Assembly (NCBI GenBank): GCA_025058345.1
Contig: JANXEN010000001.1
Span: 223,358 to 287,357, forward strand
Length of the DNA stretch: 64,000 bases
Source of the DNA: Sulfolobales archaeon
GTDB lineage: Archaea; Thermoproteota; Thermoprotei_A; Sulfolobales; NBVN01
Direction of reading: 5' to 3'
Positions 1 through 64,000 of this stretch are shown here, in pieces; positions within the stretch are counted from its first letter, which is position 1, and each line of letters starts with the position of its first letter. The position numbers and the translations under genes are program-made. The notes under the pieces were generated by a model that was given only the letters and a program-made list of their open reading frames with translations, did not search any database and was not told the DNA's origin.

Positions 1-2060
1 TCGGGTATAACCCTGAGTTAGCTAGACCTGAGTGGATGGTCATCACAGTACTACCGATCCCACCAATAAGTGTTAGACCTTCAATACTTCTAGAGACGGG
101 CATTAGGTCTGAGGATGACTTAACCCATAAACTCGTAGATATCATTAGAACTAACGATAGGTTAAGGGAAAGCATAAATGCAGGAGCTCCTGAAGTGATT
201 GTAGAGGATTTATGGGACCTACTTCAGTACCATGTCACGACGTACTTCGATAATGAGGTTCCAGGGGTGCCGCCAGCTAAGCATAGGTCTGGGAGAGCTC
301 TGAGGACTTTAGCTCAAAGACTTAGAGGGAAGGAAGGGAGGTTTAGAGGCAATCTCTCTGGGAAGCGTGTTGACTTTTCAGCTAGGACTGTAGTGAGTCC
401 TGACCCCAACTTAAGCATTAACGAGGTCGGCGTTCCTGAGGAGGTGGCTAAAGTATTGACTGTGCCTGAACGTGTCACACGTTGGAATATAGATGAATTA
501 AGGATGCATGTCCTCAACGGCCCGTACAGGCATCCAGGAGCAAATTACGTGATAGATCCGGCAGGGAGGAGGATAGACCTAAGGTACATTAAAGACTTGA
601 AGGCGGTGGCTGAGAATCTAAAGCCTGGATACATAGTTGAGAGACACTTAAAGAACGGGGATGTAGTACTGTTTAACAGACAACCGTCGCTGCATAGAAT
701 GTCAATAATGGCCCACATAGTTAAGGTATTGCCTGGGAGGACTTTCAGGCTTCACCTAGCTGTTTGCCCACCATATAATGCTGACTTCGACGGTGATGAG
801 ATGAACCTCCACGTACCTCAAAGTGAGGAGGCTAGGGCTGAAGCTAGGGTACTTCTACTCGTTCAGGAGCATATACTATCTCCTAGATATGGAGGGCCTA
901 TAATAGGCGGTATTCAAGACTATATAAGTGGTGCTTACCTACTCTCATCTAAAACTACTTTACTCACTAAGGAGCAGGTATCAGATCTTCTTGCGGGTTC
1001 AGGTTATGAAGGACCTATACCTGAACCTGCAATCCTATCGCCGAAGGTTTTGTGGAGTGGGAAGCAAATTATAAGCTTGTTATTACCTGCGGACTTCAAC
1101 CTAAGAGGTAAGGCTAATATATCTGCAGGACCCCTAAGGTGTGAGGACTACGAATGTTTCTGGGATTCTTATGTGGTTGTTAAGATGGGTAAGTTGCTGA
1201 TGGGTGTTTTAGATAAGAAAACTTTAGGGTCTCAGCAGTCTGAAAGCCTCCTTCATTGGATAACTAAGGAATACGGCAATAACTTTGGTAGGAAATTCAT
1301 GGACAACATATTTAAGATGTTTTTAAGGTTTATTGAAATGCGTGGATTTACGATGACTTTAAGTGATGTAGCCCCTCCAAGTAAGGCTGTAGAGGAGATC
1401 AACAACATCGTTGAGGAGGCTAAGAAGAGAGTGTTTGAGCTCATAGAGCAGTATAGGGAAGGTAAGTTAGAACCCATTCCGGGTAGGACTTTAGAGGAGT
1501 CCCTCGAGATTAGGATTATGGAGGTGTTGGCTGACGCCAGAGATAACGCTGGTGAGATCGCTACCCAGTATTTAGATCCATTCAATAACGTATTCATTAT
1601 GGCTAGAACTGGAGCTAGGGGCAACATACTGAACATCACGCAGATGGCAGCAATGTTAGGGCAGCAGTCCGTCAGGGGTGAGAGAATAAGGAGAGGGTAT
1701 GATGTAAGGACATTACCGCACTTCAAACCAGGAGATATAGGCCCTGAAGCCAGGGGATTTGTGAAGAACTCGTTCGTCAATGGCCTAACACCTATTGAGG
1801 TCTTCTTCCATGCGGCAGGAGGTCGTGAAGGGCTTGTAGATACTGCTGTCAGAACATCTCAGAGTGGTTACATGCAGAGAAGGTTAATCAACGCACTTCA
1901 GGACCTTAGGATAGATTACGACTTAACTGTGAGAACACCTAATAACTCTGTAGTCCAATTCCTATACGGTGATGATGGAGTAGATCCGAGTAAGTCTTCC
2001 TACGGGAGTGCAATTAATATTGATAGGATTATCGAGAGAGTGATTGGTTGGAGGTTGTAG
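1..2060 (+). CDS. rpoA1: DNA-directed RNA polymerase subunit A' (5' end outside window)
   Basis: Open frame from window start ([27 protein letters not shown]...), [15 protein letters not shown] catalytic motif. Confidence 0.98.
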
Positions 2061-3244
2061 GTATGGGTATTAGTGAGAGTGAACTGCTTGAGATGCTAGA
2101 GCCCGCCAAACAAGTGCTACCGCCTAAGATTTTTGATGAACTTCTAGAGAAGTTAAAGGGGTTAACACTAACTAAGGATGAATTAAGTAAGATAGTTGAA
2201 CTAACTATTAATGAGTACTTAAACGTCTTAGTTGAGCCTGGAGAACCTATAGGTACTGTAGCAGCTCAATCTGTTGGGGAGCCTGGAACTCAGATGACTT
2301 TACGTACATTCCACTACGCAGGTGTTAGGGAGTTAAACGTTACTTTAGGGCTGCCTAGATTAATCGAGTTAGTAGATGCTAGGAAACTGCCTGAGACTCC
2401 AATAATGGTTATATATCTAGATGAGGAGCATAGGTATGATAGGGATAAGGCTTTAGAAGTCGCTAGAAGGATTGAAGCAACAAGGCTTGAAAACGTAATT
2501 GCTAAAGTTGATATAGACTTAGTATCTTCTTCTATGGTTATAGATCTAGATCCTGAGATGATGATTGATAAGGGTGTTGAAACAGATGATGTCGTTAAGG
2601 CTTTAAGTAAGGTCAAAGCAGTTTCCCAGAACGTAAGTGTTGATGAAAATGATAGCAATAGGATCTACGTGCAGGTGCCACCTAACTACGACTTCATGAA
2701 GATCCAGAAGCTGCGGGACAGAATACTAAAGATTAAGCTGAAAGGTATTAAAGGGATAAATAGGGTTATAGTTCAGCGGAGGGGTAATGAATACGTGCTA
2801 ATAACAGATGGGACTAACTTAGAAGCAGTCCTCAAAGTTGATGGCGTAGATGTGAGGAGGGTCTTCACTAATAGTGTTTACGAAGTTGAAAACGTACTCG
2901 GCATTGAGGCAGCTAGACAGGCGTTGGTCAATGAAATACATAACGTCCTTGAGGAGCAGGGATTAGACGTCGACATGAGGCACGTTATGTTAATTGCGGA
3001 TATGATGACTTTAACGGGTTCTGTGAAGCAGATCGGTAGGCATGGAATAGCTGGTGAGAAGACAAGCGTCTTAGCTAGGGCATCATTTGAGGTAACTGTT
3101 AAGCATTTATTTGATGCGTCGGCTAGAGGAGAATTAGATGAGCTTAAAGGTGTTGCAGAGAATGTTATAATAGGGCAGCTAGTCCCTGTAGGTACAAACC
3201 TAGTCAACCTAGCAATGAATCCAACACTAGCTAGGCCTAAATGA
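2048..3244 (+). CDS. rpoA2: DNA-directed RNA polymerase subunit A''
   Basis: [30 protein letters not shown] motif; directly follows A'. Confidence 0.98.
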
Positions 3245-3573
3245 GGTGGGTGGAGATGTCATCTGTTTCAAGAGATCTGGAAAACGAGATAAAAAACGTA
3301 TTAAAATCAGGTAAGGCTGTATTAGGGATAAATAGGTCTTTGAAGGCTGTAATGCTAGGTAGGGCTAAAGCAGTTATAGTAGCTAGTAAGATACCGAAGA
3401 ATTACGATGATGATATTAGAAGGTACGCTAACCTAAGCGGTATACCTGTCATAAACTTCTCAGGAAGTAGTAGGGACTTAGGCTTAGTGTGCGGTAAGCC
3501 ATTCCCCGTATCAGCTATCGCCATATTAGACTTAGGGGGTAGTAAGTTATTAGAACTTTCTCAGTCTGGGTGA
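3241..3573 (+). CDS. rpl30e: 50S ribosomal protein L30e
   Basis: L7Ae/L30e-type sequence (KSGKAVLGINRSLKAVMLGRAKAVIVASK) in the conserved operon position; real start may be 3256. Confidence 0.95.
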   Translation: MRWVEMSSVSRDLENEIKNVLKSGKAVLGINRSLKAVMLGRAKAVIVASKIPKNYDDDIRRYANLSGIPVINFSGSSRDLGLVCGKPFPVSAIAILDLGGSKLLELSQSG

Positions 3574-3576
3574 TGA

Positions 3577-4014
3577 TTGATGCCTGAAGTTAAGATAACT
3601 TCTGAGGAGTTAAGGTATATAGCGTTGCTCCAAGACCTAACAGGTGTTTCAGTAAATGACTGCATAGTTGATGAGGAAGGTAATTCAATAATATACATCG
3701 TCTCACCGGGACATGCTGGGTTAGCAGTAGGTAAGGGAGGAGTTAACGTTAAAAGGCTTTCCAAGATCTTAGGTAAGAGAATAGAAATAGTTGAGTATGC
3801 TGACAATCTGGAGGACTTAGTTCGTAACGTCTTCCTACCTGCTAGGGTTTTAAGCACTAGATTAGTAACATCTCTAAACGGTAAGAAGATCTTATACGTT
3901 ACTGTAGACCCTAAGGATAAAGGTGTTGCGATCGGTAAGGACGGGAGAAACGTGATTAAAGCTAAATTAGTTTTGAAGAGGTACTACGATATTGAATCCG
4001 TCAGCATTGTTTAA
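3577..4014 (+). CDS. nusA: NusA-like transcription factor (KH domains)
   Basis: KH motifs GLAVGKGGVNVKRL and GVAIGKDGRNV; conserved operon position. Confidence 0.95.
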   Translation: MMPEVKITSEELRYIALLQDLTGVSVNDCIVDEEGNSIIYIVSPGHAGLAVGKGGVNVKRLSKILGKRIEIVEYADNLEDLVRNVFLPARVLSTRLVTSLNGKKILYVTVDPKDKGVAIGKDGRNVIKAKLVLKRYYDIESVSIV

Positions 4015-4060
4015 TAATCTTTTTAAAGTAAGTAGTAAGAACTCCTAAAGGTAGTTTGGA

Positions 4061-4504
4061 ATGCCAGGTAAGAAAGCACCAAGCGGTCTGTACGCAGCTA
4101 GGAAGCTGTCTATAAAGAGGCTTAAATTTAGGTGGAGTCAGAGGGAGTTTAGGGTTAGGATGATGAAGATTAAGGAAAAGTACGATCCTTTAGAAGGTTC
4201 CCCTATGGCTAGAGGTATAGTGTTAGAGAAAGTGGGTGTAGAATCACGTCAGCCGAATTCAGCACTGAGGAAATGCGTTAGAGTTCAGTTAGTTAAGAAT
4301 GGTAAAGTAGTGACTGCATTCGTACCTTACGATGGTGGTATAACGTTTATTGACGAACATGATGAGGTTTTAATTGCCGGCATAGGCGGTACTAGAGGTA
4401 AGTCTATGGGTGATTTACCTGGAGTTAGGTATAAGGTGGTTGCTGTTAATGGTGTTTCCCTCACTGAGTTACTGAAAGGGAAGAAACAGAAACCTGTTAG
4501 GTAG
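4061..4504 (+). CDS. rps12: 30S ribosomal protein S12
   Basis: [21 protein letters not shown] and [10 protein letters not shown] motifs. Confidence 0.98.
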
Positions 4505-4519
4505 TTGAGATGATCAGTC

Positions 4520-5119
4520 ATGAGTAAACAAGTAGATACAACTACTTCACCACCAAACCTCCCAGTAGTGTTTAGTAAGTGGCCTTACGAAGGAATAATA
4601 GTTAGAGATCCAAGCCTTAAGAAATACATATCGTTAAGACCTGCGTACTTACCGCATACAGGAGGAAGGCACGAGCACCGGAGATTCGGTAAAGCTGAAG
4701 CACCTATTGTTGAGAGGTTGATCAATAAGCTCATGAGACCTGGAAGAAATACTGGTAAGAAGCACCTTGCCTACAACATCGTAAAGACCGCCTTCGAATT
4801 AGTGAATTTAAAAACTGGTGAGAACCCTATTCAGATCCTTGTGAGGGCTATTGAAAACGTAGCGCCGCGTGAGGAGACAACTAGAATTATGTACGGTGGC
4901 ATAATCTACCACGTAGCTGTTGATGTAGCACCGCAGAGGAGGGTTGATATAGCTTTAAAGAACTTAGTTGATGGAGCGAAGTCAGCATCTTTCCGAAGTC
5001 AAAAATCTATTGAGGAATGTCTAGCTGACGAGTTAATAGCGGCAGCTAGTAATGACCCGAAGAGTTACGCGGTTGCTAAGAAGGAAGAAGTGGAGAGAAT
5101 AGCTCTTAGTTCGAGGTAG
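4520..5119 (+). CDS. rps7: 30S ribosomal protein S7
   Basis: [30 protein letters not shown] and [10 protein letters not shown] motifs. Confidence 0.97.
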
Positions 5120-5161
5120 TAGATCTAAACAACTCTCAGCTTTATTCGTTGGTAGTACATA

Positions 5162-5545
5162 ATGGATAGCATCAAGGCAATAGTTAAAATAGACAGTAAG
5201 GGTAGGGTTACAATACCCCAGCATATAAGGGAACCACTAGGTATAGGTCTCGGTACTTATTTTGAAGTGGTTGCTGATTTAGAAAAAAAGCAGTTAGTGA
5301 TGAAACCGTTGTTTAAAGGTAGGGCTGAGGGACTCATTGTTGAGGTTAAGGTCAGGTTAGAAGAGCTTAAGGATTTAGAGGCAGTAATTAACTCATGTAT
5401 AGGCAGTGGTTATGACATCATATCTCTAAACTGCTTACATGGGGGAACGTATGAATGCGTCTTAAATGTGTATGCTATAGATTACGTGCAGGTAAATAAA
5501 TTAAGAGAATTGCTGGGTAGATACGTTATATCCATCAATCCTTAA
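5162..5545 (+). CDS. AbrB/SpoVT-type DNA-binding protein with C-terminal ACT-like region
   Basis: KIDSKGRVTIPQHIREPLGIGLGTYFEV is a swapped-hairpin AbrB motif. Confidence 0.8.
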   Translation: MDSIKAIVKIDSKGRVTIPQHIREPLGIGLGTYFEVVADLEKKQLVMKPLFKGRAEGLIVEVKVRLEELKDLEAVINSCIGSGYDIISLNCLHGGTYECVLNVYAIDYVQVNKLRELLGRYVISINP

Positions 5546-5676
5546 GCATGTCTTAGATAAAAGTAATTAATCAATGTTGGCCGCCTCATACCATCTAACT
5601 TATATAGGTTGTGTGAGTAACTTTCATAGACATTTATATTTTTTATCTAGTACCTTATAATTCGGGGTTTAAGTCC

Positions 5677-6885
5677 ATGTACTCCATACATAAGTTAACT
5701 TCAACTCCTACGTACTTCTTTATGCCTAAGAGGATAGTGTTTGAAGTTAATGGAGCTTTAAAGTTAGGTAATGAGCTTCAACTCCTGGGTGTTGAGAAGG
5801 GTTCTAAGGTCTTCTTAGTTTTAGATCCAGCTATTAAGGGGTTAGAACACCCTCTCAAGACAGTTAAGAGTTTGGAGGAAAGCGGTTATGTAGTTGATGT
5901 ATATACTGATGTTGAGTACGAGCCCACTATAGAATGTTTGAAGAGAGCTGTCAGTTACGTAAGAAATGATGATTTTAAGGCCGTCGTAGGTATTGGCGGA
6001 GGATCTACGTTAGATATAGCTAAGGTTAGTGCTGCAGCTAAGGATAACCCCAACCGAAATGTTGAGGAGTTCATCGGAATGGATAAAATACCTAAGAGAG
6101 TGACCCCTATAATTGCCTTACCAACTACGGCAGGTACCGCATCTGAAGTGAGTAGATTTACAGTGTTTACGAGAGGTGTAGGTAAGGTAGGAATTAACGG
6201 CTATAACGTCCTTCCAGACATCGCTGTTGTTGACCCCGTATTCACCTACACGTTACCACCTAAGGTTACTGCAGGCACTGGTCTTGATGCCTTAAGCCAT
6301 GCAGTAGAGGGTATGATATCTTTAGACGCAACCCCTATGTCAGATGCCTTAGGATTTATTGCAGTGGAGTTAGTGTTCAAGTATTTGAGGAGGGCGTATT
6401 ATAGAGGAAGCGACGTTGAAGCAAGGTACTTTATGTCATTAGCTGCAACTTCAGCAGGTGCGCCATTAAACATTGGAAGGGCTATACTTGGACACAGCAT
6501 CTCGCAGACGTTCGGACCTCAATTTAAGGTACATCACGGAACAGCATGCGGTATGGTACTACCCTATATAATGGAGTTCTACTTGCCGGCAGTTCCTGAG
6601 AAGTTAGCGGCAATAGCTAAGGCTGCAGGTGTAGATACGTCTGGTATGAAGATAAAGGACGCAGCTGAGGAAGCTGTCAAAGCTACTTGGAAGTTAGTTG
6701 AGGATTTGGATGTACCGCTAAGTCTTAGAGATGTAGGGATTTCTAAATCAGATTTAGAGACACTAGCGGAGAGGAGTGTTAAGGAGTGGCCTAGGCCTAA
6801 CAGTCCAATAGAGTTAACTAAGGAAAGAGTGTTAAAAGTAGTTGAAGCAATGTATGAAGGAAGATTAATGAAAATCAAGACTTAA
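5677..6885 (+). CDS. Iron-containing alcohol dehydrogenase
   Basis: GGGSTLDIAK, PTTAGTASEVS, GLDALSHAVEG, HHGTACGMVLPY motifs. Confidence 0.93.
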   Translation: MYSIHKLTSTPTYFFMPKRIVFEVNGALKLGNELQLLGVEKGSKVFLVLDPAIKGLEHPLKTVKSLEESGYVVDVYTDVEYEPTIECLKRAVSYVRNDDFKAVVGIGGGSTLDIAKVSAAAKDNPNRNVEEFIGMDKIPKRVTPIIALPTTAGTASEVSRFTVFTRGVGKVGINGYNVLPDIAVVDPVFTYTLPPKVTAGTGLDALSHAVEGMISLDATPMSDALGFIAVELVFKYLRRAYYRGSDVEARYFMSLAATSAGAPLNIGRAILGHSISQTFGPQFKVHHGTACGMVLPYIMEFYLPAVPEKLAAIAKAAGVDTSGMKIKDAAEEAVKATWKLVEDLDVPLSLRDVGISKSDLETLAERSVKEWPRPNSPIELTKERVLKVVEAMYEGRLMKIKT

Positions 6886-7019
6886 GCACCTTTAAGGAAA
6901 TAATAACAGTACTACTTCAATATATCAGTATAATTAAATCAATTTTATTGTAGTCGACTCTTCCTTCAGTATATTTTGCAGCTGAAGTACTTTCAAAAAT
7001 CCTTCCTTAAATTTAAGTT

Positions 7020-7043
7020 CCCTAATCACTGAGATGGTTAGGG
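7020..7043. terminator. Stem-loop in convergent intergenic region
   Basis: CCCTAATC-actgagat-GGTTAGGG, 8 bp with one G-T wobble, between two convergent genes. Confidence 0.35.
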
Positions 7044-7091
7044 ATTTAAAGATAAAAACCTTTATTTTCTTCTAAAAGGTATTTACCTTAA

Positions 7092-7316
7092 TTACGTTGA
7101 TATCGAGAAAGTTGGACATGAATTCTTAGCAGTTTCTACACAATCCTTCAGCGATTCATCTACTTCCCCTTCAGTGGCCTTACCCCCTACTCTGTATTGG
7201 CTCACTATTTGAGTCTTCCCATCCCCCGCTGCCTCAAACACCTGTGGACATAATGAATAACAAACACCGCAAGCTATACATGTATCCTGATTTACGCTGA
7301 TCTTTAAGCCTGCCAT
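7092..7316 (-). CDS. Ferredoxin (single 4Fe-4S motif)
   Basis: CIACGVCYSLCP plus distal C; 74 aa. Confidence 0.88.
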   Translation of the reverse strand: MAGLKISVNQDTCIACGVCYSLCPQVFEAAGDGKTQIVSQYRVGGKATEGEVDESLKDCVETAKNSCPTFSIST

Positions 7317-7421
7317 ACTTACTACCTCAAATTACTAGATGAGTTAGGTAAAATAAATTTTATCTCTATTCAGCTTTAACACTCTAAAATTTAAAAAGTG
7401 TATTAAATAAATACTAATTTA

Positions 7422-7498
7422 GGGCCCGTAGCTCAGCCAGGTAGAGCGCCGGGCTCATAACCCGGTGGTCCGGGGTTCGAATCCCCGCGGGCCCACCA
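7422..7498 (+). tRNA. tRNA with CAT anticodon, probably tRNA-Ile2(CAU); CCA encoded
   Basis: Cloverleaf GGGCCCG/CGGGCCC acceptor, CCGGG-CTCATAA-CCCGG anticodon arm, CGGGGTTCGAATCCCCG T arm, ACCA 3' end. Acceptor and anticodon stem resemble archaeal tRNA-Ile more than tRNA-Met. Confidence 0.9.
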
Positions 7499-7500
7499 CC

Positions 7501-8415
7501 CTAGATAGTTGATACTATAAGTCTGAACTTCTCAAGCAGTTTTAGTGAATCTTCAGCAAATAAGTAAATTAGGTGCTCAAATCCCGGAGGGCCTAAGTCA
7601 ATCACAGCATCTGGGCTGGATTTCAACTTCCTTAATTCTTTAGAAACCAATTCAACTATGGTTTCTAAGGTTCTGTATTCGTAAGGACCTATCCTCACAA
7701 CATTCATCTTAAGTTTATTTAGCGAATTCTCTAACTCCTTAGAATATTTTATGTTTGCTGCACTTCTAATGTTTGGGAAGTACTTCATCACCTCTAGGAG
7801 TATCGTCGCCATGAACCTGCTGCTACCGTATGTTGGCTGGGATACAGCCTTAACGGTGTTAAACACCTTAACTATACGTCCCGGTATTCCAACCACTTCG
7901 AAAATAGTTTTTGCGTTAGGTCTAGCCTCCACTATGTTCATCCCAACTTCAGGAACTAATACCATGACGTCTCTCATGGTCTCTAAGTTTTCTAGAGCGT
8001 ACTTAACCCTCTGGACGACTTCATCACTAACACCTGGAGTTAAGTAGTAGCATATGTTGCAGTTCTCTAATCCACGAACCAGCCTCCTATGCGCGTTACA
8101 TAGCTTACCATCCTTAAGTTTAGTAAGTAGGAATATCGTTAGGTATGATGTAGCATCACCTAACCTCCTACCAATGATGTAATTACTGACAACCTCAATC
8201 ACATCCTTTACTTCAGCTTCGTCAAGACCTAATTCCTTAAGCTTTGACATATAGTAATGTTGTTCCTTAGATAGGTATTTAGATATTAATGCTTGTGATA
8301 CGCATAGTGCTTTAGCTACTTGCCTCTGGCTCAGTCCTTTATTACTTAAGCTCCACGCAAATAGTGCTTTAATGTAAGGTAACACACTATTTACGACATC
8401 AAAGGGGGTAGACAA
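7501..8415 (-). CDS. HTH-ThiN domain transcriptional regulator (ThiR-like)
   Basis: N-terminal HTH (GLSQRQVAKALCVSQALISKYL) and C-terminal ThiN-like region (VVGIPGRIVK, PNIRSAANIKYS, DLGPPGFEHLIY). Confidence 0.8.
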   Translation of the reverse strand: MSTPFDVVNSVLPYIKALFAWSLSNKGLSQRQVAKALCVSQALISKYLSKEQHYYMSKLKELGLDEAEVKDVIEVVSNYIIGRRLGDATSYLTIFLLTKLKDGKLCNAHRRLVRGLENCNICYYLTPGVSDEVVQRVKYALENLETMRDVMVLVPEVGMNIVEARPNAKTIFEVVGIPGRIVKVFNTVKAVSQPTYGSSRFMATILLEVMKYFPNIRSAANIKYSKELENSLNKLKMNVVRIGPYEYRTLETIVELVSKELRKLKSSPDAVIDLGPPGFEHLIYLFAEDSLKLLEKFRLIVSTI

Positions 8416-8441
8416 TTAAGGCACCAGGTAATTAGTAGTTG

Positions 8442-9362
8442 TTATTGAGGGACATCGATCTTTAAGTAAGTGGTTAATTCTTTATATCTATTCCTGACGG
8501 TTACTTCGGTGACTCCCGCTACTTGTGCTACATCTTTTTGTGTTCTCCTCTCATCAAGCATCTGAGCTGCGATGTAGACTGCTGCAGCTGCTAAGCCTGC
8601 AGGGTCCTTACCTGCGGTTAAGCCTGACTCCTTAGCTTCTTCAATTAAGTCTATAGCCTTCTTAACAACGCTTCCGCTTAATCCTAATGCTGAGGCAATC
8701 CTAGGAACGAAGTCGGAAGGGTCGGATATAGGTATCTTAATACCTAATTCCCTAACTAGAAGTCGATAGCATCGAGCAACCTCCTTCTTACTAGTTTTAG
8801 TGTACTGAGATATCTCATCTAATGTCCTAGGTATCTTGTAAACCCTACAAGCAACGTATAGAGCTGCAGCAACGATTGACTCAATAGCTCTACCCCTCAC
8901 AGCCCCCTTCTCAACAGCCTTCCTATATATAGATGCCGCATGTTCTTTAACAGCCCTAGGTAAACCTAACTGATCGGCTATTCTTTCCAACTCAGCAGCT
9001 GCCTGAGTTATATTTCTATCAATACTGTCCTGTATCCTAGTCCTGATCTGCCACTTCCTCCACCTCATAACCTCTAACCTCCTCTTCAACTCTAACCTCT
9101 TACCCATAGCATCTCTATCTCTCCAATCAATAACCGTTGACAACCCTCCATCATGGATTGTAGGAGATAATGGAGAACCAGTTCTACTACGTTTATCTCT
9201 TTCCTCAGGGGTAAAAGCCCTCCACTCAGGGCCCTGATCTATTACTCTCTCCTCAATAACCTCACCGGTATTTAGGCAGATATACTCACCCCTACTTTCA
9301 TCATAAATTATTTTATCGGGCGGACATTTAGAGTCTACAACCTTCTCGGGCATGAACATCAC
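8442..9362 (-). CDS. tfb: Transcription initiation factor IIB
   Basis: [37 protein letters not shown] and two cyclin repeats. Confidence 0.96.
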
Positions 9363-9481
9363 CTCATATAAGTAACATATTTAAACCTTACTACCTTTTT
9401 AAACTTTACGTTATACTACTTATAAATCTTAATGAAAATAAGAAATACTTAAAAACACCCAACACCAAGAAATTACTGAAA

Positions 9482-9555
9482 GCCGCCGTAGCTCAGCCTG
9501 GTAGAGCGCCGGCCTTGTAAGCCGGAAGTCGCGGGTTCGAATCCCGCCGGCGGCT
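9482..9555 (+). tRNA. tRNA-Thr(TGT)
   Basis: GCCGCCG/CGGCGGC acceptor, CCGGC-CTTGTAA-GCCGG anticodon arm, T discriminator, no intron. Confidence 0.93.
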
Positions 9556-9581
9556 CTAATACAAGTCATTAATTAAATTTC

Positions 9582-9968
9582 CTACGTTGTTGAGGTCTTT
9601 CTACCAACTACATTACTTAGAAATCTGTAGACGTATTCATCAACTATTATATCGCTATTACTTACTATTATTTTAAGTCCTTCGAATGGGTTTATAGGAG
9701 GTTCTGGTAGGCTTGGATCGGGTTTCTCTCTCCCCACGTAGATCCACTTAATTTTATTGTGTGGTCCTTTAGCTATTCTATACCAATACCTCCCGAAGTA
9801 GAGGTACTTAAGATTCAGCTCTTTTTTAACTACAAAGTGTAGAGGTTTTAAGTAGTAGCCTGTGTCCTTTATTAGTGAGTTGTATTCGTAGATCCTTCGA
9901 CGGTACGGGAGGAATAACTCCATAATTAGTTGGTAACCATCTTTAAGAGTCACATATCCCTTATTCAT
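9582..9968 (-). CDS. Conserved hypothetical protein
   Basis: 128-aa ORF, no antisense competitor, tRNA-adjacent; family not recognised. Confidence 0.6.
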   Translation of the reverse strand: MNKGYVTLKDGYQLIMELFLPYRRRIYEYNSLIKDTGYYLKPLHFVVKKELNLKYLYFGRYWYRIAKGPHNKIKWIYVGREKPDPSLPEPPINPFEGLKIIVSNSDIIVDEYVYRFLSNVVGRKTSTT

Positions 9969-10021
9969 GTACAGCTTACCTCAGAAGCTCGTTAATTGGT
10001 GTTATTAATGAAGTCACGCCC

Positions 10022-10459
10022 CTACGCTTTAGACAATGATAGAGATTTTAAACTATTTAAGACCTCCTCTATAATCCAATTAACGTAGGTTTCATCAATT
10101 CCCTTACTTTTAAGGGATTCCTTCACATATTTCTCAACTGTTGAGTAGTTCTTGAGTTCCTGATTTATCTTACGCCAGTTAATACCTTTTAAGGCGTTAG
10201 CTACTTTATCGTCGTAAGGCAGTACACCCTTAATCATTAGAAACGATATTACTGGATAGCCGACGTAGTTCCTGTATAGTGTCCCGTTATCGTTGCTGGA
10301 AACCTTACGGGCTTTTAAGTCAACCATAACTTTATATACCCTATCACCCACTGATGACGTAACCTCGGCTTCGTAATCGCTTAAAACCCTTACCCTACCA
10401 TCAGCTACACATCCCAAGGCTTCTAAGACCTTAACCCTCGGCGGTAGCTTCAGCAACAT
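10022..10459 (-). CDS. Conserved hypothetical protein
   Basis: 145-aa ORF abutting gcvH on the same strand. Confidence 0.65.
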   Translation of the reverse strand: MLLKLPPRVKVLEALGCVADGRVRVLSDYEAEVTSSVGDRVYKVMVDLKARKVSSNDNGTLYRNYVGYPVISFLMIKGVLPYDDKVANALKGINWRKINQELKNYSTVEKYVKESLKSKGIDETYVNWIIEEVLNSLKSLSLSKA

Positions 10460-10897
10460 CTACTTCTCACTACTCATAATCTTATTCACATATTCTTCAG
10501 GATCCAGTAACTCACTTAGTTCATCAGGCTTCAATATCTCGATTTTAAATAACCACCCATCATCGTAGGGATGTGTGTTTACTAGTTCTGGGTGTAGGGT
10601 TAAAGCGTTATTAACTTCTACGACCTTACCACTTAGAGGTGAGTAAACGTCGCTTACAGCTTTGACGGACTCGATTATAGCTACGCTCTCACCTTTATTG
10701 ACGTACTTACCTACTTCAGGTAACTCAACGTTTACTACCTGTCTTAACTTCTTCTGAGCGTAGTCACTTACGCCGACTACTGCTATGTTTCCGGAGACGC
10801 TAATCCATTCATCGCTTTCACTATACTTAACGTTTGAGCTTTTCCTAACTAAGTACTCCCCCATAGATGTCTTAACTATTAAGTAGTTATCGCTCAT
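10460..10897 (-). CDS. gcvH: Glycine cleavage system H protein
   Basis: ESVKAVSDVYSPLSGKVVEVN lipoyl-lysine motif; next to gcvT. Confidence 0.95.
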   Translation of the reverse strand: MSDNYLIVKTSMGEYLVRKSSNVKYSESDEWISVSGNIAVVGVSDYAQKKLRQVVNVELPEVGKYVNKGESVAIIESVKAVSDVYSPLSGKVVEVNNALTLHPELVNTHPYDDGWLFKIEILKPDELSELLDPEEYVNKIMSSEK

Positions 10898-10909
10898 GGC
10901 TAAACACCT

Positions 10910-12016
10910 CTAAATAAGTGGGAAGTCAGAGATTTTAACTTCATATCTCTTATCTCTAATGAGAATATCTAAGCTAAAGCCCAGATACGCATGTGAGGTG
11001 TTGATGTATCCCATCCCAACACATCTCTCTAAGGTAGGTGAGTAAGCACCGCTAGTTACCTCACCAACGACTTCATCACCTGCTAAGATCCTATACCCAT
11101 GCCTAGGTATTGCCTTAACGTCTTTCTTCATCTTAAACCCAAACCTAAACCTCTTAACACCTTCCTTATACCTACTCCAAACTTCTTGACAGCCGATGCA
11201 GTCCTCCTTACCTCTTGTAAGGGCGATCCAGTACCGAGCCTCAATTGGGTTTACGTCCTCATCGATATCACTCCCGTAGAGGACGTAGCCCATCTCCGTC
11301 CTTAGGATATCGCGGGCCACTAGACCTGACGGCCTAACCCCAGCCTCAAGTAACTCACGATAGATCTTAATCCCGTTGGGTATATCAGACAGTATTTCAA
11401 ATCCGTAGGACCTCACCTCCTCACCTGTCCAACCACTACGACTTACTAAGAAGGTTTCTGAGTCACGTAACTTAAGCTTAGGAATGAAATTTAATAACTT
11501 CATCGTCTTAACTTCCTCAATACCTAACGATTCAAGGACCTCAGGTGATTTAGGTCCTTGAAGAGCTAACAAAACCGTTCTATCGGTTATGTCCTCAATA
11601 ACTACATCAGATTCAGACATCTTTAATTCCTCTCTAATCTCCTTCATCCACTGAAGGTTTTTCTCAGTATTAGCTGCATTACACACCATAAGCCATTCAT
11701 GATCACTTAACTTATAAAGCATTACATCATCTTTAATGCCTCCCCTCTTATTGAGTATCAATGCAGGGCCGCTCATCTCTCCCTGTCTTAGCTTGCTTAA
11801 GTCTTTAGTGGCGAGTTTTTGAAGAAATTCATAGGACTTAAACCCCTTTATGACTAATCTACCCATATGGCTAATATCGAAGAGTCCGGCCCTTAACCTA
11901 ACCTCCTTACACTCGTTGATCGGGTCTCCAAAGTCCATGGTTATTAACCAACCTGCGAATTGGCCTAAATTAGCGCCATAAGCTTTCTCAACGTCTATTA
12001 AGGGTGAACTTCTCAT
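10910..12016 (-). CDS. gcvT: Glycine cleavage system aminomethyltransferase (T protein)
   Basis: GLFDISHMGRLVIKG, LALQGPKSPEVL, SRSGWTGE, VTSGAYSPTL motifs. Confidence 0.96.
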   Translation of the reverse strand: MRSSPLIDVEKAYGANLGQFAGWLITMDFGDPINECKEVRLRAGLFDISHMGRLVIKGFKSYEFLQKLATKDLSKLRQGEMSGPALILNKRGGIKDDVMLYKLSDHEWLMVCNAANTEKNLQWMKEIREELKMSESDVVIEDITDRTVLLALQGPKSPEVLESLGIEEVKTMKLLNFIPKLKLRDSETFLVSRSGWTGEEVRSYGFEILSDIPNGIKIYRELLEAGVRPSGLVARDILRTEMGYVLYGSDIDEDVNPIEARYWIALTRGKEDCIGCQEVWSRYKEGVKRFRFGFKMKKDVKAIPRHGYRILAGDEVVGEVTSGAYSPTLERCVGMGYINTSHAYLGFSLDILIRDKRYEVKISDFPLI

Positions 12017-12084
12017 TTAAACCACAAATGATGTTTTCTTAGAAAATTATTAAGTCCTACTAATTTAGTTAATGGGATTTAAGG

Positions 12085-13473
12085 TTGCCCCACCAATGGA
12101 TACCTAACTCCTCACCATTTATTAAGAAATTGTTAATTAACGCTATAGGTATTAAGGAAGTTTCGGATCTCTTCAACGATATTCCGGAGGATTTAATAAT
12201 AAATAGAGAGTTGAATGTAGGGTTAGGGAAACCTTTAAGTGAATTCGAGGTTAAACGCCACTTCAAGCAGATAATTTCGAAAAATAAGGTGTTTTCTGAA
12301 CCACCACCATTTACTGGGGGAGGTATTTGCGCTCACTACGTTCCATCAGCAGTTAAAAGCATTATAAGTAGGGGTGAATTCTACAGCGCCTACACTCCAT
12401 ATCAGCCTGAAATTTCGCAGGGGATTCTGCAGGCACTCTTCGAGTATCAGAGCTTAATCTCTGAGTTATATGGCGTTGATGTAGTTAATGCTTCTATGTA
12501 TAATGGTAGCACAGCTGCAGCGGAGGCTATTAGGATGGCTTTAAGAGTTAATAAGCGGAAGAGGGTTTTAATCCCTCTGAACGTGAACCCGGAAGTTTAT
12601 GATGTAATTAATACTTGGTCTTTGGGGATGGAAGTCAGTATTGAGAGGGTGGGCTATGACCCACAAACAGGTGAGGTAAGCATTACTGACCTAGAATCTA
12701 AGCTTAAGGAAGGGGCAGTGAGCTCAGTCTATATAGAGTCACCTAATTACTTCGGCTGTATTGAGGTACGTTTAAGGGAGATGATAGACTTAATCCACAG
12801 GTACGGTGCGTTAGCTATAGTAAACGCGTTACCAATATCTTTAGGTGTTTTAGAAAGTCCTGGTAAATTAGGTGCTGATATAGTTGTTGGTGATGCTCAA
12901 TCATTAGGTCTTGGCATGAACTTCGGAGGACCTTCAGCTGGAATTCTAGGGGTTAGGGATGAGAAGTTAGTAAGTCAATTACCTGGAAGGTTGATTGGAG
13001 CTACGTCAGATAAGAACGGTAAACTAGGTTATGCTATGATCCTTCAGACGAGGGAGCAGCATATAAGGAGGGAGAGAGCAACTTCAAACATCACAACAAA
13101 TAGTTCCTTAATGGCTATAGCGTCTGCAGTGTACTTAAGCCTCCTCGGTGCTGAGGGAATTAAAAAAATAGGCGAGTCAATTCTCCTAAGGACTTACTAC
13201 GCGATTAAGAAGCTATCAGTAATTAATGATGTTAAAGCACCTTTATTTCCTGAAGGTAAGTACTTTAGGGAGGTCGCTATAGCGGTTGAAAGAGGTAGTT
13301 ACAGCGACTTACACCGCAAGATGCTTGAGAGGGGCTTATTAGGGGGTAAGTATATAGGTAGGGAATTCCCGGAGCTCGGTGAAGCATGTATAATGTGCTT
13401 CACAGAATTACACAGTAAGTCAGATATAGATCTACTCGCATCACACATTGCAACCTTATTAGGTGGTCATTGA
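12085..13473 (+). CDS. gcvPA: Glycine dehydrogenase (decarboxylating) subunit 1
   Basis: FTGGGICAHYVPSAV, YTPYQPEISQGILQALFEYQS, NASMYNGSTAAAEA motifs. Confidence 0.96.
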   Translation: MPHQWIPNSSPFIKKLLINAIGIKEVSDLFNDIPEDLIINRELNVGLGKPLSEFEVKRHFKQIISKNKVFSEPPPFTGGGICAHYVPSAVKSIISRGEFYSAYTPYQPEISQGILQALFEYQSLISELYGVDVVNASMYNGSTAAAEAIRMALRVNKRKRVLIPLNVNPEVYDVINTWSLGMEVSIERVGYDPQTGEVSITDLESKLKEGAVSSVYIESPNYFGCIEVRLREMIDLIHRYGALAIVNALPISLGVLESPGKLGADIVVGDAQSLGLGMNFGGPSAGILGVRDEKLVSQLPGRLIGATSDKNGKLGYAMILQTREQHIRRERATSNITTNSSLMAIASAVYLSLLGAEGIKKIGESILLRTYYAIKKLSVINDVKAPLFPEGKYFREVAIAVERGSYSDLHRKMLERGLLGGKYIGREFPELGEACIMCFTELHSKSDIDLLASHIATLLGGH

Positions 13474-15002
13474 TGTGGAGGCAAGCCAATTGGGATGAGA
13501 AACCTATATTTAAGTTAAGCTCTTACGGGAAGCCAACTTTCCTCTTCAGCGATACAGCTGAATTCGAGAAGGAGGTAGGCAGCGCCGATAACTTAATACC
13601 TAAAGTGATTGCTAGGTCTGAAGCCCCTAAAATTCCAAACATATCGGAAGTTGAGGTCATCAGACATTTCACGAGGTTAAGCCAGATGAGTTACGGAGTG
13701 GATTTAGGTCCTGTCCCACTAGGTTCATGCACCATGAAATACAACCCTAAAGTATGTGAGGAGTTGGCTAACGATGAAGGTATAACTGACCTCCACCCCT
13801 ACCAAGATGAAAGCACTGTTCAAGGTATTTTAGAGATCCTATACCTACTTCAGAAATGGTTGGCTGAGATCACCGGTATGGATGAGTGTTGCCTCCAACC
13901 GCCGGCAGGAGCCTCCGGAGAGTTTACCGGCGCTTTAATGATTAGGAAATACCACCTAGATAGAGGGGAAGGATTTAGAAACGAGATGATAATCCCTGAC
14001 AACGCCCATGGAAGTAATCCAGCAAGTGCCGCTATGGCGGGATTTAAAGTCGTTAGAATACCTACATCGAACTCAGGTGAGGTAGATCTAGATGCGCTTA
14101 AGGCCGTATTGGGTGACAGGACTGCAGGGATAATGTTAACTAATCCTAACACTTTAGGGATTTTCGAGAGTAGAATAGTTGAGATAGCTAGTGAGGTACA
14201 TAAGGTTGGAGGCATTCTATACTACGATGGTGCAAATCTTAACGGCATACTCGGCATTGCGCGACCTGGTGATATGGGTTTTGACTTAGTCCATCTCAAC
14301 GTTCATAAAACTTTTAGCGCTCCGCACGGTGGCGGTGGCCCGGGTGCTGGAGTGATATGCGCTAAGGGAGAATTAACTGATTATCTTCCAGTGCCTAATG
14401 TAGGCTTCGACGGCACCAAATATTTCCTAAATTACAGTAAGAGAAAATCGATCGGTAAGATTTCTCAGTTCTATGGCAACGTGATACCGTTAGTGAAGGC
14501 ATTCATATACCTGCTGTCTTTAGGTCCGAATATAAGGGAGGTTTGTGAAGTAGCTGTCTTAAACACTAACTACTTCATTAAGTTGATTGACGGAGTAAGA
14601 GGTGTTTCAATTCCATACGGTAAGGGTAGATTCAGGAAGCATGAGGTCGTAATAAGTTTTGAAGACCTACTTAAGGATACTGGAATCAACGCTGAGGAGG
14701 TCGCTAAAGCCTTAATAGATAAGGGAGTATACGCCCCAACCATATACTTTCCGTTAATAGTTAATGAGGCACATATGATAGAATTCACCGAAAGCGAAAC
14801 TATGGAGAACATAGAACTATATGCTAAGGTATATAGGGAGATAGTTGAAGAGGCGTATAAGGATCCAGCAAAGCTAAGGAATTGCCCTGAGAACACCTCC
14901 ATCACTAGGTTAGACCTAGGATTAGCTAACCACCCACTAACTAGGTCACCAGACTTCAAGTTCTTGGGTAGGTTGAAAGGAGCTGTGCGATCAGACATTT
15001 AA
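13470..15002 (+). CDS. gcvPB: Glycine dehydrogenase (decarboxylating) subunit 2
   Basis: PLGSCTMKYNPK, LQPPAGASGEFTG, HLNVHKTFSAPHGGGGPGAG (PLP lysine). Confidence 0.97.
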   Translation: MMWRQANWDEKPIFKLSSYGKPTFLFSDTAEFEKEVGSADNLIPKVIARSEAPKIPNISEVEVIRHFTRLSQMSYGVDLGPVPLGSCTMKYNPKVCEELANDEGITDLHPYQDESTVQGILEILYLLQKWLAEITGMDECCLQPPAGASGEFTGALMIRKYHLDRGEGFRNEMIIPDNAHGSNPASAAMAGFKVVRIPTSNSGEVDLDALKAVLGDRTAGIMLTNPNTLGIFESRIVEIASEVHKVGGILYYDGANLNGILGIARPGDMGFDLVHLNVHKTFSAPHGGGGPGAGVICAKGELTDYLPVPNVGFDGTKYFLNYSKRKSIGKISQFYGNVIPLVKAFIYLLSLGPNIREVCEVAVLNTNYFIKLIDGVRGVSIPYGKGRFRKHEVVISFEDLLKDTGINAEEVAKALIDKGVYAPTIYFPLIVNEAHMIEFTESETMENIELYAKVYREIVEEAYKDPAKLRNCPENTSITRLDLGLANHPLTRSPDFKFLGRLKGAVRSDI

Positions 15003-16129
15003 GTAAAACTTAACACCCTAATTACCATCTCCTCATTACTACCGACTATCACTCTTATGTAACCCTCTAGCTCTTTATCAATTTCCGGATCACCTGTATC
15101 AACCCTAAGATACTTCAACTCAAGTAACTTATTTCGGGTAGCCACAATAATTAAACTATGCTTCCCGACAATCCTTATAACTTCTGGTGATATTTGCTGA
15201 TTGCCCCTACCAAGTATGAAGCCTTGCCTACCTATAGGTGTTAAAAGTATTTTAACATCTCTGTAATCCTTAAGTAGCTCTAATATCCGCCTCTCACTTA
15301 AATCCTTACCAACTAAGTTTCCATTAAATACAGCATCAACACCTAATAACGTCTTAGGTACGCCTAACCTATCAGCAATGGCCTTAATTGTTGTTCCAGG
15401 ACCTAAGAGGTATAGAGTATTAGACTTCATGACATGCTCGACAACATACTCAGCTACTTCATCCTTATCCGCATCAGAACTTCTGAAGTCCTTAGAGGGG
15501 GTAAGTAATTCCTTAGCTTGCGGTACTTTAGCTATGCCGTAAACCCTAACTTTGATAACGTCATCCTTCAGACTCCTTTCGTCGACATCAGCTACCTCAC
15601 CTAATTCCATAGATGTTGCGTTATTGATGTATGCGGAAACTATTTCCGCAGCCGCTTCAGGACTCATAGCAAATACACCGGAATACATCTTAACACCTGA
15701 GGGTACACCGAGTATCGGGATGGAGCTACCTACAACATCATATACATCTTTAGCGGTGCCATCACCACCTACAAAAACCACTAAATCAACTCCTTCATTA
15801 ACCATTAACTCACATGAACGTATAGTATCGGCCTTCGTGGTTTCACTCCCTATGTCAAGGGTCAATACCTTTACGGATTTAAAGAAATCCTTCGCATAAT
15901 TCCAACCCATCTGTTTTGGGGGAACTATAAGACTTAATTCACCTACACGCTCGCTCAACTTTTTAAGGAATCTAAAAGCTCTGACGGGAGCTACCGGCTT
16001 ACTTCCCCTCTTTATAGACTCTAAATAGAGATCACCGTCAGTACCCTTCAAGCCGACGCTACCTCCCATACCGGCTATCGGATTCACTAAGAAGCCTATA
16101 GTGAAGTTACTTTCGCCCAACTCACACAC
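14999..16129 (-). CDS. ATP-NAD kinase family protein (COG3199-like)
   Basis: FLVNPIAGMGGSVGLKGTDG, VFVGGDGTAKDV, ILGVPSGVKMYSGVFA. Confidence 0.88.
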   Translation of the reverse strand: MCELGESNFTIGFLVNPIAGMGGSVGLKGTDGDLYLESIKRGSKPVAPVRAFRFLKKLSERVGELSLIVPPKQMGWNYAKDFFKSVKVLTLDIGSETTKADTIRSCELMVNEGVDLVVFVGGDGTAKDVYDVVGSSIPILGVPSGVKMYSGVFAMSPEAAAEIVSAYINNATSMELGEVADVDERSLKDDVIKVRVYGIAKVPQAKELLTPSKDFRSSDADKDEVAEYVVEHVMKSNTLYLLGPGTTIKAIADRLGVPKTLLGVDAVFNGNLVGKDLSERRILELLKDYRDVKILLTPIGRQGFILGRGNQQISPEVIRIVGKHSLIIVATRNKLLELKYLRVDTGDPEIDKELEGYIRVIVGSNEEMVIRVLSFT

Positions 16130-16194
16130 CCACAGGTATAATACTACAGCTACGTTATTAAGAAATCTTAATCGTTTGCCACAATGGTGGTCTT

Positions 16195-16800
16195 ATGCGA
16201 TGCACTTACTGCCACTCGGTGAACGTGATGTGGGATTACGGGAGGGGATGCGTAATATGCGGTGATTGCGGCACCGTATTAGATGTCATATATTACTTTC
16301 ATCCTACGATAAACCTTCAGGAAGAACAACCTACTAGGAATTCAAAGTACGCTAGTAATAAACCATCGATAAGCAAACATACGAGAACTTATCTAAGGTT
16401 GATGAGGAAAGCTTCTGAGTACGGCTTAGAGGTGGATAACGAGGTATTTAAGAAGTACTCTTCAGGGGTTTCCCCGTTGATTAAGGTGTTTAAAAAGCCT
16501 AATGTAGACCTTAGTAGATTGACTGCTGAAGAGCCTGTGAAGATCGTGTTAGATGTTATTAGGAAGTATCCTAGGTTAGCGTCGAGGACAGATAGGGCTA
16601 AGGTAGCCTTAGCTAAAATCGCATTAAGTATCGTTTCAGAAAGCGATATAGATATTAAGAAGTTAAGTCATGAATTGGGCATCAGTGAAGTACATATACG
16701 TAGGTTGCATAGAGTCATTACCGATGAGTTCGGATTTTTAAGTGATGTTAGAAGAATAATTATAAATAATGGAGAGGTAAAGTACTTAAACACTACATAA
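16195..16800 (+). CDS. Short TFB-like protein (zinc ribbon plus reduced core)
   Basis: CTYCHSVNVMWDYGRGCVICGDCGTVLD zinc ribbon; 201 aa, too short for two full cyclin folds. Confidence 0.8.
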   Translation: MRCTYCHSVNVMWDYGRGCVICGDCGTVLDVIYYFHPTINLQEEQPTRNSKYASNKPSISKHTRTYLRLMRKASEYGLEVDNEVFKKYSSGVSPLIKVFKKPNVDLSRLTAEEPVKIVLDVIRKYPRLASRTDRAKVALAKIALSIVSESDIDIKKLSHELGISEVHIRRLHRVITDEFGFLSDVRRIIINNGEVKYLNTT

Positions 16801-16960
16801 TTAGGAGTAATCCCTTACCGTAATACCGGCTGGCATGGTTACTTAAACTGAAGCCCGCTGATGCACTAAGTTCAAGGTGTTGAGATATACATCTTGATAT
16901 ACGATAAGCTTATAAACTCAAGTGCTCACAATGCATTGATTAGGAGGACTAAATAGAAAG

Positions 16961-17374
16961 ATGGCTCAAACCCAGACCATAGGATCAAGTGACCAAGCGT
17001 TAAACCTAGAAGGGATTATCGGAAAGCATATATTCGCAAACCTCTACGACGCTGATCCAAACATTATCAATGATGAAGACTTCCTTAGGAACTTAATAAA
17101 AGATGCCGCACGCTTAGCTAATATGACCTTAATCGAGGTAAAGTCGTGGAAGGTTGAGGGTACTAAAGGCGGTGTTTCAGTTCTAGCCCTAATCACCGAA
17201 TCTCACATAGCACTACATACGTGGGTTGAATACCGTTTCGCGACGTTAGATATCTACACATGTGGTGAGAAAAGCGATCCATGGACAGCTTTCGAGTACT
17301 TAGTCTCCATGTTAAAACCCAAAACATTTAGAGTCAATTACTCAGACAGGTCGTCAACCCCACCCATAAAGTGA
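16961..17374 (+). CDS. Pyruvoyl-dependent decarboxylase of AdoMetDC fold, probably arginine decarboxylase
   Basis: LITESHIALHTWVEYRFATLDIYTCG contains the ESH self-cleavage site; C-terminal NYSDRSS; agmatinase gene 1.3 kb away. Confidence 0.85.
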   Translation: MAQTQTIGSSDQALNLEGIIGKHIFANLYDADPNIINDEDFLRNLIKDAARLANMTLIEVKSWKVEGTKGGVSVLALITESHIALHTWVEYRFATLDIYTCGEKSDPWTAFEYLVSMLKPKTFRVNYSDRSSTPPIK

Positions 17375-17501
17375 TACCTAACTACCACCCTATTTTTATT
17401 TTTTAATACCTATTTTACAGTGAGGAACCTTAAATTGAAGGTTTAATCTTTCAGGAATTTACTTCACAGTACTTGAATGATAGTACATAAGATGATTATG
17501 G

Positions 17502-17599
17502 AGCCGCCGCCGGGATTTGAACCCGGGACCTCCGCCTTACCAGGGCGGCGCCTAGTGCCTCATCAATGCTTGAGGCTCCACCCGCTGAGCTACGGCGGC
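17502..17599 (-). tRNA. tRNA-Thr(GGT) with a 25-nt non-canonical intron after the D arm
   Basis: Removing about 17550..17574 leaves GCCGCCGTAGCTCAGCGGGTGGAGCGCCGCCCTGGTAAGGCGGAGGTCCCGGGTTCAAATCCCGGCGGCGGCT, a full cloverleaf close to tRNA-Thr(TGT) at 9482. Confidence 0.9.
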
Positions 17600-17746
17600 A
17601 TCTAACAATACCTCTACCCCTATCTTTTAAACTTTTCATGGCGTCATTAACGGTAGTGATGCAGTTGATGAAATTCTCAACATCTTTAAGACTTTCAAAC
17701 AGGGTGAATTTATAAAAAGTAGTAATTATTTTTTAAAAAAAGATGG

Positions 17747-18511
17747 TTACTTAAGGACTCCTAGCAATTTAAATGCGTCTGTATATCCTTTTATCATATA
17801 AGCTATGTCATGCCTAAGTGAGATGAAGTTAAATCCTCTCTTAACCTTATCTAGGGCGTCCTGCGGGTCTGAAGTCATTATACCTGCTATTTTGCCAGCA
17901 GCTTTAGCTGCGTTTAAAACCTTATCGACTGCAGCTATATACTTTGGATTGTTGAATTCCTGGAATATCCCTAGTGAGGCTGATAGGTCGTTAGGGCCTA
18001 CAAAGACACCATCTATACCGTTGACTGAAAGTATTTCTTCGACGTTGTTGACGGCGTTTTCAGACTCTATCTGAACTATGACTAACGTATCATCATTAGC
18101 TGTTCTGAAGTATTCCTTAGCGCTCTTAAAGCCATACATGATACATCTTCTAGGGCCTACACCCCTAATACCTTGTGGTGGGTATTTAGCAGCTTTGACT
18201 GCCTGTATAGCTTCATCTTTGTTCTCCACCTGCGGTACTAGAATTCCTTGAGCACCGGTGTCTAAGACTCTCTTAATGATTACGAAGTCATTCCAAGGAA
18301 CTCTAACTATAGGTACAACGTTAGTGAATCTTAAAGGCATCATTAAGAACTCAACATCCTTAACGTCAAGCGGTGTGTGTTCCATATCGATGACGAACCA
18401 ATCGAAGGGTAAATGTGAGAGTGCCTCAGTAATTTCCGGGTATCCCATAGTGATCCAGGTACCGTAGGTGACTTCACCCTTAGAGACCTTCTCCTTAACC
18501 CTGTTGACCAT
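17747..18511 (-). CDS. HpcH/HpaI aldolase family protein
   Basis: DWFVIDMEHTPLD, RVPWNDFVIIKRVLDTGAQGILVPQVE, VQIESENAVNNVEEI. Confidence 0.93.
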   Translation of the reverse strand: MVNRVKEKVSKGEVTYGTWITMGYPEITEALSHLPFDWFVIDMEHTPLDVKDVEFLMMPLRFTNVVPIVRVPWNDFVIIKRVLDTGAQGILVPQVENKDEAIQAVKAAKYPPQGIRGVGPRRCIMYGFKSAKEYFRTANDDTLVIVQIESENAVNNVEEILSVNGIDGVFVGPNDLSASLGIFQEFNNPKYIAAVDKVLNAAKAAGKIAGIMTSDPQDALDKVKRGFNFISLRHDIAYMIKGYTDAFKLLGVLK

Positions 18512-18639
18512 TTAACCACCACGACACTATTACTTCTGATAATAAAAAGTTTGATGGCTGTCATTAGATAAATTCCTCCACGTAACACCCGATAACCTTC
18601 AATAACCTTAATTAATAGTGTTTGAATGTTGATTACTTC

Positions 18640-19611
18640 TCAGGCTGTGTGGGTTTTACCTTTAGATGATGTTTGAGTGCTGGTGTAGATCAGCCCAATA
18701 GCTTCATTAATGACTTTAGCCGCAACCGCAGATGATGTGATTGAGTGGTCGTAGTGTGGGGTTAGCTCAACAACATCTAAACCAACGACCCTATCATCAA
18801 TCAATATCTGCAGTATATCCAGAAGTTCTGTAGGTGTGATTCCTTCAGGTTCAGGCGTAGTCACACCAGGAGCGTATGCTGGGTCAATCACATCTAGGTC
18901 TATGCTTATATATGTTTTAGAACAGTTTTCCAGCAACTTAGCTACACTCCTACCTACCTCTCTAAATCCTAAGGTTCTTACTTGAGCTGATGTAAAGTAC
19001 TTAATATTCAATGATTTTAAGTCTCTGTACTCATCATACGACACTGCCCTAACACCTATTAAGCTTATTCTGTTACCTCCCAGTAACTCATATATCCTTC
19101 TATTAACGCATGCGTGGCTGTACTTACTTCCTAAGTATTCGTACCTAAAATCGCTGTGTGAGTCAAAGCATACGTAACATAGGTCGCTTCCTAAAGCCTT
19201 AATCACCCCTTTAACTACTCCTAACGTAGATGTATGCTCACCACCTATGGCAATTACTTTCAAACCCTCACCAATTAATTCCGATAAAACGCTTTCAATG
19301 ATGTTTAAAGTCCTAGTTAAGTCGCCGTGAGGTATTACAATATCCCCCACATCAACTAGTGGGACTTCCTCAATATTTACTAAGGTCCGCAACGAGAATA
19401 ACTCCAATGATTGTGATGCTAATCTCACGTAAAGCGGTGCGAATCTACATCCAGGTCTAAAACTTGAGGTAGAGTCTAGAGGAACTCCTACGATAGCGAA
19501 TTGCGGTTTATTGACTGCAGCGTTAATACCGTTAAATATGTAGGGGCTTCTTACTAAGTACAACTCCTTCATGTAAGCACTTTCACCAACTACAAAGAGA
19601 AATCGAGTCAC
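18640..19611 (-). CDS. speB: Agmatinase (ureohydrolase family)
   Basis: GGEHTSTLG, CFDSHSDFR, SIDLDVIDPAYAPGVTTPEPEG metal-binding motifs. Confidence 0.92.
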   Translation of the reverse strand: MTRFLFVVGESAYMKELYLVRSPYIFNGINAAVNKPQFAIVGVPLDSTSSFRPGCRFAPLYVRLASQSLELFSLRTLVNIEEVPLVDVGDIVIPHGDLTRTLNIIESVLSELIGEGLKVIAIGGEHTSTLGVVKGVIKALGSDLCYVCFDSHSDFRYEYLGSKYSHACVNRRIYELLGGNRISLIGVRAVSYDEYRDLKSLNIKYFTSAQVRTLGFREVGRSVAKLLENCSKTYISIDLDVIDPAYAPGVTTPEPEGITPTELLDILQILIDDRVVGLDVVELTPHYDHSITSSAVAAKVINEAIGLIYTSTQTSSKGKTHTA

Positions 19612-19692
19612 TAAATATTTTGCTATTTTACGTAATTAGCATGTTTTCGAATTCGTTTTTATAAGACCGCCATCCTACTTACTTAATGGTCT

Positions 19693-21429
19693 GTGAAGAT
19701 GGATGTGGCAGACAAATATGATAAAGTAGTTGAATTAGCTAAGAGGAGAGGGTTTTTCTGGCCGTCCTATGAAGTCTACGGTGGTGTAGCTGGTCTTTAT
19801 GATTTAGGGCCTCTCGGAGCAGTACTCAAGAACAGAATCGTCGATAAGTGGAGAGAATGGTTTGTGGGGAAGCATCAAGACATTGTTGTCGAGATCGAGA
19901 CACCAGTCATTACTCCCTATAAGGTTCTGGAAGCAAGCGGTCATGTAAGGCATTTCACTGACCCAATAGTTGAGTGTATGAAATGCGGAAGGAAGTTTAG
20001 AGCGGATCAACTTGTTGAGGAACATGCAGGTATTAAGGTTGAAGGAATGAGTATTGATGAGATAAACAAGGTTATAGGTGAGAAGGGAGTTAGATGCCCT
20101 ACGTGTGGCGGAGGCCTTAGCGATGTTCGACTATTCAACCTACTCTTCACCACCACTATCGGCCCTTACTCCCAGGATGTGGGGTATTTAAGACCGGAAT
20201 CGGCTCAAGGTATATTCACTGCCTTTAAACGAGTTTATGAGGCATTCAGGGAACGGCTACCGCTAGGTATTGCCCAGATCGGTAAGGTAGCAAGAAACGA
20301 GATATCACCTAGGCAGGGTATGGTAAGACTTAGGGAGTTTACTATAATGGAGGTCGAATTCTTCTTCGACCCGGAGAACCCATCATGCGACCTCCTAGAT
20401 AGGTGTGACGGTAAGTTAAGGTTACTTACATCTGATTTGAGGGTTAAGGGGGTTGATAAGCCTGTAGAGCTCAGCGCTAAAGAAGCTGTTGAGAGTGAAG
20501 TGATTAAGACTCCTTGGATGGCGTATTGGATGTGGGTGGCGAAGAACTTCATTAAAAGTTTAGGCATTCCTGAAGACCACACCTACTTCGAGGAGAAGCT
20601 ACCTCATGAAAAAGCTCATTACTCAGCTCAAACGTTCGACCAGTTAGTAAGGATTAGCAGGTGGGGATGGATTGAAGTATCTGGCCACGCATACAGGACT
20701 GATTACGACCTATCGATGCATATGAAACATAGTGGGCAGGACTTCAGAGTATTCAAGAAGTACGATCAACCAACCATAGCTAGAGTTGAGAAGGTACTAA
20801 TCAATAAGGCGTTAATAGGTAAGGTCTTTAAAGAAAGGTCAACAGACGTTATAAACGCTGTATCTTCAGTTGGTGCCGATGTTTTAAAGACTTTACTTAA
20901 AACTGATGATGAATATATAAGAATTGGTGAGTATTTAATACCTAAGAACGCAGTAACCGTTCAGGAAGTTATAGAGAAGGTGAGTGGAAAGCATATAGTA
21001 CCGCATGTAGTTGAACCATCTTTCGGTGCTGAAAGGCTATTGCTGATAGTTCTAGATAACTCGTATAGTGAGGAAGACGGTAGGGTGGTCATGAAGCTGC
21101 CTAGGGATTTGGCACCGATTCAAGTCGCGGTATATCCATTAGTAAGCGACGATGTTTTAGAGCAGAAGGCTAAGCAGATATATGAAGAATTGAAGAGCTG
21201 CGGTCTATACGTGGTTTACGATGATTCAGGTTCTATCGGTAGGAGGTATGCAAGAGCTGATGAGGTAGGGGTGCCAATAGCGGTAACGGTAGATCATCAA
21301 ACACTAGATGACTCCACAGTAACGTTACGTGATAGAGACTCTAAAGCACAGATACGGGTCAGGGAGGAAGAGATAGTTCAGAAGGTGTTGATGTTCTTAA
21401 GAAGTTCTGTCGCTATAACCCAACTCTAG
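19693..21429 (+). CDS. glyS: Glycyl-tRNA synthetase
   Basis: FWPSYEVYGGVAGLYDLGPLGAVLKN, LRPESAQGIFTAFKRV, VVEPSFGAERLL, ARADEVGVP. Confidence 0.97.
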   Translation: MKMDVADKYDKVVELAKRRGFFWPSYEVYGGVAGLYDLGPLGAVLKNRIVDKWREWFVGKHQDIVVEIETPVITPYKVLEASGHVRHFTDPIVECMKCGRKFRADQLVEEHAGIKVEGMSIDEINKVIGEKGVRCPTCGGGLSDVRLFNLLFTTTIGPYSQDVGYLRPESAQGIFTAFKRVYEAFRERLPLGIAQIGKVARNEISPRQGMVRLREFTIMEVEFFFDPENPSCDLLDRCDGKLRLLTSDLRVKGVDKPVELSAKEAVESEVIKTPWMAYWMWVAKNFIKSLGIPEDHTYFEEKLPHEKAHYSAQTFDQLVRISRWGWIEVSGHAYRTDYDLSMHMKHSGQDFRVFKKYDQPTIARVEKVLINKALIGKVFKERSTDVINAVSSVGADVLKTLLKTDDEYIRIGEYLIPKNAVTVQEVIEKVSGKHIVPHVVEPSFGAERLLLIVLDNSYSEEDGRVVMKLPRDLAPIQVAVYPLVSDDVLEQKAKQIYEELKSCGLYVVYDDSGSIGRRYARADEVGVPIAVTVDHQTLDDSTVTLRDRDSKAQIRVREEEIVQKVLMFLRSSVAITQL

Positions 21430-21511
21430 CGACCTACCATAATTCGCTTAACTTTACCTAAGCTTAAAGTATATTTAATCCTTAAATAATCCTCAGGTTA
21501 AGTCTAATACG

Positions 21512-21874
21512 GTGAACGTACTGTCTGAGACTCAGGGAGATAGCAAATCAGCCAAGAGAGATATTAAGTCATTAATTGCTATTATACCTCCTCCCCAGTC
21601 ACTCACAGCTAAACAACCAAAAATTAAGGAAAGGAGGATTAGATTAAGATATAGCGGATTGGTAAAGCCTGACGAGTTACGCTTATCTAAGTCCCTGGCT
21701 GAAGAACTTGAGATTAAGGATGTTGTGCAGATCGTGGTTGGCGGTAAGAAGAGTGTAGACTTGAAGGCAGTAATTGATGATAAGTTACCTCCGAACGAGG
21801 TGTTAGGAAATCCGGAGGCGATGAAGTCTAAGGGGATCGCCGATAATAGTATAGTAACCATTAGAGGTAAGTAG
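21512..21874 (+). CDS. Conserved hypothetical protein
   Basis: 120-aa ORF in a same-strand run; ends in a small beta-rich domain. Confidence 0.65.
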   Translation: MNVLSETQGDSKSAKRDIKSLIAIIPPPQSLTAKQPKIKERRIRLRYSGLVKPDELRLSKSLAEELEIKDVVQIVVGGKKSVDLKAVIDDKLPPNEVLGNPEAMKSKGIADNSIVTIRGK

Positions 21875-21883
21875 ATGGTATAG

Positions 21884-22312
21884 ATGGCATGTTTAGAGGT
21901 TCTTAAAGAACTTCAAGAAACAACATTAATTCGTGAGAGGTTGCTAAATAGGTTAAGGAATGAATTAAGTAAATTTGTTAGAGGTTCCGGCGACGAAGAG
22001 GTTGTTAAGGATTTAATAGAGGACTTAAGGTTTAATAGAAGGAACTACATCAAGTTAAGTGCCGAGATCTCTAAGAAGGGGGTATTAACTAACGAATTAA
22101 GTAATGATCTCTCAACATTAATAGAATATAATGTATTAATAGCCCTCAATAACGAGTTAGAGTTGCTTTCTAGGGTATATAAGTACGTTCAGGAAGGTAG
22201 GATAAAGCTCCTTATGCTTGAAGATATACATAGTGATATCGAATTAATCAACGACATTATGTATAGGTTCTCAACCATCCTCCCATCATTCAAAGATGTG
22301 CATCAATCCTAA
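21884..22312 (+). CDS. Hypothetical helical protein
   Basis: 142-aa ORF 10 nt after the previous gene. Confidence 0.65.
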   Translation: MACLEVLKELQETTLIRERLLNRLRNELSKFVRGSGDEEVVKDLIEDLRFNRRNYIKLSAEISKKGVLTNELSNDLSTLIEYNVLIALNNELELLSRVYKYVQEGRIKLLMLEDIHSDIELINDIMYRFSTILPSFKDVHQS

Positions 22313-22433
22313 ATGTTTGTTAAGTAAAGTGTCTTAGGTACTTACAACATTAGCTACTGGTCAGAGATACTTCAAAAGTTAGGCAATACACATATATATC
22401 TGGTTTATACCATCATTATGTGGTAGACTCATA

Positions 22434-23126
22434 ATGAGTGAGGATGCTCTGCGGCTTGAGTTAAGCATTGGAAGTAACGAAAGTATAGCTGAGTCTAATA
22501 TAGTTGAGAGGGTGAAAGCGCTGCTTAGGGACGTCCTTCAGGAATTTAAGGAGGTGTTGAATCAGGTTAAAGACCTAAGTGATGGTAAGTTAGAACTAGT
22601 TAAGGTTAGACATGAAAGGATAAGGAGCGTTAAGAATAATGTTGAGAATAACACCATCATCGTTATGGAGTACATTGTTAGGGTCTCACCGGCATTAATA
22701 CATAAGGACATATATATCTCAATAGTTAATGGGATATTGAAATCGGCTGAGAGTTGTGAAGCTACATCTTACAGGGCTTTAGCACTTTCAACTAGGGGAT
22801 CAGCTAAGATAAGTGATATGTTGTATTTACTGTTAGAATCTATGATTAGAAATAGTATCGGTATGATAGAAAATCTTGATAATATGCTTACTTTGATTTC
22901 GTTGAATCCTAAGAAAGTTGGTGAAGTATATAATAACTTAGTGAAGTTGGAGGATAGTATTGATGATTACTATAGGCATGCATTAGTTGAGGTTGTTAAG
23001 ACTAAGGACCTTGATGCTGGTGGTTTAGTCCTTACTAAAGAGTTGATCGATAAGTTAGAGGATGCTGCAGATCACTTAAAGGATATAGGCACTAACATCA
23101 GGTATATATCTCTTCATAGGATTTAA
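22434..23126 (+). CDS. DUF47/PhoU-like helical protein
   Basis: Long alpha-helical sequence with a LEDAADHLKDIGTNIRYISL end typical of DUF47. Confidence 0.6.
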   Translation: MSEDALRLELSIGSNESIAESNIVERVKALLRDVLQEFKEVLNQVKDLSDGKLELVKVRHERIRSVKNNVENNTIIVMEYIVRVSPALIHKDIYISIVNGILKSAESCEATSYRALALSTRGSAKISDMLYLLLESMIRNSIGMIENLDNMLTLISLNPKKVGEVYNNLVKLEDSIDDYYRHALVEVVKTKDLDAGGLVLTKELIDKLEDAADHLKDIGTNIRYISLHRI

Positions 23127-23128
23127 CG

Positions 23129-23668
23129 ATGATTAAGGCGCAACTAGTTGGATCTAAGTTAATAGTGTTTGAAGTAAGTGATGCTAAGGCTATATTCTCG
23201 AACGGATTTTTCGGTAAGCCAGTAGGTGTTAAGAAACCTAAGACTACAGAAATAGATTCACCGCTCGAACTATCTCTTGTTGAGGGTATGTATCTTTTTG
23301 AGAGTGGTGTGATTTCAGTTGAATATATGGGTAAGGTGCTGAGTTTAGAGGAATTCCGCTCTATAGGTAGTACTAGAATAGTGAATTTCGAAGACCTCTA
23401 TCACGTGTATAAGGAGTTAAGGAAGGAGGGCTTCGTAGTTCGCTCGGGGCTTAAATACGGTGCTGATTTCGCAGTATATAGGTTAAGGCCTGGTTTAGAG
23501 CATGCTCCATACCTTGTTAAGGTAGTGAGATTTGATAGTAACGTAGATCCGGGTGACTTAGTTGGGTGGGGGAGATTATCACATAGTGTTAGGAAGAAGC
23601 TGCTAATAGCCGTTATATATCCTAATAAAGAGATAAACTACATAATGTTTAAATGGTTCAAACCGTAA
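23129..23668 (+). CDS. endA: tRNA-splicing endonuclease, catalytic subunit
   Basis: YGADFAVYRLRPGLEHAPYLVKVV...SHSVRKKLLIAVI contains the Tyr/His/Lys triad. Confidence 0.93.
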   Translation: MIKAQLVGSKLIVFEVSDAKAIFSNGFFGKPVGVKKPKTTEIDSPLELSLVEGMYLFESGVISVEYMGKVLSLEEFRSIGSTRIVNFEDLYHVYKELRKEGFVVRSGLKYGADFAVYRLRPGLEHAPYLVKVVRFDSNVDPGDLVGWGRLSHSVRKKLLIAVIYPNKEINYIMFKWFKP

Positions 23669-23706
23669 GTATAAAGTGGAAGCCAGCACAGTATTAGGTG
23701 AGTTAG

Positions 23707-24102
23707 GTGGAGATGACTGATAAGCAACAGAGGGTAGGGAGATATCAAGAAAGTGGTAGAGAATTGAAACCGCTCCCAATAGGTAAGAATTGCAATCAGT
23801 TATGTCCGTTCTTCAAATGTTCTAAGGCTGCAATAGTATACACTAACAAAGTAATTAAGGGTCATGTACAGAAGTCAGCTATGTGTAGGTGGATTGGAGA
23901 CCAGTGCTTAGGCTATAAATGCCAATTTAGCTACTGTGAACGTAGGGCATTACTACCTAGTGGTGTATGTACCTTAGCGGTAAAGTTCAGTGAGGGTAGT
24001 GAGGAGTTCTTCAAGGAAGTCGAGAAGGCTGACATAGGTGGAGGTAAAGTTAAAGACATTCTTGGCCGAAGAACTGGTCGCAAAGACGCATTCCTTGAGT
24101 AG
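23707..24102 (+). CDS. Cys-rich conserved hypothetical protein
   Basis: CNQLCPFFKC...CRWIGDQCLGYKCQFSYCERR...C; 131 aa. Confidence 0.7.
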   Translation: MEMTDKQQRVGRYQESGRELKPLPIGKNCNQLCPFFKCSKAAIVYTNKVIKGHVQKSAMCRWIGDQCLGYKCQFSYCERRALLPSGVCTLAVKFSEGSEEFFKEVEKADIGGGKVKDILGRRTGRKDAFLE

Positions 24103-24685
24103 GTCTTAAATCACCGCTCCAGCGGGGATATAGGTTATTTTCAATACCTACCACATCTAAGACCTTGCCAACCACGTAATCTACAAAATCTTTTACGTCC
24201 TTAGGAATTGTGTAAAACGCTGGTGCTGCTGGCACTATTATTGAGCCTGCTACTGAAGCCCTAAGCATGTTAATAATGTCGATGGTGCTTAGAGGGGTTT
24301 CTCTAATAAGAAGTACTAAAGGTTTTCTCAATCTGAGGAAGTTAGAGGCGGTTCTCGTTAATAAATCGCTTTGATATGAATTAGCTATAGACGCAAGTGT
24401 TTTTAATGAGCATGGTGCTATAACCATCGAGTTAAAGTTATAGATCGCTGAGGAACTCGCCAAAGGAGAATCAAGTTCTTCCTCCCTGTAAACACTACTA
24501 CACCTAGATCTAACTATTTTTAAGAATGCTTCACTTCTGCAGCACTCATGTTCAGCTACATTAATGGCGTTCTTAGTTATTATTGCATAAATCTCGAAGT
24601 CTTTAAGTTTGCTTAGATAATCAATAAGCCTTAATCCATATATAACTCCGCTAGCACCAGTTATACCAACTACTAACTTCTTCAT
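24050..24685 (-). CDS. ubiX: UbiX-family flavin prenyltransferase
   Basis: VVGITGASGVIYGLRLI, SSAIYNFNSMVIAPCSLKTLASIA, KPLVLLIRETPLSTI. Confidence 0.93.
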   Translation of the reverse strand: MKKLVVGITGASGVIYGLRLIDYLSKLKDFEIYAIITKNAINVAEHECCRSEAFLKIVRSRCSSVYREEELDSPLASSSAIYNFNSMVIAPCSLKTLASIANSYQSDLLTRTASNFLRLRKPLVLLIRETPLSTIDIINMLRASVAGSIIVPAAPAFYTIPKDVKDFVDYVVGKVLDVVGIENNLYPRWSGDLRPTQGMRLCDQFFGQECL

Positions 24686-24726
24686 TTTAAATCACCTTTT
24701 TAAAGGCGGTAACATGATTTAAATAT

Positions 24727-24775
24727 GTGATGAGGCTCGAAAGGTCGGATTAGTGAAGAGCCCGTGCAGGGCTGA
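24727..24775 (+). ncRNA. C/D-box guide sRNA
   Basis: GTGATGA (C) - 12 nt - CGGA (D') - TTA - GTGAAGA (C') - 12 nt - CTGA (D); both guides exactly 12 nt. Confidence 0.82.
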
Positions 24776-24821
24776 ATCCCTATACTTAATTTCTCTGTTG
24801 TAACTACTCATACGGTTAGTT

Positions 24822-25742
24822 ATGATGGATGAGGAGGTAGTTAAGAAGTACTTAAGGGCAGGGGAAATTGCGTTTAGGGTTAAGCAAAACGTAATTACAT
24901 ACTTTAGGGCTGGTTTAAAGCTACTTGAATTAGGGAGTTTTATAGAGGGTATGATTAAGGATTTTGGGGCTCAACCAGCGTTCCCCGTCAACATATCTAT
25001 TAACTCCATAGCAGCACATAAGACACCTCTTCCTGATGAGGTAGTACCTCAGATCATGGAGGGTGATGTAGTTAAGATTGATGTAGGTGTTCATGTAGAT
25101 GGATATATTGCCGATACCGCTATAACTCTATGTATTGATGATAGGTTCGCTCTATTAGTTGATGCTGCTAAGGAAGCATTAGAGAAATCATTAAGCAGCA
25201 TTCGGGAAGGTGTTAGGTTTTCAAGCATTGGAGGTGTTATTGAAGAAACGGCTAAGAAGTACGGACTTAAGTCTATAAGGAATTTAGGGGGTCACAGCGT
25301 AGGTAGGTACTTAATTCATGCAGGTGATGTAATACCCAACTACAATGACATAACTCTATTCGGAAAATTCAGACGCGGTGAAGCATACGCTATTGAACCC
25401 TTCGTATCTAATGGTAAGGGTTATGTGGTTGAGTTAGATGAAGCTAACATATACGCGTTAACTAAGACAAAGTTCAAAAACCTAACATCGCAGGAACTGC
25501 AATTAGCCAGTTACGTGATGGAGAGGTTTAAGACCTTACCGTTCTGTGAGAGGTGGTTATTACGTGAGATTAACTTGCCTATAGATGCTTTAAGGACTGT
25601 CTTAAACTCTCTAATATCTAAGAACATAGTTAAGAAGTATCCAATACTTCAGGAAGCTCTGAGTACGGCATACGTTGCACAATTTGAAGAGACCGTTTTA
25701 ATAAGTGATGATGTATTAGTTATTACGAATCCTAAGTTTTAG
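24822..25742 (+). CDS. map: Methionine aminopeptidase, type II
   Basis: FPVNISINSIAAHKTPLPDE, GDVVKIDVGVHVDGYIADTAIT, NLGGHSVGRYLIHAG, FAIEPF-like segment. Confidence 0.96.
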   Translation: MMDEEVVKKYLRAGEIAFRVKQNVITYFRAGLKLLELGSFIEGMIKDFGAQPAFPVNISINSIAAHKTPLPDEVVPQIMEGDVVKIDVGVHVDGYIADTAITLCIDDRFALLVDAAKEALEKSLSSIREGVRFSSIGGVIEETAKKYGLKSIRNLGGHSVGRYLIHAGDVIPNYNDITLFGKFRRGEAYAIEPFVSNGKGYVVELDEANIYALTKTKFKNLTSQELQLASYVMERFKTLPFCERWLLREINLPIDALRTVLNSLISKNIVKKYPILQEALSTAYVAQFEETVLISDDVLVITNPKF

Positions 25743-25760
25743 AAACTCTTCTTAGAGTTT
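25743..25760 (+). terminator. Hairpin right after the map stop codon
   Basis: AAACTCT-TCTT-AGAGTTT perfect 7-bp stem 1 nt after the stop codon, followed by T. Confidence 0.4.
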
Positions 25761-25829
25761 TACTGGACTTCGGTTAGTTGATAAAAATATATATTGAGGT
25801 ATAGCTATGGCTTTTAGGAGGATGGGTAA

Positions 25830-26927
25830 ATGGACGCTGGAAGTTCAAGTGATACTTGGTATTTGATACTGCTATTGATGTTTGCGATTTCATTTATACT
25901 TAACTTCACCGACATACCTCAGAGGATTCAGTTATGGAGGTTTGCATCATACATTAGGCGTAGGTTGATTCAGATGGATGAGATCGAGAGCGATGTTAGG
26001 CGTAGATTAATTAACTATCTCGGTAAGTTAAACATCAACTCACCTAAGGATGTTGTGGATAACTTCATGAACAATTACTTCCTAATAGAGCCAGTTGACA
26101 TAGAACCTATAGACATCATTAAGAGACTTTCACATCTAATTAACGTTAGGGACACTAACGTTAAGACCTACGCGGAAAGGTACATGCCTGGGATACAGAA
26201 ATCTGAGAGATATAATGCGATCGTAGCTTTAGAGATAGCTTCCGCCATTAACTTAGTTAATAAGGTCCTAAAGCATTACTTCAAACTGGGATTGAAGAAT
26301 AATAATTGGGTATTACTTATGCAGTTAGCTCTTGAGATGCCTAACATAATCAGGATAGTTAACTCCTACAGCAAGGCATTAGACGCTTTCTTCTCAGGTA
26401 CTCCCATAGGGGATGGTGCAGGACCTCTACTGGTGAGGTACTTAGTTGGTAATTCCGAACCTAAACGTATAGCTGAGGACACGGTATATTATGAGACATT
26501 GATTAACGGTAGGAGGGTCTATGCTATTAAGGCTGAAGGTCCTGGGGCAAACGTAGGTAAACCCGGCGAAGCCGTTGAGAAGTTAGTTGATATGCTAGGC
26601 GGTAATGTTTCAAGAATAGTTACAGTTGATGCAGCACTTAAGTTAGAGATAGAAGATACTGGTGAAGTAGCTGAAGGTGTTGGAGCTGCTATAGGTGATA
26701 TCGGACCTGAGAAAATAGGTATTGAGAGGGCAGCGACTAAGTACGGGATACCGTTAGATGCGGTAGTTATTAAAATGTCACTTGAAGAAGCGATAAACAC
26801 TATGACTAAAGAAGTTTACGACGGTGTTTTAAAGGCTTTTGAAAGAGTTAAAAATACGATAAATAGTGTAGGGGAGGGAGGTTCCATAATAGTAATTGGT
26901 GTAGGGAATACCGTGGGGGTGCTTTAG
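25830..26927 (+). CDS. DUF1512-family membrane protein
   Basis: N-terminal TM (YLILLLMFAISFILNFTDIPQRIQLWRF), Gly-rich C-terminal region; matches DUF1512 as I recall it. Confidence 0.7.
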   Translation: MDAGSSSDTWYLILLLMFAISFILNFTDIPQRIQLWRFASYIRRRLIQMDEIESDVRRRLINYLGKLNINSPKDVVDNFMNNYFLIEPVDIEPIDIIKRLSHLINVRDTNVKTYAERYMPGIQKSERYNAIVALEIASAINLVNKVLKHYFKLGLKNNNWVLLMQLALEMPNIIRIVNSYSKALDAFFSGTPIGDGAGPLLVRYLVGNSEPKRIAEDTVYYETLINGRRVYAIKAEGPGANVGKPGEAVEKLVDMLGGNVSRIVTVDAALKLEIEDTGEVAEGVGAAIGDIGPEKIGIERAATKYGIPLDAVVIKMSLEEAINTMTKEVYDGVLKAFERVKNTINSVGEGGSIIVIGVGNTVGVL

Positions 26928-27230
26928 ATGATACAGCTACGTAATGCGTTAGATGTGTTTACGTTGGTCATGCTTATCGTAACGATAGTGCTCCTCATAT
27001 ACACCATGTCCGTAATGCTTATGCAGAGGGGTAAAGGGAAGACCCCTACGAATCCTAAGGTCGTTACTAAGGTGAGATGCGTTCAAAACGACTATAGTGC
27101 CGAGAGAGACTTCAGTAAGGGGGACTACGTAGGGTTAGAGATAGGGAAGTGCCCGAAATGTGGCGATACACTAAAGGTCGAGGCAATTTACGCTGTTGGC
27201 GGCCCTAAGGAGAAGGATCAGCCGCTGTAA
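26928..27230 (+). CDS. Small membrane protein with C-terminal zinc ribbon
   Basis: TM at N-terminus, then KCPKCGDTLKVEAIYAVGG; follows the previous gene directly. Confidence 0.7.
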   Translation: MIQLRNALDVFTLVMLIVTIVLLIYTMSVMLMQRGKGKTPTNPKVVTKVRCVQNDYSAERDFSKGDYVGLEIGKCPKCGDTLKVEAIYAVGGPKEKDQPL

Positions 27231-27310
27231 ATCTAACATACAATGCTTAGCGCTTAATGCGTTTTAAACCTAATTTAACTTTAAATCCGTATTAAACAGT
27301 AGGGGATTGA

Positions 27311-28162
27311 TTGATGAAGGTTCTTCAGTATCTGGTAGAGGCGATAGACCTAAGTGTGTATTCGTATATTAAACCAGCAGCGATTCATAGATATTCACTA
27401 CAGGATCAAGATCTACATAAGTATGTGAAGACATTATCAGTTGCATTGAATTACTACCTACAGGCATACAGTCTCGGTGAGTCAATAGCTAAGGGCGGCC
27501 TTGGGGTATCGTCTGCGAATTTAGGTAAGCTTATATCGCAGACAATTGCAGCATCATTCAGTAAGTTATCTGCTAAGACTGTCGTGGAACTACATCTAAT
27601 GCTAATACCTACAGTCATGTCCATTTCTTACGTATTATCTGTTGAACGTACCATGAACTTAAACACTTTCAGGAAGGCATCTGCTTTAATGCTCACGCAT
27701 TCAGATGTTAAGGATGCTTTAGAGGTTTACGCAGTTCTTAAAAAGTTTGATAAGTATGAACGGATTCTAGCGGAGGTAGGAATTAGTGAAGGAATTATAA
27801 GGACAAACTCTATGAACTTACGCACTCTATACCTAGCACTGGGCAAGCGGGTGTCACTGCTTAACACGTTAGTTGATAGGCTGGAAGTGATAATAGGTAT
27901 GTCGAATAGATTCATTAAAACCTATGACGAGACGTACGACTACAACATAGCTACGGTGTCCTCATACATTTATGGGTTAGAGTCGCTGTACGGTATTTCT
28001 CTAAAGCCGGACATCCTTAAAGAGCGTAACTTCATGAATGAATTATATAGACTTGATAAAGAGCTTAGGAGTAAGGGCTATAACTTTAACGATTTAATAC
28101 CTGTTCTAACTGCATCGACGTTATTGTCTCTATTCACGCTTGAGCATTCCGTTAGGAGCTAG
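27311..28162 (+). CDS. Hypothetical protein
   Basis: 283-aa ORF; family not recognised. Confidence 0.65.
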   Translation: MMKVLQYLVEAIDLSVYSYIKPAAIHRYSLQDQDLHKYVKTLSVALNYYLQAYSLGESIAKGGLGVSSANLGKLISQTIAASFSKLSAKTVVELHLMLIPTVMSISYVLSVERTMNLNTFRKASALMLTHSDVKDALEVYAVLKKFDKYERILAEVGISEGIIRTNSMNLRTLYLALGKRVSLLNTLVDRLEVIIGMSNRFIKTYDETYDYNIATVSSYIYGLESLYGISLKPDILKERNFMNELYRLDKELRSKGYNFNDLIPVLTASTLLSLFTLEHSVRS

Positions 28163-28213
28163 TTTGGCGCCATTAACTGACTCACAAACACGTATAAATT
28201 CACTACGTGGAGT

Positions 28214-28984
28214 TTAATAGTTGATTGATTCCTTAGGCGGTGTAGCGTTAATGACGGTTATCGCTTTTCTAGCGGGTAATGATACGTTATAGATTTTAAC
28301 ACCATCTAGGTCGGCCTCCAAAATCCTGGAGTTATGTGCGTGGGCATGTATAGCTATAGTTGGCTTGACGTCTTTAAGGACATCCTCTATATATCTAGAC
28401 CCCATGAAGGGTAGGACTTTTTCAGGTTCACCCTTTACAGTTGTGAATGTAGGTGCGTAATGCGATACATATATGGTTATATCCGCAACTTTCTTCGAAT
28501 CGCTCAGTAATTTCTTTATCACAGCCGGTCTCTCCCTATATACTCGCTCAAGAATTGGTTTGTTCTTCCTCTGCCAGTAGGTGAGCTTCTCAAGAGCTCC
28601 TCTACTGCCTACTATCCCCACCTTCAAGTCATTGATATATACTATAGATAGAGAATCACTAAGCCACACAACCTCCGGATATTCGTTAATGAACTTCTCC
28701 TCAACTTCATGGTACTCCTCGTTACCGAAGACAGCTATTATCGGTATACCTCTGAATTTAGACTTAATGCTATCCACTATCATCTTAAGTTCCTTAGCAT
28801 TACCCTCATCAACCATATCTCCTGCAAAAATTATGAGGTCAGGTTTTGAGTTAATTAAGGATTTTAGGGATGCTAAGAATAAGTTGAAGTACCTACTACC
28901 ATGTACGTCGCCGACAGCATACATTCTAACTAACGACATCACAATCCTATAATATATCCAGCAATTAAAGTTTAATAGAATCAA
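28214..28984 (-). CDS. Metallophosphoesterase
   Basis: AVGDVHGSRYFN, IFAGDMVDEGN, VFGNEEYHE, HAHAHNSRILE. Confidence 0.9.
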   Translation of the reverse strand: MILLNFNCWIYYRIVMSLVRMYAVGDVHGSRYFNLFLASLKSLINSKPDLIIFAGDMVDEGNAKELKMIVDSIKSKFRGIPIIAVFGNEEYHEVEEKFINEYPEVVWLSDSLSIVYINDLKVGIVGSRGALEKLTYWQRKNKPILERVYRERPAVIKKLLSDSKKVADITIYVSHYAPTFTTVKGEPEKVLPFMGSRYIEDVLKDVKPTIAIHAHAHNSRILEADLDGVKIYNVSLPARKAITVINATPPKESINY

Positions 28985-29063
28985 TGGAAGGTTCAGCTCT
29001 ACATCATTAGTTTATTAAGTGCTATAATTATTTATAAGGTACTCACGCATAGTATGATGGGGT

Positions 29064-29285
29064 ATGAATGCTATGGTTAAGCTGGTTGGTACGAACTCGG
29101 CTGGACATCTCGGTTGGGTAGTTAAATACTGCAGCATATGTAATAGGAAGTTAGTTGTAGGGAATGACGCAATATATTCCTGCCCTAAGTGTAGTTCAGT
29201 GAGTAATCTTCATTACTGCTTAGCTGATTACAAAAGACTTCATGGGAAGTGCCCACACTGCAAAAGCGACTTAGTACCAATCTAG
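29064..29285 (+). CDS. Small zinc-binding (RING/treble-clef-like) protein
   Basis: CSICNRKLVVGNDAIYSCPKCSSVSNLHYCLADYKRLHGKCPHC. Confidence 0.75.
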   Translation: MNAMVKLVGTNSAGHLGWVVKYCSICNRKLVVGNDAIYSCPKCSSVSNLHYCLADYKRLHGKCPHCKSDLVPI

Positions 29286-29303
29286 TGTTAAAGGTAAAGG
29301 TCT

Positions 29304-29654
29304 TTGAGATCGTTTAAGGGTGTTAAGGAAGTATTTATAGATGACCAACTTAAACTCAACATAGTTGATTTCGGTAGTGAAGTGTTTGTCAGTGCTGACG
29401 TCGCAAGCATTCCTTGGTGTTATAGCGTTGATCATGAAATCTCCATAGATAACGTGAAGGTTGTTTACTCTCATCTAGAAGTCCCTGACGTAGGGAAAGT
29501 TGAGGTAGTTGGCTCTAACGTCGCTGGAGACGTTAAGGTAATTAACGTCAAGTATAAGGTCAAAGATGTTAATTCATCAATTCATGCATATCATCAAATA
29601 ATTAAGTACATCTCAGGCAGGTGTAACGAAGCCACATATAAAGCACCATCTTAA
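29304..29654 (+). CDS. Hypothetical protein
   Basis: 116-aa ORF just downstream of the zinc protein. Confidence 0.55.
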   Translation: MRSFKGVKEVFIDDQLKLNIVDFGSEVFVSADVASIPWCYSVDHEISIDNVKVVYSHLEVPDVGKVEVVGSNVAGDVKVINVKYKVKDVNSSIHAYHQIIKYISGRCNEATYKAPS

Positions 29655-29867
29655 GACCCACTGCTTACGTATAATAGGAAGTGTTTTACAGGTAATGATT
29701 CTACCCTAAATCTACTAGCAAATAAATTCTTCGCTCTTAATACGTAACAATACGTAAATGATTTTATTCAGCAGTTATGGATTTACTCTCGATGATTCAT
29801 CTCCAGGTCATATCGGTCTCAATGTTTTAAAGGATTTTAAGTATTTAGAGCGTAGTTGGGGTAAATC

Positions 29868-30377
29868 TTGAGTGATGTAGAGTTACATTCATCGGAGTAC
29901 ATAGTATCTGAGCAAACATACCTCGTCGACTCCCTCGCCGACGATTTAGTTAGGGTGGCCTCTGTTATAGGCATTCTTAAAAGCATTGATGAAGGGTATG
30001 AGGAGTTAATACCTCTTCTTAAGACTTTGACGTCAGAGTTAGTGATGGAACTTCACACAACTTCCTATGTGGAAGGCATAGTAGATGAGTTATGCGGAGT
30101 TATTTCTAAACGCCTCTGGGAGATCGATGATGAGTTTAAACTATCAATACTTATAAATGATGTAGTATTCCTGGGTAAAATGATTAAGGAGGGTGTTAAG
30201 GACTCAGAATACGCTTCAGAAGTGCTAAACGAATTTATAGAGACGTTCTCTATAGACCTAACTAAATGTAAGACTCTACAGAGTGTTTTAAGTAGTGGGG
30301 ACCCACATCTCATCCTTCAGACGGTGCTGATAGGGCTTGTGCTATCTGTTGGTGGGCTCAGCTATGATGGTGGTTAG
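29868..30377 (+). CDS. Hypothetical helical protein
   Basis: 169-aa ORF; overlaps the start of the next gene. Confidence 0.6.
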   Translation: MSDVELHSSEYIVSEQTYLVDSLADDLVRVASVIGILKSIDEGYEELIPLLKTLTSELVMELHTTSYVEGIVDELCGVISKRLWEIDDEFKLSILINDVVFLGKMIKEGVKDSEYASEVLNEFIETFSIDLTKCKTLQSVLSSGDPHLILQTVLIGLVLSVGGLSYDGG

Positions 30378-30693
30378 TTTGTCTAGAGTTGATGTGCTGT
30401 CGGAGAGACTTATAGAGTTTGTCGCTAGGGTTGCATCAAAGATAAGTTACGATCAGCGGAAGTTAGTTGCTATCTCAGGTACCTCTATCCATAAGATAGT
30501 GGTTAACGTTGTTAATAGGGTAGCTGATTGGGTATCGGAGGATAGAGGAGGGCTTCTATGGTGTAGGTTATGTAATAGAGGTTCGTTTACTAAGAGAGGG
30601 CTTTACCTACATTTAGTTAGAGTCCATAATTTCGAGATAAAAAACATAGTTGAGGATGAATTACGTAGGGAACTAAGAACTTCAACTAATTAA
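30364..30693 (+). CDS. Small protein with a C2H2-type zinc finger
   Basis: CRLCNRGSFTKRGLYLHLVRVH = C-x2-C-x12-H-x4-H; ATG at 30364 preferred over the 30337 ORF start. Confidence 0.7.
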   Translation: MMVVSLSRVDVLSERLIEFVARVASKISYDQRKLVAISGTSIHKIVVNVVNRVADWVSEDRGGLLWCRLCNRGSFTKRGLYLHLVRVHNFEIKNIVEDELRRELRTSTN

Positions 30694-30891
30694 ATAATCT
30701 AAAACTTAAAGTAATTATTGGTTTATAAGAGATTATCTCTGAGAATACTTACACTAACCCGCGACTAACAAATGAGGCTTTACTATAATCAGCGGTCATT
30801 TAGGGATGGAGGAGCTCACCAACTCACTTTTGGAGTCACTAATCATCCCTTAGATTAATTACATCCTTTAATTATAAACCTATACAGTAAG

Positions 30892-30979
30892 TGCCGCCGC
30901 GGGGATTCGAACCCCGGACCTCCGGATCTCCCAGCGACCGTATGAGTCCGGCGCTCTCACCAGACTAAGCTACGGCGGC
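30892..30979 (-). tRNA. Elongator tRNA-Met(CAT) with 13-nt intron at 37/38
   Basis: GCCGCCG/CGGCGGC acceptor, CCGGA-CTCATA[CGGTCGCTGGGAG]A-TCCGG anticodon arm; intron 30928..30940. Confidence 0.92.
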
Positions 30980-31221
30980 ACCACTTTAGAATAGCTGAAC
31001 AGCAGATTTAAGTTTTATGAGTTTAGTTTTGGGCATATTTTACGATTATACTACTTCATTACTTATTGGGGGGTATGAAGTAATTACTTCAATGCACAGC
31101 CTACATTGTTTGCAGTAATTTAATGTAAAAGCTTAGTGACTGAGTAGGTAGAAATAATCTACTTTCAATTTTTAGCTCTTACTTGAAGATTATTGGGTTA
31201 TTATGCGGAGACTGTAAGGAA

Positions 31222-31348
31222 GGGCGTGACCCCGACTTGGAGGGGCTGCAAGACCTCTCGGATCTCACAGCCTCCTCCAACGTGGCTAGCTTAACTTCCG
31301 GGATCTGACGAGTCCGGGTGTTTCCTAGCCACTATGGTCGGGGCCGCC
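31222..31348 (-). rRNA. rrf: 5S ribosomal RNA
   Basis: Reverse complement reads GGCGGCCCCGACCATAGTGGCTAGGAAACACCCGGACTCGTCAGATCCCGGAAGTTAAGCTAGCCACGTTGGAGGAGGCTGTGAGATCCGAGAGGTCTTGCAGCCCCTCCAAGTCGGGGTCACGCC, with the AACACCCGGACTC...CCCGGAAGTTAAGC core and three-way junction pairing. Confidence 0.96.
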
Positions 31349-31370
31349 ATTTTTTGATATACTTAAGGGT

Positions 31371-31378
31371 TTTTAAGC
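31371..31378 (-). promoter_or_regulatory. TATA-like box of the 5S rRNA gene
   Basis: GCTTAAAA on the minus strand, about 24-30 nt upstream of the inferred 5S 5' end. Confidence 0.45.
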
Positions 31379-31472
31379 ATTAATTACGTCAATGGATGTC
31401 GTGAGACTTTAGGCTACATATTCTGGAGTAGGTGTGACACCTACCTTAAAACTCTAACTTATCGTCTTGTGG

Positions 31473-31583
31473 TAGCCGGGCGGGGATTCGAACCCCGGTC
31501 ACGGGGGACCTCCCCAGAGGGCCAGAGTCGGGGGTTTATATTAACTACCTGCCCCGCATCCTTGACCGCTAGACGACCCGGCT
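31473..31583 (-). tRNA. tRNA-Gln(CTG) with two introns; CCA encoded at 31470..31472
   Basis: Removing 31527..31550 (24 nt, at 32/33) and 31508..31521 (14 nt, at 37/38) leaves AGCCGGGTCGTCTAGCGGTCAAGGATGCGGGGCTCTGGCCCCCGTGACCGGGGTTCGAATCCCCGCCCGGCTA. Confidence 0.9.
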
Positions 31584-31643
31584 TCAATAATTCATATTTT
31601 AACTTAATTTATTAAGTTTTAATGTCAATTAGCTCTGGGGCTA

Positions 31644-33134
31644 GTGATGTCATGGGTAGATGACTACGTTAAATCACTTTTTACTCTAAGAGATAGTGAG
31701 GTCTACGTAGTTGCTTCAGGCCTAACCACTTCAGGTCCTGCACATATGGGTACAGTTATGGAGGTCTTAATACCGTATACCATATCTAAAACCATTAGGT
31801 CTTATGGACGTAAGTCGCATTTCGTCTTTATCGCAGACACTATGGATTCCTTAGATAGTATACCTGCTCAACTCACCTCCTTTAAAGAGTTGAAGGACTA
31901 CTTAGGTATGCCTTTGTATAAGGTTTTAGATCCTTACGGATGTCATAATAGTTTCGGATATCATTTCCTTGATGAGGTATTGCTTCTGATGAGTAAGTTA
32001 TCTGTTGAGTGCGATGAGATATTAACCGCGGATGAATTGTATTCTGAAGGTTGGTACGACGATTATGCAAGATTATTTTTCAGTAGATTAGATGACGTTA
32101 GGAGTGTCCTAGAGAACACTTCCTTCAGGAAATTACCTCCTGACTGGAAAGGTATCATTAAGCCTATATGCAGTAGATGCGGTAGGAACGACACTACGTC
32201 AGTAACCTCCTTCAACAATGACATAATAACGTATGTATGCAGTAGCTGCGGCTTTAAGGGGGATATGATTTTAGGAGATCACCGTTGGAAGCTTTTGTGG
32301 AGACTAGATTGGCCGTCAAGGCAGGACTTCCTAGGTGTTGATATAGAGGGGGGCGGTGTAGATCACTTCACTAGAGGGGGTTCCTGGGATACGGCAACAG
32401 AGATACATAGGAAGATCTTCGGTAAGGAACCACCCATCGGCTTCAAGTTTGGCTTCGTCCTCATAGATGGTAAGAAAATGAGTAAGAGTAAGGGGTTAGG
32501 GTCGCTATCCGATATTATGAAGTTCATACACCCATCAATTGTGAAGTACTTCCTACTCAAACATGACTTAGAGGAAAATAGAAACTTACGAATGGATCCT
32601 AGATACGTCCTCACACTTTATGAGGAATATAAGTTAGTGAGCGATGGTAAGTACCAAGATATTAAGCAGCTTAGAGCTTGGGAATTGAGTGGCGGTGTTA
32701 GATGGTCTACATCATTCGGTGAGCTATTGATATACTATCAAATATATAAGGATTGGGATTTAATCTCAAAGTTAATTAAGGATTACAAAACAGTCAACGA
32801 TTTGAAGCAATATGTAGAGGAGTGGGTTAAGAATAACTTACTGCCTGATGAATACGATGTACAGCTTAAACCATCACAGCCGCCAAACTCTGCAGTGGAC
32901 CTAATACTAGAATTCGTTGAATCAATTAACGAGTCGATGAGTGATGTTGACATACATAATAAGGTTTACGAGTTGGCTAGAGGTAGGGGGAGAGACCCAT
33001 CAGAACTTTTCAGCGCCATCTATACACTGCTTTTCAGTAAGCCTAAAGGACCCAGGCTAGGTAAGTTTATTAAAGTGTTAGGCGTTGAGCAATTTAAAGC
33101 CATAGTTAATGAAGTCCTTAAGACCTCGAAATAG
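31644..33134 (+). CDS. lysK: Lysyl-tRNA synthetase, class I
   Basis: ASGLTTSGPAHMGTVMEV (HIGH-like), GKKMSKSKG (KMSKS), zinc pair CSRCGRN...CSSCGF. Confidence 0.96.
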   Translation: MMSWVDDYVKSLFTLRDSEVYVVASGLTTSGPAHMGTVMEVLIPYTISKTIRSYGRKSHFVFIADTMDSLDSIPAQLTSFKELKDYLGMPLYKVLDPYGCHNSFGYHFLDEVLLLMSKLSVECDEILTADELYSEGWYDDYARLFFSRLDDVRSVLENTSFRKLPPDWKGIIKPICSRCGRNDTTSVTSFNNDIITYVCSSCGFKGDMILGDHRWKLLWRLDWPSRQDFLGVDIEGGGVDHFTRGGSWDTATEIHRKIFGKEPPIGFKFGFVLIDGKKMSKSKGLGSLSDIMKFIHPSIVKYFLLKHDLEENRNLRMDPRYVLTLYEEYKLVSDGKYQDIKQLRAWELSGGVRWSTSFGELLIYYQIYKDWDLISKLIKDYKTVNDLKQYVEEWVKNNLLPDEYDVQLKPSQPPNSAVDLILEFVESINESMSDVDIHNKVYELARGRGRDPSELFSAIYTLLFSKPKGPRLGKFIKVLGVEQFKAIVNEVLKTSK

Positions 33135-33215
33135 GTTTTAGTGACCTACACTTCATATAGGTTTAAAAACGCTAAAACCATCTACACTTGTATCGTATTG
33201 GAGTTGAAATACGTG

Positions 33216-33650
33216 ATGGAAAGCAGTAAGGTAAACGTAATAGATCTAAAACCCGGGATGGAAGACGTGCACGTTGTTGTGCGCGTTCTCAACGTGGGTA
33301 ACCCTAAAGTCATTAGAACTAAGGCAGGAGAGAGGACGATTAGTGAAGCATTGGTAGGAGATGGTACTGGTAAGGTAAAGCTAACATTATGGGGACGGGT
33401 TGCAGGAACTATCACTGAAGGCGACGTCATAGAAGTTGTAGGTGGTTGGACATCGGTTTTCAGGAATGAGGTGCAGTTAAACGTTGGAGGACGCGGTAAG
33501 GTTAATAAGGTTGACGCATCGTTAGCCCCCGAAAGTAGTGAAATACCTGACGCGATGCCTAAAGCACCTGAACAGGGTGGTCAGAGCGGAGGATTTAGAA
33601 GACCACCTCCGAGAGGCGGTGGTAGAGGTAGGTCTAGGGGTTGGAGATGA
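33216..33650 (+). CDS. ssb: Single-stranded DNA-binding protein (crenarchaeal SSB)
   Basis: OB-fold sequence KPGMEDVHVVVRVLNVG...ISEALVGDGTGKVKLTLWG and RG-rich tail; ATG at 33216 preferred over ORF start 33141. Confidence 0.93.
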   Translation: MESSKVNVIDLKPGMEDVHVVVRVLNVGNPKVIRTKAGERTISEALVGDGTGKVKLTLWGRVAGTITEGDVIEVVGGWTSVFRNEVQLNVGGRGKVNKVDASLAPESSEIPDAMPKAPEQGGQSGGFRRPPPRGGGRGRSRGWR

Positions 33651-33964
33651 GTCAAAAAGCTGAAACTTACGAAAGGGTTAAAGAGCTCAAACCACTAAAA
33701 GCTGGGAATGAGCTCGGTTTCGACGGCCAAAACTACTTAGTCGCACTAAGTGAAAACGACGTATATGCTTTAGCTGCAGGAGCTTACTACGTTTGGAGTC
33801 TATGCAGCGGTGAGAAAACCGTAGAGCAATTAGTTAAGGACATAACTGTAGAGCTCTCCACGGCCTCAGAAAGTAAGGAGAAGGTTGAGGAAGAGGAGTT
33901 AAAAGAACCTGTTGCCATGATATTAGAGCAACTCGCCAAAGTAGGCTTAGTCTCCTATAAATAA
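33647..33964 (+). CDS. PqqD-like small protein
   Basis: YYVWSLCSGEKTVEQLVKDI...LEQLAKVGLV; ATGA overlap with ssb. Confidence 0.65.
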   Translation: MSQKAETYERVKELKPLKAGNELGFDGQNYLVALSENDVYALAAGAYYVWSLCSGEKTVEQLVKDITVELSTASESKEKVEEEELKEPVAMILEQLAKVGLVSYK

Positions 33965-34033
33965 CTCTATTAAAACTAATACTGTCGATTTTTAATCACT
34001 CATCCCTTATTAATTGTCATTTAATTCGGAATT

Positions 34034-34504
34034 TTAGCTCTTAAGGCAGTTTTGATCTATGAGAATAACGTCATTCATAGGTACTCCAGCATCCATCAAC
34101 TTCCTAACTAAATGATTAACAACTCCATGTTCACAGATAAACATGTAGAGATGGGTGGAGTCACTCCTAATATCGCTGCATCCAAAACCTTTCACAGCAG
34201 GTTTAAAGCACCTATCCCCCATCAATAATTTAGATAGAAACGACTCATTCAATGTTTTATTAATTACTGCGACTGCACCTATCACTTGTGTTTGTGAGTT
34301 AGTGGTTAAGTAATCGATATGCCAGAACGATTTCTTATTTCTTAAGAAGTGCCTATATATACGTCTATAGATACCTCCTAAGCCTTTTCCAGACCCTACA
34401 TATACGTAGATGCCTTTATTGAGGGTTATGCGGCCTAAACCGCCTACATCGATAACTAAGTCCTGAAGCAGATTAATTACTAAATAGTATACTCCACCAG
34501 TCAT
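34034..34504 (-). CDS. DUF123 / GIY-YIG-like protein
   Basis: GIYVYVGSGKGLGGIYRRIYRHFLRNKKSFWHIDYLTT; GFGCSDI. Confidence 0.88.
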   Translation of the reverse strand: MTGGVYYLVINLLQDLVIDVGGLGRITLNKGIYVYVGSGKGLGGIYRRIYRHFLRNKKSFWHIDYLTTNSQTQVIGAVAVINKTLNESFLSKLLMGDRCFKPAVKGFGCSDIRSDSTHLYMFICEHGVVNHLVRKLMDAGVPMNDVILIDQNCLKS

Positions 34505-34595
34505 GTAATTTAGCCGACCAACTAATATTAAAACGCCAAGGTTTAATTTATAATGTGTTTCCCCTCAAAGGATTTGATAAAGCTTTTAAGTCATC

Positions 34596-34901
34596 CTAAG
34601 ATGCAGACTCTACAACCTGTTTCTCTATATCTGAATCATTAATTTTTATTAAGGCTTCTTCCTCCTTCTCTAAAGCGTTTAATAATTTATAACCTAACCC
34701 ACTCAGTCTATAAACCCTGTAATTACCTTTAGAATTCACTAGTTCCACTAAGCTGAGGGCTTCTAGAATGTGGAATGTTGCTAGTACCTCATATCTAGGT
34801 AGTCCAGTAGCGGCTACGACGTCGCCAGGAGTTACAACCCTATCCTTCATGCTTGAAAGTATGTGCTTAAGTCTAAGTCTGAATTCACTCAGCCTAACCA
34901 C
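34596..34901 (-). CDS. Winged-helix transcriptional regulator
   Basis: VVTPGDVVAATGLPRYEVLATFHILEALSLVELV. Confidence 0.7.
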   Translation of the reverse strand: MVRLSEFRLRLKHILSSMKDRVVTPGDVVAATGLPRYEVLATFHILEALSLVELVNSKGNYRVYRLSGLGYKLLNALEKEEEALIKINDSDIEKQVVESAS

Positions 34902-35006
34902 CGTTAATAAAGGTTATCATCACACATACCTAAAAAGGTTACACCTAATCAGCGATGCGGTTACAACACTTTATAAGTTGAGTAAAAGTAATGGGTGAGT
35001 TATTAA

Positions 35007-35468
35007 GTGGTAAGTAAGTATTATAGGTCCTACATAAAGCGTGGTGTAAGTGATTTAATAATAGTTCTAGCGTTGATATCTGTAGCAATTCCCGTAACTC
35101 TCGCAGTTCAGCATTGGCTAACTTCCCAAGTAGGTAGGACCACCACATACTCAGTCACACCTAAAATCACCGCTAACCTAATATCAGCTAACTATAGAAA
35201 TGGGAGCTTCACCGCCGTCATAGAAGTCATTAATAAAGGGGTCAACGACTTAAGCTTAAGTAACGTAAGTGCTACTGCCTTATTCGCGGATGGTTCTAAT
35301 ACAACAACTACTTTATCTCTAATCTTCGGTGAACAAGTGCTTAAACCTAATGAGGAAGCAACAATGCTCTTAACGATTCCTAACGTTAAATCTAAGGCTA
35401 TCCTGATAGTGATGGAGTTTAAGGATGTGACAGGTAGTAAATTACCGGTAGAGCTAGTTTTGAATTAG
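35007..35468 (+). CDS. Archaeal type IV pilin-like protein
   Basis: Class III signal peptide IKRG|VSDLIIVLALISVAIPVTLAV then sequon-rich beta region. Confidence 0.8.
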   Translation: MVSKYYRSYIKRGVSDLIIVLALISVAIPVTLAVQHWLTSQVGRTTTYSVTPKITANLISANYRNGSFTAVIEVINKGVNDLSLSNVSATALFADGSNTTTTLSLIFGEQVLKPNEEATMLLTIPNVKSKAILIVMEFKDVTGSKLPVELVLN

Positions 35469-35499
35469 TGATTCCTAAACCATAAACTAATTTTTTGAG

Positions 35500-36828
35500 G
35501 TGATGTTTTTGAACGATTTTGAAATCATTGACGAGTATAACGTTGGTATAGCTAACGTTAAAATAGTTAGATACTCCAGTAATTCCTATCAGTACTTAAT
35601 AGAGGAGATCTTAGGTAAAGATGTTGAGGGAATGATCTCAAGAAACGTTGACTTTATATTAAATTCAATACCGCCCGGAAGCGACTTAGACGAACTTACG
35701 TTATCTAGAATCATCTCAGATGTTTTAAAAGTAAGTGGCGACGACTCCGTCAAATTCATATATGCCTTGAGGAAGGAACTAAAATATAAGAAGTTTCAGG
35801 TATTGATAGATGATCCGTACATAGAAGACATATCGGTCGCGGGAGTAGGCCCTGTATGGGTTAGGCATAGTAAGGTTTTGAAGATAGACCCTGACGCTGA
35901 CTACATACCGACGAATGTGGTATTAAGTGACTTCGACGAAGTTCTGAAGTACATCAACTTATTCGCTGAGAAGGCAAATAAAATAATATCTAAGTCTCTA
36001 CCGATATTAGACGCAAATCTACCGGATGCTGATGGCGGACATAGAATTCATCTAGTGCTTCATGAAGTAAGCTTAGGGAGGCCTGAAATAACCATTAGGA
36101 AGAAGAGAGGTTACAGTACGTTAAGTATTAAATCTCTAATCGATGATGAAGTCTTACCGGATTCAGTAGCTAAATATTTAAACATGGTTATTAAGTCTAG
36201 GGGGAGTATAGTTATTGTCGGTCCCCCAGGGTCAGGTAAAACGACTCTTCTAAGGGCATTGCTCTACGAATTCATCCCCCCCACTTGGAAGATAGTGATA
36301 ATAGAGGATACTCCTGAGATAGATCCTCTCCCTCAAAGTAATTGGATTAGATACATAGTCCCTACAACTTTAGCGGCTGCGAACCACTTAGATCAGTTCG
36401 CCTTATCTAAAGCCGCGTTAAGATCCTCAGTTAATAAGTACATAGTGGTTGGTGAAACTAGGGGTGCTGAAGCTCAAGTATTAGTGCAGGCTATGAACAT
36501 GGGTTTAGGAGGTTTAACTACCTTCCATGGAGGGAACGTAAAGGAGGCAATAATAAGGCTTTCAGGACCTCCTATAGGTCTAAGCAACCATCAAATCAGC
36601 ATGTTCTGGTCGTTCGTCACCGTTAATTTCGTATTTAGCGGTAAATCCGTCAAAAGAGCTGTGGTAAGTGTTGACGAACCAATATACGATGCTGAGACAG
36701 ACAACATAATACTCAATAACATATATTCCTTCGGGGACTGTTCCTCATTCGATGAATTAATTAAGAGAAGCATCAGGCTTAGAGGTGTTAGCTACGTACT
36801 TCAACATCAGTTAAGTTACACCGAGTAG
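35500..36828 (+). CDS. Type II/IV secretion (GspE/VirB11-family) ATPase
   Basis: IVGPPGSGKTTLLRALL (Walker A), IIEDTPEID, VVGETRGAEAQVLVQAMNMGLGGLTTFHG. Confidence 0.95.
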   Translation: MMFLNDFEIIDEYNVGIANVKIVRYSSNSYQYLIEEILGKDVEGMISRNVDFILNSIPPGSDLDELTLSRIISDVLKVSGDDSVKFIYALRKELKYKKFQVLIDDPYIEDISVAGVGPVWVRHSKVLKIDPDADYIPTNVVLSDFDEVLKYINLFAEKANKIISKSLPILDANLPDADGGHRIHLVLHEVSLGRPEITIRKKRGYSTLSIKSLIDDEVLPDSVAKYLNMVIKSRGSIVIVGPPGSGKTTLLRALLYEFIPPTWKIVIIEDTPEIDPLPQSNWIRYIVPTTLAAANHLDQFALSKAALRSSVNKYIVVGETRGAEAQVLVQAMNMGLGGLTTFHGGNVKEAIIRLSGPPIGLSNHQISMFWSFVTVNFVFSGKSVKRAVVSVDEPIYDAETDNIILNNIYSFGDCSSFDELIKRSIRLRGVSYVLQHQLSYTE

Positions 36829-36836
36829 ATGTTTTT

Positions 36837-38324
36837 ATGATTTCGCTTTTACATAGATATGTAGATGAGTTACAAGTACTTAGGGTTAAGGCAGGCCTTA
36901 CTGCAGTAGGTAGGGATGAATTAATTAAGTTGATAGTGAAGGATTCCTTAATAGTGCTGACTTTAATTGCAGTCGTATTTCTAGGTGTCAGTGCTTTCAA
37001 TTACCATAATCATCAATTAACTTATTGGTTTATTACAGCGTTAACCATAATGCCGATCCTAATACCCTACTTAAGGTATAAGCTGTTGATAAGACGTCGA
37101 AGTAAGATGCTTGAAAATGAGTTTACGTTCTTCATAATATCTGAGGCTTCAACACTTACGGACTACACTGAATTACTTAACGATATATGTGAGTTGAGGG
37201 GGTGGGAGTTAGTTTTCCCGACCTTAACTACGGAAGGTCTACGGCTAAAGGTATATAGGAAGTTCCTCACCTTATTTGAGACCATAAATCACTACATCAA
37301 GTACGTGCCATCAGAGCTTATTTCTAGATTGTTAAGTGATTATATGCTCGCACTATCAAGAGGTATAGTAAGCGCCTGGATTACCCACACATCGTCAGAG
37401 TTAATTCATAATTTAAGGTCTGATACTAAAGCGTTAATTAGGCTTAGAACCGCAACAGTTCTAGTTATCGGTATATTAGTGAGTTACTTACCCGCATTAC
37501 TTTTCTCCCTCTCAGTCATTACAGGTGATAAGGAACTAACTTCAGCACTTATACTAACGCCTGCAGTAGTCGTAGGCTCTATGTTAGTGCTTCCGCGTAA
37601 TACCTTACACCTCACTCTTTACTTTAAACTAGGCTTGATTAGGAAGTCGTTCATCATAGCCTCCTACACATTGATGGTCATCCTACTATATAGCACCTTA
37701 TCAGACTTTACTTCAGTCAGATATTTGACGCTGTTAGTAGCGTCAGTGACGTCGATAAATGGTGTTTTAGGTCTCATTAAGTTTTGCGAAGCAATAAATG
37801 AGGTTTATGAAGTACCTAAGGTAACGTATATGTTTGCTGAGACACCTTACATCTTAGTAAGTCCTGTAAAGGCTTTGAGGGACGTACTAAGCGGGTGTAA
37901 GTCTAGAAGTTTTAGAGCTTTAGGTGCTAGGCTGGACTTAAACAACTACACTTCCATGGCATCATACCTTAATTCATGGATTGGGAGATACACATACTAC
38001 ATAATAAGCAAGTCGTTGATTAACGGTTCCCTAAGTAAGGAGCAACTATTGAGTTTAAGAGTCCTAACTATGGATATGCTAGAGGATTTTAAGCAATACC
38101 TCGTAAGTGCCTTACCACTCATCATTATATCATTGATGGTACCATGGCTTATGATTTCGATGACCTCACTTGCAGGGGTGAATTTAATGGAGTATGGATT
38201 TGCCATCTACTTAGTAACCATAACTTACTCAGTATATGTAGACTACGTTGTTTTCAACACCCATTACATTACGTTAATTTCAGGCATTACGCTTCTTTTC
38301 CTAGGCTTTATTTGGGTGATTTAA
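36837..38324 (+). CDS. TadC/FlaJ-type pilus platform membrane protein
   Basis: Polytopic 495-aa protein right after the secretion ATPase; TM blocks separated by a cytoplasmic helical domain. Confidence 0.8.
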   Translation: MISLLHRYVDELQVLRVKAGLTAVGRDELIKLIVKDSLIVLTLIAVVFLGVSAFNYHNHQLTYWFITALTIMPILIPYLRYKLLIRRRSKMLENEFTFFIISEASTLTDYTELLNDICELRGWELVFPTLTTEGLRLKVYRKFLTLFETINHYIKYVPSELISRLLSDYMLALSRGIVSAWITHTSSELIHNLRSDTKALIRLRTATVLVIGILVSYLPALLFSLSVITGDKELTSALILTPAVVVGSMLVLPRNTLHLTLYFKLGLIRKSFIIASYTLMVILLYSTLSDFTSVRYLTLLVASVTSINGVLGLIKFCEAINEVYEVPKVTYMFAETPYILVSPVKALRDVLSGCKSRSFRALGARLDLNNYTSMASYLNSWIGRYTYYIISKSLINGSLSKEQLLSLRVLTMDMLEDFKQYLVSALPLIIISLMVPWLMISMTSLAGVNLMEYGFAIYLVTITYSVYVDYVVFNTHYITLISGITLLFLGFIWVI

Positions 38325-40733
38325 TTGAAACTTCCTAAGATGATTAGCAAGGTAGAACTTAATAATGAATTAAGGTCAGCTAAATTCAAGGACGTAATCA
38401 ATAAGTGGATCTTAATAAAGAGCCTCCCTCTAGGAAAGGTCATAATTAAACCAACAGTTAGCACCTTTAACGAAACGCCCAGCTTAATCATCGATGAAGA
38501 CTTGACGATTAGCGTAGATGGTTTGTGGGTCATTAGAAATGAGAACGGTTCTAAAGTATATTTACGCGATGGAAGTGAGTTAAGTTTTTACTGCAGCACA
38601 TATGCATTAAGTAGTGAGTCATTACTTAATCTTTGTAGAGATAGCATCAAGTTATTAGACCTCAGTACCAATAACGAGGAAGTCATACTAAGTGGATGTC
38701 AAGACGTTAGAGTAGATTTCATAGATAACTCAATTGCATTACTGCACGGAAATGGTAGGAATTACTTAATACTCCCTCAAATGAGAAATACCGTACTAGA
38801 AATTCAGGACCTCCACCATGCTGAATCCCGAACAACTGTCCTATTAGTATTTAAACATAAGAGAAAATACTATGCGTCGATAGCCTTCAAGCATCTAGGT
38901 TTAATCAATACATACGAGTTAGATAAATGTGCTTCAGTAAAGGAATTGAAGGTTGGTGATGGTTTAGGGGTAGTAAAATGCCGCGACAGCAATTATCTAG
39001 TGTCATTTAACGGTGTATTTAAAATTCCATTCATTGCTGAACCGATAGCACACATAGGCCATGAATACATACTGTATGACGATACTTTCAGCATCTTAAT
39101 TAGATTCGACGGTAGGAACTTCAATCAGCTACTGATACGTTCTAAACCTAAAGTCGTTGGAAAGCTAAGTACCGGGGAATTAATAATCATTGTAAACAAT
39201 AATCCCTACATAATTACCGATAACGTTTGGAAAATCCTAACTGGGTCGAAGGTGCTGTACGGCGTTGCCGATGATGAATACATAATTCTGAGAGGTTTAA
39301 AATCTCTAGAAATTTATAAATCAACCACACACATATCATCATACAGGCCGCTTGAATGCACTTTAATTAATAAGAACTTGATATGTCTATATGGGAGTGA
39401 TGCGTTAATATATGACCTTAGCGAACTCTACGAAGCTGATATAGTAGTTAAACATGGTAATTTAAGCACTACAGGTTTCCCAATAATGTCTATAATCCCT
39501 TGGTACGTGAATTCACATCTATCTGTTAGGGGTCCAGTAACCTTATTACCTAACCGAGATGGAGATGTAAAGGACTTGAAGTCTTTCACCATTAAACCTT
39601 TAGTTCTTGGTAAGGAGATAACGCTTAAGGTAGTACATGATTTAATACTGACCCAGATCGTCAAGGAATTAAAAATTAAAACAGAAAGAGTAGAAGTCAA
39701 AGAACTTACCATAGATGAGGTTAAACACAGCTTAAATGGCTTTATAGATGGTGGCGATGATAACACGTTAATAAGTATGCATCTAAATGTATTTAACCCC
39801 ACTCCTGAGGACATTCCACTAACAATTAAATACGCTAGCGGTGAGGGGAATGGAACCACAATTAAGAGCCTTCACCAAATCCTCAGACCTGGAGTTAACG
39901 ACTTAAACATCACTACTGCCTTGAGGATCACTACTAATTCGTTGCAGGTTTCTACGGAGTATACATGGTTCAATAAGGTTGAACAACTTGCTATGATTGC
40001 ATTAGACCTCAGTAAGTATTCAATAGAGGATCCAATCATCGACATAAGTTATGAGGTTAAGCAACTAAGTAACTGCGAGTCAAGGATAATTGCAACTCCG
40101 ACCTACTTACATGGCTTAGAAATACCTATATATCTAACAGTTTCATGCTTAGATGGTAAAGTATATAACGGCATTAATGAGGTCACTTTAAACGAATGTT
40201 TATTACCTGCTATTATTAAATACAGCTATAAGTACGATATTTATGAGTGGAGGAAGTACCACATAATTAGAGACAGACCGCTGGTTAAGGTTGATATAAC
40301 CCACGTCAATGATTATGATGTAGGAGTATATGAGAAAATTAAATGTGTTGAAGGCTTCTCACTTAAGGAGGTAGGCTTAGACCTTAAGGTTCCCCATCCA
40401 GTCAGCAGGTTAAGCGTCGAACCATTTATTAATAACGGTGTTAAGTTAGGGATATCATTTGATTTGCATGCTGAAGGGGTTATTTATGCGTTAGTTGGAG
40501 ATAAGCTAGCTTCGTTAAGAGGTAGCAAGGGCTTCTTGGAGTTAGAAGTTGATGACATCATTACCAGAAATTTGAAGGTGTTGGTTCTTAGTGGAGGTAT
40601 TAAGGAATTGTACTTCTTAGATAATTTAGCCCTCATTAAAAAGTATGTTGAATTAGGTGTTAATGCTGCAACACTTCTTAAGGGTAAGGTATCAATTAGG
40701 GAAAACTATGGGGAACAGCTTGGAGCTCCTTAA
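38325..40733 (+). CDS. 802-aa protein of unknown function (propeller-like N-terminal half)
   Basis: Overlapping/abutting genes on both sides; repeated beta-rich segments; no TM evident. Confidence 0.75.
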   Translation: MKLPKMISKVELNNELRSAKFKDVINKWILIKSLPLGKVIIKPTVSTFNETPSLIIDEDLTISVDGLWVIRNENGSKVYLRDGSELSFYCSTYALSSESLLNLCRDSIKLLDLSTNNEEVILSGCQDVRVDFIDNSIALLHGNGRNYLILPQMRNTVLEIQDLHHAESRTTVLLVFKHKRKYYASIAFKHLGLINTYELDKCASVKELKVGDGLGVVKCRDSNYLVSFNGVFKIPFIAEPIAHIGHEYILYDDTFSILIRFDGRNFNQLLIRSKPKVVGKLSTGELIIIVNNNPYIITDNVWKILTGSKVLYGVADDEYIILRGLKSLEIYKSTTHISSYRPLECTLINKNLICLYGSDALIYDLSELYEADIVVKHGNLSTTGFPIMSIIPWYVNSHLSVRGPVTLLPNRDGDVKDLKSFTIKPLVLGKEITLKVVHDLILTQIVKELKIKTERVEVKELTIDEVKHSLNGFIDGGDDNTLISMHLNVFNPTPEDIPLTIKYASGEGNGTTIKSLHQILRPGVNDLNITTALRITTNSLQVSTEYTWFNKVEQLAMIALDLSKYSIEDPIIDISYEVKQLSNCESRIIATPTYLHGLEIPIYLTVSCLDGKVYNGINEVTLNECLLPAIIKYSYKYDIYEWRKYHIIRDRPLVKVDITHVNDYDVGVYEKIKCVEGFSLKEVGLDLKVPHPVSRLSVEPFINNGVKLGISFDLHAEGVIYALVGDKLASLRGSKGFLELEVDDIITRNLKVLVLSGGIKELYFLDNLALIKKYVELGVNAATLLKGKVSIRENYGEQLGAP

Positions 40734-42438
40734 ACTAGATGATGTTAAGGTGTTTGATGATGGTTTAATTATATTTAGGAAATCAAGTAAAGAGGTATGC
40801 AGTAAGAAGATAATTAAAGTTAATAACATAGTAACCTCTATAAACGACTTAAGTGAACAGGAAGTTCTTAAATACTTGAAAACCTACTTTAATTCCCTCA
40901 ATTTAGGTTTCCCTATAGAGGTTAGAACCATATTTAAACCCTTAGATAAGGAGAAGGTGATATCTGAGATAAATAGAAAGATCCAAAACCTTTTAATAAC
41001 CATTGATGTTAATCCCTCTAACGTAAAGGCTAAGACTGATCTCGATAGACTGACAAAGTTTAAGGATAAAATCTTGAAGCATAACATACAGCCCTACGAC
41101 GTCCTCGCCTACTACGTCGTTGAGGCCTGCAGCAATTCTGAAGAAAATGCGGTCAAATTAGTTAATTCTAGGACATCACTCCTTACTAAGACCCTTGAGT
41201 CATTAGGAATTATGGCTAGTGAGTTAAGAGGAATTGAGGGGAGGATCCTACTTCAAATGTTTTTTCGAGGTTATACCTACGGACTACATGGTTTAATTAC
41301 TAAACTCCTTAATTGGAAATACTTCTTCAGAAAGGCGTCGACTACATTAACGGTATTCAACCCTCATATAATAACCTCACGAACAAGGTTTGACTTAAGA
41401 AGTTCAGGGGTCTACTTAGGGATTAACGTACTTACCTCGGAGGGTGTTTACTGGAATATTGAAGGAGGGTTAAATCCCCATGTCTTAGTTATAGGTCCTT
41501 CAGGTATAGGTAAGACTGAAACCCTAATTACGATGCTTATAAGGGTTTGCAGTACTTACTCAACTAAAGTATTCGTGGTGGACATCAAAAACGAGTATAG
41601 AGAGAGGTTATTTAAAAGAGGTTATAGAGCTAAGGTAATAAACTTAGGTGTTGATGTAGGTTTAGGAGTAGGCCAAGTTATTAAATTAGTTCCTAAGACC
41701 TTCAGAGCGACATATCTAACGGAAGTTATTAGCGATTCGATGCTGTTTAGAGAGGATAAAGAACTTACAGCAACTCTCTATAGGGTCTTAAGCGATTCAT
41801 TCGAATTCCTTGACGAAAACCTCAGTAATTTCTGGGGGGTAATCAAAGATGTAAGCATGTCTATCGATAACGATTACCTGCAATACAAATTAATGCGGAT
41901 GCTAAATGTTATGGAAGCCTTAGACCGAGGTAAGCCCTTAATCACTGCAATAAATGAGCCTGAATCAATAACTGTAGTAAATCTCTCCAACATCTCCGTA
42001 TTAGGGGTTGATTACTTAAATCTATCAATGTCTATCTTCTTTAATACCCTTCAACTACTTTACATGAGCAACGTGAGTGAAGGTCATATACCTAAGGTAC
42101 AGTTAGTGGTAGATGAGGCGTGGCAATTCCTACTAAGTAAGGCTCAAGTACTCCTTAAACTCCTTAAACTGGGGAGGGGTTATGGGGTGTCAGTAGCGTT
42201 AGCTACTCAGAGCCTATATGATTTAGGAGATTTAAGTAAGGAATATGTTGAGAATGCCGGTCTGCTCATTGCCTTACCATCACCTGACACGCTGTATTGG
42301 AGGGAACTTTCAAAGTATATGAGGATATCATATGATGAGGTTCGAGAATACTCATTAGCGTTAAGCAAAGGGGATGCGTTAATACGTATATTACCTGATC
42401 CTAGGCCAATTCCAGTTAAGCTAGACCATGAAGTGTGA
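40708..42438 (+). CDS. VirB4/HerA-type ATPase
   Basis: HVLVIGPSGIGKTETLITMLIR (Walker A), VQLVVDEAWQFL (Walker B), VSVALATQSLYDL; VirB4-like N-terminal region; ATG at 40708 preferred. Confidence 0.88.
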   Translation: MGNSLELLKLDDVKVFDDGLIIFRKSSKEVCSKKIIKVNNIVTSINDLSEQEVLKYLKTYFNSLNLGFPIEVRTIFKPLDKEKVISEINRKIQNLLITIDVNPSNVKAKTDLDRLTKFKDKILKHNIQPYDVLAYYVVEACSNSEENAVKLVNSRTSLLTKTLESLGIMASELRGIEGRILLQMFFRGYTYGLHGLITKLLNWKYFFRKASTTLTVFNPHIITSRTRFDLRSSGVYLGINVLTSEGVYWNIEGGLNPHVLVIGPSGIGKTETLITMLIRVCSTYSTKVFVVDIKNEYRERLFKRGYRAKVINLGVDVGLGVGQVIKLVPKTFRATYLTEVISDSMLFREDKELTATLYRVLSDSFEFLDENLSNFWGVIKDVSMSIDNDYLQYKLMRMLNVMEALDRGKPLITAINEPESITVVNLSNISVLGVDYLNLSMSIFFNTLQLLYMSNVSEGHIPKVQLVVDEAWQFLLSKAQVLLKLLKLGRGYGVSVALATQSLYDLGDLSKEYVENAGLLIALPSPDTLYWRELSKYMRISYDEVREYSLALSKGDALIRILPDPRPIPVKLDHEV

Positions 42439-42601
42439 CAACATCGTAATCCTACATAAACCCAAGCCGGTATTGACTTAAAGGGTATTTAAATGATGCA
42501 TTACGTTATCAATGACTAACAACTTAATAAGCACCGCATTAGAAAACATGTTTTCAGCCATAAATATTTAATACGGTTTCACCCATTAAGAGTTAATATG
42601 A

Positions 42602-43378
42602 GTGACCTTATTGACCCTAAAGATAGTGGTGCTGATCGCATCAGTTAATGCACTACTTACTACTGCATATACGGTGCTGTACCTTAATCTAAGCTTAAGT
42701 TCTTACGTAGCAGTAACTGCTGCCTTCCTATCAACCCTTTTATCGAACCTCTTAGGTAAGTTTAACATACGTGTCGGTAATTTGAAGCTTAGCAGCGAAT
42801 TAAGGAAAGCCAGTATAATTAAGTTAAGTAATGACTACCTAGTGCAATCTTTAAGGTTTAAGGCTCTTCAAAATATTGTTGTTGAATTAAATTTAGGGGG
42901 TGTAGTAATGCCCCTGATAATATCTATGTTAATACTTACCCATATATCAACGTACTATGGAGTAGTTCCGTTATTAACTTCATTACTCCTCATAATCGCA
43001 TCTACTTTAATCATAAATAGGGTTTCGGTCGTTATTAAAGGCTTAGGGCTTGCGGTCCCAGTCATAGTAGTCTCAACAGTTACTTCGTTGTTAAGTTTGT
43101 TGGTTACTGTTAGCACCGCACAGTGGGTAGGTTTAGGGATTCACTACTCTTATCTAGTGGCTTATACTTCTACACTCCTGGGGGTTGATTTAATGAACAT
43201 AAGTAAGATATCCTTCTACGACGCTCGAAGATTGATAATCGGGGGTTTAAAGGTCTACGACGCTCTATCTATAGTGCCTGCAGCATCAACAGTAATTACA
43301 TACTTAATTACTACAGCTCTCTACACTTACTTAAACGCTAAGCCTATAAGTCATGTATGTTTATTCCTAACCGCTTAG
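42602..43378 (+). CDS. Polytopic membrane protein, DUF1614-like
   Basis: About seven hydrophobic segments; AYTSTLLGVDLMN...IIGGLKVYDALSIVPAAS resembles DUF1614. Confidence 0.7.
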   Translation: MTLLTLKIVVLIASVNALLTTAYTVLYLNLSLSSYVAVTAAFLSTLLSNLLGKFNIRVGNLKLSSELRKASIIKLSNDYLVQSLRFKALQNIVVELNLGGVVMPLIISMLILTHISTYYGVVPLLTSLLLIIASTLIINRVSVVIKGLGLAVPVIVVSTVTSLLSLLVTVSTAQWVGLGIHYSYLVAYTSTLLGVDLMNISKISFYDARRLIIGGLKVYDALSIVPAASTVITYLITTALYTYLNAKPISHVCLFLTA

Positions 43379-43672
43379 GTTTATCAACAATTCATACTTC
43401 CTGAATATCGTCACTGCAGCTTTAGAAAGTTCAGCTACCTTCTCACCGTTTACTCCCTCAACTATTAACTTAAATTCGTATAACCCCGGAAGTAATGTGT
43501 GTGGAGCGCTTACACTTTCAATAACGGTTTTAATCATAACGTTCTCAAGAGACCAAACCACACTTAAACCAACTCTTGCGTACTCACCACCGTACCTCTC
43601 GCTTAAATACTTAACTAAGTCGTTAATGCTTAGCGAAATTTTCTCAGGGGATTCAGACCTAACAGAATACAC
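43367..43672 (-). CDS. Hypothetical protein
   Basis: 101-aa ORF filling a gap between plus-strand genes; tail overlap of 12 nt. Confidence 0.5.
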   Translation of the reverse strand: MYSVRSESPEKISLSINDLVKYLSERYGGEYARVGLSVVWSLENVMIKTVIESVSAPHTLLPGLYEFKLIVEGVNGEKVAELSKAAVTIFRKYELLINLSG

Positions 43673-43744
43673 TACTCTAAACGTTGTATAACCCTAATGA
43701 ACTAGAGATATAAAGCTTAAAAACCTATTAAGGTGGGTTGAGGG

Positions 43745-43969
43745 ATGAGTTACAGCGTGTTTACCGCAGCAGATGTTAAGAACCTAATGAGGAAGCTCTC
43801 CACCAATCTTAAATGCGGTGAGCGTGTTGAGGTCGTTTTACATGATGAGGTCTTAGCTTCTTTAATGCCGTCAGAAGCTATCTATAATGGTCTATCTATA
43901 GTAGATGCTTATGAAATTGAAGATAAGATAGTTATGGTCGTTGAAAATAGGTTTAATAAGTGCTTATAA
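43745..43969 (+). CDS. Small hypothetical protein
   Basis: 74-aa ORF preceding the Lrp regulator. Confidence 0.6.
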   Translation: MSYSVFTAADVKNLMRKLSTNLKCGERVEVVLHDEVLASLMPSEAIYNGLSIVDAYEIEDKIVMVVENRFNKCL

Positions 43970-43972
43970 CTC

Positions 43973-44479
43973 ATGGACTTGAAATGGGTGATTAAGTTGT
44001 CTAAGAAAGTTGAGTACATCGACGAAGTCGATAAGTCAATCCTTAAACTCCTCCTCATAAACGGTAGAGCACCTTACAGAAAGATCGCTGAGGAGTTAAA
44101 CTTAAGTGAGTCAACAATCTACTTAAGGATTAGAAAATTGAGTAGATTAGGTATTTTAAAAGGATTCACCATCAACATCGACTTAAGTAAGTTGAGCTTC
44201 ATTATAGTTGCCTTCATCCTTTTGAAGGTGTCTCCCAAGAATTACGAAGAGAGTTTAAGGCACATAGCAAATTATCCCGGAGTAGTTGAAGCTTACGAGG
44301 TTTCGGGAGAGCATCAGGTGTTGATTAAGGCTGTTGCTCCAGACAATAAGGAGTTAGCAAAACTTGTTGATGGGTTAGGTAACGTAGGTGGTTTGCTAGA
44401 AGTTAAGGTGTTGTACGTTCTGAGAACGTTACGCACTCCCTATGAGGTAGTTGAAATACTATCGCAAACCTCAACTTAA
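43973..44479 (+). CDS. Lrp/AsnC-family transcriptional regulator
   Basis: EVDKSILKLLLINGRAPYRKIAEELNLSESTIYLRIRKLSRLGILKGF plus RAM-like domain. Confidence 0.93.
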   Translation: MDLKWVIKLSKKVEYIDEVDKSILKLLLINGRAPYRKIAEELNLSESTIYLRIRKLSRLGILKGFTINIDLSKLSFIIVAFILLKVSPKNYEESLRHIANYPGVVEAYEVSGEHQVLIKAVAPDNKELAKLVDGLGNVGGLLEVKVLYVLRTLRTPYEVVEILSQTST

Positions 44480-44517
44480 TCACCGCAACACCTACCATGA
44501 CTACTTAATGCAGGAAC

Positions 44518-45408
44518 TCAATTTTTAAGTAACTTAATTATGTAGTCCGCAATCTTCTCGCTAGGGTTGATGCCGGTAGCTGACATGAATCCAGACCACT
44601 GAGGAGCTGCATTAACTTCGAAGATTACGAAGCCGCCGTCGGTTTCGCCAATGTCAACACCTGCATAATGAAGTTTTAAGGTATTAACAGCCTTCAACGA
44701 CATATTAACTAACTCCTCACTCAGTCTCTCTATCTTCTCAGCCCGTGCCCCTTGAGCGATATTTGTCTTCCAACTACCGTCTGGCGCATATCTATAATAG
44801 CCACCTAAGACCTCATCCCCAACAACGAATACTCTGATATCCCTACCAGGTTTAGGTATGTATTTCTGTATGTAGACGGGTTGGCCATGAATTAACCATG
44901 TCTTAGCTATGGTGAAGACTAAGTCAGGGTCTGAAGTCCTTACAGCCCCGTACCCCATGCTACCCATCATGGGTTTTATCACTACATCTCCCCACTTCCT
45001 ACATATATCAACAGCTGTGAAAACTTCCTCAACGACAGCTGTAGGGGGGACATTAACACCTGCAGCTTTAAGAGCTAATATAGATGCGTATTTATCTCGG
45101 GCCTTCAGCATAGACTCTATAGGGTTAATTATTAAGGTTCCAGAAAGTTCGAGCTGCCTAATAATGTCTGCACGTCTGAAGACCTGCTCTAAGGTTGCTA
45201 TAAAGCCTAAACTCCTTATTAATAATGAATCCATGAAATCGCTGACCTCACTTCCATACATCACCTTAATTCCCTGCTCATCTATTACTGAAGCCAACTT
45301 CGAAATTCTTACGTAGAAACTTTCTACACCTCTCTTCATAAATGCAAGCATTAATTGTCTAGAACTTAGTGTTGGGACAGGTGAATCGTGTATTATACCT
45401 ACCCTCAC
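44518..45408 (-). CDS. RimK-family ATP-grasp ligase, probably MptN (H4MPT:glutamate ligase)
   Basis: ATP-grasp motifs VVIKPMMGSMGYGAVR, YIQKYIPKPGRDIRVFVVGDEV, FEVNAAPQWSG; next to methanopterin genes. Confidence 0.85.
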   Translation of the reverse strand: MRVGIIHDSPVPTLSSRQLMLAFMKRGVESFYVRISKLASVIDEQGIKVMYGSEVSDFMDSLLIRSLGFIATLEQVFRRADIIRQLELSGTLIINPIESMLKARDKYASILALKAAGVNVPPTAVVEEVFTAVDICRKWGDVVIKPMMGSMGYGAVRTSDPDLVFTIAKTWLIHGQPVYIQKYIPKPGRDIRVFVVGDEVLGGYYRYAPDGSWKTNIAQGARAEKIERLSEELVNMSLKAVNTLKLHYAGVDIGETDGGFVIFEVNAAPQWSGFMSATGINPSEKIADYIIKLLKN

Positions 45409-45465
45409 AATCTAAACCTCCGCTTAAGTCTGTATCAAATCTTAATACGTAACTTAAATAGGTTC

Positions 45466-46428
45466 TTAACTGACCTTATGTATAAACACCTGATGTCCAA
45501 ACTTAGATGCGTTAGTTACCCAACATCTGATCTCTAACCCTCTCTTCTCAGCGTAACTAAGTAGGGAGGTCCTTACACTTAATGCCTTAACATAATTATC
45601 TACAAAGCCGTATATAGTAGGACCCCAACTACTTTGGCCAACACCTCTAGCACCCTCCCTCTCTAAATGTTTAGCTAAATCATCATTTAAGTCGTGAGCG
45701 AATATACCTCCTTGGTACTTACTGAAGTACTCACCAGTCAGCTGTTGTATTTTCGATAACGCCTTAGTAAAGTTATTGAAGTCTTTCAAACTAAGGGACG
45801 TTAAGAGCCCGACGAACTCCTTATACAGTGCCTCCTGCTTGGGAAACACATCAACCTCTTTAATAATGCCTACCTCCTCCTCCTCACTTAACCCGCTAAG
45901 ACCCTCAGGTAGCACTACGATTAAATACCAGTCTTCAGGCACCTCATAAAGGTGCAGCAATCTCGGATAGCTTAACGATTCGTCGCCGACTTTTAAGCCG
46001 CTATCAACGACTAAATTACCGTAGAGGAATGAGTAAATCCCAACACCCGAGATCTTCCTGCCTAGGAGGTTAGCTATATGGGCAGGGCTGAATTCAACAC
46101 CTAAGTAATGTGTGAGTGCTGAGTAAGTTGTAAGTAAAACTCTAGTCCTTGACCCCAACCCGACGTGATGTTTTATAAAACCGTCTACATCGATGTCGAC
46201 GTCATTAACTTTAAGTAACTTAGCAACAGTCTCTACCAACCCCTCACATAGTTTAGTTTTGCATTTAATTCGTAGACCCTGGCCACTACGGATAAAGACA
46301 GAAATGTAGGGTTCTTCAATAGAAATTCCTATAGAGCCGTAAACATATGGGTGGTCGTAGAATCTATAGAAACCTAGATGCAGTCTATATCCAGCTCTTA
46401 CCTCAACGGCACGGCCATTACTCCTCAT
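45466..46428 (-). CDS. Beta-ribofuranosylaminobenzene 5'-phosphate synthase-like (GHMP family)
   Basis: YRLHLGFYRF, HHVGLGSRTRVLLTTYSAL, GVGQSSWGPTIYGFV. Confidence 0.88.
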   Translation of the reverse strand: MRSNGRAVEVRAGYRLHLGFYRFYDHPYVYGSIGISIEEPYISVFIRSGQGLRIKCKTKLCEGLVETVAKLLKVNDVDIDVDGFIKHHVGLGSRTRVLLTTYSALTHYLGVEFSPAHIANLLGRKISGVGIYSFLYGNLVVDSGLKVGDESLSYPRLLHLYEVPEDWYLIVVLPEGLSGLSEEEEVGIIKEVDVFPKQEALYKEFVGLLTSLSLKDFNNFTKALSKIQQLTGEYFSKYQGGIFAHDLNDDLAKHLEREGARGVGQSSWGPTIYGFVDNYVKALSVRTSLLSYAEKRGLEIRCWVTNASKFGHQVFIHKVS

Positions 46429-46465
46429 ATCATTCCAACCCTAAACGGTTGATGGTTTGCAGAGC

Positions 46466-47176
46466 TTAAATATAGATAACGTTTAATATGTTAAGAAGTC
46501 TTTCAGCCCACTTGAACTTCCTTATCTTGGATGGTGTGCCGTATGAATCTAACTTCATCCATGGTTTTGAGTACCTACCTACGATTCCACTCCTTAAGTC
46601 AAATCCCACTAGATTAATAGTCTTTGCACCGAAGTAGTTCGCTAGGAAGGCAGCTCTATCACCGTCTGTAAATCCACCATAAATTCTTAACCTACCGTAC
46701 TGCGCGCATTGATTCGTACCTACGATATCGCCCTCAACGATCTTTACGTACTTCAACAACCTATCTACGTTATTCCCATGGGCGTGGATCACATATATCA
46801 GCTCACTGTACTTTAAATCATCTACGGTCAACCCATCTAAATCAGTAACTACTATATGTGGTGTATAACCTGCTTCGAAGCAGCATCTAATTGCACCGTC
46901 CGCAGCTATTAAAACATCAGGAACCCTATCAAGTAACTTAAGCCCTTCAATGCACTTTGAGCTTGCCCCAACAACGTAGACGTCCTTACCCTCTATTAAA
47001 TTCTTGATTCTTTTCTCAATTAGGTATATGTCTTCTACCTTGATTAACGTGTTTAGTGTCTGTGATGCGTAGTAGTCGTCTAAGTAGTTATATCCCATAT
47101 CAGCTCTGATTAAGTCGTAAATATACATCCACTTAAAGCTGTCTCTTAAATCACTACCAAACATCTCTTCCACCAC
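46466..47176 (-). CDS. mptE: 6-hydroxymethyl-7,8-dihydropterin pyrophosphokinase, MptE-like (DUF115)
   Basis: VLIAADGAIRCCFEAGYTPHIVVTDLDG, VIHAHGNN, GFTDGDRAAFLANYFGA. Confidence 0.88.
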   Translation of the reverse strand: MVEEMFGSDLRDSFKWMYIYDLIRADMGYNYLDDYYASQTLNTLIKVEDIYLIEKRIKNLIEGKDVYVVGASSKCIEGLKLLDRVPDVLIAADGAIRCCFEAGYTPHIVVTDLDGLTVDDLKYSELIYVIHAHGNNVDRLLKYVKIVEGDIVGTNQCAQYGRLRIYGGFTDGDRAAFLANYFGAKTINLVGFDLRSGIVGRYSKPWMKLDSYGTPSKIRKFKWAERLLNILNVIYI

Positions 47177-47241
47177 AGCATCATTAATAAAATTAAAGTA
47201 TCTTTATATACGGCAATACTTCTGTGTAAATAGAGTATACG

Positions 47242-47901
47242 GTGCCGGTAATGCATGAGGCATGTAAAGAGTTAAGGAGCTATCTAAGGTACGGCCACCA
47301 CGAATGCATAGTAACTACTGTAAACGGTGGGGGGGAAGTTAATGCGGCACCTATGGGCGTTGAATTCGTTAATAATCTAATTATCTTAAAACCATACATA
47401 GATACTAGGACATACTCCAATATATTAGATGTTGGGGAAGTCACACTAAATATTACAAGTGACTCCCTCCTATACTACTACGCTTTATTCAAACCCGGTG
47501 AAATTAGGTACGGAAGTTCTAAACGAGTTAGACCTCTTAGGATTTTAGGGAACGTAGATATGTACGTAGAGGCTGTTGTTGATAGTATAAGTAAACATGA
47601 TGGGAAGGTTGCGACAGTTTCGTTACGACCCATACTTTGTTATATGGGCTGCGGGAGTAGGTTAGCCTACAGTAGAGCCAACTCGCTGCTGATTGAAGCA
47701 TTAATTCACTACACTAAGTTAAATCCCCTTATCAATGAGGGTAAGTTCGAAGAAGTTGAGAATAGGTATGAAGCAATCAAGGAAGTGTATCATGTAGTGC
47801 TGAAAGTTGGAAACGACGAGCTTAAGAAGATAATTACAGATGTTATGCTTAGGAGTTCAGACATAATTAAAGCGGTTGCTGCCGGCGTGTCAGCTATGTA
47901 A
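47242..47901 (+). CDS. DUF447-family flavin-binding-like protein
   Basis: ECIVTTVNGGGEVNAAPMGVEF...PYIDTRTYSNILDVGEVTLNIT; divergent from mptE. Confidence 0.8.
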   Translation: MPVMHEACKELRSYLRYGHHECIVTTVNGGGEVNAAPMGVEFVNNLIILKPYIDTRTYSNILDVGEVTLNITSDSLLYYYALFKPGEIRYGSSKRVRPLRILGNVDMYVEAVVDSISKHDGKVATVSLRPILCYMGCGSRLAYSRANSLLIEALIHYTKLNPLINEGKFEEVENRYEAIKEVYHVVLKVGNDELKKIITDVMLRSSDIIKAVAAGVSAM

Positions 47902-47911
47902 GGTAATTATT

Positions 47912-49612
47912 ATGAAATACCTCATTTTAGGTTTCTTAGTAGGTCTTTTAATGGGTTTTATAGATACTTACGGATATGCGGTAACTGGGTATACAACAGC
48001 TGAGTTATCACCTGTAACCTCGTCCATACTGATATACGCGTTGCATCTAGTTATATTTAGGAGGAAAATCCCCCTACTGGAACACTTCCTAGCTACTTTA
48101 ATAGCGACTGGTTTTTCCTTAACGACTACCATAACTTCAGGTATGTACGTCACCTATACGATGCTTTCCAGAGTTTCAGATCCGAAGTCGATAGGTCTCC
48201 CGCACTGGACATACTTTAAAGGCTTCATAGACCTCAACACTTTACTGTTTTACTTATTCGCGACTTCTGTGACTGTTTCCGGTGTCTTAATAGCCTACGC
48301 GTTCCATAGACACTTCATTGAGAGGGAGAAGCTACCTTTCCCAATAGGTATAGCACTAACCCTAACTGTTTCTGTAGTAAGGTTATTGAAATCTAAGAAT
48401 GTGGTGATCCCGATACTAATCGGTTTTACTTTAGAGTTAATGTTCTTAACGATATCGCCTTCATCCATAGATTTAACACCTATGATTCAGACGGTGTTTC
48501 CCGGCACATCACTAGCCTTATCGTTAGATGTCATGGTCTTCTTAATTGCGCTTCTAATACCTCTAAACACATCACTAGGTGTTGGGTTAGGTAACGCTGT
48601 AATGTACACTCTTATAACATCCTATCTAGTTTACTTAGGTTTATATAGTCCATTACCAGCTATTACTGCTCAGGAATTAGCTGTCTCAGTGTCTCCACTT
48701 ACAGCATCAATCCTAGTAGGCTCTATAATTTCAGCAACTACGTTCTACATGGTTCAGGAACGTAAGTTATATACATCAACAATTAAGTATTTAATTATGG
48801 CGAAGTACGAGCTTAAGAGACTGGCGGTAGCAGTCATTATACTGTCATCAACCTTAATCCCCCCCATTATGGTTAGTCCATACATGCTTAACCCAATAAC
48901 AATTTTAGTAGCTATTCTCTTAGTCCCCCTCTACATATTCATAACGTTAATGACTGTACGAGCTACGGGTGAAACAGGGACAACATCTCAATCTACATTG
49001 CCGTTAATAACTTTAACTCTATTTAGTTCTGGATATAGGGGAGCGGCTCCATACATATTCTTAGATCCGTATACTGGTGTGCCAATGCCTCAATTCGTAG
49101 CTGGTACCTCTACAGCTATGTCTAAGTCTGCTAAGCTACTGGGGGTTGATGTAGAGCTCACTTCATACCTCCTAGCTATTTCTATGTTGGTGAGCGCACC
49201 AATAACTTTGATGTATGGGCACCTACTTCTAAGTATATACGGGGTTGAGTCCACTAAGTTTAACTTAATACGTTGGTTGCCTACCGTTACTTGGATGAAG
49301 TCAATATATTCCGGTGATTTAAGTGCGTTCTACTTTGAGGGGGTTTTAATAGGTATCATCGTCTCATTATCGTTTGTACTTCTTACAAGGTTCACTAAGT
49401 TAGGTATATCGATCTTCTCGATAATGTTGGGGATAACTTTAACTCCTGATGTAGCATTGCTCTTCATAACAGCTAGCTTAATCAAATATCTAGCCCTTAG
49501 ACTCGGTAGTGAGGTATACGAATATCTACTAGTTAACGTTTCATTAGCGCTTGCAGGATGCGGCCTTGCAGTAGCTACGTATACGATGCTTTCATTTATG
49601 TCGGTGGTTTAA
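47912..49612 (+). CDS. OPT-family transporter
   Basis: KLPFPIGIA and RATGETGTTSQSTLP motifs, many TMs; ATG at 47912 avoids overlap. Confidence 0.8.
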   Translation: MKYLILGFLVGLLMGFIDTYGYAVTGYTTAELSPVTSSILIYALHLVIFRRKIPLLEHFLATLIATGFSLTTTITSGMYVTYTMLSRVSDPKSIGLPHWTYFKGFIDLNTLLFYLFATSVTVSGVLIAYAFHRHFIEREKLPFPIGIALTLTVSVVRLLKSKNVVIPILIGFTLELMFLTISPSSIDLTPMIQTVFPGTSLALSLDVMVFLIALLIPLNTSLGVGLGNAVMYTLITSYLVYLGLYSPLPAITAQELAVSVSPLTASILVGSIISATTFYMVQERKLYTSTIKYLIMAKYELKRLAVAVIILSSTLIPPIMVSPYMLNPITILVAILLVPLYIFITLMTVRATGETGTTSQSTLPLITLTLFSSGYRGAAPYIFLDPYTGVPMPQFVAGTSTAMSKSAKLLGVDVELTSYLLAISMLVSAPITLMYGHLLLSIYGVESTKFNLIRWLPTVTWMKSIYSGDLSAFYFEGVLIGIIVSLSFVLLTRFTKLGISIFSIMLGITLTPDVALLFITASLIKYLALRLGSEVYEYLLVNVSLALAGCGLAVATYTMLSFMSVV

Positions 49613-49613
49613 A

Positions 49614-51203
49614 TTGCTTGAAATCGTTATGGTATCGATTTACGTCGCAGTTCTTATGTTCTCTGCAATCCATGTAGTTAAGTCTTTTAGGTCATCCCAC
49701 CACGAATTGAGGGAAGAAATTACCGAGCTCCGTAAAGATATTTCCTCAAGAATAATTGTCACGTATAAAGTAATTGCTGGATTTATCCGCTCCCCAATAC
49801 TACTCATAGCCCTGTTTATGCTGCCAGCATGTATGGTTCTATCAGCTATATCGACCCAATATAGTTTATCAGTAACTTCTAGAGATGTCGGCAGTACAGG
49901 GATTTACGCACTCTACATACGGTTTAAGACGCCTATATCGGTTAGCGAACTTGAGCAAAACCTAAATGAGATTGGAGGTATGGCAGACCTCTACGTAAGA
50001 TACATCTTCGATAGTAGGATCGAATTAATCCTTGATGATGAGAAATTACCCATATACGCGTTGGTCGGCATCCCTCCCAACAAATCAAATAAACTACTAG
50101 GGGGGTTACAATTAAATGACCGCATGTTAGTCTTAGGCACTACGAAGTCCTATAACTTAACGGTAAGGTTGTTTGGCGATGAGCATTCTTTAGTTTCATT
50201 AAATCCGGAAATTATTGAAAGAGCATCAATATTTTACGGTACCCCCCTACTACCTGTTGAGGCTTACCTAGGAACTAAGCCGGTAACCCCTCCATCGGAT
50301 AAAGTTATTATAACAACTACCTTAACAGCTTCAAAACTTATCGGCTACCTCGAGCCAGTCATTACGGACGTAACTGTTGAGTTCGGTGAGGGTGGATTAG
50401 AGGGTGTAAACGTTACAAGGATTTCTGAGTTGATAAAGAGGTATAACGGCGTTGCCATGATTCTTAGAAACAACGTTTTGGAGACGTTAAGCGGTTACGG
50501 ATTACCTACAACCGAATCATTAATTTCTGCGTTGATATCTGCACTTATTTCATCCATAATTTTATTAGTTACATTTATAGCGTTGCAGCCTAGGGTTAGA
50601 CTCATATACAGTAGGTTAGGTGCTGTAGGACTACAGCCTTGGAACCTAACTACTATGTTAACAATTTTTGTTGGAGTGTTGGTATTGGTTATCGGTACGG
50701 TATCTCTCGCATTAATTCATCATGTATTCGGCATATACTCAGCTTTAAACTCCTTTATAACCTTTTCAATATCGACTTTAATTGTTGTATTACTTATAAA
50801 TAAGAAGGTATTCAACGTAAGTATTGTTGAAGTAGTTCCCACACCGGCATCAACGAAGTTCAACCTAATAATTAAAGGTAGAGACATGTGTAAAATCCTC
50901 CAGCACTTGTCTGAATTATTGAGGGGTGAAGAGTTTTTCGAGCTCAGAGATCTGGACATGCGGTGTGAGGCTTCTGGAGGTTTCCTACATGCATCCTGCA
51001 GGTTTAGAGCTTCTTGGGGTATAGGTGTTGATTTAGACGTCTTTACCGGTTTAAGCGGTGATGGGAACGTAGAACTCTCATTCAATATATCCGTGTGGAG
51101 TATTGAGGAGTTATCTACGAGTCAGCTTGAGAGCATTCTAAGGCTTTTTGAGTCTAAGTTATTAGGTGGTCTTGAGGTATGGGTGTTGAGCCAGGCTGCT
51201 TAA
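49614..51203 (+). CDS. FtsX/MacB-like membrane protein
   Basis: TM, large extracellular-type domain, then TM cluster; upstream of an ABC ATPase. Confidence 0.6.
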   Translation: MLEIVMVSIYVAVLMFSAIHVVKSFRSSHHELREEITELRKDISSRIIVTYKVIAGFIRSPILLIALFMLPACMVLSAISTQYSLSVTSRDVGSTGIYALYIRFKTPISVSELEQNLNEIGGMADLYVRYIFDSRIELILDDEKLPIYALVGIPPNKSNKLLGGLQLNDRMLVLGTTKSYNLTVRLFGDEHSLVSLNPEIIERASIFYGTPLLPVEAYLGTKPVTPPSDKVIITTTLTASKLIGYLEPVITDVTVEFGEGGLEGVNVTRISELIKRYNGVAMILRNNVLETLSGYGLPTTESLISALISALISSIILLVTFIALQPRVRLIYSRLGAVGLQPWNLTTMLTIFVGVLVLVIGTVSLALIHHVFGIYSALNSFITFSISTLIVVLLINKKVFNVSIVEVVPTPASTKFNLIIKGRDMCKILQHLSELLRGEEFFELRDLDMRCEASGGFLHASCRFRASWGIGVDLDVFTGLSGDGNVELSFNISVWSIEELSTSQLESILRLFESKLLGGLEVWVLSQAA

Positions 51204-51604
51204 TAGCTTTTAAAATCCTCTACAGAGGTAAGGGGGTCTACATACTATCTATAATATCTACATTACTCCTCTACTACTCTGTATTTATTAAGCATCCTAA
51301 GATCCTTGATACGCTTATCATCATAAGCGCTTTAAACGTAGCGACTGCAATTCTATCGGATTCCGACAGCCATAACACGGTATTTTACGCCTTAAGGATA
51401 TCAGGCGCTAAACCATCAACAGTTATGGCATACGTAATTACGGCGTCACTCACAACATCATTCATAGGTTTAATACCGGTCGTTGCTAAGGCTGAACTTA
51501 TTAAGTCGTTAATAGCATTATCCATTAACTTTACTGCAGCTACCCTCATCCTATACCCCACCTACTTAAGGATTAAAAAACGCCTTACCTCCGCCGTTAC
51601 TTAG
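51179..51604 (+). CDS. Small polytopic membrane protein
   Basis: 141 aa with 4 hydrophobic segments; overlaps the end of the previous gene. Confidence 0.6.
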   Translation: MGVEPGCLIAFKILYRGKGVYILSIISTLLLYYSVFIKHPKILDTLIIISALNVATAILSDSDSHNTVFYALRISGAKPSTVMAYVITASLTTSFIGLIPVVAKAELIKSLIALSINFTAATLILYPTYLRIKKRLTSAVT

Positions 51605-51709
51605 TTTTAAGCGTTGGAAGTGACTGGGGTTGATATCTCTCTACATCATAAGTAACAACATATTAAGGTGTTTATACCATATGTTTTCTGGAATTAAGGC
51701 GTTTAGGAA

Positions 51710-52402
51710 ATGTATGAAATATCGGTATTATTGAGGGATGTGTGGAAGAGTTACAAGTTTGGGAGCGAGCTAACTACCGTCCTCAGAAACGTTAACGCTG
51801 CTTTTAAGAAAGGCGAAATGATAGGTATTCACGGCCCCAGCGGCTCAGGTAAAACTACATTACTCAGAATAATTGCAGGACTTGAAAGACCTGATAGAGG
51901 TGATGTAATAATAAGCGGATACAATCTAAATTTACTTGATGAAGTAGGTCTCTCAATGATCAGAAATTCAATAGTTAGTTACATCCCTCAAGACTACGGA
52001 TTAGTTGATACGTTAACTGTTTTTGAAAACATAGAAATTCCATTACTTATTTCCGGGGTTGACAAAGTAAGCAGGGTAAAAAGCGTTTCAGAAGTAATTC
52101 AGTATATGGGTTTGAAAGGTAAGGAGAATTTAACACCTTCACACCTAAGCGGCGGCGAGAGACAGAGAGTAGCTATTGCTAGGGCATTAGTAACTACACC
52201 ATCTGTACTTCTGGCAGATGAACCGACGGCAAATCTAGATTGGAGTAACGCTATAAAGGTGATGGAACTCTTCAGAAACGTTAGGAAGGACTTCAATACA
52301 ACTATAGTTATAGTAACACATGACCCAAGGGTGCTTGAGTTTGTGGACAGATCCTTAAATATGGTTGAAGGCACATTAAAGGAAATCACTCCGAAAACCT
52401 AA
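51710..52402 (+). CDS. ABC transporter ATP-binding protein (LolD/MacB type)
   Basis: GPSGSGKTTLLRIIAGLERPD, LSGGERQRVAIARALVTTPSVLLADEPTANLD. Confidence 0.95.
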   Translation: MYEISVLLRDVWKSYKFGSELTTVLRNVNAAFKKGEMIGIHGPSGSGKTTLLRIIAGLERPDRGDVIISGYNLNLLDEVGLSMIRNSIVSYIPQDYGLVDTLTVFENIEIPLLISGVDKVSRVKSVSEVIQYMGLKGKENLTPSHLSGGERQRVAIARALVTTPSVLLADEPTANLDWSNAIKVMELFRNVRKDFNTTIVIVTHDPRVLEFVDRSLNMVEGTLKEITPKT

Positions 52403-52536
52403 AATTCAATAATAAGTTTTATGATTTTCATATGATAGAAATTCAATAATTTATACTAATAAATATTTATAATTTAATCCAACTCAAGTGTAAACATATT
52501 TTCACATCAAGATTTTTAAACTCAGCCCCACGATAG

Positions 52537-54057
52537 TTGGTTGATGGTGTTATTATGGCTAAGGAATCTAAAGAATACTTCCGTTTAGGTGAGGGTCCTG
52601 CTTTAGAGGTTGTTGAGAAGTTACCTACGCCTGAGGAAGTGTTTAAGGTACCTAAGTTAAGTGGTTGGAAGCTATTCGCCACTATATTAGGCCCATCATT
52701 TATGGCCTTAGGCGGTGCTTTAGGATCTGGAGAGTGGATTATGGGGCCATCAGTAGCTGCTCGTTACGGCCTATACCTCTTCTGGCTTGTTTGGGTTGGT
52801 GTAGTACTTCAAACTATATATAACATCGCATTTGCTAGGATTACAGTGCTTATCGGTGAGCCAGCATTAGTTTACATGGCTAGAAGTAAGCCTAGGTGGT
52901 TCTGGATACCTTTCCTAGCATTTGTGTTGTTTGCTGCTGCTGCATGGCCTGGCTGGGCTTCAGGAGCTGCTACAGCATTAGCGGTCTTCATATTAGGTAG
53001 GTTACCGACTGCCGCTGAGGCTGGATTTGTAACGCTTCTAGGTGCTATACTCTTCATAATATGTGTCTTAGTGGTTTCAGTTGGAGGTAAGATAGCTTCA
53101 ACGCTTGAGGCAGTCTTCAGATTTAAAGTCCTATTCGTTACGTTCGCAGTGTTTGTAATATCTTTAATGATTAGTAAGCCTGCGATATGGGGTGAGCTAG
53201 CAGTAGGCTTTGCTAGCATTGGATATATGCCTAGGGGTATCGACGTCTACCTGTTAGGTGGTTGGTGGGGTTATATCGGGTGGGCTTCAGCAATTAACTA
53301 CCTACTCACCAACTACTACAGAGATAAGGGTTATGGTATGGGTCACTTAGTTGGCTACATACCGGCAATGATAGGTGGTAAGAAGATAGCGTTATCTGCC
53401 GTAGGTAAGATGTTTAAATTCACTCCTGAGAACTTAGCTACTTGGAAGCGTTGGGAGAGGCTAGTCATCTGGGATCAGTGGCTTATCTACGCTACCTTCG
53501 GTATAGTAGGTATGACTTTACCGTCAGTAATGGTTAGGAACGTAGTACCTTTAGGTACTACACTGCCTGCTTGGGGTATCGCTGCACACACAGCTAACCA
53601 ATTTGGCGCTATGTGGGGTCCATTCGGCTTCTACTTCATAACATTCATAGGCCTCATAACGCTGTGGGGCACACAGCTACAGTGGGTAGATATGCTAACT
53701 AGGAACATGACTGACTTACTGTGGAGTACTTCCGAACGTGTTAGGAAGTGGGCTAAAGGCGATGTTAGAAGGATTTACTACTCGTTCCTAGTGGTTTACG
53801 TAGCTTTTGCTATCTGGGTCTTCGGTACTTTCATAGCTACCGGTACTGCACCACTCATAATTCTACTACTATCAGCTAACATAGCTAACTTCGCCGGCTT
53901 CTTTGCCTGGTACCTACTTTGGGATATTGACAGAAAGTTACCTAAGGAATTAAGACTTAGATGGTACTACTGGCCGCCAATCCTACTATTCTGTGCAATG
54001 TGCTGCTTCTTCTTCATAGTGATGGTGTTAGGACAGCTCGGTATAAGAATACTCTAA
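52537..54057 (+). CDS. Nramp-like membrane transporter, copy 1
   Basis: GPSFMALGGALGSGEWIMGPSVAARYG, polytopic; ATG at 52555 is an alternative start. Confidence 0.75.
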   Translation: MVDGVIMAKESKEYFRLGEGPALEVVEKLPTPEEVFKVPKLSGWKLFATILGPSFMALGGALGSGEWIMGPSVAARYGLYLFWLVWVGVVLQTIYNIAFARITVLIGEPALVYMARSKPRWFWIPFLAFVLFAAAAWPGWASGAATALAVFILGRLPTAAEAGFVTLLGAILFIICVLVVSVGGKIASTLEAVFRFKVLFVTFAVFVISLMISKPAIWGELAVGFASIGYMPRGIDVYLLGGWWGYIGWASAINYLLTNYYRDKGYGMGHLVGYIPAMIGGKKIALSAVGKMFKFTPENLATWKRWERLVIWDQWLIYATFGIVGMTLPSVMVRNVVPLGTTLPAWGIAAHTANQFGAMWGPFGFYFITFIGLITLWGTQLQWVDMLTRNMTDLLWSTSERVRKWAKGDVRRIYYSFLVVYVAFAIWVFGTFIATGTAPLIILLLSANIANFAGFFAWYLLWDIDRKLPKELRLRWYYWPPILLFCAMCCFFFIVMVLGQLGIRIL

Positions 54058-54308
54058 CAAATGCGATATAACGTCATCACAAAACACTACCTATATTTTT
54101 TCAACAGCTTCTCACTTCTGAAGGTCTTAAAACCTATATAACCTTAGTTACTACGTGCTTTAAGCCTCCTTAGATTATGTATGAAATCCCACTTTTGCAG
54201 TAATTTTATAACAATTCATTATGATATTTGCATCAACAACTTACTATAGAAGGTAATCATTAATATTTATAAATATTCTTACCTACAATTATATTTGGTG
54301 TAGTTATT

Positions 54309-55817
54309 GTGAGTAGTAAGGATACCTTCCGTTTAGGTGAGGGTCCTGCTTTAGAGGTTGTTGAGAAGTTACCTACGCCTGAGGAAGTGTTTAAGGTACC
54401 TAAGTTAAGTGGTTGGAAGCTATTCGCCACAGTATTTGGTCCATCATTTACAGCCTTAGGCGGTGCTTTAGGATCTGGAGAGTGGTTGATGGGTCCTACA
54501 GTTGCTGTATCGTACGGTATGAAGCTGTTCTGGTTTATATGGGTTGGATGCTTCTTCCAGACGATATATAACATAGCTTTCTGCAGGATGACTATGCTCA
54601 TAGGTGAGCCAGCATTAGTTTACTTCGCTAGAGTCTTCCCTAGGAAGTTATGGATCCCGTGGAATGTCGCAGTACTATTCTTCGCATTAGCGTGGCCTGG
54701 CTGGGCCTTAGGGGCCGCTACTGCGTTGGGCTCTATCGTATTAGGTAGGGTTCCAGGGGTTGGGGTTCCGGCAGCGCAAGCAGCTGCAGACGCTGTCTTC
54801 GTACGTTACTTAGGGATTGGGTTATTCCTCTTCTCCTTCTTCGTAGTGATGTTCGGCGGGAAAATCTACACTACCCTGGAATACATATTTAGGTTTAAAG
54901 TGTTGTTTGTCACCTTCACTGTATTCATACTAGCGTTAATATACGGTAAGCCTGCAATATGGGCAGGTGCCTTAGAAGGTTATGCAAGTGTAGGATACAT
55001 ACCTCCTGGAGCTGATATATTCTTACTCGGCGGTTGGTGGGGCTATACGGGTTGGCTATCAGCAATAAACTTCTTGATGAGTAATTGGTATAGGGATAAG
55101 GGCTACGGAGTGGGTTCATTAGTTGGTTACCTACCGGCAATTATAGGCGGTAAGAAAATTGTAGTATCGCCAGTAGGTAAGGTATTTAAATTCACTCCTG
55201 AGAACTTAGCTACTTGGAAGCGTTGGGAGAAGCTACTAGTTTGGGATCAGTGGCTAATATTCTTCCCATTCGGAGTTGTGGGGATGAGTATGCCTGCAAT
55301 ACTAGTGGCTTCATTCATACCTGTAGGTACTAGGCTCCCTGAGTGGGGTATTGCAGCGCATGTAGCTACGCAGTTCGGCACTATGTGGGGTCCTGTAGGA
55401 TATTACTTCATATCATTTATAGGTCTGATAGTGCTTTGGGGCACTCAACTCCAGATTATGGATACATTAACTAGGAATATGACTGACTTCCTATGGAGTA
55501 CTTCCGAAGGCATTAGGAAGTGGGCTAAAGGCGACATAAGGAGGATTTACTACCCATTCATGGCATGCTACATAACGTTCGCTATGTGGGCTATATGGCA
55601 GGCACCACCACTCATAATTCTACTACTATCAGCAAACATAGCAAACTTCGGTGGTTATGCGGTCTTCCTACTTCACTGGCTTGAGAGGAAGTTACCTAAG
55701 GAATTAAGACTTAGGTGGTACTACTGGCCATTCCTATACGCCTACGCTATATTATGTTGGTTCTTCTTCGTAGCAGTGTTTATATTAGGTAGATTATTAG
55801 GTATTAGAGTATTCTAA
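54309..55817 (+). CDS. Nramp-like membrane transporter, copy 2
   Basis: GPSFTALGGALGSGEWLMGPTVAVSYG; paralog of 52537..54057. Confidence 0.75.
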   Translation: MSSKDTFRLGEGPALEVVEKLPTPEEVFKVPKLSGWKLFATVFGPSFTALGGALGSGEWLMGPTVAVSYGMKLFWFIWVGCFFQTIYNIAFCRMTMLIGEPALVYFARVFPRKLWIPWNVAVLFFALAWPGWALGAATALGSIVLGRVPGVGVPAAQAAADAVFVRYLGIGLFLFSFFVVMFGGKIYTTLEYIFRFKVLFVTFTVFILALIYGKPAIWAGALEGYASVGYIPPGADIFLLGGWWGYTGWLSAINFLMSNWYRDKGYGVGSLVGYLPAIIGGKKIVVSPVGKVFKFTPENLATWKRWEKLLVWDQWLIFFPFGVVGMSMPAILVASFIPVGTRLPEWGIAAHVATQFGTMWGPVGYYFISFIGLIVLWGTQLQIMDTLTRNMTDFLWSTSEGIRKWAKGDIRRIYYPFMACYITFAMWAIWQAPPLIILLLSANIANFGGYAVFLLHWLERKLPKELRLRWYYWPFLYAYAILCWFFFVAVFILGRLLGIRVF

Positions 55818-55919
55818 CCCTAAAATTTTTTATTCGATATCTAGTCTTCATAATAATTATTTAGTTGTTAACAACGATTATTAACCTCCTTAGCTGATAT
55901 TAGATGTAAGGGTTGAGTT

Positions 55920-56321
55920 ATGAAACGCTTAGTTGTCGTTGACGTCAACAAATGTGTCGGTTGTCAACTATGTATGCTCGCATGCAGTAGGAGGTTCGGA
56001 GTAGTCGGTCACAATAAGTCAGCTATATGGGTTAGAAGTGCTGGTGGATTTGAGAGAGGTTTTACGATAGCTGTTTGTAGGGCTTGTAAGGACCCCCCAT
56101 GTGCTAGGGTATGCCCTACTGACGCATTGAAGGTTAGGGAGGGAGGTGGGGTCATCTTAAACCCTACGAAATGTATTGGATGTGGACTCTGTAAGGAGGC
56201 ATGCGATATAGGGGCTGTGATGTGGGACTACGAAGTGGATAAGCCGGTTATATGCGTTCACTGCGGACTCTGCGTTAATTACTGCCCACACAGCGTACTC
56301 TCCCTTGAGGAGGTGGTTTGA
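55920..56321 (+). CDS. 4Fe-4S ferredoxin-type electron transfer protein
   Basis: CVGCQLCMLAC, CRACKDPPCARVCP, CIGCGLCKEACD, CVHCGLCVNYCP. Confidence 0.93.
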   Translation: MKRLVVVDVNKCVGCQLCMLACSRRFGVVGHNKSAIWVRSAGGFERGFTIAVCRACKDPPCARVCPTDALKVREGGGVILNPTKCIGCGLCKEACDIGAVMWDYEVDKPVICVHCGLCVNYCPHSVLSLEEVV

Positions 56322-58096
56322 TGGATTGGTTTAAGTCACTCTCTAACGTATTATACGTTGATTTAACCAGAAAGACCTTCTGGGTTGAGTCTAGAGAGGA
56401 CTTATTCAGTAAGTGGTTAGGAGGTATTGGAGTAGCTACTCAGCTCTACAAAGAGGAGGTGCCGAAGAACGCAGATCCTTTAGGGCCTGAGAACGTCGCG
56501 ATTTTCGCTGTAGGGCCCTTTACCGGGGTCCATCACCTAGGTTCTAAAACTATAGCAGTCTTCAAATCACCCCTAAATAACTACTTCTCAGAAAGTCATG
56601 CAGGAGGTAGGTCAGCACTAGCTATAAGGTTTGCAGGCTACGGAGCTATAGTGATTAAGGGCTCCAGCGACAGGCCTATATACCTGATCATTAATGACGG
56701 TAAGGTTAGGTTTAGAGATGGCTCAATTCTGTGGGGGATGAGGAGTACTGAAACTGTCGGGAGGATCTTAAGGGAAGTTAGTCCAGGACCCGGTCATAGG
56801 GCAATAATGAGGATAGGTAGGGCTGGTGAGAAATTAGTTAGGTATGCGTCGGTAATTACGGAAACGTACAGGCATTTCGGTAGGTTAGGACTCGGCGCAG
56901 TGTTTGGAGCTAAGAAGCTTAAGGCGATAGTGGTTGTAGGCCTTAAAGGATTTACAATACCTGATATCTCTACGTATAGGGCTGTATATAATGAGGTTTA
57001 TGAGTTGGCTGTTAAGTCACCGGCTATGAAGAAATACCACGATCTCGGAACAGCTGCAAACATCTTAGCGCTAAACAGTATTAAAGCATTACCTACTAGG
57101 AATTTCAGCTCAGGCAGCTTTGAACATGCTGGGGAAGTCAGCGGTGAGAAACTGGCTGAGACAGTTCTCGCTCGGAGAGTTGCGTGTGCAGGCTGCCCAA
57201 CAGCATGTATACACATAGCGGCTTTAAGGGAGCCCTACCCTGAGGAACCCTACTTCTACAAGATGAAGTTCATATCCTACGATCATGAACCGCTATACTC
57301 GTTAGCAACTAACTTAGGCATCGGAAGTAGGGATGGTTTCCTAAAACTTTTAGATGCTGTTGAGGAGGAAGGTCTTGACGCGATATCTACTGGGGTAGTC
57401 CTCGCTTGGGCTACTGAGGCCTTCTCCAACGGAATTATTACGGAGAAGGAATTACTCACTAAGCCTAGTTGGGGTGACTTCGAATCATACATCAAGATGG
57501 TTAGGAACATAGTCATTCAGCCCAACGAATTCTACAGGACTATGGCATTAGGTGTAGATGAAGTCGCTAAGAAGTATGGAGGTCTTGACTACGCCATATC
57601 ATTCAATAAAGTTGAGCCCGCTGGCTACCACACAGGGCCACTCTACATTATATCCCTCCTCATAGGCTCAAGGCACAGCCACCTGGACTCAGGTGCTTAC
57701 TCAATGGATCAGGAATTACTGGCGGCTAAGAAGCCACTACCTACTCCTCAAGAAGCTGTTGAGAAAATAATTGAGGAGGAGTCCTGGAGGCAGATATTGA
57801 CGAGCCTCCCAGTCTGCCTATTCGCTAGAGGTATATATAAACCTGAAATGGTGGAGAAGTGCTTCAAACCGCTTAAGAAGGAAGTAAGTGCTGCTGAGCT
57901 TAAGAAGTTAGGTAGGGAGATATGGATCGAGAAGCAAATCATTAAGTATTCGGAAGGCTTCAACCCGTTAGAGCTTAGGATACCTAAGAGGGTCTTAGAG
58001 ACTCCTACACCTCACGGAGTTGTTGACGAGAATTACGTTAGGGAAGCGCTAAAGTACTTCAACCTAGTAGTTAATCTATCCAGTAAACTTAAATGA
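56318..58096 (+). CDS. aor: Aldehyde:ferredoxin oxidoreductase family protein
   Basis: WLGGIGVATQLY, GPFTGVHHLGSKTIAVFKSPL, RVACAGCPTACIH cluster motif. Confidence 0.93.
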   Translation: MMDWFKSLSNVLYVDLTRKTFWVESREDLFSKWLGGIGVATQLYKEEVPKNADPLGPENVAIFAVGPFTGVHHLGSKTIAVFKSPLNNYFSESHAGGRSALAIRFAGYGAIVIKGSSDRPIYLIINDGKVRFRDGSILWGMRSTETVGRILREVSPGPGHRAIMRIGRAGEKLVRYASVITETYRHFGRLGLGAVFGAKKLKAIVVVGLKGFTIPDISTYRAVYNEVYELAVKSPAMKKYHDLGTAANILALNSIKALPTRNFSSGSFEHAGEVSGEKLAETVLARRVACAGCPTACIHIAALREPYPEEPYFYKMKFISYDHEPLYSLATNLGIGSRDGFLKLLDAVEEEGLDAISTGVVLAWATEAFSNGIITEKELLTKPSWGDFESYIKMVRNIVIQPNEFYRTMALGVDEVAKKYGGLDYAISFNKVEPAGYHTGPLYIISLLIGSRHSHLDSGAYSMDQELLAAKKPLPTPQEAVEKIIEEESWRQILTSLPVCLFARGIYKPEMVEKCFKPLKKEVSAAELKKLGREIWIEKQIIKYSEGFNPLELRIPKRVLETPTPHGVVDENYVREALKYFNLVVNLSSKLK

Positions 58097-58134
58097 TAAA
58101 CATTTTTAATACCTTAACAACCTTAAGGGGTTAG

Positions 58135-58509
58135 ATGGTTTTAAGAAGTGGTATTAGTGAGTTATACGTAGACATAATGTTGACCTTAATAGTGATTAGC
58201 GTTTCTGGGGCTTTCACAGCACTAATCACTAACTTAAGTAATTACTCACGCAGCACGCAATCATTAGATGTTGGGGTACCTCCTCTAGCACTAATTATCA
58301 GGTATAGCGGAAGTAATTACCTAGTAGTAGTGAATTATGAAGGCGATTCTAGGGAATTTGCTTTAATTCGTGGAGGGGTTAAAGTAGGTAGTTACTTAAT
58401 TCCCCCTCAAGGACTTCTAATACTGAATATCGGTAATGGAGAACCTTCGGAAATCTACGTGTTAGTCGGTAATTACTTAGTGAGAGCTAATTTCTTAGAA
58501 CTTAGGTGA
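58135..58509 (+). CDS. Pilin-like secreted protein
   Basis: LRSG|ISELYVDIMLTLIVISVSGAFTALI resembles a class III signal peptide. Confidence 0.65.
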   Translation: MVLRSGISELYVDIMLTLIVISVSGAFTALITNLSNYSRSTQSLDVGVPPLALIIRYSGSNYLVVVNYEGDSREFALIRGGVKVGSYLIPPQGLLILNIGNGEPSEIYVLVGNYLVRANFLELR

Positions 58510-58513
58510 TGTT

Positions 58514-60577
58514 ATGAAGGGCTCACTCTCAACACTGACTTCAGCTCTACTAGTACTTACGGTGCTTACATCCATATTCACTTACATATCACTTGAGTTG
58601 ATGAGGGCACCAACACAATTAGCTAAGATTAATCAAGAAGTTCTAAGTCAAGTCATCACATCGTCAAAGGATGTTGAGGTGGTTTATGATGACGGTCTAT
58701 ACGTGAGGAGTTTAAACCCACCGCTAAATATAGTGTCTGTACTTTCGGTAAATTCCTCAGGCATCAGCACTTTATTGAATAACATCACAGTTAGTAGTAC
58801 CTACGAGAAGCTACTTTCTAAAAATGTTGTAGACCGCTTACTACTCAGTAAGTCCTACATATTAATCATCGCTGAGGGAGGTAAGTACTTCATAGTTGAT
58901 GATAAGATAATTAAGAGCATTAACTCCTCTAACACCTCAACTAACGCCGCTAGTAACGTAAACATTCATTACTTGAACTCAAGCAATTATTTAAGACCTC
59001 TGATATATGTAGGTGTACTTAAGGACTTAAATCAATACATGAATAATCCCGTACCTGGATACCCATCAGACCCTGAAGCTAATTACGTACCTGTCGGATA
59101 TGCTTTAATCACAGGTAACTCCCACACTATATCGAAGGGGGATTGGTACATCTCAGTAGATCCTCGCAGCGTTCCGTATAAGGTTGGCCACATATACTGT
59201 TCTGGAGGAACTAACGTAACTTACTTAGGTATGGGTTACTATAGGGTAGACTCTAACCACAACGTCTACGTGAAGTGGTATGAGTCCGTATCTGGATATA
59301 CGTCAGGTTGGTACATAAGCTATGAAACTTTAATGACTGGAGTTGCGGGGCTTTGGGTATATCCGTTAGTTATATATGGGAATAGGTCAGTAGACCTAGT
59401 GTTTGAGGTTAAGAACCTAGGTAGTTGGGTGAACGTAAACTTAAAACCGATAATATACGTTCTTAACGCTGAGGACTTCGCTAAGGGACTCCCCATAATG
59501 CCCTACCATGTAAACCCAACCTTAGAGGCTTCAATCAGGTACTCAGCCATTAAACCACTCTACACGTGGGAAGGTAATGCCCAGTCAGCATCTCTATCGC
59601 CGAACTCAACTACTTCAATATCTATATCACTTAACTCTACACCTATACTTAACACGCTGAGGGTTGGTGAAGCACTATTCTTAGTAGGTTTTAGGTTCGC
59701 ATCAGACCGTAGTTTAAGTATGAGGTTAGGGGCATACATACTTAACTACGACATTCCGATAGCGATTAATGATAATGAATTAGGTAAGTACTTCGTATTG
59801 CCATCAGCAGCTAACGTAGTTCCTGAGGTCTACTTACCTAACGGCAGTAAGTTATCTGTCTACAGACCAATTAACTTCGCATCATCAATGATTGACTACC
59901 CAACGCTCTTCACACCTGGTACTTCAGGCACATACGTAATTAGGTATAGGTTAGGTAGTTATGCTTCGTTGCCTGAGTTTAGAGCTCAGGTAAGCTTCGT
60001 AGGTAATAACCCAACCCCTCAGGTGATGTATTTAAGGAATCAACACCTAGGTGGTTGGAGTTACGTAGTTAACGACTCAATCGTCTTAGAACCTAACTAC
60101 GCTGTGTTGAGGGATCATGAGTACTTTACAGCTGGGAGTGAGACCTGGTACTCCGGAGACCTAATGATAGTTAACGACCTACCGGTAAACTCCCAGATAA
60201 ACTTCACCTACTACATCACAACATCACTGCAAGGCGTTACCACATTAACATCAAATCAGAATAGAAGTGTAGACTACGTCTATTGCTGGAGTTCGTGGAG
60301 CTGCTATAATTACTGGCGTGTTAGATTTACCTTCTACCCCAACACCACTACGACTAAGTTATACGTAAGCGGTGAGGTTCTCTATCAGTCAGGCGCTTAC
60401 TACTTAAGATTCAGCATCTCAACAACCCTATCGGATGTGACTATCACCGCAACCCCATACGTAAGCAGCATCAAGTACTCCTACACATCAGGTAATAACT
60501 TATGCGTAACTTACCTAGCAACTCAATTCACTGAGTTAGTAAGGCTTAATAACAGCGTTTTAATACTCGCTAACTAA
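58514..60577 (+). CDS. Large secreted surface protein, sequon-rich
   Basis: N-terminal MKGSLSTLTSALLVLTVLTSIFTYI; many N-x-S/T sites; Tyr/Ser/Asn-rich beta sequence. Confidence 0.75.
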   Translation: MKGSLSTLTSALLVLTVLTSIFTYISLELMRAPTQLAKINQEVLSQVITSSKDVEVVYDDGLYVRSLNPPLNIVSVLSVNSSGISTLLNNITVSSTYEKLLSKNVVDRLLLSKSYILIIAEGGKYFIVDDKIIKSINSSNTSTNAASNVNIHYLNSSNYLRPLIYVGVLKDLNQYMNNPVPGYPSDPEANYVPVGYALITGNSHTISKGDWYISVDPRSVPYKVGHIYCSGGTNVTYLGMGYYRVDSNHNVYVKWYESVSGYTSGWYISYETLMTGVAGLWVYPLVIYGNRSVDLVFEVKNLGSWVNVNLKPIIYVLNAEDFAKGLPIMPYHVNPTLEASIRYSAIKPLYTWEGNAQSASLSPNSTTSISISLNSTPILNTLRVGEALFLVGFRFASDRSLSMRLGAYILNYDIPIAINDNELGKYFVLPSAANVVPEVYLPNGSKLSVYRPINFASSMIDYPTLFTPGTSGTYVIRYRLGSYASLPEFRAQVSFVGNNPTPQVMYLRNQHLGGWSYVVNDSIVLEPNYAVLRDHEYFTAGSETWYSGDLMIVNDLPVNSQINFTYYITTSLQGVTTLTSNQNRSVDYVYCWSSWSCYNYWRVRFTFYPNTTTTKLYVSGEVLYQSGAYYLRFSISTTLSDVTITATPYVSSIKYSYTSGNNLCVTYLATQFTELVRLNNSVLILAN

Positions 60578-60634
60578 TTACCCTACTTTAGTAGTGTTTT
60601 TATTCCACACCTACTTAAGTTATGGGGGCTATCG

Positions 60635-61654
60635 ATGGCTAAAGTAGAGTTTATGTTGATGTCTACGTCGGTTGCCTTCCTCCTAACATACTTAATCATA
60701 CCTCATTGGGTTAAAGTAGCTGTTAAGAAGGGCTTCGTGGGTAGGGATATGAATAAGTTAGGTAACTTATTCGCTGCTGAGGGCAGCGGTCTTTGGGTAG
60801 CTATAGGATGTGTGTTCGGGCTCTACACTTTAGCAGCTTCCCACAGGTATTTAGGGAATGAAGTAGTTTACAGTGATGACTTATTCGCACTTACATCCCT
60901 ACTCCTCCTAACCTCATTACTCGGCTTTATGGATGACGTGCTTGGGTGGAAGAAAGGTTTACCTATATGGATGCGTGTAGCCTTCCTAATCCCTATCTCA
61001 GCCCCACTAGTGGTTATTAAGGCCGGAGTCTCAACGCTTTCAATACCTTTCTTAGGCGTTATTGATTTAGGGCTCATATACCCCCTCATACTAGTCCCTA
61101 TCGGTGTTTTAGGGGCTGCAAACGCGTTTAACATGATAGCAGGGTATAACGGGTTGGAGGCATGTATGGGTATTGCGTTGATGTTAACTACTGCGGTCTT
61201 CTCATACATTAAGGGCATAGCATTAGTTTTTGAGGCATCTATAGTGATGACTGCTGCACTACTAGCATTCATTAAATACAACTGGTTTCCAGCTAAGGTA
61301 TTTCCTGGAAATACGCTTACTTACTCAGTAGGAGCTTACTACGCATCAATGATCATATTAGGTAATATGGAGAAATTCGGCGTAACGGTCTTCACCCCGT
61401 ACTTCGTGGAGTTCGCATTATTTATTAGGGGGTTGAAGGACGGCGTATATAAGGAGAATTTCGGAATACCTCAGGGTGACGGATCTCTAGAACCTCCATA
61501 TGAGAAGGTGTATAGCTTAACTCACGCTGCGATCAAGCTGTTAAAGAAGTTAAGTATTAAACCTACAGAACCTAGAGTCACTCTAACCCTAACCTCAATA
61601 CAGTTAATTGTAGGTGCCTTAGCGATAGCTACTATAACTGCTGGAGTGATATAG
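60635..61654 (+). CDS. UDP-GlcNAc:dolichyl-phosphate GlcNAc-1-P transferase-like (GT4)
   Basis: LLGFMDDVLGWKKGLPIWMRV, GAANAFNMIAGYNGLEACMG, NWFPAKVFPGNTLTYSVGA. Confidence 0.93.
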   Translation: MAKVEFMLMSTSVAFLLTYLIIPHWVKVAVKKGFVGRDMNKLGNLFAAEGSGLWVAIGCVFGLYTLAASHRYLGNEVVYSDDLFALTSLLLLTSLLGFMDDVLGWKKGLPIWMRVAFLIPISAPLVVIKAGVSTLSIPFLGVIDLGLIYPLILVPIGVLGAANAFNMIAGYNGLEACMGIALMLTTAVFSYIKGIALVFEASIVMTAALLAFIKYNWFPAKVFPGNTLTYSVGAYYASMIILGNMEKFGVTVFTPYFVEFALFIRGLKDGVYKENFGIPQGDGSLEPPYEKVYSLTHAAIKLLKKLSIKPTEPRVTLTLTSIQLIVGALAIATITAGVI

Positions 61655-61764
61655 GTCTTTATGCTTCAGTAATTAAGTCATAAGCAATTAACTCCGTAGA
61701 CAATGTAGATGTTAGTTAATGCTCAATAAATCTATAACCTCTTTAGATGGCTTAACTATCATTG

Positions 61765-61785
61765 AAGGTTAGATATTCTAACCTT
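61765..61785. repeat. Perfect inverted repeat upstream of the glcD-like gene
   Basis: AAGGTTAG-atatt-CTAACCTT, 8-bp arms. Confidence 0.7.
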
Positions 61786-61852
61786 AAATTATAACCATCA
61801 AACAGGTCAACAAAATTTATAATATGCGGAGCAGATAATTAACGGGGATGTA

Positions 61853-63232
61853 ATGAGTTCCGAATCAGTTATTCCTGGGCTTAAGGAGTTAATAGGTTCT
61901 GATAACGTAATCACAGACCCTGAGGAGCTCTACACCTATAGTTTTACAGCATACGCCGTCGTTAGGGAGGAGCCTATGGCTATAGTTAAGGTTAAGAGTA
62001 CTGAGGAGGTTTCTAAGGTTCTTAAGTTTGCTTACGAACACGGTATTCCGGTGGTTCCACGCGGCAGTGGGACAAGCGTTATAGGCTCTTCAACACCCTC
62101 TAAGGGCTCTATAGTCATTGATTTAAGACCTATGAGGGGCATTAAGGTTGACGTAGCTAACGGAGTTGTTGAGGCTGAGGCAGGCGCTTACGTGGATGAG
62201 GTCGATAAGGAGTGTAGGAAGTACGGATTTATGTTTCCCGTAGATCCGGCTAGTGCTGAGTCAGCCACTGTTGGCGGGGCATTAGCTATGGATGCTGGCG
62301 GTATGAGGGGCGCTAGGTACGGGACTATGAGGCACGTTACTTTAGGTATTGAGGTAGTTTTACCTGATGGGCAGGTACTTGCTTTAGGTGCGCCTGTATA
62401 TAAGCAGGCTACTGGCTATGACTTAATGCACCTATTCATAGGCTCTGAAGGTACTTTAGGGATAATAACCCGCGGCTGGTTTAAGATAGTGCCAGCACCT
62501 AAATCTGTTGGTAGGGTAGTAGCTTACTTCGACAACGTTGAAGATGCTGCTAGGGGTGTTTACGAACTGAGGAGGAGGGGCTTCACACCCCTAATCCTTG
62601 AATTCATGGATGACATAGTGGTGAAGCTGGCTAATAAGATTAAAGGCCTTAACTTCCCTGAGAAGAACATGGTTATAGTTGATATTGATGCACCTAAGGA
62701 CGTGTTGAATAACCTACTTAACGAGGTTGCAGGAGTTCTTAAGGCTTCAGGAGCTGCTGACGTTAAGTTCACCACAGACCCGGACGAGATGGCTAAGCTA
62801 TACGCAGTGCGTAAGCAGGCATACCCGACGTTCGCTGCAGCGTTCCCGTTCTCCTTCATGGGCGATCTCTCAGTACCTCTATCCGCCCTACCAGTAATCG
62901 TTAAGAAGATTAGGGAGGTATCGGCTAAGTACGACGTAACGATTGGTTTGATCGGCCATGCTGGTGACGGCAACCTACACCCACTAGTCGGGCTTCAATC
63001 TAAGGATGAGTGGTGGACTAAGGCGAGACCAGCGCTGATAGAGATTGAAGGCACTTCAATAGAGTTAGGTGGGTCTATCTCAGGTGAGCACGGCGTAGGT
63101 ATTGAGAGGAAGGACTTACTGCTTAAGGAGTTGAAGGCTAAGAACGCTGAAAGAGTACTTGAGATTATGAAGGGGATTAAGAAATTAATAGATCCTAAAG
63201 GTATTATGAACCCGGGTAAGATATTTGATTAG
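61853..63232 (+). CDS. FAD-linked oxidase (GlcD / D-lactate dehydrogenase family)
   Basis: VPRGSGTSVIGSSTPSKGSIVIDL, GSEGTLGIIT, GHAGDGNLHPL, SGEHGVGIERK. Confidence 0.96.
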   Translation: MSSESVIPGLKELIGSDNVITDPEELYTYSFTAYAVVREEPMAIVKVKSTEEVSKVLKFAYEHGIPVVPRGSGTSVIGSSTPSKGSIVIDLRPMRGIKVDVANGVVEAEAGAYVDEVDKECRKYGFMFPVDPASAESATVGGALAMDAGGMRGARYGTMRHVTLGIEVVLPDGQVLALGAPVYKQATGYDLMHLFIGSEGTLGIITRGWFKIVPAPKSVGRVVAYFDNVEDAARGVYELRRRGFTPLILEFMDDIVVKLANKIKGLNFPEKNMVIVDIDAPKDVLNNLLNEVAGVLKASGAADVKFTTDPDEMAKLYAVRKQAYPTFAAAFPFSFMGDLSVPLSALPVIVKKIREVSAKYDVTIGLIGHAGDGNLHPLVGLQSKDEWWTKARPALIEIEGTSIELGGSISGEHGVGIERKDLLLKELKAKNAERVLEIMKGIKKLIDPKGIMNPGKIFD

Positions 63233-63243
63233 AGGTGCTTAAG

Positions 63244-64000
63244 ATGGCTTACACGAAGGAGGAGTTAAGGAACGATGCAGCTAAATTCATAGATTACTGT
63301 AAGCAATGCGGCTTCTGCACACCGGTATGTCCGGTACTTAAGGTAAGTGACTTCGTAGAGACCTACGGACCTAGAGGTAGGTTACTCCAAACTAGAGGTG
63401 TAGTACTGAATGAGTTAAAGCCTAGGACAGACCTAACTAAGAAGATGTACTGCACCCTATGCGGCTTCTGCGAAGTTAAATGCATTGCAGCTCTTAAACT
63501 CACGGACCTATACCTAGCCGCTAGGCACTACCTAAGGGATTCAGGCCTAACGCCTGAGGAGGTTAAGCTAATATCAGACAGCATCAGTAAGGTTGACAAC
63601 CCATACACCGTAGATCAATCAATTAAGGCAATGTGGGTGGACTACCTACCTGAGAAACCCCAAGCCAGTGGGAAAGTCCTATACTGGGCTGGATGTACGT
63701 CATCAATAAGAGCTCCCGAAACATCCGCTAATGCCTATCAACTAATAAGTTACTTAACTGGGGGTAATGCAGCTGTTTTGGATGGTGAGCCTTGCTGCGG
63801 TTGGCCTCTCTACCTTGCTGGAGATGTTGAAGGCTATAGGACGCAGTTAGTTAAGGCCTTAAACTCTATCAAAGCTTCAGGGGCTGAGGTACTAATAACT
63901 ACGTGCCCCGCATGCACTAGATCTTTGAGGGATAAGGCTAAGGAATTAGGGATAGAGGGTAACGTAAAGATATACCACATAGTGGAGTACCTAGCAGAAC
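63244..64000 (+). CDS. GlcF-like (Fe-S) oxidoreductase, truncated by window end
   Basis: ATG at 63244; CKQCGFCTPVCPV, CTLCGFCEVKCIA, GCTSSIRAPE, CCGWP; open to the window end, absent from the ORF track. Confidence 0.92.
   Translation, partial: MAYTKEELRNDAAKFIDYCKQCGFCTPVCPVLKVSDFVETYGPRGRLLQTRGVVLNELKPRTDLTKKMYCTLCGFCEVKCIAALKLTDLYLAARHYLRDSGLTPEEVKLISDSISKVDNPYTVDQSIKAMWVDYLPEKPQASGKVLYWAGCTSSIRAPETSANAYQLISYLTGGNAAVLDGEPCCGWPLYLAGDVEGYRTQLVKALNSIKASGAEVLITTCPACTRSLRDKAKELGIEGNVKIYHIVEYLAE

Follow-up and report, generated by a model that had tools for sequence, protein, structure and literature searches.

We find that a type IV pilus module, an UpsX-family protein and a CedB-family motor are encoded together in a single, compact and conserved gene cluster of the window, which here means the whole 64,000-nucleotide stretch of DNA that was analysed, from a Sulfolobales archaeon. 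This chromosomal operon of pilus and conjugation-motor genes unites what the Sulfolobaceae keep as separate ups and ced. So far, Ups, which serves contact, and Ced, which serves DNA import, have been treated as separate systems encoded at separate loci. We consider it probable that this chromosomal operon serves DNA exchange: the pilus would establish contact, CedB, CedA and CedA1 would move DNA and UpsX would couple both, and the cluster would descend from conjugation loci. The host, it is noted, is in the same order as the Sulfolobaceae. The features of the region are as follows.

34596..34901, minus strand: candidate regulator, a small wHTH protein of the SSO5209 family, divergent to the cluster (NCBIfam NF053658, E 6e-25, below cut-off)
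34963..34979, plus strand: probable BRE/TATA promoter ACAACACTTTATAAGTT, about 28 nt 5' of the pilin start, its position inferred from the sequence
35007..35468, plus strand: type IV pilin with class III signal peptide, predicted cleavage KRG|VSDLI, after residue 13
35500..36828, plus strand: GspE/ArlI-type pilus assembly ATPase, Walker A GPPGSGKT
36837..38324, plus strand: TadC/FlaJ-type membrane platform, 495 aa, about 8 hydrophobic segments by hydropathy, with a homologue at the same position in relatives
38325..40733, plus strand: UpsX-family protein X, 802 aa, without TM segment or signal peptide (profile searches and AlphaFold2)
40708..42438, plus strand: CedB-type ATPase of the VirB4/HerA superfamily, predicted DNA pump, Walker A GPSGIGKT (NF041017, E 1.2e-83)
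42602..43378, plus strand: DUF1614 membrane protein, a neighbour outside the cluster (Pfam PF07758, E 1.8e-18)

The cluster thus comprises five genes (35007-42438), encoding the class-III pilin, the GspE-type ATPase, the TadC/FlaJ platform, X and the CedB-type ATPase, which mostly overlap or abut from the second gene onward. The start of cedB is probably at 40708 rather than 40657, because its homologues start there, and with this start the X gene and cedB overlap by 26 bp. The first-pass annotation had described a six-gene locus ending with a 7-TM protein; the five genes stand where it placed them and their order is conserved, and the open reading frame of the sixth is present and encodes a membrane protein, but one that does not belong to the cluster. 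It is separated from cedB by a gap of 163 bp, and it lies 3' of cedB in only the two closest relatives among those compared (L046 and L047), being absent elsewhere, and therefore we place the end of the cluster at 42438. As a counterpart of CedA the DUF1614 protein was rejected on account of its Pfam family and its unconserved position. Upstream, many relatives have an element AACnCTTTaTAA similar to the probable promoter at a comparable place ahead of the pilin gene. Inspection revealed no A(N)TTTC UV motif before the TATA box upstream of the pilin gene; the motif is likewise missing from upsE of S. solfataricus and from ced promoters, and its absence here is not decisive.

The pilus genes are largely as first described. 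The prepilin site is borne out by the relatives, nearly all of whose pilins have it in the conserved form [KR]G|[VIL]S[DE]L, and a prepilin peptidase A24 is encoded elsewhere in the genome (C11:39509). The assignment of the second gene to the GspE-type ATPases agrees with its matches to Pfam T2SSE (E 1.6e-20) and to NCBIfam ArlI/FlaI (E 4e-60); that of the third to TadC/FlaJ-type platforms holds as well, the protein being TadC-like, with no Pfam match. The description of the locus as Ups-like needs division: it is upheld by UpsX and by the SSO5209-family wHTH gene, while the GspE falls outside the UpsE clade, the pilin is single and the sixth gene is out. In the tree, with long branches as a caveat, a joint clade of the operon GspE with UpsE was rejected (AU p = 0.012), and the operon GspE groups instead with the GspE of loci that unite a pilus, the X family and VirB4/VirB6/VirB2. 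The operon GspE was accordingly rejected as an UpsE orthologue, and therefore the Ups-like role of the pilus is carried over by analogy only.

Protein X had been called an orphan, which no longer applies: as judged from profile searches and hhalign, it is a homologue of UpsX. The UpsX query matches the X gene of family f4, and the X profile matches Sulfolobaceae UpsX genome-wide with E about 1e-7, while the reciprocal iterated HMM search reported none of about 1,000 decoys. With hhalign, X and UpsX align over the greater part of their length with probability 98.3 (653 columns), and in the comparison with a control the values were 97.7 and, for the reversed sequence, 0.3. UpsX against the two-sequence f4 profile alone gives a weak match (probability 41), and it was the larger profiles that settled the homology. 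The AlphaFold2 models of X (pLDDT 86.9) and UpsX (pLDDT 88.6) have the same layout, compared without superposition, both being all-beta from residue 2 with one C-terminal helix; in X the domains are predicted to be propeller-like, then Ig/FN3-like, followed by that helix. Foldseek of both models against the PDB returned only generic propeller, Ig and FN3 matches with low TM-scores and gave no functional lead. Note also that in Ignisphaera-type genomes (L075, L077 and L078) proteins of 757-813 aa stand in the place of X, 5' of a split CedB, though homology of these to X was not detectable.

The first-pass annotation placed the fifth protein in the right superfamily, VirB4/HerA, and its best family is CedB (281.7 bits, residues 49-590 on positions 74-587 of the 590 of the model). 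It is nevertheless filed as a CedB homologue rather than an NCBIfam equivalog, because its score falls far short of the equivalog cut-off of 700 bits; among 14 control genomes, just 1 has a protein above this cut-off. In the FtsK-HerA superfamily tree the protein lies in the CedB clade, with 28 CedB rows on one side of the branch (support 100/98), apart from HerA, CedD and VirB4; a Ted/VirB4-clade motor was rejected by this placement. Grouping with HerA-NurA, on which the identity of the ATPase had been made to hang, is likewise rejected. That a HerA-NurA repair helicase should stand beside a pilus by chance is extremely improbable: HerA and CedB do share the ATPase superfamily, but the genome's own HerA is encoded in a separate nurA-herA-mre11-rad50 operon and branches apart from CedB in the tree, and the synteny of the cluster is conserved.

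The window ATPase is the only CedB-grade match in the genome, which also encodes CedA1 (122.9 bits, above the curated cut-off of 100) and CedA (E 2e-47, under the family cut-off) at C11:203400-204288, 54 kb from the operon, and a CedD-like ATPase (E 1.4e-24). With CedA and CedA1 at that distance, the operon alone is therefore not the full machine. cedB is required for DNA import (PMC11868833). We think it unlikely that the pilus of the operon serves adhesion or secretion and has recruited a HerA-superfamily ATPase to work on proteins or the pilus instead of DNA. The GspE and TadC families are generic and the pilus function is a predicted one, as this reading would have it, but the ATPase belongs to CedB in particular, the same genome encodes CedA and CedA1, and the sister loci carry VirB4/VirB6/VirB2.

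The five-gene arrangement is more than chance, because the order pilin-gspE-tadC-X-cedB is found in 18 of 18 relatives with full context within f1, the window's own family, and 3 further f1 loci, counted apart, are broken off by contig ends. Conservation of the neighbours had been named as a check on the locus, and the genes do indeed stay together, both from genus to genus and in other families. The order recurs in the CedB-bearing genera of f1 wherever contigs allow; in family f4 it is the same with cedB split in two, and in genus g52 of family f2 (L200) a part of it, TadC-X-split cedB, is seen. The X gene and cedB overlap in most loci. The divergent wHTH gene belongs to the conserved neighbourhood: genes of the SSO5209 family accompany the cluster at close range in 16 f1 loci and adjoin the split-CedB loci of f2, and the window's genome has a single copy. 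Many relatives have the same flanking wHTH, DUF123, SSB and PqqD-like genes. This constancy of order and flanks, together with the location of CedA1/CedA at a locus of their own and the lack of a VirD4-like or integrase gene among the open reading frames beside the cluster, makes it quite improbable that we are dealing with a remnant or live integrative conjugative element in place of a domesticated operon, even though thaumarchaeal elements of this kind unite VirB4, VirD4, VirB6, TadC, FlaI and pilins (PMC6563490) and the sister loci in g10, f8 and f9 resemble their gene sets.

For the DNA-exchange operon that we favour, the following mechanism can be envisaged. The type IV pilus would, by analogy with Ups, bring partner cells together and hold them. 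CedB with CedA and CedA1 would power the passage of DNA across the membrane, as in Ced. UpsX, as a soluble all-beta scaffold, may link the motor with the base of the pilus or bring the motor to the membrane. The ups and ced of the Sulfolobaceae, as well as the window operon, would descend from conjugation loci in which a VirB4-type motor stood together with X and a type IV pilus.

It is quite possible, on the other hand, that there is co-regulation only, with the pilus and the DNA pump as separate machines on one transcript, contact and import being switched on together and X working with either. This is a narrower form of the explanation that we favour, one without physical coupling, and the confidences in the two overlap. 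It fits with the Ups and Ced of the Sulfolobaceae acting in one process and needing not to share a cell (PMC9905601), with CedA/CedA1 lying outside the operon and with the wHTH gene being divergent to it. By contrast, X accompanies the motor also in loci that lack the pilus genes or have those of a different clade, which, with the overlap of X and cedB in most loci, suggests a physical partnership of X and the motor. In f1-g10, f2, f8 and f9, moreover, X shares its locus with genes of type IV pili and with VirB4/VirB6/VirB2/VirD4-type genes, and UpsX is retained in two Sulfolobaceae loci (L205 and L206) without upsF/A/B. Deletion of upsX leaves pili and aggregation normal and reduces DNA transfer (PMC3892339). 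A stronger form of coupling, namely one physical machine whose CedB pump is held on the pilus platform by UpsX and whose contact pilus positions the DNA channel, with ups and ced as its split products and UpsX as a general pilus-motor adaptor, is conceivable but rather doubtful; that pilus and DNA motor make up one machine is an inference.

The pilus-UpsX-CedB operon and the pilus-X-VirB4 loci tie Ups to Ced, and they place UpsX on the side of the motor and outside the Sulfolobaceae. To our knowledge, Ups has been regarded as confined to the Sulfolobaceae, and UpsX as a protein that lacks relatives and has no known role; the operon with cedB is the first strong hint at its function. Whether UpsX binds CedB can be tested in a genetically tractable model. 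Moreover, the loci suggest a route by which a chromosomal exchange system for DNA repair arose through the domestication of a conjugation machine. The literature searched, with many subscription papers outside its scope, holds no report of ups and cedB in one operon.

Finally, we compare the operon with known systems. Like Ups of the Sulfolobaceae (upsX-upsE-upsF-upsA-upsB; PMC3892339), it has an UpsX-family protein, a GspE ATPase, a TadC/FlaJ protein and a class-III pilin in one operon, and an SSO5209-family wHTH gene stands beside 11 of 16 Sulfolobaceae ups loci as it does here. However, the order is A-E-F-X-CedB instead of X-E-F-A-B, there is cedB and one pilin, upstream in the operon, where Ups has UpsA and UpsB 3' of upsF, the GspE does not belong to the UpsE clade, and the EndoIII/ParB/GT neighbours are missing. 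With Ced (CedA, CedA1, CedA2, CedB; CedD, CedE; PMC9905601, PMC11868833) the genome shares a CedB-clade ATPase, CedA1, CedA and a CedD-like ATPase; its cedB lies inside a pilus operon, whereas cedB adjoins cedA1-cedA in L074, L076 and L080 and stands alone in the Sulfolobaceae, and its CedB is without the TM segment(s) that Sulfolobaceae CedB has at the N terminus. Ted of the Thermoproteales (TedA, TedB, TedC), a DNA-exchange machine of conjugation type, is also chromosomal, but its motor is VirB4/TedB-type, and the ted loci as described have HerA, ParA and Rad50 genes and include neither UpsX nor a module for a type IV pilus. The thaumarchaeal integrative conjugative elements (PMC6563490) also hold TadC, the FlaI ATPase and pilins beside a VirB4-type motor, but they are mobile, with VirD4, VirB6, integrase and replication modules, and are without CedB, and an UpsX-family protein is not reported in them. 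The VirB4-linked pilus loci that came to light in this analysis (L116, L121+L256, L202, L251 and L252) have in common with the operon the sister GspE clade, the X family and pilins, with VirB4, VirB6, VirB2 and VirD4-type genes there instead of CedB and the distant CedA/CedA1.

The operon considered here comprises the following features, all on one strand.

35007-42438: five genes, namely pilin, GspE-type ATPase, TadC-type platform, X (802 aa) and CedB-type ATPase
38325-40733: X, which starts directly 3' of the TadC stop codon
40708: likely start of CedB, giving a 26-bp overlap with the end of X

The KRG|VSDLI site of the pilin is shared by nearly all relatives. A TATA-like box is located ~28 nt upstream of the pilin gene, and many relatives have a similar element; a prepilin peptidase gene is present elsewhere in the genome. 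Of the six-gene run described in the first-pass annotation, these five genes stand, while the sixth, a 7-TM (DUF1614) gene, was dropped because it lies 163 bp 3' of the operon and, among the relatives examined, only the two closest have it behind cedB.

The source assembly (1.36 Mb, 54 contigs, 83% complete) carries the window on contig C11; the relatives' genomes are partly incomplete and their sample is not exhaustive. We take families f11, f2, f8 and f9 to be Sulfolobaceae, Ignisphaeraceae, Fervidicoccaceae and Desulfurococcaceae, and the order of the window's genome is presumably the one containing these four. A CedB protein search of 60 relatives, with the flanks then being read, gave 20 loci in the window's own family (f1). 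L047 and L051 are cut by contig ends, and so is L081. The order pilin-gspE-tadC-X-cedB occurs in 18/18 f1 loci with full context, the intergenic distances between consecutive genes after gspE being −65 to +11 bp. The same order is seen in f4 (L066, L067, L070), where cedB is split into an N-domain gene and an ATPase gene, and TadC-X-split cedB is seen at a contig edge in f2 (L200), so that the neighbours are conserved together. Genus g10 of f1 is without CedB and CedA, its locus instead having gspE, tadC and X with VirB4, VirD4-like, VirB6-like and VirB2-like genes.

Type IV pilus genes with an UpsX-family X and VirB4/VirB6/VirB2/VirD4-type genes occur in several families (L116, L121, L256, L202, L251, L252), possibly representing a general archaeal pilus-conjugation module. 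The split CedB of f4 and f2 (L066, L067, L070, L200, L077, L078) consists of adjacent N-domain (~190-210 aa) and ATPase (~360-400 aa) genes. In Ignisphaera-type genomes without pilus genes there, a 757-813-aa protein with no detectable relation to UpsX precedes split CedB (L075:7422-9842, L077:6930-9371, L078:7825-10098).

X, initially regarded as an orphan, belongs to the UpsX family. A Sulfolobaceae UpsX query against 147 genomes of the order matched the f4 X gene (E 2.8e-4), and an f1-only X profile matched Sulfolobaceae UpsX in whole-genome searches (E about 1e-7). Iterated HMM searches started from either side joined the f1, f2, f4 and VirB4-linked X proteins with UpsX, reporting none of the roughly 1,000 decoys (shuffled or reversed sequences). 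Moreover, hhalign aligned X with UpsX over 653 columns at a probability of 98.3%, and a repeat run returned 97.7%, with reversed UpsX at 0.3%, TadC at 0.0% and CedB at 0.1%. In AlphaFold2 models (pLDDT 86.9 for X, 88.6 for UpsX), which have generic PDB matches only, both are predicted to share an all-beta layout, propeller-like and then Ig/FN3-like, with one helix at the C-terminal end. In a sample of 398 genomes from the phylum, members of this family were detected only in the order of the window's genome.

The operon ATPase falls in the CedB clade (support 100/98) with Sulfolobaceae CedB and with CedB genes adjoining CedA1-CedA in other families. A rival reading as the HerA of a HerA-NurA repair pair is refuted, as the genome's own HerA, in a nurA-herA-mre11-rad50 cluster (L167), lies outside this clade. 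The genome's CedD-like ATPase is also outside it, and so are the VirB4 and VirD4 proteins in the tree. CedA1, which exceeds the curated cut-off, is encoded together with CedA at C11:203.4-204.3 kb, at a distance of 54 kb from the operon.

In a tree of 60 GspE sequences, which has long branches, the f1 and f4 operon GspEs and the VirB4-linked GspE make up a single clade (SH-aLRT 100), separate from UpsE (99) and from other pilus ATPases. Holding UpsE together with the operon GspEs is rejected (AU p 0.012). The test does not reject an f1+f4 clade that leaves out the VirB4-linked sequences (p 0.117). As GspE groups with the VirB4-linked loci and apart from UpsE, the operon pilus is of a conjugation-linked type and not the Ups pilus. 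The term "Ups-like" thus suits what the operon locus has in common with ups loci, namely the UpsX relative and a neighbouring SSO5209-family wHTH gene, but not GspE. This conflict could be explained if the pilus genes were replaced at an old locus common to both, or if UpsE evolved fast.

The wHTH gene (34596-34901), single-copy in this genome, adjoins the operon; its family adjoins ups in 11/16 Sulfolobaceae loci and is also found beside Ignisphaera-type CedB loci, and its product is a candidate common regulator. An Lrp-type regulator and a LysX-like ligase lie a few kb past cedB both in the window (43973-45408) and in Sulfolobaceae (L068, L069, L071), a neighbourhood that is perhaps old and shared, or due to chance. 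In genera g6 and g7 (L048, L058-L063), GspE has an intein-like insert of ~400-450 aa at GGL|C...THN|TTFHG, a site that is empty in the window's gene.

X adjoins CedB in f1, f2 and f4, and it accompanies VirB4- or VirD4-type ATPases at loci of f1-g10, f2, f8 and f9. The exceptions are F. fontis, with pilus and X genes about 37 kb apart, and L254/L255, with pilus and X and no motor within the stretch read. In Sulfolobaceae L205 and L206, UpsX is retained intact despite the loss of upsF/A/B and a short, diverged UpsE, providing a natural test for a pilus-independent UpsX role. Deletion of upsX lowers DNA transfer, leaving pili and aggregation unaffected, and part of the UpsX protein relocates to the membrane upon UV treatment (PMC3892339). 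From the placing of X beside CedB/VirB4-type motors, the retention of UpsX in L205/L206 and the deletion phenotype, we predict that X/UpsX is a partner of CedB/VirB4, including an UpsX-CedB interaction.

Ups pili bring about species-specific aggregation, and CedA, CedA1 and CedB import DNA (PMC9905601, PMC11868833). In the window's lineage, a single transcript would supply the contact pilus, the pump and the adaptor, with the channel and conduit coming from the separate cedA1-cedA locus. The pilus and pump might then be one physical machine, as first proposed, or merely co-expressed.

Compared with known systems, the operon CedB differs from Sulfolobaceae CedB in having none of its N-terminal hydrophobic segment(s). 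In the literature searched, we found no report of a family-wide chromosomal operon with pilus, UpsX and CedB, which is apparently new, or of UpsX relatives outside Sulfolobaceae. By contrast, thaumarchaeal ICEs (PMC6563490) are already known to combine pilus genes and VirB4-type motors at a single locus, and the operon is therefore a variation on a known theme.
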